Assembly: GCA_012730105.1 (NCBI GenBank)
Contig: JAAYBJ010000092.1
Coordinates: forward strand, 1-39,782
Reading direction: 5' to 3'
Length of the DNA stretch: 39,782 nt
Source: Candidatus Hydrogenedentota bacterium
GTDB taxonomy: Bacteria > Hydrogenedentota > Hydrogenedentia > Hydrogenedentales > CAITNO01
Shown here: one piece after another, positions 1 to 39,782 of the stretch
How positions within the stretch are numbered: position 1 is the stretch's first letter
How the letters are laid out: each line of letters opens with the position of its first letter
Translations under genes and position numbers: made by a program
The notes under the pieces: model-generated
The model's database searches: none
Seen by the model: the letters and a program-made list of their open reading frames with translations, nothing else
What the model was told of the DNA's origin: nothing

Positions 1-182
1 GTCCTGAATTCATCAGAAGTTCCTTTCCTTATCGAAAAGGGAAAAGTATGGTGTAAATGCCCCAGCGATTTGAAATCGAAAAATTTTTTCATGGCGCTTT
101 GATACTATAAATAAAGGCCGAAACGGCTATATCGAAAAAATTAACCGGACACTAGTGACTCTGAATATTTTCTTTCTGGGGG

Positions 183-200
183 GGGTACGACCCACGTTAG
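183..200 (-). repeat. 18-bp inverted repeat, copy A (partner at 3587-3604)
   Basis: Read on the minus strand this is CTAACGTGGGTCGTACCC. It matches CTAACGTGGGTCTTACCC at 3587-3604 on the plus strand at 17 of 18 bases, so the two copies are inverted about 3.4 kb apart. Each contains a small hairpin (GGGT, three-base loop, ACCC). Copy A includes the TAA stop of the Gfo/Idh/MocA gene. The rest of 1-196 holds no gene that I can support; it has only AT-rich stretches and a short hairpin near 69-82 followed by an A/T run. Confidence 0.55.
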
Positions 201-1561
201 ATGATATTCCATTCTTTGCGGCAGGACCGGGTAATCATCTTTGCCGCTTCCTCATCGCCGACAATCTGTTCCGCCGTTGCGTCCCAGTTAATCACCCGTT
301 TCAGTTGGGCGGCAACGTTGATCATATGCGCAATGGTATCGCAGCGTATCGCCATTTCCACGGGGCATACGGTTTCCTGGCGGGACTTCACGCAATCCAG
401 AAAATTACGGACATGCCCGCTGGACGCGTACACCCGCTCCGCGTCCGGTTTAAATTCCTCTTTCCACAATTTCTGATCGCTGGCATAGAAGGTACCGAAT
501 TTGAAATCCCCTATCCAGCCCTCGGTACCGTGAAACACCACGCCGTCGCCATCCTGCCATCGTTTAGGATAATACTGCATAACGACGTCCTTAGCGGTTT
601 CCATGTCCATCATGTGCAGTTTCACACCATTTTCATAATCGCACATGACATCCCAGCGTTCCAGCGTCCGGAAGATGCCTTCCGTGGGCACACTTCCCGA
701 GCCTTCATAGCGAATCGGACTGGTGTGGTCGGTCCTGTTTCCCCACTGGGCAACACCGAGGGGATGAATGGCGCACCCGGCCACGAAACCGAGAGAGGTT
801 TCGGGGCAGTGGTAGCCGCCCCACGGCGTGCAGCGATCCGAGGTATAGGGCACCATGGGCGAAGGCCCCTGCCACATGTCGAAGTCAAGATCTTCGGGCA
901 CAGGGATCTCTTCCGTGGAACCATAGGGCTTGCCGTTATACTGGTTCACGTCGTTCCGCACGTTGCGGCACCAGACGTCTATCCGGTCCACTTTACCGAT
1001 ATACCCGTTGCGGACCAATTCCACCATTTTCGGGTACAGCGACTCAGACCGGTATTGCGTGCCAAACTGGAAGATGCGTTTGTTGTCGTTCACGGCGCTC
1101 CGCAGGAGTTTGACCTGTCCCAGATCCAGCGTAAGCGGCTTCTGGCAGTAGATGTCCTTGCCTGCACGCGCGGCGGCAATGGCCATGGGCGTGTGCCAGT
1201 TGTCATGGGCGCCGATAAAGATGGCATCCACATCGGGATTAGCGATGACTTCACGGAAATCAGCATAGACTTTCACACTATCACCGCCGCCGTAATGCTT
1301 GTTGAGTTCTTCCGCCATGGCAACGCGCCGGGAAGTGTAGGCGTCACAGACCGCCACCACCTGTGCGTCCGGATATTGCGTGAGCCAGTTCTTGTGGTAA
1401 TTGCCGATATTGCCGCAGCCGATCAATCCCACGTTAATGCGGTTGCCGGGCGCGTCCTCGCCGAAAACCGTCCGGGGCACGATAGCCGGCATGCCCAGTG
1501 CGGCGGAAACCGCCAGTCCACTCTTGATAAAACCGCGTCTGCTGATGTTGTTCTTTCGCAT
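197..1561 (-). CDS. Tat-exported Gfo/Idh/MocA family oxidoreductase
   Basis: A 454-residue NAD(P)-dependent sugar oxidoreductase of the Gfo/Idh/MocA family. The N-terminus has a twin-arginine signal (SRRGFIK, residues 7-13) followed by a small hydrophobic stretch, so export of the folded enzyme with bound cofactor is predicted. The Rossmann GxGxxG is at residues 48-53 (GCGNIG). The family Lys, usually in EKP, is at 141 as QKP. The C-terminal alpha/beta domain contains a tryptophan- and glycine-rich segment near residues 230-270 that is common in exported PVC-type members. The start is supported by a purine-rich AGGAAAGG upstream. It is probably the last gene of a minus-strand set after a cupin and a second oxidoreductase, 126 bp downstream of the latter. 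The substrate is unknown. Oxidation of a glycoside at C3 is an attractive inference because a DUF1080 gene lies nearby. Confidence 0.9.
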   Translation of the reverse strand: MRKNNISRRGFIKSGLAVSAALGMPAIVPRTVFGEDAPGNRINVGLIGCGNIGNYHKNWLTQYPDAQVVAVCDAYTSRRVAMAEELNKHYGGGDSVKVYADFREVIANPDVDAIFIGAHDNWHTPMAIAAARAGKDIYCQKPLTLDLGQVKLLRSAVNDNKRIFQFGTQYRSESLYPKMVELVRNGYIGKVDRIDVWCRNVRNDVNQYNGKPYGSTEEIPVPEDLDFDMWQGPSPMVPYTSDRCTPWGGYHCPETSLGFVAGCAIHPLGVAQWGNRTDHTSPIRYEGSGSVPTEGIFRTLERWDVMCDYENGVKLHMMDMETAKDVVMQYYPKRWQDGDGVVFHGTEGWIGDFKFGTFYASDQKLWKEEFKPDAERVYASSGHVRNFLDCVKSRQETVCPVEMAIRCDTIAHMINVAAQLKRVINWDATAEQIVGDEEAAKMITRSCRKEWNII

Positions 1562-1687
1562 TGCCCTGCCTTTCCTGATGTTGTACCGGGCCTTGACCCG
1601 GCTAAATATCGCATTTCTGTAGGTATCCGGATTACCGTTCCGAGCAACGCGCCAACACGCATCTTCCCGAAGGCAATCCGCCTTGCT

Positions 1688-2692
1688 TCACGACCGTGCG
1701 ATGGCGCGGACCGCCGCGCATTCCTGTTCCACGAGGGCCACGGATTCAACCGCGGAGGCGGCGGACGCCTCTTCCGCCGGCCTGCCGTCCAGAATGCAGC
1801 GCAGGAAATATTCGTGCTCGCGGCTGTACCCGTCTCCGGGAAGTAGTGCCGGGGTTAGATGATTTTCATCATTGGTATATACGTGCAGATCTCCGTCAAT
1901 CCTGCTGTCGAATTCAAGGGCCGCCTTTTCAAGTTCCATGCGGAATGCCATCCGGAAAGGAAACACTCCAGGGTGGAACCAGCCGCCATCCACAGCCACC
2001 GCCGGACCGCCGTCATAGGTATAGAGCGCGTTGATCTGGCTGATCCCCTCGCCGGGTATATCAGCGCCGGTTGCCGCAAGATGACCGGGCGTTCCCAGCA
2101 GATAGTTCACGAAATCGATGTCGTGGATGTGGAGATCCAGCGCGGCGCCGCCGCTTCGTGCCTCGTCCAGCAGCCACCCCTGCCAGCTCCAGGTGGGCTT
2201 GCCGCTCTGCCGCGTGAGTTGAGCGGACAGCACCTTACCGTAGACACCGCTGAGAATGATGTTGCGGGCCTCGACATAGACCGGCCAGAACCGTATGCAC
2301 TGGGCGGACATGAACACCCGGTCATAACCCTTTAGCGCATCCAACACCTCTTTGCCCTCAGCCGAAGTGCGGGTAAGGGGTTTTTCGCAGAGGATATGCT
2401 TGCCCGCAGCCATGGACTTGAGAATATATTCCTTGTGCAGATACGTCGGCAGGGCGATCAGCACGGCATCGACATTCGGATCGCGCAACAAGGCGTCACC
2501 GTCATCATACCGGGCGACACCTTCCAGGCTGATATCGCCCGAAATAGCAATGTTCCCGCCGACGGCTTTACCTTCCAGGTTCGCCGGTTCACGATCCGCA
2601 ACCGCCGTGACCACCGCCAGGGATGACTGCCGCAACGTTGCCAGATGCATTTTTCCTATGAACCCTTGTCCAATAATGCCTACCTTGATCAT
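1688..2692 (-). CDS. Cytoplasmic Gfo/Idh/MocA family oxidoreductase
   Basis: A 334-residue Gfo/Idh/MocA oxidoreductase without a signal peptide. The Rossmann motif GQGFIG is at residues 8-13. The EKP motif has its Lys at 104. The DxxxH catalytic pair that reads DLHIH is at 186-190. Together these give an intact dehydrogenase active site, of the kind used on inositols, sugar acids or 3-keto sugars. GGAG lies six bases before the ATG, which supports the start. It sits 246 bp downstream of the cupin gene and 126 bp upstream of the exported paralogue, on the same strand. One exported and one cytoplasmic member in tandem suggests successive handling of the same or related sugars, but this is inference. 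The substrate cannot be read from the sequence. Confidence 0.9.
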   Translation of the reverse strand: MIKVGIIGQGFIGKMHLATLRQSSLAVVTAVADREPANLEGKAVGGNIAISGDISLEGVARYDDGDALLRDPNVDAVLIALPTYLHKEYILKSMAAGKHILCEKPLTRTSAEGKEVLDALKGYDRVFMSAQCIRFWPVYVEARNIILSGVYGKVLSAQLTRQSGKPTWSWQGWLLDEARSGGAALDLHIHDIDFVNYLLGTPGHLAATGADIPGEGISQINALYTYDGGPAVAVDGGWFHPGVFPFRMAFRMELEKAALEFDSRIDGDLHVYTNDENHLTPALLPGDGYSREHEYFLRCILDGRPAEEASAASAVESVALVEQECAAVRAIARS

Positions 2693-2787
2693 GGCCTTCT
2701 CCGCTTTTTGTCAGATGACACAGGATTCCAGAATTTTATGAAATGTATGCGTGCCTTATCCAGTATATCGACTAGAAATCACCGGAA

Positions 2788-2824
2788 CGTCCGGTGGAGG
2801 AAGCCTTTTTTTCTCCACCGGGCG
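2788..2824. other. Strong hairpin between cupin and oxidoreductase genes
   Basis: CCGGTGGAG (2791-2799) pairs perfectly with CTCCACCGG (2813-2821). The stem extends to 2788-2824 with one G.T wobble. The 13-base loop contains a run of seven T on the plus strand. It lies in the 246-bp gap between the cupin and the second oxidoreductase, so it would be in their shared minus-strand transcript. There is no T-run after the stem on either strand, so it is not a standard intrinsic terminator. It may be an mRNA processing or stability element. Confidence 0.45.
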
Positions 2825-2938
2825 AAATACAGTATGCACCTGAAACGGGAGAATATGCAATTCAATATTGACCGGAGAGATGCGGTCTTTCCCGGTAATC
2901 CCTGCCATGAAAAACGACACTACGGCAAAACCGACGGA

Positions 2939-3289
2939 TTAACCTCGATTCGGATTAAGAATCGTGCAGGTAAATTCGAACGCCTCCGTATAGGGATTCA
3001 AGAACTGGTGTTTCTCGTTCGAACAGACGAACACGCTCTGTCCGAGCGACAGTTCATGGGACACTCCTTGCGCGTCCAGTACGGCGCCCCTGCCTGAAAC
3101 CACGCGGACAAGGTGCTCGTAATCGTGGGTGTGATAGGGCGTATGGCCACCCGGGGCGATACGGAACAGCCGCATGATCATGTTTTGCGATCCGTCGTCC
3201 TCCCCGATAGGTATACCCATGGTGACTGAGGCCGCGCCTTCCATAGTCACGGCCGTCCGTTTCAGTTCGGTATCCTGTTTGATAATCAT
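2939..3289 (-). CDS. Single-domain cupin protein
   Basis: A 116-residue single cupin. The first cupin motif gives metal ligands within residues 49-59 (histidines at 53, 55 and 59 with Glu58), and the second motif has His94 in KHQF. The length is that of a minimal one-domain cupin, with no DNA-binding domain. AAGGAG eight bases before the ATG fixes the start. It is the first gene of the minus-strand set with the two oxidoreductases. Such cupins often act as sugar isomerases, epimerases or binding proteins, but the reaction cannot be assigned here. It is transcribed divergently from the aminotransferase gene, across a 433-bp gap. Confidence 0.8.
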   Translation of the reverse strand: MIIKQDTELKRTAVTMEGAASVTMGIPIGEDDGSQNMIMRLFRIAPGGHTPYHTHDYEHLVRVVSGRGAVLDAQGVSHELSLGQSVFVCSNEKHQFLNPYTEAFEFTCTILNPNRG

Positions 3290-3722
3290 TGTAGATGCTC
3301 CTTGGTTCCAGTGGCCTTATGGGAATAGGATATCACATAGAGCGCTCAGAACTATTGCGTTGAAATGGGAGCGCCCACGGGGAAATTCTTATCAACAATG
3401 ACAATCTGTCTCTCTGAATTCCGGGGACGCATTTGCAAAGCACCAACTTAAGCCCGCAAAGTAGGGACAACCCTTCATTAGGCCATGCTTCCGCCTTGAA
3501 TGTAAACACCGCGTCCTCACGGCGTTGAAAGCGGCGGGGATGCCGTTTCTACATTCATTTATTACAACTGGTTTATTTGCATTCCGCTAACGTGGGTCTT
3601 ACCCGCACTCAGAATTGTTGTCCCAGTTGATTCCGTATCCTTTCGTTCCCTAAAATGGCGTACTTATTACCCGTATTAAAACCGTTTAACGCGGCCATCC
3701 ACTCAGGGGAGAAGTAGTAGTC
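3290..3722. other. 433-bp divergent intergenic region
   Basis: No gene is supported here. It contains an imperfect inverted repeat with an 8-bp perfect arm (TGAATGTA at 3497-3504 and TACATTCA at 3550-3557) enclosing a GC-rich segment, and copy B of the 18-bp repeat at 3587-3604. It must hold promoters for the divergent cupin and aminotransferase sets, but I see no convincing -35/-10 pair. Confidence 0.5.
3587..3604 (+). repeat. 18-bp inverted repeat, copy B
   Basis: CTAACGTGGGTCTTACCC matches the reverse complement of 183-200 at 17 of 18 bases. Both copies can fold into GGGT-loop-ACCC. Together they bracket the cupin/oxidoreductase set. No transposase lies between them, so a dispersed palindromic repeat is more likely than insertion-sequence ends. 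Confidence 0.55.
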
Positions 3723-5195
3723 ATGTCCTATGCCATCACAGCCTATCCCGATGTCAAGGAAGTATATCGAAAACTGGACACGCTGCTGTCCCTGCCCCCG
3801 GTCACGATCCGGCGGGACGCCTTGCAGGCGTACCTGGAAAAGATTGATACACAATGCCCCCAATCCAAGGCCATGATAACGGAAGCGAAGGCCTATATTC
3901 CCGGCGGAGTGCAGCATAATCTCGCTTTCAATTATCCTTTCCCCCTGGTAATCGACCGGGCCGAGGGGCCTTATCTCTATGATCTGGACGGCAACCGCTA
4001 CATTGACTTTCTGCAGGCGGGCGGCCCGACGGTCCTGGGCTCGAATCCGCCCGCAGTGCTGGAACAGGTCATCGAACTCCTCCGCAAAAGCGGGCCCGTG
4101 ACAGGCCTCTTCCATGAATTCGAGCTGAAAATCGCAAAGGAAATCACGAGGCACATGCCCGCGGTTGAAATGTTCCGCATGTTGGGCAGCGGCACGGAAA
4201 GCGTGATGGCGGCGATCCGTGTGGCGCGCCTGGCCACCAAAAAGAAATGTGTGATCAAAATGGGCGGCGCCTATCACGGCTGGTCCGACCAGATGGTGTA
4301 CAGCCTCAAGATTCCGCGCAGTGGCCGGTTCGAGGCACACGGCATCCCCCGGGCCTGCGTAAAATACACCACCGAAGCGGCTCCGAACGATCTCGCTTCG
4401 CTGGAACGGCGGCTCTTCTTAAACCGGTTTCGCGGCGGCACGGCCGCGGTAATCGTGGAGCCGGTAGGCCCGGAAAGCGGCACGCGGCCCGTGGACAAAG
4501 AACACAACGCTGAAGTGCGGCGGCTCTGCGACAAGTACGGCGCGCTGCTCATCTTTGACGAGGTGGTGACAGGATTCCGCATCGGCCTGGGCGGCGCTCA
4601 GGGATACTTCGGGGTACGCCCCGACCTGACCATTTTCGGGAAAGTCGTGGCAGGCGGGTATCCGTCGGCGGGCGGCGTGGGCGGGCGGCGCGACCTGATC
4701 CTGCTGATGGCGGCCGGGCTGGAAAGCGGTAAAAAACGCGCCTATGTGGGCGGTACCCTGGCGGCCAATCCCCTGAGTTCCGCGGCGGGGTATTTCGCCA
4801 TCCAGGAGATCGAACGCATGGACGCATGCCGGAAGGCGGGCCTGGCGGGAGACCGCCTCACGACGGGCCTTAACGACATCATCCGCCGCCTGGACCTTCC
4901 CTTCGTCGCCTATAACCAGGGCTCCATCTGCCATTTGGAAACTGTCGGGGGCATGTTTATCACCCTCAACTACCTGCATATTCTCCGTGTATTAAAGGAA
5001 ATCAAGACCCGCAAACACGCCATGGAGGAATACGGCGCGGCTTACATGGCGGAAGGCATCATCACCCTGGCGGGAAGCCGCTTGTATACGAGCATAGCGG
5101 ACACGGACGATGTCATCGACGACGCGCTGGCCCGCTTTGAACGGGTGCTGGACACCGCGGACCGGTCCGCGTTGAAAGGGAATCACACCACATGA
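3723..5195 (+). CDS. HemL-like class III aminotransferase
   Basis: A 490-residue PLP-dependent class III aminotransferase related to glutamate-1-semialdehyde 2,1-aminomutase. The PLP Lys is at 307 in IFGKVVAGGYP. The Asp that contacts the pyridine nitrogen is in FDE at 278-280. The phosphate-binding GSGTES is at 155-160 and the YHGW motif at 184-187. It is longer than typical HemL (about 430) because of roughly 50 extra N-terminal residues. AGGGGAG precedes the ATG. Its stop overlaps the start of the aldolase gene (ATGA), so the two are translationally coupled. Coupling to an aldolase and a sugar kinase argues against tetrapyrrole synthesis and for amino-sugar or keto-sugar metabolism. This is inference, and the substrate is unknown. 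Confidence 0.85.
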   Translation: MSYAITAYPDVKEVYRKLDTLLSLPPVTIRRDALQAYLEKIDTQCPQSKAMITEAKAYIPGGVQHNLAFNYPFPLVIDRAEGPYLYDLDGNRYIDFLQAGGPTVLGSNPPAVLEQVIELLRKSGPVTGLFHEFELKIAKEITRHMPAVEMFRMLGSGTESVMAAIRVARLATKKKCVIKMGGAYHGWSDQMVYSLKIPRSGRFEAHGIPRACVKYTTEAAPNDLASLERRLFLNRFRGGTAAVIVEPVGPESGTRPVDKEHNAEVRRLCDKYGALLIFDEVVTGFRIGLGGAQGYFGVRPDLTIFGKVVAGGYPSAGGVGGRRDLILLMAAGLESGKKRAYVGGTLAANPLSSAAGYFAIQEIERMDACRKAGLAGDRLTTGLNDIIRRLDLPFVAYNQGSICHLETVGGMFITLNYLHILRVLKEIKTRKHAMEEYGAAYMAEGIITLAGSRLYTSIADTDDVIDDALARFERVLDTADRSALKGNHTT

Positions 5196-5842
5196 ACGCC
5201 ATCCAACAGGCACGGCAGGCGGTGCGCGAAATGGGCACCCGCCTGGTGCAGACGGGTCTTGTCATCGGCACCTGGGGCAATGTCAGCGTCCGCCTCGGCG
5301 GCAAGGTGATCATCACCCCGAGCGGCGCAAATTATGCCCTGCTTACGGACGAAGACATGCCGGTAATCGACTTGGTGACCGGCGACCACGAAGGGCCCAA
5401 ACCTTCAAGTGAAAAGGGGCTTCACCTGGAAGTGTACCGGCAGCGCAAAGAAATCAATGCGGTCATCCATGTGCATTCCCCCCATGCCTCCACGCTTGCC
5501 GCAGCCCGGCGCGAACTGCCGCCGGTCCTGGACGACGTGGCCCAGTTGATCGGCCCCAACGTCCGTGTGGCGGAGTACGCCCTGCCGAGCACGAAAAAGA
5601 TTGTGAAGAAAACCATGCGCGCGCTGCGGGGGCGCATGGCGGCGCTCATGGCCAATCACGGCGCCATCTGCCTGGGCCGCGACCTGGAAGAGGCTTTCCT
5701 CTGCTGCCAGGTGCTGGAAAAGGGCTGCAAGGCTTTTATCGAGGCGGAATTCCTGGGCGGCGCGAAAGGCATTAACCGCTTCGAAGCGGCCCTTATGCAC
5801 CAATTCTTTCTCCGCAAGTATTCAAAACAATGGAAACAGTAG
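5192..5842 (+). CDS. Class II aldolase/adducin family protein, FucA-like
   Basis: A 216-residue zinc-dependent class II aldolase of the FucA/AraD/RhaD family. Zinc ligands are His93 and His95 (HVHSPH) and His156 (NHGAICLG), with the catalytic Glu74 in PSSEKGLHLEVY. These lie one position from the known E. coli FucA residues (Glu73, His92, His94, His155). Such enzymes split L-fuculose- or L-rhamnulose-1-phosphate to DHAP and lactaldehyde, or epimerise ribulose-5-phosphate. The start overlaps the aminotransferase stop by four bases, and the FGGY kinase starts 53 bp after the stop. The kinase neighbour fits a kinase-then-aldolase sugar pathway. Deoxyhexulose-1-phosphate and pentulose-5-phosphate substrates are both possible. 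Confidence 0.88.
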   Translation: MNAIQQARQAVREMGTRLVQTGLVIGTWGNVSVRLGGKVIITPSGANYALLTDEDMPVIDLVTGDHEGPKPSSEKGLHLEVYRQRKEINAVIHVHSPHASTLAAARRELPPVLDDVAQLIGPNVRVAEYALPSTKKIVKKTMRALRGRMAALMANHGAICLGRDLEEAFLCCQVLEKGCKAFIEAEFLGGAKGINRFEAALMHQFFLRKYSKQWKQ

Positions 5843-5895
5843 CGGAATGGGATCCGCCCGCGCGGACATGATGCGGGGAAACGAGGGAGTCCTCC

Positions 5896-7491
5896 ATGCC
5901 GGACACCGACAAATACGTGCTGGCGGTTGACCTGGGAACGTCCGGGTGCAAGACCGCGCTGGTATCGCTCCACGGCAAGGTGGCTGGCTGGGAATTCGAA
6001 CCGGTCGCCACGCAACTCCTTCCCAACGGCGGCGCGGAACAGGATCCGGAAGCGTGGTGGTCGGCCTTTATCGAAACCGCCGGACGCCTGCTTGCACAAG
6101 GCATCGTGCCGCCCGAGCATGTTGTAGCGGTCTGCTGCAGCACGCAGGGCGAAGGAACCATTCCCGTGGACGCGGCGGGGGAACCGCTGCACCCGTGCGT
6201 CCTGTGGATGGACACGCGCGGCGTGGACCATTTGAAGAAAACTACCCGGGGACTGGTCAACATAGCCGGTTATGACGCCGCCAAACTGTTCCGCTGGATC
6301 CGCCTGACGGGCGGCGCGCCGTCCCTTACAGGAAAAGATCCCGCCGCCCACATGCTGCTGATCAAGCATGAATTCCCGGAAATATATGCCAAAACCAGCA
6401 AATTTCTCAATGTCCCGGATTTCATGAATCTGCGGTTGACAGGACGCATCGCGGCCTCTGTGGATTCCATCATGACCTCCTGGGTAACGGACAACCGCGA
6501 TTCGTCACAAATCACCTACAGCGATGTGCTGGTACGCGGCAGCGGCATACCACGCGACAAGTTTCCGGACATCGTGCCCTGCTCGGAAATCATCGGCACG
6601 CTGCGCACCCGGGTCGCGGACGCCCTGGGCCTGCCGCATGGCGTGCCCGTGGTAGCAGGTTCCATAGATACCACCGCCGCGGCCGTCGGTTCCGGCGCGG
6701 TGCGTGATTTTGAAGCGCACCTGTATATCGGCACCTCGTCCTGGCTGGCCGCACATGTGCCCTTCAAGAAAACCGACCTCTTTTCGTCAATCGCCTCCCT
6801 GCCGTGCGCCGTGCCGAACCGGTACCTGATGACGGCGCTCCAGGCAACGGCCGGAGGCAACCTGACCTTTCTGCGCGATAAAATCCTGTATCACAAGGAC
6901 GAGCTGCTTGCGGAAGCACAGACGCCGGACGTGTACAAGATCATGGACCGCATTGTGGAAAAGACGCCCCCCGGCAGCAACGGGGTTATTTTCTCCCCAT
7001 GGAGTTACGGTGAACGTTCGCCTGTCGACGATCCGTACATCCGCGCCGCAATACACAACCTGTCCCTGGACAACTCACGCGAGGATATTATCCGCGCCTT
7101 TTTCGAGGGTATCGCCTTCAACAGCCGCTGGCTCCTTGGCCCCGTGGAACGTTTTCTGGGCCGGCGTCTCGACACGATCACACTGGTCGGCGGCGGCGCA
7201 AACTCGGATGTCTGGTGTCAGATCTTTGCGGATGTGATGAACGTGCCGGTTCGACAACTCGCCGACCCCATCCAGGTGAATGTTCTCGGCGCGGCGTTCA
7301 TCGCTTTCGTGGGGCTGGGCTTGATCCGTTACGAGGATATCCCCCGCATTGTCCACTATAAACGGACCTACTCCCCCCGACCGGACACGCGGGATATTTA
7401 TGACCGATATTTCAGGGAGTTCATTGAACTGTATAAAAAAAATAAAGCCATCTACCATCGCCTGAATAAACGGCGGGCACAGTCACGTTGA
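5896..7491 (+). CDS. FGGY family carbohydrate kinase
   Basis: A 531-residue cytoplasmic kinase of the FGGY family (xylulokinase, fuculokinase, ribulokinase, gluconokinase). The N-terminal phosphate-binding DLGTSGCK is at residues 12-19, and a substrate-side motif containing EQDPEAWW is at 48-55. The catalytic-base Asp258 is in GSIDTTAAAVG, and the adenosine motif GGGANSDVW is near 433. It is slightly longer than XylB, with a charged C-terminal tail. GGGAG six bases before the ATG supports the start. It follows the aldolase in the same operon. It would phosphorylate the ketose that the aldolase then cleaves or epimerises. The precise sugar (xylulose, fuculose, rhamnulose or another) cannot be read from sequence alone. 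Confidence 0.92.
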   Translation: MPDTDKYVLAVDLGTSGCKTALVSLHGKVAGWEFEPVATQLLPNGGAEQDPEAWWSAFIETAGRLLAQGIVPPEHVVAVCCSTQGEGTIPVDAAGEPLHPCVLWMDTRGVDHLKKTTRGLVNIAGYDAAKLFRWIRLTGGAPSLTGKDPAAHMLLIKHEFPEIYAKTSKFLNVPDFMNLRLTGRIAASVDSIMTSWVTDNRDSSQITYSDVLVRGSGIPRDKFPDIVPCSEIIGTLRTRVADALGLPHGVPVVAGSIDTTAAAVGSGAVRDFEAHLYIGTSSWLAAHVPFKKTDLFSSIASLPCAVPNRYLMTALQATAGGNLTFLRDKILYHKDELLAEAQTPDVYKIMDRIVEKTPPGSNGVIFSPWSYGERSPVDDPYIRAAIHNLSLDNSREDIIRAFFEGIAFNSRWLLGPVERFLGRRLDTITLVGGGANSDVWCQIFADVMNVPVRQLADPIQVNVLGAAFIAFVGLGLIRYEDIPRIVHYKRTYSPRPDTRDIYDRYFREFIELYKKNKAIYHRLNKRRAQSR

Positions 7492-7519
7492 TTCTAACCC
7501 TTAAGAAAAATAGCGCATG

Positions 7520-7559
7520 TTTACCCGGCGTGACTTCGCTTTCCGACAACCCGGGTAAA
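7520..7559. other. 9-bp inverted repeat after the kinase gene
   Basis: TTTACCCGG (7520-7528) and CCGGGTAAA (7551-7559) are perfect complements around a 22-base loop. It lies between the kinase and the DUF1080 gene and could mark the end of the cytoplasmic module or be an operator. There is no T-run after the stem, so an intrinsic terminator is not supported. Confidence 0.35.
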
Positions 7560-7628
7560 ATGGCATAATGTTTCTGCTCGAACCAACAAACACATCTGTA
7601 TTCCCATCATTAACAGAAAGAATCAAAA

Positions 7629-8294
7629 ATGAAAACACGTTCCCAATGGACATCAGGATTTACAGCCGCACTACTGTGCATCGCAATGTGGAGCCCCTGC
7701 CTCTATGCCGAAAACGCCTGCGAGGAAGGCTTTGTGCCGATTTTTAACGGCAAAGACCTGACAGGATGGGTCGGCGACACCAAAGGCTATGTTGTTGAAG
7801 ATGGCAGCATGATCTGCAAGCCGGGTGGCAACATATTCACAGAAAAGGAGTATTCCGATTTCGTATTCCGCTTTGAATTCAAACTTACCCCGGGCGCGAA
7901 CAACGGCGTGGGCATTCGCGCGCCACTGAGTGGTAATGCCGCTTACGAAGGCATGGAGATCCAGATACTTGATGATCGTCACCCGAAATACAAGGACATT
8001 CAGGAGTACCAGGCACATGGCTCCATCTACGGCGTCGTGCCCGCGAAACGGGATCATCTCAAGCCCGCAGGCGAGTGGAACACGGAAGAAATCACGGCGA
8101 AGGGTAATCACATCACCGTCGTTCTGAACGGCGTGACCATCGTAGACGCGGATATTGCCAAAGCAAGCGAAAAGGGCACTCTCGACGGCAAGGACCATCC
8201 CGGCCTGAAAAATGCCAAGGGGCACATCGGTTTCCTAGGCCACGGCGACAGGCTCGAATTCCGCAATTTGCGGGTGAAAGCGCTTTCTGAATGA
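7629..8294 (+). CDS. Secreted DUF1080 protein (3-keto-disaccharide hydrolase domain)
   Basis: A 221-residue protein made of a Sec signal peptide (residues 1-27, ending near CLYA) and one DUF1080 domain, a concanavalin-like beta-sandwich. The hallmark FNGKDLTGW is near residues 38-46. The EIQILDD and GSIYG segments that mark this family follow in the middle, and the closing FRNLRVK is at the end. The family is now named after 3-keto-disaccharide hydrolysis, acting after a Gfo/Idh/MocA-type oxidation at C3 of a glycoside. The gene is 137 bp after the kinase and 67 bp before the first sulfatase start, so it begins the secreted part of this strand. The link to the oxidoreductases at 197-2692 is by family knowledge and proximity only. 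Confidence 0.88.
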   Translation: MKTRSQWTSGFTAALLCIAMWSPCLYAENACEEGFVPIFNGKDLTGWVGDTKGYVVEDGSMICKPGGNIFTEKEYSDFVFRFEFKLTPGANNGVGIRAPLSGNAAYEGMEIQILDDRHPKYKDIQEYQAHGSIYGVVPAKRDHLKPAGEWNTEEITAKGNHITVVLNGVTIVDADIAKASEKGTLDGKDHPGLKNAKGHIGFLGHGDRLEFRNLRVKALSE

Positions 8295-8361
8295 CTACAG
8301 GGCGAAGATGCCGTCCGCTTATGGTGAACACAAGAGCCCTGTGGAGAGGAGACCGCACACC

Positions 8362-9903
8362 ATGGAGCCCATCAACCGCCGTTCTTTTATGCAAAATATG
8401 GCAGGAGGATTCATCGCGGCAGGCGCGCTGAATGCCACTGCCGAACGACTTTCCGAAGTTCCCTCCCGCCCCAATCTTGTCTTTCTGCTGGCGGACCAGC
8501 TGGGACGCAACCATTGCGGATTCTCCGGGACGCGCGAGGCCCGTACGCCCACGATAGACCGGCTGGCCGGTGAGGGCGTAGAATTCCGCAATGCCGTCTC
8601 CACTATGCCCGTCTGCTCGGCGTACCGAGCGTCACTTCTGACCGGCCGCTATCCCACCAGCACCGGCATGGTCATTAACGAACTCCGTTTCAACCCCAAC
8701 CAGGAATGCCTGGGCCACCTGCTAACGCAAGCGGGATATGACACCGGGTATATTGGAAAATGGCACTTGTACGCGAATCAGCTGGGCAACCATCATGACC
8801 CCAGAAATTCATTTGTTCCCCCGGGCCCGCACCGGTTGGGCTTTGACGGATATTGGGCCGCGTACAATTTCCATCACAACTATTACGGCGCCTATTACCA
8901 CCGGGATAGCGCGGAGAAAGTCTTCTTTGACAAAGAGGTATACGAGCCTGACGGTCAAACCGATCTCGCCCTGAACTTCATCAAGGAAGCGAAGGGCAAC
9001 ACAAAACCCTTCGCCTTGTTTCTTTCGTTCGGCACGCCCCACGATCCCTGGCATACAGAAAATGTTCCTGAAAACTTTTTGGAACCGTTCAAAGACGTTC
9101 CGTTCCCGAATCCACCCAACTACCAGGAGGAAAACGATCCTTATTCTGACGCCTGGGGCAGATTCAAGATTGATGAGCGTAACCGCCTGGAACAATGGCG
9201 CCGCGTATATTACGGGATGACCGCGAACCTGGACTGGAACATCAGAAGAATCCTTGACACCCTCGATGCTTCAGGCCAACGGGATAACACGCTGGTCGTG
9301 TTCACTTCGGACCATGGTGAAATGTTCGGCGCCCACGGGCGCAGGGCCAAAAACATCTTCTACGACGAAGCAGCCCGGGTGCCCTTTGTCATGAACCATC
9401 CCGGCATCATTCAGGGCGACACCGTGACGGACGCCTGCCTGGGCACAGTGGACATCCTGCCCACGCTCCTGGGCTTGCTGGGCTTGTCCATTCCAGAGGG
9501 AGTAGAGGGCACAGACCTGAGCGCCGCCGCTATGGGCATGGCGTGCTCACAGCCGGAGGCAGCCTTATTACAAAACACCGGGGCCTGCGCCGCGTGGGAA
9601 AACGGACATGAGTGGCGTGCAGCACGCGACAAGCGATACACCTACGCGCGTTATCGACGCGACGGCAGGGAATTTCTGTTTGACAATAATGAAGATCCCT
9701 GCCAGTTGAACGACCTCGCATCGGAGAAACGCTACGAAGAAACACTGGAACGGCTGCGTTCCTTTACGAGGGCCAAAATGGCGGCTATAAATGACACAAA
9801 CGAGGAATGCACCTGGTACCGGGACCATTGGACTGAAAACCGCTGCATCATCGCTGCCGCCCGGGGACACTTTGAAGTTTTACAACACAGGTCTTCACTA
9901 TGA
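8362..9903 (+). CDS. Tat-exported sulfatase with variant CSAYR maturation motif
   Basis: A 513-residue alkaline-phosphatase-superfamily sulfatase. I chose the ATG at 8362 over the upstream 8308 because AGGAG lies ten bases before it and because the protein then begins with the twin-arginine signal NRRSFM. The first metal Asp is in LLADQLG (Asp45). The formylglycine site is Cys85 in C-S-A-Y-R, which keeps the CxA/PxR pattern but lacks the usual Ser. TSDHGEM supplies the later Asp and His metal ligands, and GKWHLY a conserved Lys/His. It is the first of two adjacent sulfatases; the next starts 12 bp after its stop. The substrate would be a sulfate ester on a carbohydrate; which one is unknown. 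No sulfatase-maturating enzyme is in this window. Confidence 0.92.
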   Translation: MEPINRRSFMQNMAGGFIAAGALNATAERLSEVPSRPNLVFLLADQLGRNHCGFSGTREARTPTIDRLAGEGVEFRNAVSTMPVCSAYRASLLTGRYPTSTGMVINELRFNPNQECLGHLLTQAGYDTGYIGKWHLYANQLGNHHDPRNSFVPPGPHRLGFDGYWAAYNFHHNYYGAYYHRDSAEKVFFDKEVYEPDGQTDLALNFIKEAKGNTKPFALFLSFGTPHDPWHTENVPENFLEPFKDVPFPNPPNYQEENDPYSDAWGRFKIDERNRLEQWRRVYYGMTANLDWNIRRILDTLDASGQRDNTLVVFTSDHGEMFGAHGRRAKNIFYDEAARVPFVMNHPGIIQGDTVTDACLGTVDILPTLLGLLGLSIPEGVEGTDLSAAAMGMACSQPEAALLQNTGACAAWENGHEWRAARDKRYTYARYRRDGREFLFDNNEDPCQLNDLASEKRYEETLERLRSFTRAKMAAINDTNEECTWYRDHWTENRCIIAAARGHFEVLQHRSSL

Positions 9904-9915
9904 GGGACTACAATT

Positions 9916-11340
9916 ATGGCAGCAATGAACCGACGTAACTTTCTCGGCGCATTGGCCTCAGGCACTGCCCTTTATGGCCTGAGCAGCCCTGTTCACAGCA
10001 AGGAGAAACCCGTGCCCAATATCGTCCTCGTATTTGTTGACGACATGGGCTGGTCGGACCTTTCTTGTTTCGGGAACCGTGACGCGTCCACGCCCAACAT
10101 CGACCGACTTGCGGCCGAGGGCATTTCCTTCGAAAACTTTTATGTAAACGCTCCGATATGCTCGCCTTCGCGAGTGGCCATTTCGACCGGACAATACCCC
10201 CTGCGCTGGGGAATCACCTCGTTTCTCAACAATCGCAAGGCCAACCGGGAACGGGGTGTGGCGGACTGGCTTGATCCCGCCGCGCCCATGCTCGCCCATG
10301 ATCTCCGCGCGGCCGGATACGCCACAGGCCATTTCGGCAAATGGCACATGGGCGGGCAGCGCGACGTAAATGACGCTCCGGAAATCACCGAATACGGATT
10401 CGACACATCCCTGACGAATTTCGAAGGCATGGGCCCGAAACTACTACCCCTTACCCTGGAACCTGGCGAACAAGAACCGGGCCGGATCTGGCAGGACGCG
10501 GAACGGCTGGGCGGACCGTTCACATGGATGCAGCGCTCTTCCATCACCGGTGGATTCGTAAGCGCCGCGCTGGAGTTCATGCAGAAGGCCGAGGCAGCGC
10601 AAAAGCCCTTTTATGTCAATCTCTGGCCCGATGACGTGCACAGTCCCTTCTTCCCGCCGGTGGAGCATTGGGACAAGGACAAGCGCAGCCGGTACCTAGC
10701 CGTTCTGGAAGCAATGGACCGGCAGTTGGGTTTCCTTTTCGACTATGTCCGGGATAATGAACGCCTGCGGGACAATACCCTGGTCTTGTTCTGTTCAGAC
10801 AACGGCCCGGAACCGGGAGCGGGGCGATCCCAAAATCTAAAAGGGGCCAAAGCCATGCTGTTCGAAGGCGGCATTCGTTCCCCCCTGATCGTCTGGGGTC
10901 CCGGCATTGTGGACCGGGCCGCTGCTGGAACCCGCAACTCCACATCCCTGCTGGCTGCCATAGACCTCGTTCCTTCGATAACCGCATTGACGGGAGCATA
11001 TCCGGCCCCGGGTACTATCCGGGATGGGGAAAGCGTGCTGGATATCCTGTTGGGCAAATCACAACAATCGCGACAGGGTCCACTCTTTTTTAACCGCCCT
11101 CCCGACCGGAAGGACTTTTCCGGATTCAAGTCCCTGCCGGATTTGGCCATTCGCGAAGGCGACTGGAAACTGCTCTGCGACTACGATGGCAGCCGGCCAC
11201 TCCTGCACAACATTGCTGACGATCCAAGTGAATCTGTCAACCTTGCCGAGGCACACCCGGATCTTGTGGAGAAACTAACAAGTAAGGTGACCCGCTGGTA
11301 CAAGGCTACCTGTAAAGACGACCCGGAATCAAAACAGTAA
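9916..11340 (+). CDS. Tat-exported sulfatase (CSPSR type)
   Basis: A 474-residue formylglycine sulfatase. The N-terminus NRRNFLG with a short hydrophobic region is a Tat-type signal. The metal motif VDDMGWSD covers residues 41-48. The canonical CSPSR has Cys82 as the residue converted to formylglycine. GKWHMGG follows near residue 143, and SDNGPEP near 295 gives the Asp/Asn metal ligands. The AFEGG-like segment (LFEGGIRSPLIVWGPG) typical of arylsulfatase A-type enzymes is near residue 315. GAGGGA seven to twelve bases before the ATG can serve as ribosome site. It is co-directional with, and nearly abuts, the preceding sulfatase, so the two probably desulfate the same glycan at different positions. 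The domain is complete. Confidence 0.93.
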   Translation: MAAMNRRNFLGALASGTALYGLSSPVHSKEKPVPNIVLVFVDDMGWSDLSCFGNRDASTPNIDRLAAEGISFENFYVNAPICSPSRVAISTGQYPLRWGITSFLNNRKANRERGVADWLDPAAPMLAHDLRAAGYATGHFGKWHMGGQRDVNDAPEITEYGFDTSLTNFEGMGPKLLPLTLEPGEQEPGRIWQDAERLGGPFTWMQRSSITGGFVSAALEFMQKAEAAQKPFYVNLWPDDVHSPFFPPVEHWDKDKRSRYLAVLEAMDRQLGFLFDYVRDNERLRDNTLVLFCSDNGPEPGAGRSQNLKGAKAMLFEGGIRSPLIVWGPGIVDRAAAGTRNSTSLLAAIDLVPSITALTGAYPAPGTIRDGESVLDILLGKSQQSRQGPLFFNRPPDRKDFSGFKSLPDLAIREGDWKLLCDYDGSRPLLHNIADDPSESVNLAEAHPDLVEKLTSKVTRWYKATCKDDPESKQ

Positions 11341-11428
11341 GCAAAATAATACCTTCGATACCCGGTCGAACACTGTATACTATAATAAGAAGTGTTTCTT
11401 TGGTAATAAGGCAAAAAAGTTTTCCTGC

Positions 11429-11434
11429 AGGAGG
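11429..11434 (+). promoter_or_regulatory. Consensus Shine-Dalgarno site AGGAGG
   Basis: A perfect AGGAGG lies eight bases before the ATG at 11443 and decides the start of the zinc metallopeptidase. The overlapping TATACTATAAT at 11376-11386 upstream resembles a -10 element, but no good -35 is seen. Confidence 0.7.
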
Positions 11435-11442
11435 ATACTATC

Positions 11443-12297
11443 ATGCGCTGGAAAGACAGAAGAATGAGTTCCAATGTCGAGGATCGCCGCGGCCTCTCCG
11501 CGAAGCGGGGCATGGTCGGGGGCGGCATGGGCATGGGTGTTATCGTCCTCGTTCTTGCGGTCTATATGCTCGGCGGCGACCCGAACCAGGTCCTGCAAAT
11601 GCTGCCCGTGGACCAGATGCAGGGCAGCGCGCAGGCCTACCAACCCACGGCCGAGGAAGAAGAACTGGCCCAGTTCGTTTCGGTGGTGCTTGCCGAAACC
11701 GAAGACGTCTGGACCCAATTGTTCCGCGAGATGGGCCATTCCTATGAATATCCGAAACTGGTCCTTTTTTCCGGCAGCGTGCAGTCGGCCTGCGGTTATG
11801 CCGGTTCCGCCACCGGCCCCTTTTACTGCCCGGGTGACCGCAAAGTGTATATCGACCTGAGTTTCTTCAATGAACTGCAGGAACGCTTCCAGGCACCGGG
11901 TGATTTCGCCATGGCCTATGTCATCGCCCACGAAATCGGGCACCACGTCCAGACACTTCTGGGCATCAGTGACCAGGTAATGTCCCAACGTTCCAGGCTC
12001 AGCGAGACGGAATTCAATAAACAGATGGTATGCATGGAACTGCAGGCGGACTTTCTGGCCGGTGTCTGGGCTCATTACGCATCCCGCATGAACCTGCTGG
12101 AAGAGGGTGACCTGAACGAAGCCATGAATGCCGCCAGTGCGGTAGGCGACGACCGCATCCAAAAAGCGGCCCAGGGGTATGTGGTGCCGGACAGTTTCAC
12201 CCACGGCACTTCTGAACAGCGGAAACGGTGGTTCAAGAAAGGGTTTACCACAGGCGATCCTGGCCAGGGCGACACCTTCAACGCAGCGGTCCTGTAG
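11443..12297 (+). CDS. ypfJ: YpfJ-like neutral zinc metallopeptidase
   Basis: A 284-residue protein of the putative neutral zinc metallopeptidase family (E. coli YpfJ). It begins with the family's basic N-terminus MRWKDRRMSSNVEDRRG. A single membrane helix of about residues 27-44 follows, in a glycine- and methionine-rich stretch. The catalytic HEIGHH is at 163-168, with a downstream ELQAD at 199-203 likely to supply the third zinc ligand. The length is that of the family. The protein is expected to be membrane-anchored with the peptidase outside the cytoplasm; the substrate is unknown in the family. It has its own strong ribosome site and is separated from the sulfatases by about 100 bp, so it is probably an independent housekeeping gene, not part of the glycan set. 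Confidence 0.92.
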   Translation: MRWKDRRMSSNVEDRRGLSAKRGMVGGGMGMGVIVLVLAVYMLGGDPNQVLQMLPVDQMQGSAQAYQPTAEEEELAQFVSVVLAETEDVWTQLFREMGHSYEYPKLVLFSGSVQSACGYAGSATGPFYCPGDRKVYIDLSFFNELQERFQAPGDFAMAYVIAHEIGHHVQTLLGISDQVMSQRSRLSETEFNKQMVCMELQADFLAGVWAHYASRMNLLEEGDLNEAMNAASAVGDDRIQKAAQGYVVPDSFTHGTSEQRKRWFKKGFTTGDPGQGDTFNAAVL

Positions 12298-12341
12298 CAG
12301 CCTTCCGCACGCGTCTCGTTCACCATCCGCTCAAGTTGAAT

Positions 12342-12360
12342 CCGGGAAAGCGTTTCCCGG
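12342..12360. terminator. Terminator-like hairpin between convergent genes
   Basis: CCGGGAAA and TTTCCCGG form a perfect 8-bp stem with a GCG loop, 45 bp after the metallopeptidase stop and 79 bp past the end of the convergent cupin gene. There is no U-run, so it may work as a bidirectional RNA-end hairpin rather than as a classical intrinsic terminator. Confidence 0.4.
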
Positions 12361-12438
12361 TGAGACCAACACCCTGGCGAATGCACCTTCACTCTGTTTC
12401 CTATCTTCCCTCCAGGAATGCGCGTGGAAGCGGTGCCT

Positions 12439-12777
12439 TTACAGGAGCCGTGTCTGCTCGCTCGGCCGGGGTACTTTAACGACCAGAACGCGCAGGGTAC
12501 GATCACTTTCGTTATACCAGCAGTGCGGTATGCGTGCCGGGCTTTCGATCAAGGAATCAGGGCCGACCGTTTCTTTTTCATCGCCGATTTCGACGACTCC
12601 CGTGCCTTCCAAGACATAAAAGAACACGTCGACCGGGGTAATATGCCGTTTTAGGGCCTGGCCCGGTTCAAGCGTCAGATGAACAGCCATGGCATGCTCA
12701 CTGTCATAGACCTGCGCCGCCTTTACATTATGCGGGTTGGGTCCTCCGGGACATTCTCTTGCATTAATTATTTTCAT
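12439..12777 (-). CDS. Small cupin protein
   Basis: A 112-residue single-domain cupin. The first motif retains His45 and a Glu at 57 (FFYVLEGTG at 52-60), but the second His of the usual HxH is Thr47. The second motif has IPHCW with His85. Metal binding is therefore plausible with a reduced ligand set. GGGAG about ten bases before the ATG supports the start. It lies 68 bp downstream of the ferredoxin gene on the same strand, so the two may be co-transcribed, which would suggest a redox or metal-related role. The function is not known. It is not closely similar to the cupin at 2939-3289. Confidence 0.75.
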   Translation of the reverse strand: MKIINARECPGGPNPHNVKAAQVYDSEHAMAVHLTLEPGQALKRHITPVDVFFYVLEGTGVVEIGDEKETVGPDSLIESPARIPHCWYNESDRTLRVLVVKVPRPSEQTRLL

Positions 12778-12845
12778 TGTTCAATTTCTCCCTTGCGGTT
12801 AAACCGCGTCAACAGACCTCGAGCAGAAGATCTTCGTTGCACTGC

Positions 12846-13034
12846 TCACTCTTCCGTTGTAATGGCTTCAACAGGGCAGAGATCGGCCGTCTGACGGCAG
12901 GACTCCTCTTGGTCAGGAGGGACCGGATCCGCCTTAACTTTTGCCACACTCCCGTCCATTTCAAACACCGCCGGACAGGATTCCTCACATAGCCCGCATC
13001 CGATGCAGGTATTTTCATTGACAACGGCTTTCAT
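12846..13034 (-). CDS. Single-cluster [4Fe-4S] ferredoxin
   Basis: A 62-residue ferredoxin. Cys10, Cys13, Cys16 and Cys53 (followed by Pro) are positioned to bind one [4Fe-4S] cluster. Cys20 and Cys46 are placed like the disulfide pair of Thermotoga maritima ferredoxin, whose layout (10, 13, 16, 20, 43, 51) is almost the same. It is a soluble low-potential electron carrier, typical of anaerobic metabolism. AGGAG seven bases before the ATG sets the start. It could supply electrons to radical-SAM enzymes such as an anaerobic sulfatase maturase, but no such gene is in the window, so this is only a suggestion. Confidence 0.93.
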   Translation of the reverse strand: MKAVVNENTCIGCGLCEESCPAVFEMDGSVAKVKADPVPPDQEESCRQTADLCPVEAITTEE

Positions 13035-13348
13035 TATTTAGCTCCTATTGTTTTTCGTGGATTCATGAGAGGCGCCAAGTGTAAAAGAACCCGGATGCCT
13101 GTTCCTGCGAAGCGCAAGTTTAAGAGATAATCGAAACAGTCCCAAAGATATCTTATGTACGCGGAAAAACATAGTATTAAGCACCTACACCCCTCTGACA
13201 ACGGTCGTCCAAAGATCGATCACACTCGGTCCATTTGCGGCTATACTCACAGCAGAAACAATATTGATTCCAAGAGACACGGGCATGTACCATCAATTCC
13301 GTACCTATATGGAATAGGGCAGGCGGACAAACGAAAAGGGTTCTATTT
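13035..13348. other. 314-bp divergent intergenic region
   Basis: It separates the ferredoxin (minus) from the large DUF4861-like gene (plus). No gene, RNA or clear palindrome is seen. It is expected to hold two divergent promoters. TATACT at 13242-13247 is a possible -10, but no matching -35 was found. Confidence 0.4.
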
Positions 13349-15874
13349 ATGAAACAGGTGTCGTATCTTCTTCTATTCCCTCTTATCTTGTCAGGCAATA
13401 TTTTCGGCGCGGAGGCTGTCAGCAAGCAGCAATTATTTGAGCGTGTCTTCGGCACGGCCGTTCAGTTGGACCCGGCACAACATGCCGCGGTCGCGCAGGA
13501 CGAGCACGGGAAACGACACTACGTTGACCAGGACAACGACGGGATACCGGAAGAAGTGTGGTTTATTGACCTGGACTCCCGCCACCTGGAAGACATGCGC
13601 CCGGTGCTGGTGCGCGTCCTTGACGAGGATGGCGACCTGCGCATGGGTGAAGAGCCGGACCTCGACAGCGATCTCTATGTCGCCGACTGGAAAGCCGACG
13701 GCACGGTGGATGCCGTGACGGACTACACGGACACGGACGGGGACCAGGATGTGGATGAAATGGGGATTTATTTCATCGGCTGGACGAAGGACAAAATCAC
13801 CTGCTGGTGGGGCGAGGACACGGGCGACGACAATTTGCTCTGGCATGATGTCGGCTACACCTACCGCCAGCGGGACTGCCAGTCTCGCAGTCACTTCGGG
13901 GGGGTAGAAACCTTCTGCGCCTATATTCTCGGACTCGACGATCCGGAATGGCATCCTGGTTGGGAAAACCCCTTCGTTTTCTATGACCTGGACAACGACG
14001 GCGTCACGGAAGAGGTCGTCCGCATCGAAGGCCAGGGGGACGTCATCCAGAACCTGCGCTACAGTTTTGATGCAGACAATGACGCCACGCCGGGCGCTCC
14101 CCGGGACTTTGACGTCTCCCTAAGCGCCCACGCGCCGGAAGGCACCCTGCTCCCAGCCGAACTGGGCGACAAACGCACACTGCGCGGCATTCCCGCCGGC
14201 GCCTTCATGGCCTTCAAAGAGGTGCAACAGTATTCGATGACCTTCCCCTGGGCAACGTACCAGCTTACCTGGGACGAAAACGACTTGAACATAGACGGGG
14301 AAGGCTTTGAGGGACTGGCGTTCAAAGACCCGCAGGAACGCTGGGAAGGCATCATCACGCAGAAAAACGAATTTTTTAAGCAGATCGGCGGCCCGAGCTG
14401 CGGCCTCGTAAACAAGCGCAACGAGGTGGACCTGGAATCCGACACGCCGATACGGGTGTATTACGCCGATACGGATCAGCGCGTTCACCTCTTCGGCGCA
14501 AACCATGCCTGGCTACTGGTGGACTACAACTTTGACCGTGAACCCGACATGCGCTACGACTACCACGACAGCGACGGCGACGGTTATCTTGACCGGTGGA
14601 CGCTAGACCTGAACGTGGACGGCAAACCCGATGAGGAATGGTATGGCGAGATCAAAGCAAATCGGGATATCCCTTACACCTATGCGGCGTTGAACGAAAT
14701 TATGCAACCGTTGCTGGAAACCCTGCCGTCGGAATTGTTTCAGTTGAGTTCCCGGCTGAGACAGGCACTCAATGCCTCAGGCATGCCGGACAAGAACCCC
14801 ATAGAAGCGCTGCTGGAGACGGGGTTTGATCTGCCGCAACTGCCCGTGGACCTGCGCCTGCGGCTCCTGAACAGTAACGAAAGCTGGCGCTATTACCTGG
14901 ACCTGCTGAAAGATTCGCTGACGGCTTCCCTTCGCGCCCAGCACGGTGCGTCCGACTTCTGGAACGTTTTTGATCCTCTGCGGGCATCGGGTGACATCAC
15001 GGGGATGCGGGAGGCCGTGGAAGAGGAATTCGGGCTTAAGGATGCCCTGCCTGATTTCGCGCTGGTTCGGAAAGTGATAACCGCCCGGTACGACCGCCCC
15101 CGGGTGGCCTGGGCCCAGAATTGGGTGCCACCCAATATCGGCTGGGAATCGGAGCAGGCCGCCTACCGCTGTTACTGGGGCCTGTTCGATTTCTTCGGTA
15201 AGAAAAAAGACGTGCTCATCTACCCACTGTTTAAGGCGGGCGAAGACTATCACAAGGAACAAGAATGGGGTATCGACGCCTTGAACGTGGACGACACCTG
15301 CGGCCTGGGCGGCATCACACTGTATGTCAACGGAAAAGCCTACCCCGTATACAGTCCCGAAGGCAAAGGTTCTATTGTCTGGTCCAAAGGAGTGCTCAAA
15401 GAAGCGAAAGACACTGTTTCCATCGAGGTGACCGCGGAAAAAGTGGGGCCAGAAGCAGCGCCGTACACCGTGCGCTTCCACTGCAGCGCCCTGGGAAACC
15501 GCAAGGACTCCCCCATTCAAGTTACCGTTGAAGGCGGCGCCCCGGACGACACGCTGGAAGTGGGCATTGGCATGCGCAAGTTGTCCCAGGAATCGTTCGC
15601 CATGGATGAAGCGGCCGGCATCCTGGCCAACTGGGGCATCCAGGATCCCACCATCGGCTGGATCGGTTTGGGCGTGGTATATCCGAAATCACTGGCGCTG
15701 CGCACAGAAGACTTGCCCGACCATCACCAGGTCGTTCTGAAAGCGGAACGCGGCAAGCCATTGACCTATCACATCCAGGGCACTTGGCTGAAAGGGCGCC
15801 GCTTCGACCGCTGCCCTACGCTCAGCAACTGGATGGGCGACTTGAAAGAAACCGCCAGTGTGGCAGGATTGTAG
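13349..15874 (+). CDS. Large secreted protein with Asp-rich Ca-loop segments and DUF4861-like C-terminus
   Basis: An 841-residue protein with a Sec signal peptide (about residues 1-21, cleaved after FGA). The N-terminal half carries many DxDxDG-type loops: DQDNDG at 60-65, DEDGD at 92-96, DTDGDQDVD at 128-136, DLDNDG at 213-218 and DSDGDG at 407-412. These resemble EF-hand or thrombospondin type 3 calcium sites. A mid region near 440-600 is helical and leucine-rich. The C-terminal 220 residues (WESEQAAYRCYWG near 606, WGIDALNVDDTCGLGG near 635) resemble DUF4861, a beta-sandwich domain seen in polysaccharide-degradation loci. AAAAGGG eight bases before the ATG supports the start. A role in glycan binding or cleavage is likely. 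The DUF4861 call is by pattern memory and needs a profile search. The last gene on this strand before a convergent nitrilase gene. Confidence 0.7.
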   Translation: MKQVSYLLLFPLILSGNIFGAEAVSKQQLFERVFGTAVQLDPAQHAAVAQDEHGKRHYVDQDNDGIPEEVWFIDLDSRHLEDMRPVLVRVLDEDGDLRMGEEPDLDSDLYVADWKADGTVDAVTDYTDTDGDQDVDEMGIYFIGWTKDKITCWWGEDTGDDNLLWHDVGYTYRQRDCQSRSHFGGVETFCAYILGLDDPEWHPGWENPFVFYDLDNDGVTEEVVRIEGQGDVIQNLRYSFDADNDATPGAPRDFDVSLSAHAPEGTLLPAELGDKRTLRGIPAGAFMAFKEVQQYSMTFPWATYQLTWDENDLNIDGEGFEGLAFKDPQERWEGIITQKNEFFKQIGGPSCGLVNKRNEVDLESDTPIRVYYADTDQRVHLFGANHAWLLVDYNFDREPDMRYDYHDSDGDGYLDRWTLDLNVDGKPDEEWYGEIKANRDIPYTYAALNEIMQPLLETLPSELFQLSSRLRQALNASGMPDKNPIEALLETGFDLPQLPVDLRLRLLNSNESWRYYLDLLKDSLTASLRAQHGASDFWNVFDPLRASGDITGMREAVEEEFGLKDALPDFALVRKVITARYDRPRVAWAQNWVPPNIGWESEQAAYRCYWGLFDFFGKKKDVLIYPLFKAGEDYHKEQEWGIDALNVDDTCGLGGITLYVNGKAYPVYSPEGKGSIVWSKGVLKEAKDTVSIEVTAEKVGPEAAPYTVRFHCSALGNRKDSPIQVTVEGGAPDDTLEVGIGMRKLSQESFAMDEAAGILANWGIQDPTIGWIGLGVVYPKSLALRTEDLPDHHQVVLKAERGKPLTYHIQGTWLKGRRFDRCPTLSNWMGDLKETASVAGL

Positions 15875-15900
15875 TAGCGGCTGTGATTTGATCCGCAAAC

Positions 15901-17241
15901 TCAGTTTTCCACACCCACCGGCCTGTGTCTGGGAACCTCAGACTTGAAATCGCCGAGGCTCGACCAGTAAATCCGCCGGCTAAGGTCCACCTCGGCGACG
16001 GCAAGGGTTCCCCACTCCTTTGCCTGGGCAATGACACGTCCCTCCTGGTCGTAGATGCCGCTAATCATCCAGTTGAGCGACGTGTCGCAATAGGTACTGC
16101 TGGCGATGTACACATGATTCTCGCAGGCCCGCGCGGCGGCAAGCAGGGGATTGCAGCCTGCCACGGGAAAGGCGATGATCTCCGCGCCATTGACAGCCAA
16201 TTGGCGGGCAGGCTCCGGGAAAAATCCGTCGTAACAAACCATCATCCCGATTCGCCCAATTTTCGTCTGAAAAACCGGGTACTCTGAGCCCGGCGTAACG
16301 CCAGCCTCGATTTCCGTGCGGGGCAACGTGACTTTTCGGTATTTGCCGATAAGCGCCCCGTCGGGACCGAGCAAGACCGCGGTGTTATAGATCAAATGTC
16401 CCTCCCGTTCCACAAGTCCCGCGACCAGGTGTAACCCATATTTGGCGGCCTGCCCGGCAAAATATTCGCTCGCGGGCCCGGGAATGGGTTCCGCGGCGTC
16501 CAGGTAGGACAAACCGTTTCCGGTGGCTGTAACGGTTTCCGGCAGAACCACCAGATCGGCCTTCTGCCGTGCCGCGTCTTCAAGCATCGGCTCAAACTGA
16601 CGGCAGCTGTCCATGCCGGTGGATCCCCCGTGGGGCACATAATGCACGGCGGCGATTCGGACCTTCCTGGCGGACGGCGGGTCCACCGGGCTGAGTGTGA
16701 TATCGCGCCATACCACAGAGGCATTGGCTGCCCAGCGCAGGTGCAGTTCCACAATGGCCTGAGATGCCTGTATAGGCGCCTGGTAGATACCGCAGAGTTC
16801 AACCCAGCCGGCCTCGTCCGGCGGTTGATCGCTCGGGTAGTCAGGCTCCGCCACAGGCGTCACACCAGGCGCGAAACTGACGGCGCCAGGCGCGTCGCGG
16901 CGCACCGGTTTTTCGGCCACATCGCGCCACAGGATACGGGCCAGCACGCTGCGGCGTGCATAGGGAACGCCCTCCGCACGCCGCCAGACTTGGAAGCGAT
17001 ACCATTTCCCGCCCTCGACAGGGAATACCCGTGCCCAATGACCGTCCAGTCCCTCCCGGGCATCCGTCGAAATGCGCAGCATTCCATCCGCCAGTTCCTC
17101 GAATACCGGGCGAATCTCGTCCCGCGCGGCAAATCCACGCCAGGGTTGAACTGTTGGGCCTGTATCAGCCCATGCGTGAAACACAACGCCCCATATCAAT
17201 GACAGGATAAAAAAGGTGCGCACTGATGAAATATTCCGCAT
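15901..17241 (-). CDS. Secreted carbon-nitrogen hydrolase (nitrilase superfamily)
   Basis: A 446-residue protein starting at the ATG at 17241; an in-frame TTG lies eight codons upstream but is less likely. The Sec signal peptide covers about residues 1-25 (ending AWA). Roughly residues 26-195 form a beta-sandwich-like domain of carbohydrate-binding style. The rest is a nitrilase-superfamily domain with the catalytic triad Glu (LVVLPETV), Lys ([10 protein letters not shown]) and Cys ([11 protein letters not shown]). It would hydrolyse an amide or nitrile C-N bond outside the cytoplasm. Most members are cytoplasmic, so export plus a sugar-binding-like domain suggests deacetylation or de-amidation of a glycan, amino sugar or glycopeptide; this is inference. 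It is 71 bp after the six-hairpin glycosidase and ends the minus-strand run. Confidence 0.88.
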
Positions 17242-17312
17242 GAAATACCTATTTGGCCGACTCAAAACTGTTACTCCCTATCTGATCTGTCATATACACG
17301 GTTCCACCCCCA

Positions 17313-19448
17313 TTAAATCTCCCCTGTCTCTTTAACAACGGCAACACCTGTCGGGAAACTAACTAAATCCCAATCCTCTGGTACTACAACGACCATCGGG
17401 TCCTTTGACTTGCCGGTGACAGTAACGGTAAGCATCTTGGTACACGCCTTAATATCAATAACATTTTCATGCAGGTGAATCCGCGTGATGGTCAATTCAG
17501 GCCAGTCTCCCGGTAAAGAAGGGTTAACGGCAAAACCGTCAACTGTGGGACGGAAACCAAGGAAACCGTAGAGCATCACCTGCGGCACCAGAATACTTTC
17601 AAAAAATTCCCGGTCGAGCCCCAGCCCCCCGGCAACATTTCCGCCCTGCATCGTTCCATGGACAGGGTCCTGATAGTAGGCGCGGTACCCGCCGGCAGCC
17701 CGGGTTTCACCAAACCATTTAAGAATTCCGCGCAACCGCCCCCAGGCGTCATCAGGACCGTCCGTCATCAACCGTGACATCAGATCATGGTAAGAAAAAC
17801 CCAAAACGGCGCCCCCGTCCTGAACCTGAAACCCCCAGGGAATATTCTCGGGGTTGCTCCACGCCCAGAAATAATAGTCGATATTGCGCCTGGTGGTGGA
17901 ACGCGGCCCGAAACGCCAGTGATAAATATCCTCCCCCACGGAGGTGTCGCCCTCAACCAGACGGCGTCCCGAGATCCAGTCGCGAATTAACCGCGCCTGT
18001 TCCGGTTCAGCAAAATTGTAATACACGGCTTCATTATTGAGGAAAGTGAATCCGTAATCATGGATAGTCCCGCCAAGATCCACCGTTCCAAAGCGCCCTG
18101 TTTCCGCGTTCCAGAAGCGTCGGCTCCCATACTCTTTTACCTCACACGCATGATTTCGCAGTTCACCGGGATCAAAAGATTCGGCTCCCGCCGCCACGCA
18201 CCACTGAGGATGCTTTCCCAACTGCTCCTCGATATCCGCGAGATCGAGGAGGGCATCATAATAGTATACGGTTGCCAGGGCGTCTTCTCCCCCGAAAGGA
18301 AGCAAATCCCAATAGTTACTGCCTATTCCCTCGCCACGAATAATCTCTTTTTGCCCGTCCGGCGTCCGCCGCACACCGCTGCCTCCCTCGTGTCCCCGCC
18401 ACGTCGTGTAGACGCATTTCCGCTGCCGGGTGTCAAACTCGTTCATAATAAAGCGCATCGCCGAACGCATGCGCCCTATTTGTCCGCGCAGGAACGTAAC
18501 ATCCCGAGTCCACAGGAAATAGTCATGACAGCCCCGTATGAAATTGCTGTTGTTGATGTTGTGACGCGTGTCGCAGGCGGTGTGGAACGACTTGATGACC
18601 AGCCTGGCATTGGCGGGATTGTCGATATGAATTCGCAGCCTCGTAACGGTTCCCTTCCACTCGGGAATACGGTAGACGGGGATCATTGTACGCGTTTCCA
18701 CCGTCGACTCGGACAGGTCGCCTGCGGACCGGGGCCCCATTGGCGGCGCTGTTTCAAGTTGCCCCGCTGGGTTCGCCGCCGTGAAATAAGCGCGCGAAGC
18801 GGGATGGAATTCCGATTGTTCCACCGTGGTCCACTCAACATAGCAGCTGGCCCCGTCGATGCCTTCAGCCCACCAGTTCAGCCTCAGCCATGGTGAATTC
18901 CCGGCCTCAATTTCAAAGGACGGCGTTTCCAGCACTGCTCCCGGCTCTACAAGTTCAACAACCCATCCCTGGTCGTTGATTTCACCGCTTTGCCCTCCGA
19001 CAACCTTCCAGCCGTCGGGTGAGGCGGGGGGACCGTCATATCCGGGCACACCGGTACCGCGAAAGTGCCACCCGATGCCGCCGGCTTCCATCCACCTTGG
19101 GAACGGCCAGCCACCCGCGTGTGCTGGACCATCATGTTGCTGGGTCTGGATATACCCCTCCGCGTCCATCTTTCGCCCGGTCAGCGCACTTGCCCAGCGG
19201 GAGCGCATTTCTTCCAACGCTTCCCCCGAACCCCTGGCGGGCCATAGCGTGGACATGGGCATCCATTCGTCCCACAGCGGGATTAGCGGTCCCGCAGGTT
19301 CGTAATGCAACCAGAACAAGGCCCGTAAAGACTCCATTTCCCCTTCATAACCCGGAACCACAAAGCGAGGGAAATCTTCGGGAACCTGGTCCACCTGCGA
19401 GATCACGGTGCAAAGTCCCACCGTGACTATTGCAGCCATCGTGAGCAT
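17313..19448 (-). CDS. Secreted six-hairpin glycosidase-like protein
   Basis: About 711 residues from the ATG at 19448. That start is preferred because AAAGGG lies nine bases upstream; a GTG six codons earlier has no ribosome site. A hydrophobic signal peptide opens the protein. An N-terminal beta-sandwich (to about residue 290) is followed by an (alpha/alpha)6-like domain with motifs such as FIRGCHDYFLWTRD and NYWDLLPFGGEDA. The end is a beta-sandwich whose VNPSLPGDWPELTITR resembles the C-terminal domain of GH78, GH65 and GH95 enzymes. Conserved acidic residues in the toroid are the likely catalytic pair, but I cannot name them with certainty. It may remove rhamnose or another terminal sugar. 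It is part of the minus-strand run, 229 bp downstream of the GH32/43-like gene. Confidence 0.75.
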   Translation of the reverse strand: MLTMAAIVTVGLCTVISQVDQVPEDFPRFVVPGYEGEMESLRALFWLHYEPAGPLIPLWDEWMPMSTLWPARGSGEALEEMRSRWASALTGRKMDAEGYIQTQQHDGPAHAGGWPFPRWMEAGGIGWHFRGTGVPGYDGPPASPDGWKVVGGQSGEINDQGWVVELVEPGAVLETPSFEIEAGNSPWLRLNWWAEGIDGASCYVEWTTVEQSEFHPASRAYFTAANPAGQLETAPPMGPRSAGDLSESTVETRTMIPVYRIPEWKGTVTRLRIHIDNPANARLVIKSFHTACDTRHNINNSNFIRGCHDYFLWTRDVTFLRGQIGRMRSAMRFIMNEFDTRQRKCVYTTWRGHEGGSGVRRTPDGQKEIIRGEGIGSNYWDLLPFGGEDALATVYYYDALLDLADIEEQLGKHPQWCVAAGAESFDPGELRNHACEVKEYGSRRFWNAETGRFGTVDLGGTIHDYGFTFLNNEAVYYNFAEPEQARLIRDWISGRRLVEGDTSVGEDIYHWRFGPRSTTRRNIDYYFWAWSNPENIPWGFQVQDGGAVLGFSYHDLMSRLMTDGPDDAWGRLRGILKWFGETRAAGGYRAYYQDPVHGTMQGGNVAGGLGLDREFFESILVPQVMLYGFLGFRPTVDGFAVNPSLPGDWPELTITRIHLHENVIDIKACTKMLTVTVTGKSKDPMVVVVPEDWDLVSFPTGVAVVKETGEI

Positions 19449-19677
19449 ATCAGCCATCCCTTTCACCAGATAACAGGAATAACGAGGATTCGTGACAAAT
19501 GACCCGAAAAAAATTATATGCCTAACAAAGGTAACACTTCACGGACTAGTTGCGCCGTTTATTCCTGGGGCCATGCATTTATTCCAGTCCATCAAAACAA
19601 CACTTTGCGGAAAGCTCTACAAGGCATACCACCTGCCTAAAACCCTGGCATACGGTTATACCCCCTATGAAATGGGT

Positions 19678-21234
19678 TCACGGGAGGCTCATCATCCACA
19701 CTTTTGGAAAGTCATAAACAACCTGTCCATCCTGGACAATAAAACCAAGGCGGCCGGTCAACCCCAGCGACGCATAGGTCTGCACGAGAAAATCATTCAG
19801 ATAGATTTCAAAGATGCCTTTGCGAATCAAAATCCGAAAGCGGGAGATTTCGCCAGGTTTGACGCCCGCAGCGGCCGCGCACCCGAATCCGATACTGTCC
19901 TTTGCCTCGAAGCACGGCGTATCCGACAAGTGCAGCGTGCCGATTTGCGTTTCCGCCCAGGTTCCGAACAGTACGGCGGTCGCTTGCCCGTCCGCCTGTT
20001 CGAGACAGAATCCGGCGGCGGGAAACACAATCCCATCCAAGGCGGTGACTTTCAGTGACCCTTCCACCACACAGCCCTTCTCGAAGTCGAACGAGGTATC
20101 GAGAAAGGTTGCCGCAATGTTTGGTTTACCCGGCGTAATCCATCGAACTTGAGGCAATGGCGGGGCGGTCAGTGTAATTTGTCCTCCGGCAACGGACATG
20201 GTTCCGTTGGAATCCGCAGAGGCCAGGCGCATAGATTCCGCGGTGCACGGCAATTCGACACCTTTCAAAGCATCATTGCCCTTCCAATAGCCCATGCGGA
20301 TATGCCCTTCCCCGTCCACGACGGCCGCCTTAAGCGGCGCGTGCCACCAGAAAGGCCTTGTTTGATCCAGGATATAATTTGAGAGGAGCAGTTCACCGGG
20401 TTTGCGGCAATAAGCCGCCCAAAGGGCAACCAGTTCGCGGCCGGAATAGCCGTTAAGCCTGAACGCGGGATAGTCGGGCCGAAACGGTCCCGTCGGGTGT
20501 TCCGAGACATACGTCGAGGTGGCATACTCAAAATAACCGGGGTAAAACCCGCCGACAAGCAGATAAAATTTATCTCCAATCCGCTGGCATCCGCCAGGTT
20601 CCTGACACACCCGTATATCGACACCGCCAGTCAGAGGCAATTCACTGAGCCATGTCCACTTCATTCCGTCTTCGGAACGCAGCACGCCGCCCACGGCATA
20701 GCCATAATAAATTGTCTTCCCTTCTTCCTCCACGGAGATCACGTCCATGTGATCAATCCGCTGACCATCGGGCCTGCGCACATCGTAGTCAGGTCCCAGA
20801 TATTCCCATTTTATGAGGTCTGTTGACGCCCACAGGCGCAGCACATCCTGTTGCTCGCCGGTAAAACTCCCGTGGTTCATCACGAAGCGGTTGCCTACCT
20901 TCCAGACACGCATGGCATAGATGCCGAAAGGGGCATCCTCAATAACCGGGCCGACATCCTGCCAATGAACCCCGTCCCCGGAGGTGGCGAGCCACATGTG
21001 ACGCCACTGATCCTGGTCCCGGGGACGCTCCTCTTTCCGATACATGGCGAAAAGATAAAACGCTTCCTCATGCCAGAAAACACAATTATCCTTCAACGAG
21101 CCCACGGGAGTCCGATACAAGAGCGCGGAAGCATCGAGTGTTATGAACAGCGCTAATGGAAGGAAGGCGGATAACATAACGATAGCGGCAGATTTTCCAA
21201 TCAATGGGTTACCGCTTACAGATTTGCCGGGCAT
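19678..21234 (-). CDS. GH32/43-like beta-propeller plus beta-sandwich protein
   Basis: 518 residues from the ATG at 21234, chosen because AAGGAG is nine bases upstream; the longer frame to 21309 overlaps the preceding gene. A signal anchor or Sec signal lies at about residues 13-36. Repeated blades with W/D-rich turns (MWLATSGDGVHWQ, LWASTDLIKWEYLG, YYGYAVGGVLRSEDGMKW) indicate a five-bladed propeller of the GH43/GH32 superfamily. The last 170 residues form a concanavalin-like sandwich as in GH32. The acidic triad expected for this superfamily may include an Asp in GSLKDNCVFW and an Asp in HMDVIS. It is probably a secreted exo-glycosidase of unknown specificity. It is 56 bp after the outer-membrane barrel gene, so an operon is likely. 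Confidence 0.72.
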   Translation of the reverse strand: MPGKSVSGNPLIGKSAAIVMLSAFLPLALFITLDASALLYRTPVGSLKDNCVFWHEEAFYLFAMYRKEERPRDQDQWRHMWLATSGDGVHWQDVGPVIEDAPFGIYAMRVWKVGNRFVMNHGSFTGEQQDVLRLWASTDLIKWEYLGPDYDVRRPDGQRIDHMDVISVEEEGKTIYYGYAVGGVLRSEDGMKWTWLSELPLTGGVDIRVCQEPGGCQRIGDKFYLLVGGFYPGYFEYATSTYVSEHPTGPFRPDYPAFRLNGYSGRELVALWAAYCRKPGELLLSNYILDQTRPFWWHAPLKAAVVDGEGHIRMGYWKGNDALKGVELPCTAESMRLASADSNGTMSVAGGQITLTAPPLPQVRWITPGKPNIAATFLDTSFDFEKGCVVEGSLKVTALDGIVFPAAGFCLEQADGQATAVLFGTWAETQIGTLHLSDTPCFEAKDSIGFGCAAAAGVKPGEISRFRILIRKGIFEIYLNDFLVQTYASLGLTGRLGFIVQDGQVVYDFPKVWMMSLP

Positions 21235-21290
21235 ACGCGTATTCTCCTTTCCACGAAGCGGGAACATACCTCTCCCGGATAGAGATTTTA

Positions 21291-22220
21291 CTAAAAATAG
21301 TGTTTCCACCCCACCGTAACCGCCACGGCATCGAAGTCGAAAGCCCGGCTGAACGAAAAATTATAGCCCGCGTTCACCACCAGCAGGTTGCGTTTATTGA
21401 TTGGAATGTCAGCGCCAACATTGATATTAAAGGCGGTAACCCACCAGTTATCCTTCACTTCAAGATTCAGGAAATTGGGAAAGGGCTTCATCCCCGCCTT
21501 GGCCTTGGCTTTGTATCCGGCATAGCTTTCCGTCAACCGGAATCCCAGGGACGGCCTGGTGTTGCGCAGCCGGTCTCCCAAGCCGTGATACTCCCGGTGT
21601 TCAGGCATTCCCCACGGGAACACGTCGGCGCACAATCCGAAATAGCCGGCAGAACGGAATATCTCGAAGTCCGTGTGAAGCGGCAGGAGGAACAGGGAAG
21701 CATTATTCGCTTTCGTGCGCACCTTCCCACCCGAGTATCCGAAATGAAAATACAACGCCCATCGCGGCGATAGAACGCGTCCAATGGCAAAATCAGGAGT
21801 CCAAAGCAAATGGTCGTCCCGCAGGTCGGAAATGGTGCGCACATCGCTGAAGCCGGGCGCCAAAGCGCGCATAGCGGGATTGTAATATTTCCGGATCAGG
21901 TTCTCGCTTTCCAGTTTCGGGTACACATTGATCAGGGCGGGAAGCAGGAACCATTTCGATACCCCTTCCGGTTTCGGGGTGCATTCCTCAAGTACGTTGT
22001 CCGCCTCAAGCCCCGTAAGTTTCAACCTGTCATCCGCCGATGCTTCCAACGACGACTCAGGAGCGGCACACCATGCCCCCAGGCTGAAGAGAACCAGGCA
22101 GGCCACTATCCGGAGGGAGAAGCCCTGATTCATCGATTGGAGAAAAGAACGCCCTGAAATTGTCCTCGCACTATCCGCAGCCAGAAGTCTATTGAATGGT
22201 ACTTCAAAAAATAATTTCAT
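21291..22220 (-). CDS. Predicted outer-membrane beta-barrel protein
   Basis: About 309 residues if started at the ATG at 22220; the ATG at 22133 gives a cleaner signal peptide (MNQGFSLRIVACLVLFSLGAWCAA) but has no better ribosome site, so the start is uncertain. After the signal the chain alternates aromatic and polar residues in short strands (WALYFHFGYSGGKV, NWWVTAFNINVGADIP, NLLVVNAGYNFSF) and ends VTVGWKHYF. The C-terminal Phe is typical of BAM-assembled barrels. No TonB plug or carbohydrate-binding domain is seen. It lies between a secreted propeller protein and a GH32/43-like enzyme on the same strand, so it may help pass or hold oligosaccharides at the outer membrane. I do not recognise the family. 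Confidence 0.65.
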   Translation of the reverse strand: MKLFFEVPFNRLLAADSARTISGRSFLQSMNQGFSLRIVACLVLFSLGAWCAAPESSLEASADDRLKLTGLEADNVLEECTPKPEGVSKWFLLPALINVYPKLESENLIRKYYNPAMRALAPGFSDVRTISDLRDDHLLWTPDFAIGRVLSPRWALYFHFGYSGGKVRTKANNASLFLLPLHTDFEIFRSAGYFGLCADVFPWGMPEHREYHGLGDRLRNTRPSLGFRLTESYAGYKAKAKAGMKPFPNFLNLEVKDNWWVTAFNINVGADIPINKRNLLVVNAGYNFSFSRAFDFDAVAVTVGWKHYF

Positions 22221-22283
22221 TTTCAATCTTACTGTGGGTTTTAAGAACCACCGGCAAAACAAAATCAGCCGTGATTACCATAC

Positions 22284-24212
22284 TTACTTTTCCTGCACCT
22301 GATAACTGTAGAGATGCGAACCGCTGCTAAAATAGATGCGGCCGTTAAGCATGTCTCCGCCGGCCCTGATGGGCACCGGCGACTCAGCCAGCAGGGTGAC
22401 TGCATGTGTTGAAAGTTCAATCCGGGCCACACCTTTCCGGAGCAACATATATAGCGAAGATTCGGGGCTCAATACAAACACGCGCGGCCCCTGCTGGTAA
22501 CAGGTAACCCCAAAGGCGGTGGAAATATCTTCCTGATGAATTATTTTCCGCTGCACCGCATCGAACACGAACAAGAGCCGACAGTCCGCTATGCCGTACA
22601 CGATTCCTCCGTCCACGACGCACATATCGATGTATTCCTGCACCCCGGGGAACACCGCTTCCCACCATTCGATCTTCTTTGTGGCCGGATTCAGAATATA
22701 CAGTCGCGCTTCTGTCGCTTTCCGCTCCCCGCCGGTGCCGGGACTGGTCGTGGTACCACCAAGCAGGCTGCCGTCCGGAAGAACCGCCAGGCTGACGGTC
22801 GATTGGTCCGGCGGCATACTTGTGGGTTCGACAACCGTCGCTGTTTTTGTTTTCCGATCCCAAAACAGGAGCCCTCCGCCAGTATATCCGTATCCGGGCG
22901 TTCCCGCCAGCACTAGCCCCGTGCCATTAGGATAGGCCAGCAATTCATGGGGACGGTGAATGACGGGAGTGCATTCCGCAAGGAACAGCGGGTTGCTGTC
23001 GGGTTTGTCCTTTTCCATGGCCGTCCATTCCTTTGAAGGATCCCATTCCAGAAGAAACCCGCCCCCGTAACCGCCTACAAAAAAGCGGTCCCCCTGGCGC
23101 GCCACGGTATTCCACTGTCCGTAGCACTCCCGGTTAGTCCAAGTGTCCGTTTCAGGATTGAAACTGAAGAAATGCATGGGGAACGAGGTGCCACCGCACA
23201 CGGTGCCATCCGGCGAGGCCGCTACGCCCATGATATCGGCACCTTCACTGGTATAGTCAATGTCCAATTTTTTGGATTCACCCGTTCCGGGGTCTTCGAC
23301 AACGATCACCCGGTCAACAAGATCCAGCGCCGCCAGATGTTTGCCGTCGGGAAACACGCTATGAAACAACCCCTGGCTCCCCGTAATGACCGGTTTCTTT
23401 TGAACTCCCGCAAGATCCCCGGAAGACACACGTTCCCCGTTGTAGAACTGATACCAGGCGTCTTGCGCGCCGGTACCATTATGTCCATATACCCGCCCGT
23501 CCATGTATCGGGCGACAACGCCGCTTCCCTTGACGCGTTCCGCTTCTGCCAGCATGGGTTTTGCCGTACCAGTCCGGGGATCAAAGGCAATGATCTGGCT
23601 CGCCGCCGTACCGATCCCAAAATAGATCCATCCCGTGTCATCCGCAGCGACATCCCGTTGATATTGGCGCCAATTCTGCTTATAGACATGGCCGTAATCC
23701 TTGAATACCCCTGATGCCGGGTCATAGGACACGACCCCGCTGTCCGGGTAGGTCACGGACCAGATTACCCCGGCATCGTCCTCCGTCATCCCCATGGCCA
23801 TCTGCGGCGCGGTGGCGGCCGTGAACATGAAAGCGCGACTCACGGGATCGAATTCCGTAAAATGACTGTTAAAATGCGTATAGAACCTGTTTTTGCTTGA
23901 AAGAATGGAGGCATAGGGGCCGTCCCCTCCGGGCGGGAAGGGCATGGCTATCTGATCGCTCTTGCCGGTTTCCGCGTCCATCATCAACAAGGCATAGCCG
24001 CCCCGGCAGTCATACAACCAGGCAAGAACTACATTGCGTCCCTCCCCGTCAACGGTGGCCACGACACCGCGATGGGTGCTGACAGGAGTGGCGACACCGT
24101 GATGAAAATAGCCTTTTCCCAAGGCCTCCGTCGCGGCAACAGCATATTGATCCGATGCGAAGAATACGACAAATACTGATAATATCACCACGGACAATAT
24201 TGGAATCCGCAT
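22284..24212 (-). CDS. Secreted beta-propeller protein of unknown function
   Basis: 642 residues from the ATG at 24212, with AGGAG seven bases upstream; the longer open frame to 24317 overlaps the preceding gene and is unlikely. A Sec signal peptide covers about residues 1-27 (ending VAA). The body consists of repeated blades of the PQQ/Kelch type, each with a hydrophobic strand and a motif like FDPRTG, YDPASG, FNPETDTW or YILNPATKKIEWW. This indicates a seven- or eight-bladed propeller. No catalytic motif is apparent; it may bind ligand or act as a periplasmic or surface sensor or lyase scaffold. It begins 31 bp after the membrane gluzincin stop and precedes the barrel gene, in the same run. 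Confidence 0.75.
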   Translation of the reverse strand: MRIPILSVVILSVFVVFFASDQYAVAATEALGKGYFHHGVATPVSTHRGVVATVDGEGRNVVLAWLYDCRGGYALLMMDAETGKSDQIAMPFPPGGDGPYASILSSKNRFYTHFNSHFTEFDPVSRAFMFTAATAPQMAMGMTEDDAGVIWSVTYPDSGVVSYDPASGVFKDYGHVYKQNWRQYQRDVAADDTGWIYFGIGTAASQIIAFDPRTGTAKPMLAEAERVKGSGVVARYMDGRVYGHNGTGAQDAWYQFYNGERVSSGDLAGVQKKPVITGSQGLFHSVFPDGKHLAALDLVDRVIVVEDPGTGESKKLDIDYTSEGADIMGVAASPDGTVCGGTSFPMHFFSFNPETDTWTNRECYGQWNTVARQGDRFFVGGYGGGFLLEWDPSKEWTAMEKDKPDSNPLFLAECTPVIHRPHELLAYPNGTGLVLAGTPGYGYTGGGLLFWDRKTKTATVVEPTSMPPDQSTVSLAVLPDGSLLGGTTTSPGTGGERKATEARLYILNPATKKIEWWEAVFPGVQEYIDMCVVDGGIVYGIADCRLLFVFDAVQRKIIHQEDISTAFGVTCYQQGPRVFVLSPESSLYMLLRKGVARIELSTHAVTLLAESPVPIRAGGDMLNGRIYFSSGSHLYSYQVQEK

Positions 24213-24243
24213 AGTACTGCTCCTGGGCAATCCGTCACCCGAA

Positions 24244-25095
24244 TTACCGCGTTGGCCACTTTTTTGTAAGCACTTCTCGCTGGAATTCCCGGGCGACGAC
24301 ATCCAGATCCATGCCAAAATGCTTCCGGAATAAGGGCCGTTCCGATTTCGGTTCCTGTATCAAGTCCCTGGCATAGCGAGTTACGGTGTCAATGTCATAC
24401 CCGTCGGCGAGAAACTCCACAAAGCATCGGAACTCAGAATGCCTGAAACCGTTCCGAAACGAATCAGGAACTTTTCTGAGCGAGTCGTAGGGGCCGAGAA
24501 CGTCAAAGAAATAACCGTCATCAACCGCTAGCTTTGTAAAAGACTCTCCGACATAGTTATCACGAGGATTGCCGTAATAAATAGCAAGGCCTTCCCGAAG
24601 CCATTCCGGAATTTGAAATGCCTTGAAGAGGGAGGTATTCTGAAAAAGTAGGGCATGCGAACACTCGTGTTTCAACTGGTCCACAAGTTTCCGGCTATTC
24701 GCCTGGATCTTAGTCGGTACGAGAATAATAACGGTGCCGGTCTCCAAAGCGAGGGCGGCGGAATTGGTGCCACCGAAACGGTGGGCGTGTTCCTGTGTTT
24801 CGGCAAGGATGATCATAACGGGCCTTTTAAACGACAGGGTATGGAAGCGTTCACAATCAGAAAAGATAGTATCAATATCCGGCAATTCGGCGGGCAATTC
24901 CCAATTCTCCGGTAAAACGACAACAGCCTTTGAAAATGACACCTGCCGGTATCCTAATTTCACGGGAGACCACGGGAACAGGCGCCCCCACAGCAGCATG
25001 TAGATCAGGCATATCATTGCGAGGAGCAGTATGGCCCCCGCACTGTACCGGGCGGCCTTGTGAATTTTTCCGGGTGCATTCTGCGTATTCGCCAT
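24244..25095 (-). CDS. Membrane-anchored gluzincin-like peptidase (peptidase MA superfamily)
   Basis: 283 residues. A single membrane helix at about 19-36 is preceded by a basic N-terminus, so the bulk lies outside the cytoplasm. The zinc motif HECSH is at 143-147, with the third ligand Glu168 in EWLREGLAIYY. This HExxH-(20)-E spacing with WLREGLA is the signature of the peptidase MA (M1/M61-like) group. About 115 C-terminal residues are helical. A protease role is likely, but no substrate can be named. It is the first gene of the minus-strand run, divergent from the M15 peptidase. The start follows TTTGG..AAAGTC with no clear Shine-Dalgarno site, so the N-terminus is less certain. Confidence 0.8.
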   Translation of the reverse strand: MANTQNAPGKIHKAARYSAGAILLLAMICLIYMLLWGRLFPWSPVKLGYRQVSFSKAVVVLPENWELPAELPDIDTIFSDCERFHTLSFKRPVMIILAETQEHAHRFGGTNSAALALETGTVIILVPTKIQANSRKLVDQLKHECSHALLFQNTSLFKAFQIPEWLREGLAIYYGNPRDNYVGESFTKLAVDDGYFFDVLGPYDSLRKVPDSFRNGFRHSEFRCFVEFLADGYDIDTVTRYARDLIQEPKSERPLFRKHFGMDLDVVAREFQREVLTKKWPTR

Positions 25096-25242
25096 GATGA
25101 CTTTCCAAAGGGCAAGTTTATAGGGCGTTGAAAAGGACCTGCAACAGTGATTGAACTCAGCGTTTCAGTTCCGTGCAATGGATAGTGTATGCGAAAACGA
25201 CCCGTAGTAGTTACAGGGCAGAGATAGTTCGATTCGCCGCTG

Positions 25243-25254
25243 TTGTCGCGACAA
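25243..25254. promoter_or_regulatory. 12-bp perfect palindrome in a divergent promoter region
   Basis: TTGTCGCGACAA is a perfect palindrome 39 bp upstream of the M15 peptidase ATG and 148 bp upstream of the gluzincin ATG. A second small inverted repeat (ACGAT at 25257-25261, ATCGT at 25269-25273) follows. The position suits an operator that could serve both divergent genes. No regulator gene is nearby. Confidence 0.35.
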
Positions 25255-25292
25255 ATACGATTTTTAATATCGTTTTGGCATAGGATACTCCG

Positions 25293-26153
25293 ATGTTTAC
25301 CCTATTCCAGACCATCCTGCTGACCATCTGCACTTCTTTCCTGCCGCCTGCGACTGCGCACGCAGGTGTTTTCCAGAACGCAGAGGCCATCCGTGCGCTT
25401 GTTCGTGCCTATCCAGATTACCTGGAGGCAAGTGATAAACCGAATACCGTTTTGTGGAAAGACGGCACGAAAATGGTGTTTGACGATGGCGTCACAAAGG
25501 CTGATTTTGAGAACATGCTCAACCATGCCAGCCTCAAGGACCAGATGTCCACGCCTTATCCGCATTCATGGCCTGAACACCCGCCCGCGAGAAACGAAAG
25601 CCCCGGCCGCGCGCGAAACGAGGATTTCTTTCGCAAGATGTATGGAGACTCTCCGGATAGCGTTAAAGAGAACCTGGTGCCCGTAGAATGGGGAAACGAC
25701 AGAACGGTTCAGTTTACCAGGATTAACGGCGCCGCAAAAGCCCTGCGCAGTGTGCGATCCGAACTCAATGACTTACCCGGGCCCTCGCAACGTTATGTAT
25801 CCCGACCCCTGGGCACGTTTCACTGGCGGGAAATATCCGGCACGAAACGGCTCAGCATGCACAGTTATGGCGCGGCCATTGACTTTCAACTTCCCGCGGA
25901 GGTATATCGCTATTGGAAATGGGACATCCATAAATCAGAGGATGTCCCCGCTTATCCGGAATCCATTCTCCGGGATTCCTTACTCAGCCAGGTCGTGGCG
26001 GTTTTCGAAAAGCATGGCTTTATTTGGGGAGGCAAATGGCACCAATACGACACCATGCACTTCGAATACCGCCCGGAACTGGCGGGACAAGATACTTACA
26101 TGGGCTTCGCCCACAACCCAACGCCTGATAGTATTCGTGCTCGTAACTCTTGA
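25293..26153 (+). CDS. Secreted M15 family peptidase (D-Ala-D-Ala carboxypeptidase/endolysin-like)
   Basis: 286 residues with a Sec signal peptide (1-24, ending AHA). The zinc site of family M15 is present: His190 and Asp197 in MHSYGAAIDFQ, and His256 in MHFEYRPEL, with GGKWH just before it. The enzyme would cut peptidoglycan stem peptides in the periplasm. AGGA seven bases before the ATG supports the start. The catalytic domain should end near residue 264. The last residues (DTYMGFAHNP and beyond) are encoded by the first copy of a 34-bp repeat, whose second copy lies downstream at 26270-26303, so the C-terminal tail appears to derive from a repeat element. It is convergent with the third sulfatase. 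Confidence 0.88.
   Translation: MFTLFQTILLTICTSFLPPATAHAGVFQNAEAIRALVRAYPDYLEASDKPNTVLWKDGTKMVFDDGVTKADFENMLNHASLKDQMSTPYPHSWPEHPPARNESPGRARNEDFFRKMYGDSPDSVKENLVPVEWGNDRTVQFTRINGAAKALRSVRSELNDLPGPSQRYVSRPLGTFHWREISGTKRLSMHSYGAAIDFQLPAEVYRYWKWDIHKSEDVPAYPESILRDSLLSQVVAVFEKHGFIWGGKWHQYDTMHFEYRPELAGQDTYMGFAHNPTPDSIRARNS
26087..26120 (+). repeat. 34-bp direct repeat, copy 1 (inside the M15 gene)
   Basis: It matches 26270-26303 at 32 of 34 bases and carries the hairpin TGGGC-TTC-GCCCA (26101-26113). In the peptidase frame it encodes DTYMGFAHNP. The copies are 183 bp apart. Confidence 0.8.
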
Positions 26154-26274
26154 TCGTGATCAAAAATCTACAAATGGGATTCGATTACGAAACACGAGAC
26201 AAAAGCCTCGTGCTCACAAAAGCACGAACAACATGCCGAACTTCTTATTTTCATAGACCTTATCGGCCGATAAG
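26150..26274. repeat. Cluster of palindromes between the two 34-bp repeats
   Basis: Four inverted repeats lie here. TTGATC-GT-GATCAA is at 26150-26163. CACGAG (26193-26198) pairs with CTCGTG (26207-26212). TCGTGCT (26208-26214) pairs with AGCACGA (26221-26227), mutually exclusive with the previous hairpin. CTTATCGGCCGATAAG at 26259-26274 is a perfect 16-bp palindrome. The region is 3' of two convergent genes and encodes no supported protein. Confidence 0.75.
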
Positions 26275-26303
26275 ACACTTACATGGGCTTCGCCCACAAC
26301 CCA
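26270..26303 (+). repeat. 34-bp direct repeat, copy 2
   Basis: The second copy of the unit at 26087-26120, with two mismatches and the same TGGGC-TTC-GCCCA hairpin (26284-26296). It is not in a supported gene and ends 61 bp before the sulfatase stop. Confidence 0.8.
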
Positions 26304-26364
26304 GTTTTAAATTCCGGGGTGACCAGTACCCGTCAGACTCCCCGTATCCACTCCGAAGGACCCA

Positions 26365-27819
26365 TTACTTTCCTTCGGCCGCCCAGGCCTTCATCTGCCC
26401 GATATTCTCCGTAACAACTTTGACATAGCCTTGAGACCGTTTCTGGCCTATCAGGTATACGGCCATATCGGCGTCATAAGCCGCATCGCTCTCCGGGTTT
26501 TGTCCCTTATCTCCCGTTTCTTTTATCCAAGCGTCTACGATACCGCGCATCTCTACCAGTGTTACCGCATGAGCGGGATCTTCGGCGAGATTCACCAGTT
26601 CCCAGGGGTCATTCTCCCGATCGTAAAGTTCCTCCTTCGGACGGGGCGTGGTAAAAAGCCGTTCCGCAGGATGGCCCGCCAGTTTGCCCTCAGCGTAAAG
26701 TTCACGCAAACGAATCAGGATAGGCTTGGCATCTTTGTAGGCGTTGGGCTGTAGATGGGGGCGTTCTGGATAAAAATTCCGAATATAGGTATAGCGGCCT
26801 TTGCGCACACTACGAATACGCTCCACCGTCTCATCGCATCGATCACGGGCGGAAATGATAAACTCCCGGGGATGCGCCCCGGGTCCGAACAACGGACGGC
26901 TTTCCAGGTGCTCGGGGATGGGAATGCCGGCAAAATACATGGATGTGGCGGCCAGATCGATGTGGGCAGCGAAATCATCGCGCACCGCGCCCGCGGGGAC
27001 ACGACCCGGCGCCCAGACGATAAAGGGGATATGGGCGCCTTCCTCGTAAAGGAACTGCTTGCCCCGGGCATGGCTGATACCGTGGTCGGTAATGAAAAAG
27101 ACGACCGTGTTATTCTCCAGCCCGTCGGCTTTCAGCCGCGTCATAATCTCTCCCACCTCCCGGTCCACATTCAGGACGGAATTGAGGTATTCCGCCCAAT
27201 CCTTACGCATCACGGGGTCGTCTGGATAATAAGGCGGCAGGGTGACTGCCTCCGGCAAAACAGGATTGGTCACGATGGCATTCCGCCTTTTGCCGCCGTG
27301 CAGTTGGAACTGCATAAAGAAGGGCTGGTTGGGCGCGCGGCCCGCATAGTCGGCGCCGTCATAGAGATCTGCCGGATACTCGAAGTTATAATCGGTCTTG
27401 CCTGGACCAGTCGCACCCGCATTGGCACCATTGCAGACGTAATACCCCGCCTCCTTGAAATACTCTGGAATGGTGCGCACCGGCGCGGGAAGATGGTGCT
27501 TAAGCGCACCCCGGAAACTGCGGTGGTTGTGCGCGCCGATAGTAGTCTGGTACATGCCGGTAACCAGGGCAGACCGGCTGGGTGAGCATACCGGACAGGT
27601 AACATAGGCTGCGTTAAAAACGACACCCTCCCGTGCGAGACGATCCACATTCGGGGTCTCAATCGTGGTTTTCCCCTGGTAACTGAAATGGCAGGACATG
27701 TCCTCCGCAATGATCCAGACAATATTTGGGCGCTCCTGCGCCGAGGCGCACTGCGTTTTGCCGCACAACAAAGCCAGAACCCCTGTTCCGCCCGCTTTTA
27801 AGAATACTCTTCGGTTCAT
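26365..27819 (-). CDS. Tat-exported sulfatase (CSPSR type)
   Basis: 484 residues from the ATG at 27819, chosen because AGGAAGG lies about nine bases upstream and the protein then starts with the Tat signal NRRVFLK. The metal motif is IAEDMSC (Asp40), a variant of the usual DDxG. The formylglycine site is Cys78 in canonical [18 protein letters not shown] gives the later Asp/His ligands. The C-terminal subdomain ends with a charged helical tail. This is the type annotated as heparan N-sulfatase-like or arylsulfatase in PVC genomes, but the substrate cannot be read. It stands alone on this strand, 124 bp downstream of a small membrane protein gene. Confidence 0.92.
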
Positions 27820-27943
27820 AATGCGTCGCCTTCCTAGTACTTCGTCAATCATGAGATAACCCTGTTTCTTGATGTCAATTTTAGAATAACACGCTAAGGT
27901 TTAACCGCAAAAATAATCAGCAGTATGCTTAAGCGCCTAACAC

Positions 27944-28411
27944 TCAGCCTGACTCGGTTGGGGCCAATAGGTTCCCGTTACCGGCATTTTCCGGTAGCAC
28001 TACTGGATCATTTATTGGAAAATCTTCCTGATGCGATCGTATGTACTCCATTTTTCGGTTGTAGGATTCAATAAATACTTCCGTTGCATAACGATGGGCA
28101 CGGCTCATGTCCGGATAAAACTGGGGATTCCATATCTCAAAATTCCTTTCGGTTTCCCCGGTAAACTGCGGCTTATCCAGTTGACCTCCAAGCCGGTACA
28201 ATCGCAGATGTCCCTGTTTAAAGTCATTTAAGGCCTGTCGCGCCCCGTAAAGACCTGCCAGGCCATATACCTGATCACGCCATCCGCCAATGCCATAAAT
28301 CTGCCACCAAAACCAGGCTGGAACTGCCAGCACGATGAGAATAAGCAACACTACAATCCGGGCCCCTCCCTTGTTTTCACTTGCTTTTGAAATTAGTCTC
28401 GTCAGCAACAT
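27944..28411 (-). CDS. Small single-pass membrane protein, unknown function
   Basis: 155 residues from the ATG at 28411. That start is preferred to 28426 because GGAG lies nine bases upstream. A short basic cytoplasmic N-terminus precedes one membrane helix (about residues 19-37, VVLLILIVLAVPAWFWW). The rest, about 115 residues, is predicted outside and is rich in aromatic and charged residues. I recognise no domain or family. It is 124 bp upstream of the sulfatase on the same strand and divergent from the acetylesterase gene. A real gene is supported by the ribosome site, the membrane helix and the lack of a better frame. Confidence 0.6.
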   Translation of the reverse strand: MLLTRLISKASENKGGARIVVLLILIVLAVPAWFWWQIYGIGGWRDQVYGLAGLYGARQALNDFKQGHLRLYRLGGQLDKPQFTGETERNFEIWNPQFYPDMSRAHRYATEVFIESYNRKMEYIRSHQEDFPINDPVVLPENAGNGNLLAPTESG

Positions 28412-28697
28412 GGCCCTTTTCTCCAAATTGTTTTATGGACAGCATATTTTCCCTGTCCGGATTTGATGTGTTGTACGGGCTAAGGAAAATCCATTTTTGG
28501 TTTCTGTTCCACTTATTATAATCGGAAGTAGATCTATCATCATAGAACCTGCGGTCAGGAATAATTTGAGACGGGATCCGGATAAACGGGTATACTCTCC
28601 GGGTGGGCTTTGATCAGAAACCTTTTTGACTAACGGTTCGCCGTCAAAAACATCTGTTAGAAAACGCGAAGAGATCTTGTATCCAAAGGAGAATGAA

Positions 28698-30254
28698 ATG
28701 AAATACAAATTGTATCTTACCCTCTTTATCCTGACAAGTACAGTATTGTCCATTGCCGTCGGGTCTTATGCGACTGTCAGCACACCCAGCATTTTTGGCG
28801 ATCACATGGTATTGCAGCAAGGGAAATCGCTTCCGGTGTGGGGCAAGGCGGACCCCGGCGAAACCGTAACGGTCACCTTGAACGACAAAACGAAATCCGC
28901 CACGGCCTGTTCTGAGGGACGCTGGACGGTAAAACTGCCCCGGATGGACGCAGGCGGCCCCTACGAACTCACGATCGAGGGAAAAGATAACAGCCTTGTG
29001 TTCAGCGATGTCCTCGTGGGAGAAGTATGGCTGGGTTCTGGCCAATCAAATATGCAGTGGACGGTGTCGAATTCTGCCAATGCCGTCGAGGAAATGGCCA
29101 ATGCGAACTTCCCGAAAATCCGGCTATTCTCCGTAAAGCGAACTGTTGCAACCAGCCCACAGGATGATTGTGAAGGTTCCTGGGCGGTCTGTTCGCCGGA
29201 ATCCATCCCGGAATTTTCCGCCGCCCTGTATTATTTTGGCCGGGAACTGCATCAGGAGTTAAACCAGGTTCCGATGGGTTTGATCCACACTTCCTGGGGC
29301 GGCACGCCCGCGGAATCCTGGACCAGCCGCGGCATGCTTGAAAGCGACCCCGACCTGGCATATATGGTTCAACAGTGGGACCAGACACTTGCCGATTACC
29401 CAGCCGCCAAGACCGCTTATGACAAGGCCATGGAAGAATGGCAACAGGCGGCCGAACAGGCCAAGGCGGCAGGAACTGCCGAACCTAAAAAGCCCGACGA
29501 ACCCCGCGGGCCCAATCATCCCTGGCTGGCCTCGGGTCTGTACAACGCTATGATCGCCCCGCTGGTTCCCTATGCCATTCAAGGCGCCATCTGGTACCAG
29601 GGCGAATCCAACGCCAACCGCGCCTACCAGTACCGGAAATTGTTCCCAGCGATGATTAACGATTGGCGCAATGCCTGGGGGCAGGGCGACTTCTCGTTCT
29701 ATTTTGTGCAGCTGGCCAATTTCCAGGACACGCTTCCAGAGCCTGCCGAATCGGATTGGGCGGAACTGCGTGAAGCGCAAACCATGACCTTATCCCTTAA
29801 AAATACCGGCATGGCCGTTATTATTGACATTGGCGAGGCCAAGGACATCCATCCTAAGAACAAACAGGATGTGGGCAAGCGCCTTGCCCTGAACGCGCTC
29901 GCCAAGAACTATGGCCAGGACGTGGTCTGGTCAGGGCCCATATATAAGTCCATGCGCGTCTGGAAGGACAAGATTGTTCTCAAATTCGATCATGTCCTCA
30001 GCGGTCTCACCACCAGTGACGGCGAAGCGCCCAAGGGATTCGCCATCGCCGGGGCGGATAAAAAGTTCGTCTGGGCGGACGCCATCGTCAAGGGTAAAAA
30101 AGTAATCGTTTCTTCGCCGCAGGTACCCGAACCCGTAGCAGTGCGCTACGGATGGGCCATCAACCCCGTGTGCAACCTGGTCAACGGCAAAGGACTGCCC
30201 GCCTCCCCCTTCCGGACCGACGAATGGCCCGGATTGACCGTGAACAATAAATAA
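28698..30254 (+). CDS. Sialate O-acetylesterase-like protein (SASA/SGNH domain)
   Basis: 518 residues from the ATG at 28698, with AAGGAG six bases upstream. A Sec signal peptide covers about residues 1-24. An N-terminal beta domain (PSIFGDHMVLQQGKSLPVWG) is followed by an SGNH-hydrolase fold. Nucleophile Ser117 is in GSGQSNMQW, QGESN at 301-305 is the block III-like motif, and the catalytic His385 is in DIHP. A helical insertion near 235-270 (lysine/glutamate-rich) is common in this family. It would remove acetyl groups from a carbohydrate; in plant-polysaccharide degraders many such enzymes act on acetyl-xylan or pectin rather than on sialic acid. A possible promoter is TTGAGA-19-TATACT at 28566-28596 (weak spacing). 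It ends with a strong terminator. Confidence 0.9.
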   Translation: MKYKLYLTLFILTSTVLSIAVGSYATVSTPSIFGDHMVLQQGKSLPVWGKADPGETVTVTLNDKTKSATACSEGRWTVKLPRMDAGGPYELTIEGKDNSLVFSDVLVGEVWLGSGQSNMQWTVSNSANAVEEMANANFPKIRLFSVKRTVATSPQDDCEGSWAVCSPESIPEFSAALYYFGRELHQELNQVPMGLIHTSWGGTPAESWTSRGMLESDPDLAYMVQQWDQTLADYPAAKTAYDKAMEEWQQAAEQAKAAGTAEPKKPDEPRGPNHPWLASGLYNAMIAPLVPYAIQGAIWYQGESNANRAYQYRKLFPAMINDWRNAWGQGDFSFYFVQLANFQDTLPEPAESDWAELREAQTMTLSLKNTGMAVIIDIGEAKDIHPKNKQDVGKRLALNALAKNYGQDVVWSGPIYKSMRVWKDKIVLKFDHVLSGLTTSDGEAPKGFAIAGADKKFVWADAIVKGKKVIVSSPQVPEPVAVRYGWAINPVCNLVNGKGLPASPFRTDEWPGLTVNNK

Positions 30255-30278
30255 TCATTGGCTTCTGCTTGACGTAAT

Positions 30279-30317
30279 CGTCCCGGCGTGCCATTCTTTC
30301 ACGCCGGGACGTTTTTT
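30279..30317 (+). terminator. Intrinsic terminator after the acetylesterase gene
   Basis: CGTCCCGGCGTG (30279-30290) pairs perfectly over 12 bp with CACGCCGGGACG (30300-30311) around a nine-base loop, followed by TTTTTT at 30312-30317. This is the clearest terminator in the window. It stops transcription toward the convergent amidohydrolase gene. Confidence 0.93.
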
Positions 30318-30331
30318 ATGCCCGCATTTCA

Positions 30332-31765
30332 TCAGGATTGAGCGCGCAACACCCGCTCCAGATCAAAGACTTCCTTTGCATTCCCGCGCATGATGCGTTC
30401 CACCAGGGCGGGTACGTCGGACTCGGCGAGCCAACCCTCCTGCACCAGTTGCGTAATGGCAAGGGTGATTCCCCGGCGGGCGATCCGGGCATGGCCGGGC
30501 ACCATTTCCACGGGGATGTAATCCCCGCCGAAGGTGAACAATTTGCAGGCCGGGGCCGCCATGAGGAATTCCTTCAGGAAGCGTGTTGCCGAAGCAGGAT
30601 CGATGATCCACCCCCAGCACATGTCCGCGTACACATTGGAATACTGTTTGCACAAGGCGATCAACTCATGCTGATAAGGATAAGCGATATGCATCAGCAC
30701 GAAAGTAGTATCAGGGAACTCTCGGGTCAGGCGGGACACGTCGCACAGGTTGTCCCGAACACGCGCCAGGTTCATACTGTTGTTCCCGGCCGCATAGCCC
30801 GTATGCAGTTTGACGGGCAGTTTATATTCGGTGGCGCGGCGCAGGCAATGACGGAACAGGTTGTCCTGAAGGGCCTTCGTTTCTTCCGGCGTCAACTTTT
30901 CCTCCCTTGCGAATCGCTCGAATAACGGCGCCGCCCTCTCATCGCTGACATCCTCAAAGTCAAGCCGCCGATGATAGGCGCACTGGTCCTTCACGGCAAT
31001 GGCCTTCGGACCGTATCTTTCAAATACGCGGTCTATGGTTGCATGGGCCTGTTTCAGCGTGGCTACCTCGGCGCCCGCACATGCGCGCAGGGTCTTGCGG
31101 TTGACATTTGTGGCGATACCGATGGTCCACAGGTCGTAACTCAAGAGGTCGCTGGCCGGCTCACTCTCCCGGAAGACGGGGATGTTCAGGCAGTTTACCT
31201 GGGCATGTTCGATGTTGGCGACATCACGCAGTATGTGCCGGTAAAAGCCCGGCTTAATGTCATCCCGCAGCCGATCGCTAATTGCCTCGCAGTTGTCCTC
31301 GCGGATGTCCTCCTCCCCATAGAGGGCGCGGACACTCTCGCGCACGCACAACTGGTAGCCCGTGTGACGGCAGCGCTCGTACCAGGGCGCGACCAGATTC
31401 CACTTCTCTTTCGGCGCCAGTTTCCGTCCGATCAGTTTATTGTAGTCCTCGCCGGACATGCCCGCAACCCGCAGATCGGAGTCGGTATAGTGGTTCATCA
31501 GCGTCCCGAAGTCCGGCGCGGGCGTTTTATTATTCTTGTTCACATTCTCCAAACGTTCCGCTTCGGGTGGAAGATGCTCGTGGGTGTCCATCAGGGGCGT
31601 CTGGTTCACCAAGGCGCCAATTGTCCCCGCGACAGGCGTGGCATCCGCTGGACAGGAAGTGTATTCCGGGTTCGTAACGCATCCGGAGACACCCATTCCG
31701 AGCCCCACCCCCAGCGCCGATCCCGTAGCGCCGATGAATTTTCTTCTGTTTACCGAGTCACGCAT
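30332..31765 (-). CDS. Tat-exported lipoprotein, amidohydrolase family TIM-barrel enzyme
   Basis: 477 residues. The N-terminus combines a twin-arginine motif (NRRKFIG, 6-12) with a lipobox VSGC (Cys29), so a folded, lipid-anchored protein is predicted. The body is an amidohydrolase-2-like barrel: HxH at residues 62-64 (DTHEHL), a later His in KLHTGY, another in LMHIAYPY, and the closing Asp in FGGDY. Such enzymes hydrolyse lactones, esters or amides, or decarboxylate or isomerise sugar acids. Some sequence resembles uronate isomerase-like proteins. The substrate is unknown; a carbohydrate-derived lactone or uronate fits the location. AAAAGGG before the ATG supports the start. It is 243 bp downstream of the beta-helix gene. 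Confidence 0.82.
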   Translation of the reverse strand: MRDSVNRRKFIGATGSALGVGLGMGVSGCVTNPEYTSCPADATPVAGTIGALVNQTPLMDTHEHLPPEAERLENVNKNNKTPAPDFGTLMNHYTDSDLRVAGMSGEDYNKLIGRKLAPKEKWNLVAPWYERCRHTGYQLCVRESVRALYGEEDIREDNCEAISDRLRDDIKPGFYRHILRDVANIEHAQVNCLNIPVFRESEPASDLLSYDLWTIGIATNVNRKTLRACAGAEVATLKQAHATIDRVFERYGPKAIAVKDQCAYHRRLDFEDVSDERAAPLFERFAREEKLTPEETKALQDNLFRHCLRRATEYKLPVKLHTGYAAGNNSMNLARVRDNLCDVSRLTREFPDTTFVLMHIAYPYQHELIALCKQYSNVYADMCWGWIIDPASATRFLKEFLMAAPACKLFTFGGDYIPVEMVPGHARIARRGITLAITQLVQEGWLAESDVPALVERIMRGNAKEVFDLERVLRAQS

Positions 31766-32008
31766 AGTTTAACCCTTTTCATTTCCGGGGACAGCCGTTT
31801 ATGAGCCTTTTGTCTTCACAGCGTACAATGGGAACAAGCATGTTGCATCGCTCGAATGTGTCAGGAATGACGTATAAGCCTTAGGGTTTATTCGCATGCC
31901 CGGCACACTGAAGCGCGAACAACATACAATTTATCGCAACAGTATGCGTTTCAATCACCTTTAAATGCGCCATTAAATCGATCTCCGCTCGCCGGTTTAT
32001 CCCTGTCA

Positions 32009-33274
32009 TCATTGTGTCTGACGCTCATCAGAAATCTCCTGTTCGGCATGGATCTGGTTATTCTCAATAACCACCTCCCCTGCCTTGCTTCCAATGCGGA
32101 TACCGACACTGTTGGCGCCGGCGCACTCAATGATGTTGTCCCGGATGACAGTGCCATTGGTCTCTCCGCCGATATAGAGCCCAATAGAACCGTTATTGCG
32201 CAGGGTGTTTCCCATGAAAGTTATGTTATGGGCGGCCATTGGTTCCGTTTCCCCGCGCCACTGCACGCCACCCCCGGCATTATCGGCAATCACGTTGCGG
32301 CGTATACTGTTATCGCTGTCTTTATGGCCTATGGATATGCCCACAGCACCGTTTCCGATAAACGTATTGTCTTCAACCACCGCACCGCGCACGCGCCAGC
32401 AAAAGAAGAAGCCGTCCTTGTCGTTTTCCCTTGAGGTACACCCGCGTATCACGGCACGCTGGGAGCCGCTTCCCGGGTGGATGCCGCCGCCGGCACATTT
32501 CTCCACCACGCAGTCCAGCACCTGCACGTCATTGGACTGCTGAAAACTGATGCCGTCGCCGCTGTAGCCGCGCACCATGCAATTTTGAATAATGCCGGCA
32601 TCACCCTGGTAAAAGAAGATGCCCGCGCCGCGGCAGCCGTTGATGATACCGTTATGTTCCCGGTTCCCGTCTATGGTCAGATTCTCAATGCGGAAATTTT
32701 CCACATGGTAGGCGCTGATGACGGGAAACAGGGTGACCGCATAGGCTTCGTCGGCCATCATGCAGTCCGCATTGAGCGGCCGGCTCAGGGTCATGTAGTT
32801 GCCGTTTTCATTCAGGATCGTGGCGCATATCGTATGGAAACCATTAATCCGCTTTGTGGCGACGTGCACGCCATACCCGATTTCAAAGCCCTCGGCATTT
32901 TCCACCGTGACAGCGCATTCGCCGAAATCGCCGTCCGCAGCAAGAAGGCTTCGTGTTTCCTTGTCTTTTTTCAGTACTGTTGCCGTACCGGCGCCGCGAA
33001 GGGTAACACCCGTACGCATGTGCAGGGAATCGCGCATGAGGTACTCGCCGGGTCCAACCTCCACCACGCCTCCCCCAAGTTGTCCCACATAATCCATGGC
33101 CGCCTGAAGCGCCCGATTGTCCCGGCCGACAATGTCAGCGTCCTGCTGTCCCACGGTAATATGGAGCCGCGGAGAGTCCAGCCATTCATTCTCAGGGTGA
33201 TTTCTTGCCATTGCGGGAGAGGTAAAATTCACAAGGATACAGCACATAACAAGCGAAGAAAAGATCGTTTTCAT
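32009..33274 (-). CDS. Secreted right-handed beta-helix protein
   Basis: 421 residues with a Sec signal peptide (1-23, ending AMA). After a capping motif (RALQAAMDYVGQLGGGVVEVGPGEY-type, near residues 51-77) come repeated coils with N, G and I spacing, such as VENFRIENLTIDGN, AVVEDNTFIGNGAVGI and TVIRDNIIECAG, which are parallel beta-helix repeats of the pectate-lyase/GH28 fold. No catalytic residues could be assigned with confidence. It would be a polysaccharide lyase, epimerase or glycosidase acting outside the cytoplasm. The C-terminus ends soon after the last coil, so it is complete or has a short cap. It is 77 bp downstream of the GH-A gene, and the two may be co-transcribed. Confidence 0.82.
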   Translation of the reverse strand: MKTIFSSLVMCCILVNFTSPAMARNHPENEWLDSPRLHITVGQQDADIVGRDNRALQAAMDYVGQLGGGVVEVGPGEYLMRDSLHMRTGVTLRGAGTATVLKKDKETRSLLAADGDFGECAVTVENAEGFEIGYGVHVATKRINGFHTICATILNENGNYMTLSRPLNADCMMADEAYAVTLFPVISAYHVENFRIENLTIDGNREHNGIINGCRGAGIFFYQGDAGIIQNCMVRGYSGDGISFQQSNDVQVLDCVVEKCAGGGIHPGSGSQRAVIRGCTSRENDKDGFFFCWRVRGAVVEDNTFIGNGAVGISIGHKDSDNSIRRNVIADNAGGGVQWRGETEPMAAHNITFMGNTLRNNGSIGLYIGGETNGTVIRDNIIECAGANSVGIRIGSKAGEVVIENNQIHAEQEISDERQTQ

Positions 33275-33351
33275 AGGGATACACTAGTCCTGTTTTTAAC
33301 GCTTATCAACGTTGCCTTGCCGCCATGGAAGAAACACGACAAAATGGGACC

Positions 33352-35115
33352 TTACAGGTTCATTCGCCCGAAGCTCGTAGCCGGCAAGGGCCATAAACCA
33401 TCTTGTGGGTCCAAAGTAATTCCGCATTCACGGTCGTCCGATAGGGTGGATTCCGTATACGCATGCGCGGAAACGGGGTCCGCACCTTGAACTATGACTT
33501 GTACCGGCCTGTCCGCCTGGTTCACCCAGAACAGAAACTTCCCTACGCGCACGGCTTCCACGTGGCCCGGGGCGCTGGAAGCACACCCATATACGATATC
33601 ACCAGTTTTGGTGTGCCGGGTCAGGTTCGCCCAGGCGGTGTACACCGGGCGTACGCCCCAGTTCCTGTCCTTGAAATTCCACAGGCCGTAATTCATGAAG
33701 CCGCCGCCGGGATAATAAACTTCGTGGAGGCACCAGATACAGAAGCCCGCGATCCCCCGGTTGAGCCCTTTGATGACAAAGGCGGTTGTCCAAAGCGCGT
33801 AGGGATAGGTTTCCATGAGCGGGTTCTCGAGCGTGCCGGATCGATGGTCCTGAAAGCCGAATTCGGCGATGACCAGGGGCTTATCCGGGGCATGGGCGCA
33901 CAGAAGGTCAAGGCGGTCGTCAAAAAAGAACGGGGCAAGGTGACGGTCCGTATACCGCGCATAGAGATGGGAGGCGAAAAAGTCCGCGCAATCCAGGTAA
34001 CGGTCCGACCGAACACAGTTCTCGAACCACGACAGGCCGCTGGTATCGTCACTGCCGAGGATGCGGACAGCCAGGCCCCGTTTTTGGAATTCCTCTTTCA
34101 CAAGTTCGTGCAGACGCAGGTATTCCTCGAAGGTATTGCCCCGCTGCGTCCAGGAACCGTTCGGCTCGTTGGTTAGCGTCCATTCCTGTACGCAAGAGTA
34201 CCCTTTGACTCGAACCAGGTGTTCTAATAAGGCGCCGATAGCGGTGGCCATTTTCGGCAGGTCGGTGAATTTGGGCACTCCCCACTCCACACCGACGACA
34301 TTGGCATACGCGCCAATGGACTGATACAGGTCCAGGGTCCGGTAATGACTGCGCATGTTGTCGCTGTCAAAATCAAAGGTTTCCCAGTCGCCTGACGGGT
34401 TCCAGTCCTTGTACCAGAAGAACATGCGCACCCAGTCGGGTTCCATCCAGCGGACACGCTCTTCCCGCAGTATCCAGTCTTCCCGGGTCACCCCCTTGGC
34501 CGCGTTCACTTCATTATAAAACCAGCCGTCATCCTCCGCGCCAAACCCTTTCAGGGACGGGCAGGCAATTTCATCCGTAACCGTCAAGGTTACCGGCCCG
34601 TCAGGCAGGGAAACCTCCTCCCCGGGCGCTGCGGTCACCTTGACGCCGGTGAAACAGGCTTGCCCGTGACCATTCAGCAGCAGGCACAGCCGCGCGCTAG
34701 CGCTGTCCGGCGGCGCAATCCCCCGGATCCGCAACGGGCGCCAGGTGCCGTCGGGAATCACCATCTCGGATTGCACAAATGAAATGCGTCCCCCGTCCGC
34801 ATTAAGAAACTCGACGGACATGTACACCCCGGCGCCGTCACGGACATCCCGTCCCAGGGCTTCGACACAGGCCGAGACGACGGTGCCCGGCGTCACGGAA
34901 TAGCTTTGACGCACGGAAGGATAGCCTATCGACGCTTCCGGCGGGACCACAAGGCGCACCGCGGTGCGCCCCTCCAGCGACAGGGCTTCCGCCGTAACCG
35001 GCGGTGCAAAGGCAGACTCCCATGCTTCAAGGCCCTGTTCAAAAGAACCGTTTGTAGACAAGAGATTGGGGGTGACGGAGAGAAAAACACAGGCAAGCAG
35101 GTTCCAGCAAAACAT
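33352..35115 (-). CDS. Secreted clan GH-A glycosidase with N-terminal carbohydrate-binding-like domain
   Basis: 587 residues. A hydrophobic start (residues 1-19) acts as a signal despite few positive charges. Residues 20-160 form a beta-sandwich of CBM4/CBM22-like character (NGSFEQGLEAW). A TIM barrel follows. The acid/base is Glu307 in LTNEPNGSW, and the nucleophile is Glu408 in VIAEFGFQ, a 101-residue spacing that suits clan GH-A (GH5, GH39, GH30 and related families). A short beta domain closes the protein. Substrate candidates are beta-mannan, beta-xylan or similar; not resolved. GGAAGG just before the ATG supports the start. It starts only 15 bp after the hicA stop on the same strand, an unusual linkage to a toxin-antitoxin pair. 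Confidence 0.85.
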   Translation of the reverse strand: MFCWNLLACVFLSVTPNLLSTNGSFEQGLEAWESAFAPPVTAEALSLEGRTAVRLVVPPEASIGYPSVRQSYSVTPGTVVSACVEALGRDVRDGAGVYMSVEFLNADGGRISFVQSEMVIPDGTWRPLRIRGIAPPDSASARLCLLLNGHGQACFTGVKVTAAPGEEVSLPDGPVTLTVTDEIACPSLKGFGAEDDGWFYNEVNAAKGVTREDWILREERVRWMEPDWVRMFFWYKDWNPSGDWETFDFDSDNMRSHYRTLDLYQSIGAYANVVGVEWGVPKFTDLPKMATAIGALLEHLVRVKGYSCVQEWTLTNEPNGSWTQRGNTFEEYLRLHELVKEEFQKRGLAVRILGSDDTSGLSWFENCVRSDRYLDCADFFASHLYARYTDRHLAPFFFDDRLDLLCAHAPDKPLVIAEFGFQDHRSGTLENPLMETYPYALWTTAFVIKGLNRGIAGFCIWCLHEVYYPGGGFMNYGLWNFKDRNWGVRPVYTAWANLTRHTKTGDIVYGCASSAPGHVEAVRVGKFLFWVNQADRPVQVIVQGADPVSAHAYTESTLSDDRECGITLDPQDGLWPLPATSFGRMNL

Positions 35116-35130
35116 AAGGGACCTTCCGGA

Positions 35131-35331
35131 TTATTCCTCTGATAATTCCTGATCGCTTCCCGTTAGGGCGCGAATAATCTTTTTTGCAAGCGTTTCCGGG
35201 ATTTCGGTGTGGCGGGGCACTGCTTCAATGTGGCCTGTACGCGGATTGCACCACAGGGAGTGCGATGCTCCCTCTCTTTTCAGATAGCAGCCGTATCGCC
35301 GAAGCTGCTTTAGTAAGGCCTCGCGTTTCAC
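35131..35331 (-). CDS. hicA: HicA family mRNA interferase toxin
   Basis: 66 residues, a full-length HicA toxin with a double-stranded-RNA-binding-like fold. The conserved Gly14 and the catalytic His24 (REGASHSLW) are present, followed by the amphipathic C-terminal helix (LAKKIIRAL). It cleaves mRNA during stress when the antitoxin is lost. Its start overlaps the hicB stop by four bases, so the order is antitoxin then toxin. The downstream GH-A gene begins 15 bp after its stop. Confidence 0.93.
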   Translation of the reverse strand: MKREALLKQLRRYGCYLKREGASHSLWCNPRTGHIEAVPRHTEIPETLAKKIIRALTGSDQELSEE

Positions 35332-35543
35332 CCTACTTGAACCACTTCACGCAGAGCGTCTTGCGGAACCCCGCGCAGCATATCTTCCCGCCGGTCTTCC
35401 AAGATAAGCGCAATGGCCTCCGCAAGACTTTTCTTGCTTTCCTCAACGGTACGTCCCTGTCCGTTGGCGCCGGGCACCTCCGGACACCAAGCGATAAACC
35501 AGTCCTGATCCCGTTCAATTATGGCAGTGAATTCGTTGTGCAT
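35328..35543 (-). CDS. hicB: HicB family antitoxin
   Basis: 71 residues from the ATG at 35543, preceded by AGGAG at nine bases; a TTG three codons upstream has the ribosome site touching it and is rejected. The partial RNase-H-like HicB fold is evident: FTAIIERDQDWFIAWCPEVPG, then the helix ESKKSLAEAIALIL. The protein is the short form without a C-terminal DNA-binding helix-turn-helix domain, so autoregulation, if any, must rely on another mechanism. It neutralises HicA. Confidence 0.92.
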   Translation of the reverse strand: MHNEFTAIIERDQDWFIAWCPEVPGANGQGRTVEESKKSLAEAIALILEDRREDMLRGVPQDALREVVQVG

Positions 35544-35572
35544 GGTAGGCAACTCCTAATTGGACTGTCTTT

Positions 35573-35599
35573 ACTATACCATGTTTTGTAAAATGTAAA
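35573..35599 (-). promoter_or_regulatory. Possible hicBA promoter
   Basis: On the minus strand, TTTACA (35594-35599) and TATAGT (35573-35578) are separated by 15 bases, about 30 bp before the hicB ATG. The elements are close to consensus, but the spacing is short. Confidence 0.4.
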
Positions 35600-35801
35600 A
35601 AATCAGTAACAGTCTAACTATACGCCGGGTGGAGCGGAACGATTTTATATGTCGTTCAGCGTTATAGAAGGCTGAATAGAATTGTGAGTGTTTGGGGCAT
35701 ACATAAGGCCGAGTAAAACACGTCTTCACGGGAACTTTGCCGCAACCATGGTGTTTTACAAAGCAGGAAGTGCTTGGTCTGATAAAATGAAAGGGCTGCA
35801 C

Positions 35802-37232
35802 ATGGACAAGAAGAACATGAAATCGGATATGGAATCCCAGGATACCAAGAATTTGATGGAACGCCGGGTTTTCCTGGCGCTGGCCGGTCTGGGAATCGGC
35901 TCGTTCTGCATGAACAAGCCGATATGGGCAAAGGAGAACTCCTCAACAAAACCGAACATTCTCCTGATTCTCGCCGATGATCTGGGCTACGCAGACCTCG
36001 GAATAACGGGGTGCAAAGACATCGCCACGCCGCACATTGACTCCATTGCCGTCAACGGCGTCCGATTCAGCAACGGATACGTTTCATGCCCGGTGTGCAG
36101 CCCTACCCGCGCGGGACTGATGACCGGGCGATATCAACAACGTTTCGGCCACTGGTACAACCCGGGGCCGCCCGCGAAAGAGTCCGAGGGAATCGGGCTT
36201 CCCCTTGCAGAGGTCACCATGGCATCCATGCTAAAGGAAGCCGGGTACACCACGGGGTTGGTAGGCAAGTGGCATCTTGGGCATGATCCGGAACGGCGCC
36301 CGATGAAACGGGGCTATGACGAGTTCTTTGGATTCCTGGGTGGATCGCACGACTATTTCAAGGCACAAGCCGGAGAACTCAACGGCATTCGCCGGGGTGA
36401 CGAGCCGGTGGATGAAAAGGAATACCTGACCGAAGCCTTCGCGCGCGAGGCGAAAGACTTCATCACCCGGCACAAGGACGGGCCCTTTTTCCTGTACCTT
36501 TCCTTAAACGCGGTGCATACGCCCATGCAGGCGCCGGACACCTATTTGGAACGTTTCCCTGATATCACGGACAAACAACGCAGGATGCACGCCGCCATGG
36601 TCAGCGCCATGGACGACGCCGTCGGCGGCGTTCTGGGAACGCTCAAGACCAATGGGCTTTATGACAATACGCTGGTCTTATTCCTGAGCGATAACGGCGG
36701 CCCAACCCAGGCAAACGGCGCGGATAACACCCCCTTCTCCGGTGGCAAAGGCACCGTCATGGAAGGTGGCATCCGGGTTCCCCTCTTCATGCAGTGGCCC
36801 GCGAAGTTTCCTGCTGGAACAGTGTACGAGAGGCCCGTCATCTCCCTGGACATTCTTCCCACCGCCCTCAGCGCCGCCGGAGGCACGGTTCCGGAAAACG
36901 TCCGCTTCGACGGCAAAGACCTGGCGCCCTTTATCACGAAGAAAAAGAGAGGCGAACCCCACGATACCCTTTTCTGGGCATGGAACACGCAGAAGGTAAT
37001 ACGGTCCGGGAAATGGAAGCTGGTCGTAAGTGATGACGGCGAACACCTGTACAATCTTGAGAAAGACCCAGCCGAAACAACCGATCTGGCCGGGGAGGAA
37101 CCCAAACGGGTCAAAAAACTCCGGGAACCGCTGGATGCCTGGGCATCCGAACTCCAGCCGCCGCTGTGGAAGGGCCGGGTCCAGACAAAGAGGAGACGAC
37201 CCCTTAAGAAAAACCGTCCTAAGAAATCATGA
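35802..37232 (+). CDS. Exported sulfatase (CSPTR type) with Tat-like N-terminus
   Basis: 476 residues from the ATG at 35802; the open frame continues upstream to 35688 (GTG), but AAAGGG lies seven bases before 35802. An 18-residue charged leader precedes the twin-arginine motif ERRVFLA and a hydrophobic stretch, so Tat export with a long N-region is likely. The metal motif is LADDLGYADLG (Asp59, Asp60). The formylglycine site is Cys99 in CSPTR. GKWHLGHD and LSDNGGPTQ follow. EGGIRVPLFMQWP is typical of arylsulfatase-A-like enzymes. The C-terminal tail is very basic (KRRRPLKKNRPKK), which may bind the anionic substrate or the cell surface. It is divergent from hicB. Confidence 0.92.
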   Translation: MDKKNMKSDMESQDTKNLMERRVFLALAGLGIGSFCMNKPIWAKENSSTKPNILLILADDLGYADLGITGCKDIATPHIDSIAVNGVRFSNGYVSCPVCSPTRAGLMTGRYQQRFGHWYNPGPPAKESEGIGLPLAEVTMASMLKEAGYTTGLVGKWHLGHDPERRPMKRGYDEFFGFLGGSHDYFKAQAGELNGIRRGDEPVDEKEYLTEAFAREAKDFITRHKDGPFFLYLSLNAVHTPMQAPDTYLERFPDITDKQRRMHAAMVSAMDDAVGGVLGTLKTNGLYDNTLVLFLSDNGGPTQANGADNTPFSGGKGTVMEGGIRVPLFMQWPAKFPAGTVYERPVISLDILPTALSAAGGTVPENVRFDGKDLAPFITKKKRGEPHDTLFWAWNTQKVIRSGKWKLVVSDDGEHLYNLEKDPAETTDLAGEEPKRVKKLREPLDAWASELQPPLWKGRVQTKRRRPLKKNRPKKS

Positions 37233-37430
37233 CAACATTTCTTTGAACATGCCAAATCAATTAGAGCGCCAATACCCTATATGCGCCCACAACCAGCCGA
37301 ACCACGTAACCGTGGCAGTGCCGAGTTGCTCCAACGGCTTCACTATGCCCCGCACGTAGGTTCCTCTGGTTGACAAGTAGAGTGTAAAACATAAGGATCC
37401 CCCAGAGTTAACCACATAATCACTTTTCCA

Positions 37431-37865
37431 TCAATCCGTTAAACCCGTATCTTCGCACTTCATCATAGTAGCGAGCATCGTTGCCACTAGTTTCTCTTTC
37501 CCCTCTTGCAGTGCATGTACTTCCCCGAAGCACACGGTCAAGGTGCGCCCCGGCTTGAGCACACGTCCCCGGGCAATCAGTTTTTCCCCTGAGGCGGGTG
37601 ACAGGAAATTAACCTTATACTCCACCGTCAACACCGCGGCAACGACGGGCATACAGGTCAGCGCGGCGTAACCACAAGCGGTATCCACAATCATGGTCAC
37701 CACCCCGGCATGGAAAAAACCATGCTGTTGGGTCAGGTCGCTACGAAATGGTACTTCGACGGATACTTCGCCTGGTTTGACGCGGGTAATGGACGCCCCG
37801 ATAGTTGTCATGACCGTCTGACGGGCAAAACTGTTTTTGATACGCTTCTCTACGTTTATTTCCAT
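37431..37865 (-). CDS. PaaI family hotdog thioesterase
   Basis: 144 residues, one hotdog domain. The family motif HGFFHAGVVTMIVDTACGYAA (near residues 48-68) holds the Asp that activates water in PaaI-type acyl-CoA thioesterases. The YKVNFLSPA strand follows. AAGGAG five bases before the ATG supports the start. It acts in the cytoplasm on an acyl-CoA such as a phenylacetyl-CoA derivative; the substrate is not evident. It stands alone between the sulfatase and xylanase genes and is probably unrelated to glycan use. Confidence 0.9.
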   Translation of the reverse strand: MEINVEKRIKNSFARQTVMTTIGASITRVKPGEVSVEVPFRSDLTQQHGFFHAGVVTMIVDTACGYAALTCMPVVAAVLTVEYKVNFLSPASGEKLIARGRVLKPGRTLTVCFGEVHALQEGKEKLVATMLATMMKCEDTGLTD

Positions 37866-38003
37866 AAAGACTCCTTCTTTTTATCATGCCAGACATCACG
37901 CGTAAGGCACAAACTAACCAATCATAGCGATTGTTTTCCCAACATGTACATTATTTGAGCCTGTCAATGGCACAATCCCCCATCGAAGGAAACTGTACCT
38001 ATT

Positions 38004-38032
38004 TTGTCATTACCGATGTTGTGGTGTATCCT
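38004..38032 (+). promoter_or_regulatory. Predicted sigma-70-type promoter of the xylanase gene
   Basis: TTGTCA (38004-38009) is separated by 17 bases from TATCCT (38027-38032), about 50 bp before the ATG. The -35 matches consensus at five of six positions and the -10 at four of six. Confidence 0.45.
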
Positions 38033-38084
38033 CAAAATGGAACGTCTGTAATTTGCAACACGAAGCTCATGGAGATTCTGGATT

Positions 38085-39440
38085 ATGAAAAAGATACCCG
38101 TCGTAGCGTTCTTGATACTGGCTCTAACGCCCGTTGTATGGGTACATGCGGACTTCGTCGAAGACTTCCGCGCGGTCTGGACCGCACCGGAGGTCGTGCA
38201 AAAGATTGATGCCGGTATCGAACAGCACCGCAAGGGCGACGCGGTGATTCTTGTGGTGGACAAGGAAGGCAGCCCTCTTCGGGATATCCAGGTGTCTGCC
38301 GTACAGAAGTCCCACGCGTTTCTGTTTGGCGCCAACCTGTTCGTGCTGGGGCAACTGGCCACACCGGAACTGAATGCCGGGTATGAACAGGCCTTCACCC
38401 GAATCTTCAATTTTGCGTCCCTTCCTTTTTATTGGGGGGACTTGGAACCCGAACCCGGCAAGCCGCGTTTTGACAAGGACGCCCCCTATATCTGGCGCCG
38501 TCCCCCGCCGGACGCACTGCTGGCGTGGTGCAAGGCCCATGACATCACGCCGAAGGGCCACCCCCTGTTATGGCATTCCATCAATCCCGCGTGGATGCCG
38601 GCGGATCCGGGCGCGTTGCATGAGGCGTATATAAAACGGTTCAAGGAGATTGCGGAACGCTACGGCAACGACATCCCCATCTGGGACGTGGTGAATGAGT
38701 CGCTGGTATGTCCCGCCACTTATCCCTTCTTTTCACAAGACCGGGCGTATGTGTCCTGGGCCTTTGAACAGGCGCATCAAGCCTTCCCCGACAACACCCT
38801 CCTCATGATCAACGAGGTCATGCACGTCAGCCACAAGCCGGTGGACGAGAATGCCTATCTGGACCAGGTCAAGGCCCTGCTGGCCGCCGGCGTGGGCATC
38901 GAGGGCATCGGCTTTCAGTTTCATTTCTTTTCCCGGCAGGAGTTGGACAAGCATTTCCCGGGGAATCCTGTTTACGGCCCGGAAAATCTGCTCAACGTGT
39001 ATGAACGGTTCTCCGAATTGGGCCTTCCCCTGTACATCACCGAAATCACGATACCAGGCAGCGGCGACAACGGGCCGGCAATTCAGGCGGAAGTCGTGGA
39101 GCATCTGTATCGTCTCTGGTTCAGCATAAAAGGCATGGCGGGCATCACTTGGTGGAATCTCGTGGACAAGACGGCTTATGGGAATGAAGGCCAGGCGCTG
39201 GGCGGCCTCGTGGATGAGACCGTCCAGCCCAAGCCCGCCTATCAAGCGCTGGACCGGTTGATTAATCAAGAGTGGAAGACGAACTATACCGGGAAAACGG
39301 ACGCGGACGGCCGCGTTGCATTCCGGGGTTTCGCGGGGAGTTATCAGATTAATGCAACGACAGCGGACGGCACCGAGCGTGTGTTTGCAACGCGAATTGC
39401 GGCAGGAAAAGAAAATTCCATGACCTGTGTTCTGGAGTAA
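38085..39440 (+). CDS. Secreted GH10 endo-beta-1,4-xylanase
   Basis: 451 residues with a Sec signal peptide (1-22, ending VHA). A short beta segment (residues 50-85) precedes the GH10 barrel. PKGHPLLWHSINPAW at about 156-170 is the GH10 substrate-side motif. The acid/base is Glu205 in WDVVNES, and the nucleophile is Glu320 in YITEITI. About 55 C-terminal residues after the barrel form a beta-rich tail (GRVAFRGFAGSYQ). It would hydrolyse the xylan backbone outside the cytoplasm. GGAG ten bases before the ATG, plus the predicted promoter, supports the start. It is followed by REP-like hairpins, not by another gene. Confidence 0.92.
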   Translation: MKKIPVVAFLILALTPVVWVHADFVEDFRAVWTAPEVVQKIDAGIEQHRKGDAVILVVDKEGSPLRDIQVSAVQKSHAFLFGANLFVLGQLATPELNAGYEQAFTRIFNFASLPFYWGDLEPEPGKPRFDKDAPYIWRRPPPDALLAWCKAHDITPKGHPLLWHSINPAWMPADPGALHEAYIKRFKEIAERYGNDIPIWDVVNESLVCPATYPFFSQDRAYVSWAFEQAHQAFPDNTLLMINEVMHVSHKPVDENAYLDQVKALLAAGVGIEGIGFQFHFFSRQELDKHFPGNPVYGPENLLNVYERFSELGLPLYITEITIPGSGDNGPAIQAEVVEHLYRLWFSIKGMAGITWWNLVDKTAYGNEGQALGGLVDETVQPKPAYQALDRLINQEWKTNYTGKTDADGRVAFRGFAGSYQINATTADGTERVFATRIAAGKENSMTCVLE

Positions 39441-39782
39441 TGTAAGTGCGTAACGAGATGGAGCCCCTGGCATACGTCAGGAAATACGGAGAGGCTGAGA
39501 TAATATAGTTTTTCTCGTTCCCAAGTTGTACTTGGGAACGCCATTGCTCGCGAAGTTGTACTTCGCAACACTGGATGTTTGCCCCTGGATATGGACAAGT
39601 CCGGCATACAAGGAAAAGGAAATACAATTTCAAGAGAGAGTGTGTTCCCAAATGCAATTCTTGTCATTACCCACAAGTTCCTTCTTCCTTGGCCAGGCGA
39701 AACCCTTCAAGCATGACCATCAGTTTAAGCCAGCCGCGCCAAATACTCAACCAGCCTGGCGGGCCGTCTGATTTTCGATTCA
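39441..39782. other. Terminal intergenic region
   Basis: Apart from the two hairpins at 39516-39566, I see no gene or RNA in this stretch. Short open frames here lack ribosome sites and family similarity. The window ends inside it. Confidence 0.4.
39516..39566 (+). repeat. REP-like tandem hairpins with shared TTGTA loop
   Basis: CGTTCCCAAG-TTGTA-CTTGGGAACG (39516-39540) is a perfect 10-bp stem. Nine bases on, GCGAAG-TTGTA-CTTCGC (39550-39566) is a 6-bp stem with the same loop. Both share the core AAGTTGTACTT. The form resembles dispersed repetitive extragenic palindromes (CGTTCCCAnn... type) seen in many environmental genomes. Confidence 0.7.

Follow-up and report, generated by a model that had tools for sequence, protein, structure and literature searches.

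At positions 26087-26303 of the window (the whole 39,782-nt stretch analyzed here, contig 36 of a genome of 5.63 Mb in 343 contigs), a palindrome-dense region of 217 bp overlaps the 3' end of an M15 peptidase gene. What kind of sequence is it: a mobile repeat, a regulatory RNA, or a useful extension of the peptidase? Based on the analyses below, we read the region as a single member of a dispersed family of palindromic elements that are composite and non-autonomous, with a probability of about 0.8; in kind, it is a REP/REPIN/MITE-like mosaic. Its parts are listed in Table 1.

Table 1. Positions of the repeat parts and associated genes in the window.
Feature	Position	Strand	Remarks
M15 peptidase ORF, 286 aa	25293..26153	+	last ~21 residues repeat-encoded, from about 26087
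Direct-repeat copy 1, left end (LE) of element 1	26086..26120	+	repeat search, LE consensus
LE consensus match, element 1	26095-26119	+	stem TGGGC (26101-26105) / GCCCA (26109-26113)
Module B, the cargo core: TATTCGTGCTCGTAACTC .. GATTCGATTACGAAACACGAG as an inverted array	26132..26198	+	
Half REP-like palindrome AAAAGCACGAACAACATG (consensus AAAGCGTGAACAACATAC)	26215..26236	+	complete in sister element type
Element 1, right end (RE), with CTTATCGGCCGATAAG at 26259-26274	26236..26279	+	
Direct-repeat copy 2, left end of chained truncated element 2	26269..26314	+	LE 26278-26302
Further truncated shell LE	158..203	-	CTAA gives TAA stop of oxidoreductase-like gene 197-1561 (-)

Repeats, palindromes, and folding in the window

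The original prediction described two near-identical 34-bp copies, each with a TGGGC-TTC-GCCCA hairpin, and this is borne out: the direct repeats at 26086-26120 and 26269-26303 are 35 nt long and 94% identical at a spacing of 183, and both contain the hairpin. The perfect palindrome and the pair of competing hairpins named there are also real. The 16-bp CTTATCGGCCGATAAG is the sole perfect palindrome of at least 8 bp listed in the region, and the hairpins TCGTGCT/AGCACGA (26208-26227) and CACGAG/CTCGTG (26193-26212) are mutually exclusive because they overlap. What did not stand is the picture of two copies flanking a single cassette, as each copy is the left end of its own element. The region has 3 hairpin centers, where its dinucleotide shuffles average 0.3; at least 3 centers are found at 6 of 264 other window positions. 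Folded as RNA, the region is stable (-51.5 kcal/mol, z = -3.6).

Element 1 begins with an LE preceded by 9 nt that resemble the tail of a right end (GACAAGATACTTA vs GATAAGGTACTA) and carries inverted TCGTGCTCGTAA/CGATTACGA arrays as cargo. Nearly all of module B (26135-26197) matches the cargo of other shells at 78%, and the module also matches arrays adjoining four-helix-bundle genes in relatives. A sequence model built for right ends, R1, has the RE of element 1 as its only match in the window (31.8 bits, E 5e-9), one of 49 in the genome. Element 2 starts directly behind this RE, and its LE is followed by AGTTTTAAATTC, resembling the near-empty shell at locus L352 (CAACCCAGTTTTGAATTCTTG); it is apparently a truncated shell, the start of an empty one. 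Elsewhere in the window, another REP-like palindrome (the core of the sister type described below) lies at 31903-31930 without a shell, and the oxidoreductase-like gene (454 aa) takes its TAA stop from the CTAA of a shell LE.

The repeat family in the window genome and its relatives

Copies were gathered by sequence searches and by place, in the window genome (G000) and in related genomes including Candidatus Hydrogenedentota UR.bin34 (G002) and RA.bin58 (G003), both of the window's genus, and CSSed162cmB_64 (G010). The search for the repeat in its own and related genomes had been proposed as a check on the original prediction, and it returned dispersed copies in G000, G002, and G003; the family is multi-copy in all three. 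Within G000, the 217-bp query gave 24 matches, the best full copy 58, and a sister type, which contains a REP-like inverted pair GTATGTTGTTCACACTTTAGTGTGC .. GCACGCTAAAGCGTGAACAACATAC, 47. R1 found right ends at 49 places in G000, 40 in G002, 33 in G003, and 10 in G010; G001, G004, and G020 gave no match. G001 belongs to the same genus, yet unlike G000, G002, and G003 it yielded neither the shell RE nor the sister-type element.

A constant shell around interchangeable cargo

Comparison of the copies reveals a shell consisting of a left hairpin (LE, consensus CTAA-CG[T/C]GGGC-NTT-GCCC[A/G]C-AACCC) and a conserved right segment (RE, AACTTCTTGTTTTTTATAG..GATAAGGTACTA), which together enclose interchangeable palindromic cargo. 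An LE lies within 750 nt in 56 of the 87 REs fetched. Each shell end adjoins a CTA(A) motif, which is a consensus at both ends and seldom forms an exact pair, and shells are often chained head to tail via a common CTA(A), an RE being followed at once by another LE. Stem pair 7-19 of the LE covaries as C-G or T-A (C-G 39, T-A 6, C-A 9, T-G 1; Fisher p 0.001), while the right-end hairpin is, by energy, not better than shuffles overall (39/69). For the TAA of the LE as a stop codon, 15 frames are open versus 9 and 7 among 99 sites, an enrichment that is weak because there are only seven uses.

The 55 sorted shells hold nine mutually unrelated kinds of cargo or are near-empty. Their interiors range from 5 to 355 nt, the lower figure being that of L352, where 5 nt separate LE and RE. 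The nine clusters have 2-13 members each: the GATTACGA arrays (the window type), the ATGGGACCTATG arrays, the REP pair GTATGTTGTTCACACTTTAGTGTGC .. GCACGCTAAAGCGTGAACAACATAC, the GGGACTGCC/GGGACAGTTCCC pair, the CCCAGGGTTGCGG/CTACCCTGAAAGGGTT set, CGTCATTCCCGCG with the ACGAAATAGCC pair, and CGTCATTGCGAGCGAAGC, GGAGTGCGCAAGC, and ACCACGAATGGACACG. The inverted-repeat score exceeds all shuffles in eight of the nine. Cargo modules evidently exist independently of the shell; REP cargo without a shell was found in Verrucomicrobiaceae, and CGATTACGA arrays without a shell in G020.

Shells of a second type, CTACGCTTCGTCCGGGACTTCGCCCGG.., number 43 in G000, 19 in G002, and 22 in G003; this type is often chained behind the first type and also precedes palindromes. 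Contigs C130, C157, C193, C229, C265, C275, and C302 of G000 end 50-300 nt past it (CTACGCTTCGTCCGGG..). Since many contigs end just beyond this shell type, a longer near-identical repeat probably follows and breaks the assembly.

Origin of the peptidase tail

The M15 ORF is translated through direct-repeat copy 1 (..RPELAGQDTYMGFAHNPTPDSIRARNS*), with its stop inside the repeat, while residue 259 is the last one covered by the Pfam Peptidase_M15_4 match; the first copy does, as originally proposed, form a C-terminal tail beyond the catalytic domain. Homologues from six relatives (44-57% identity) can be aligned only up to query residue 264-267. After HFEYR, these proteins have 6-10 residues before their end versus 26 in the window protein, and the repeat starts at codon 265-266 of the ORF, coinciding with the ends of the homologues. 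The homologues end where the repeat begins; therefore, the last ~21 residues of the window protein are repeat-encoded. The closest homologous tail (RPELAGPQK*, in G016) has RPELAG in common with the window protein. This comparison is between genera, with no exact DNA-level empty site obtained.

Thus, the tail is absent from homologues, which is the opposite of the shared, conserved tail that would speak against the original prediction, and the proposal that a mobile element inserted at and extended the gene's 3' end is supported by both the tailless homologues and the many genomic copies. Derivation of the tail from a repeat insertion is well supported by these alignments, and the insertion at the M15 3' end appears to have replaced the gene's last few codons. 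An alternative is that the peptidase gained its tail as an adaptive extension, for which the 26 in-frame codons past HFEYR could be cited. We consider this very improbable: the residues stem from sequence that is intergenic at other places, and the homologues dispense with them. Translation of the tail is incidental, and the tail itself is probably a neutral by-product of insertion. For annotation, this is a warning that in these genomes repeats encode the C-terminal residues of some proteins. At another M15 3' end (L053, on contig C5 of G020), the last codons, CTTGTCCACAACCCAGAA, are close to the shell LE, although G020 gave no shell RE match; this likeness may reflect chance or an independent insertion.

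Genomic context and the RNA-switch question

The original prediction also offered the alternative hairpins as a switch of transcription or RNA decay, placed between two convergent genes. According to the ORF list, the window copy does sit between two convergent genes, and the stable fold, the mutually exclusive hairpins, and three copies whose interior is the same in G002 and G003 would all suit a functional RNA retained for a regulatory role, as a terminator, a decay block, or a switch between alternative hairpins. However, among 25 copies with long flanks, 14 have unidirectional, 6 divergent, and 5 convergent neighbors, with none inside a gene. The neighbors were assigned with a simple ORF rule; it missed the M15 gene of the window copy because that gene overlaps the repeat. 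This spread of intergenic copies over all neighbor orientations gives no support to a switch particular to convergent pairs. The interior sequence, which a dedicated switch would need to conserve, varies among copies. A search of Rfam gave no family match, its single hit of 14.5 bits falling far below the gathering score, and we set aside a riboswitch or other known structured RNA. Altogether, the switch lacks support and a functional RNA is an improbable explanation, although secondary effects of the element on mRNA ends are possible.

Comparison with known palindromic repeats

The element resembles REP/BIME/REPIN sequences in that it is palindromic, is scattered over intergenic sites, often comes as inverted pairs, and is frequently located at gene ends, where it sometimes supplies the stop codon. 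Its palindromes are 20-40 bp long and high in copy. The GTAG/CGTC tag of REPs is not found at the hairpin foot of the shell LE, which is CTAA-CG, while some cargo of other copies (CGTCATTGCGAG..) starts with CGTC. As in REP/RAYT (TnpA-REP) systems (PMC3733652), this genome has palindrome-flanked RAYT genes; none was found flanked by the shell itself. Unlike REPs and REPINs, the element has a separate conserved shell around its palindromes, and its core in the window consists of 6-13 bp units arranged as an inverted array.

REPs located at coding-region ends or providing stop codons have been described, and so have REPs inside host palindromes, with GTAG-15 in A. variabilis, GTAG-23 in T. roseum, and CGTC-1 in H. 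neapolitanus as the nested cases (PMC3733652). These nested REPs share with our element a palindromic dimer within a constant palindromic surround, but there each surround has one REP family, whereas here one surround has nine unrelated cargo classes. With one constant shell and at least nine swappable cargoes, all palindromic, the element is more cleanly modular in design than REP mosaics in the literature found, and one shell with many unrelated cargoes is new as far as that literature shows; we found no paper on Hydrogenedentota repeats.

In being short, non-autonomous, and multi-copy, the element is also like MITEs, the PATEs of IS200/IS605 type, and Rickettsia palindromic elements; palindromic MITEs, including the last of these, are known to form in-frame gene fusions (PMC10969869). 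Unlike these, LE and RE are unrelated sequences without terminal inverted repeats, no clean target duplication was seen at the copies (the flanking CTA(A) could belong to the element), and no parent insertion sequence with these ends was found. Of the IS200/IS605 features, the left hairpin and CTA(A) context are present, the right hairpin does not rise above shuffles, and no complete IS with these ends was found. The CTAAC foot also brought integron attC sites into consideration. They were rejected by inspection: single copies are scattered among unrelated genes, and the ends are without R''/R' pairs.

Vehicle or landing pad

How would such a shell spread? One mechanism is that a transposase acts on it in trans, with a single-stranded hairpin as the substrate, and moves it now or did so in the past, inserting it beside CTA(A)-like targets; the likeliest candidate is a Y1/HUH enzyme (RAYT/IS200-like) resident in the genome. 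The cargo would be gene-less arms of other inverted-repeat elements, namely REP pairs of RAYT elements and, in the window, the arms of a four-helix-bundle (IVP) element. Two resident RAYT genes sit between inverted copies of a GGGACAG-type REP-like palindrome, and a gene-less relative of this sequence occurs as shell cargo. At the ten Y1 loci of the genome, one shell lies nearby, 1.4 kb away, and a second-type left end lies about 0.5 kb upstream at another locus. Shell ends flank the Y1 gene at none of the ten (a different cargo class does), and a check of the Y1 and IVP loci for shell ends and cargo found no complete element that could be an autonomous parent. An empty site for one G002 copy was sought in G001, G003, and G000, where the flanks were unalignable across the site. 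Movement as single-stranded hairpins by a Y1 enzyme is something we infer at odds of perhaps one in three. As a separate observation, a RAYT-like ORF at L027 (3588-4292, minus strand, contig C233 of G000) contains in-frame GGGTGCCCAACCCCCCGT-type palindromic repeats (GCPTPRG) mid-ORF.

The system poses a direct question: does the shell act as a vehicle that takes palindromes on board, or as a landing pad that attracts them? In the landing-pad model, which is the main rival, the shell is no vehicle but an old, fixed LE-RE repeat family with a near-empty form of ~75-105 bp; REP-like elements and array elements, each independent, inserted into it later, all at the same spot. Near-empty shells such as L352 do exist, and the nesting of REPs in host palindromes of three species (PMC3733652) offers a precedent. 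This model is a real contender, although we would not bet on it, because cargo classes with many members in shells (13, 9, 8, 8) would each need repeated insertion at the same position; joint spread of shell and cargo would be simpler.

A link to four-helix-bundle (IVP/S23) genes

The window core also recalls 23S intervening sequences (IVSs) and free-standing IVP/S23 genes, in which the stem is made of inverted arrays. IVSs have been proposed to be mobile, and in Coxiella, tandem heptamers precede the S23 ORF of the IVS (PMC4990558). Among IVP (PF05635) genes in the window genome and its relatives, 21 of 27 have inverted short-tandem-repeat arrays, each above all 146 displaced controls. The subfamily with the motif GNGK..FFEIARGSAM has 6-bp arrays, and runs of at least 4 units accompany 5 of its 6 genes versus 0 of 38 other IVP genes, by a measure picked after the pattern was seen. 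In G002, the arrays beside a gene of this subfamily are TCGTAATCG/CGAGTACGAGCACGA hairpins, and in G033, arrays of the same type enclose it. Since window-like arrays flank one IVP subfamily in relatives, the window core looks like gene-less arms; unlike 23S IVSs and IVP elements, it lies outside any rRNA gene, and its loop is without a four-helix-bundle ORF between the arms. The window genome's own gene of this subfamily has CGATAGC arrays rather than GATTACGA, which counts against a current partnership.

A further reading, which we offer as speculative and rather unlikely, is that free-standing IVP genes form the coding center of a REPtron-like system, the second of its kind, whose protein would maintain or move inverted arrays with units of 6-7 bp, and that gene-less arms like the GATTACGA core of the window are miniature derivatives of it, loaded, along with RAYT-type palindromes, into a common shell. 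If true, this would give a role to a very widespread protein family lacking an assigned function. The IVP-array link itself suggests a testable role for four-helix-bundle proteins and, as far as the literature found shows, is new; our search found no paper on IVP genes between inverted arrays. The IVP genes at loci L038-L041, L178-L199, and L232-L245 lie between inverted 6-7 bp tandem arrays, and the array units vary by gene (GGGTCTA, GGGATAG, AGGGACC, CGATAGC, and TCGTAATCG).
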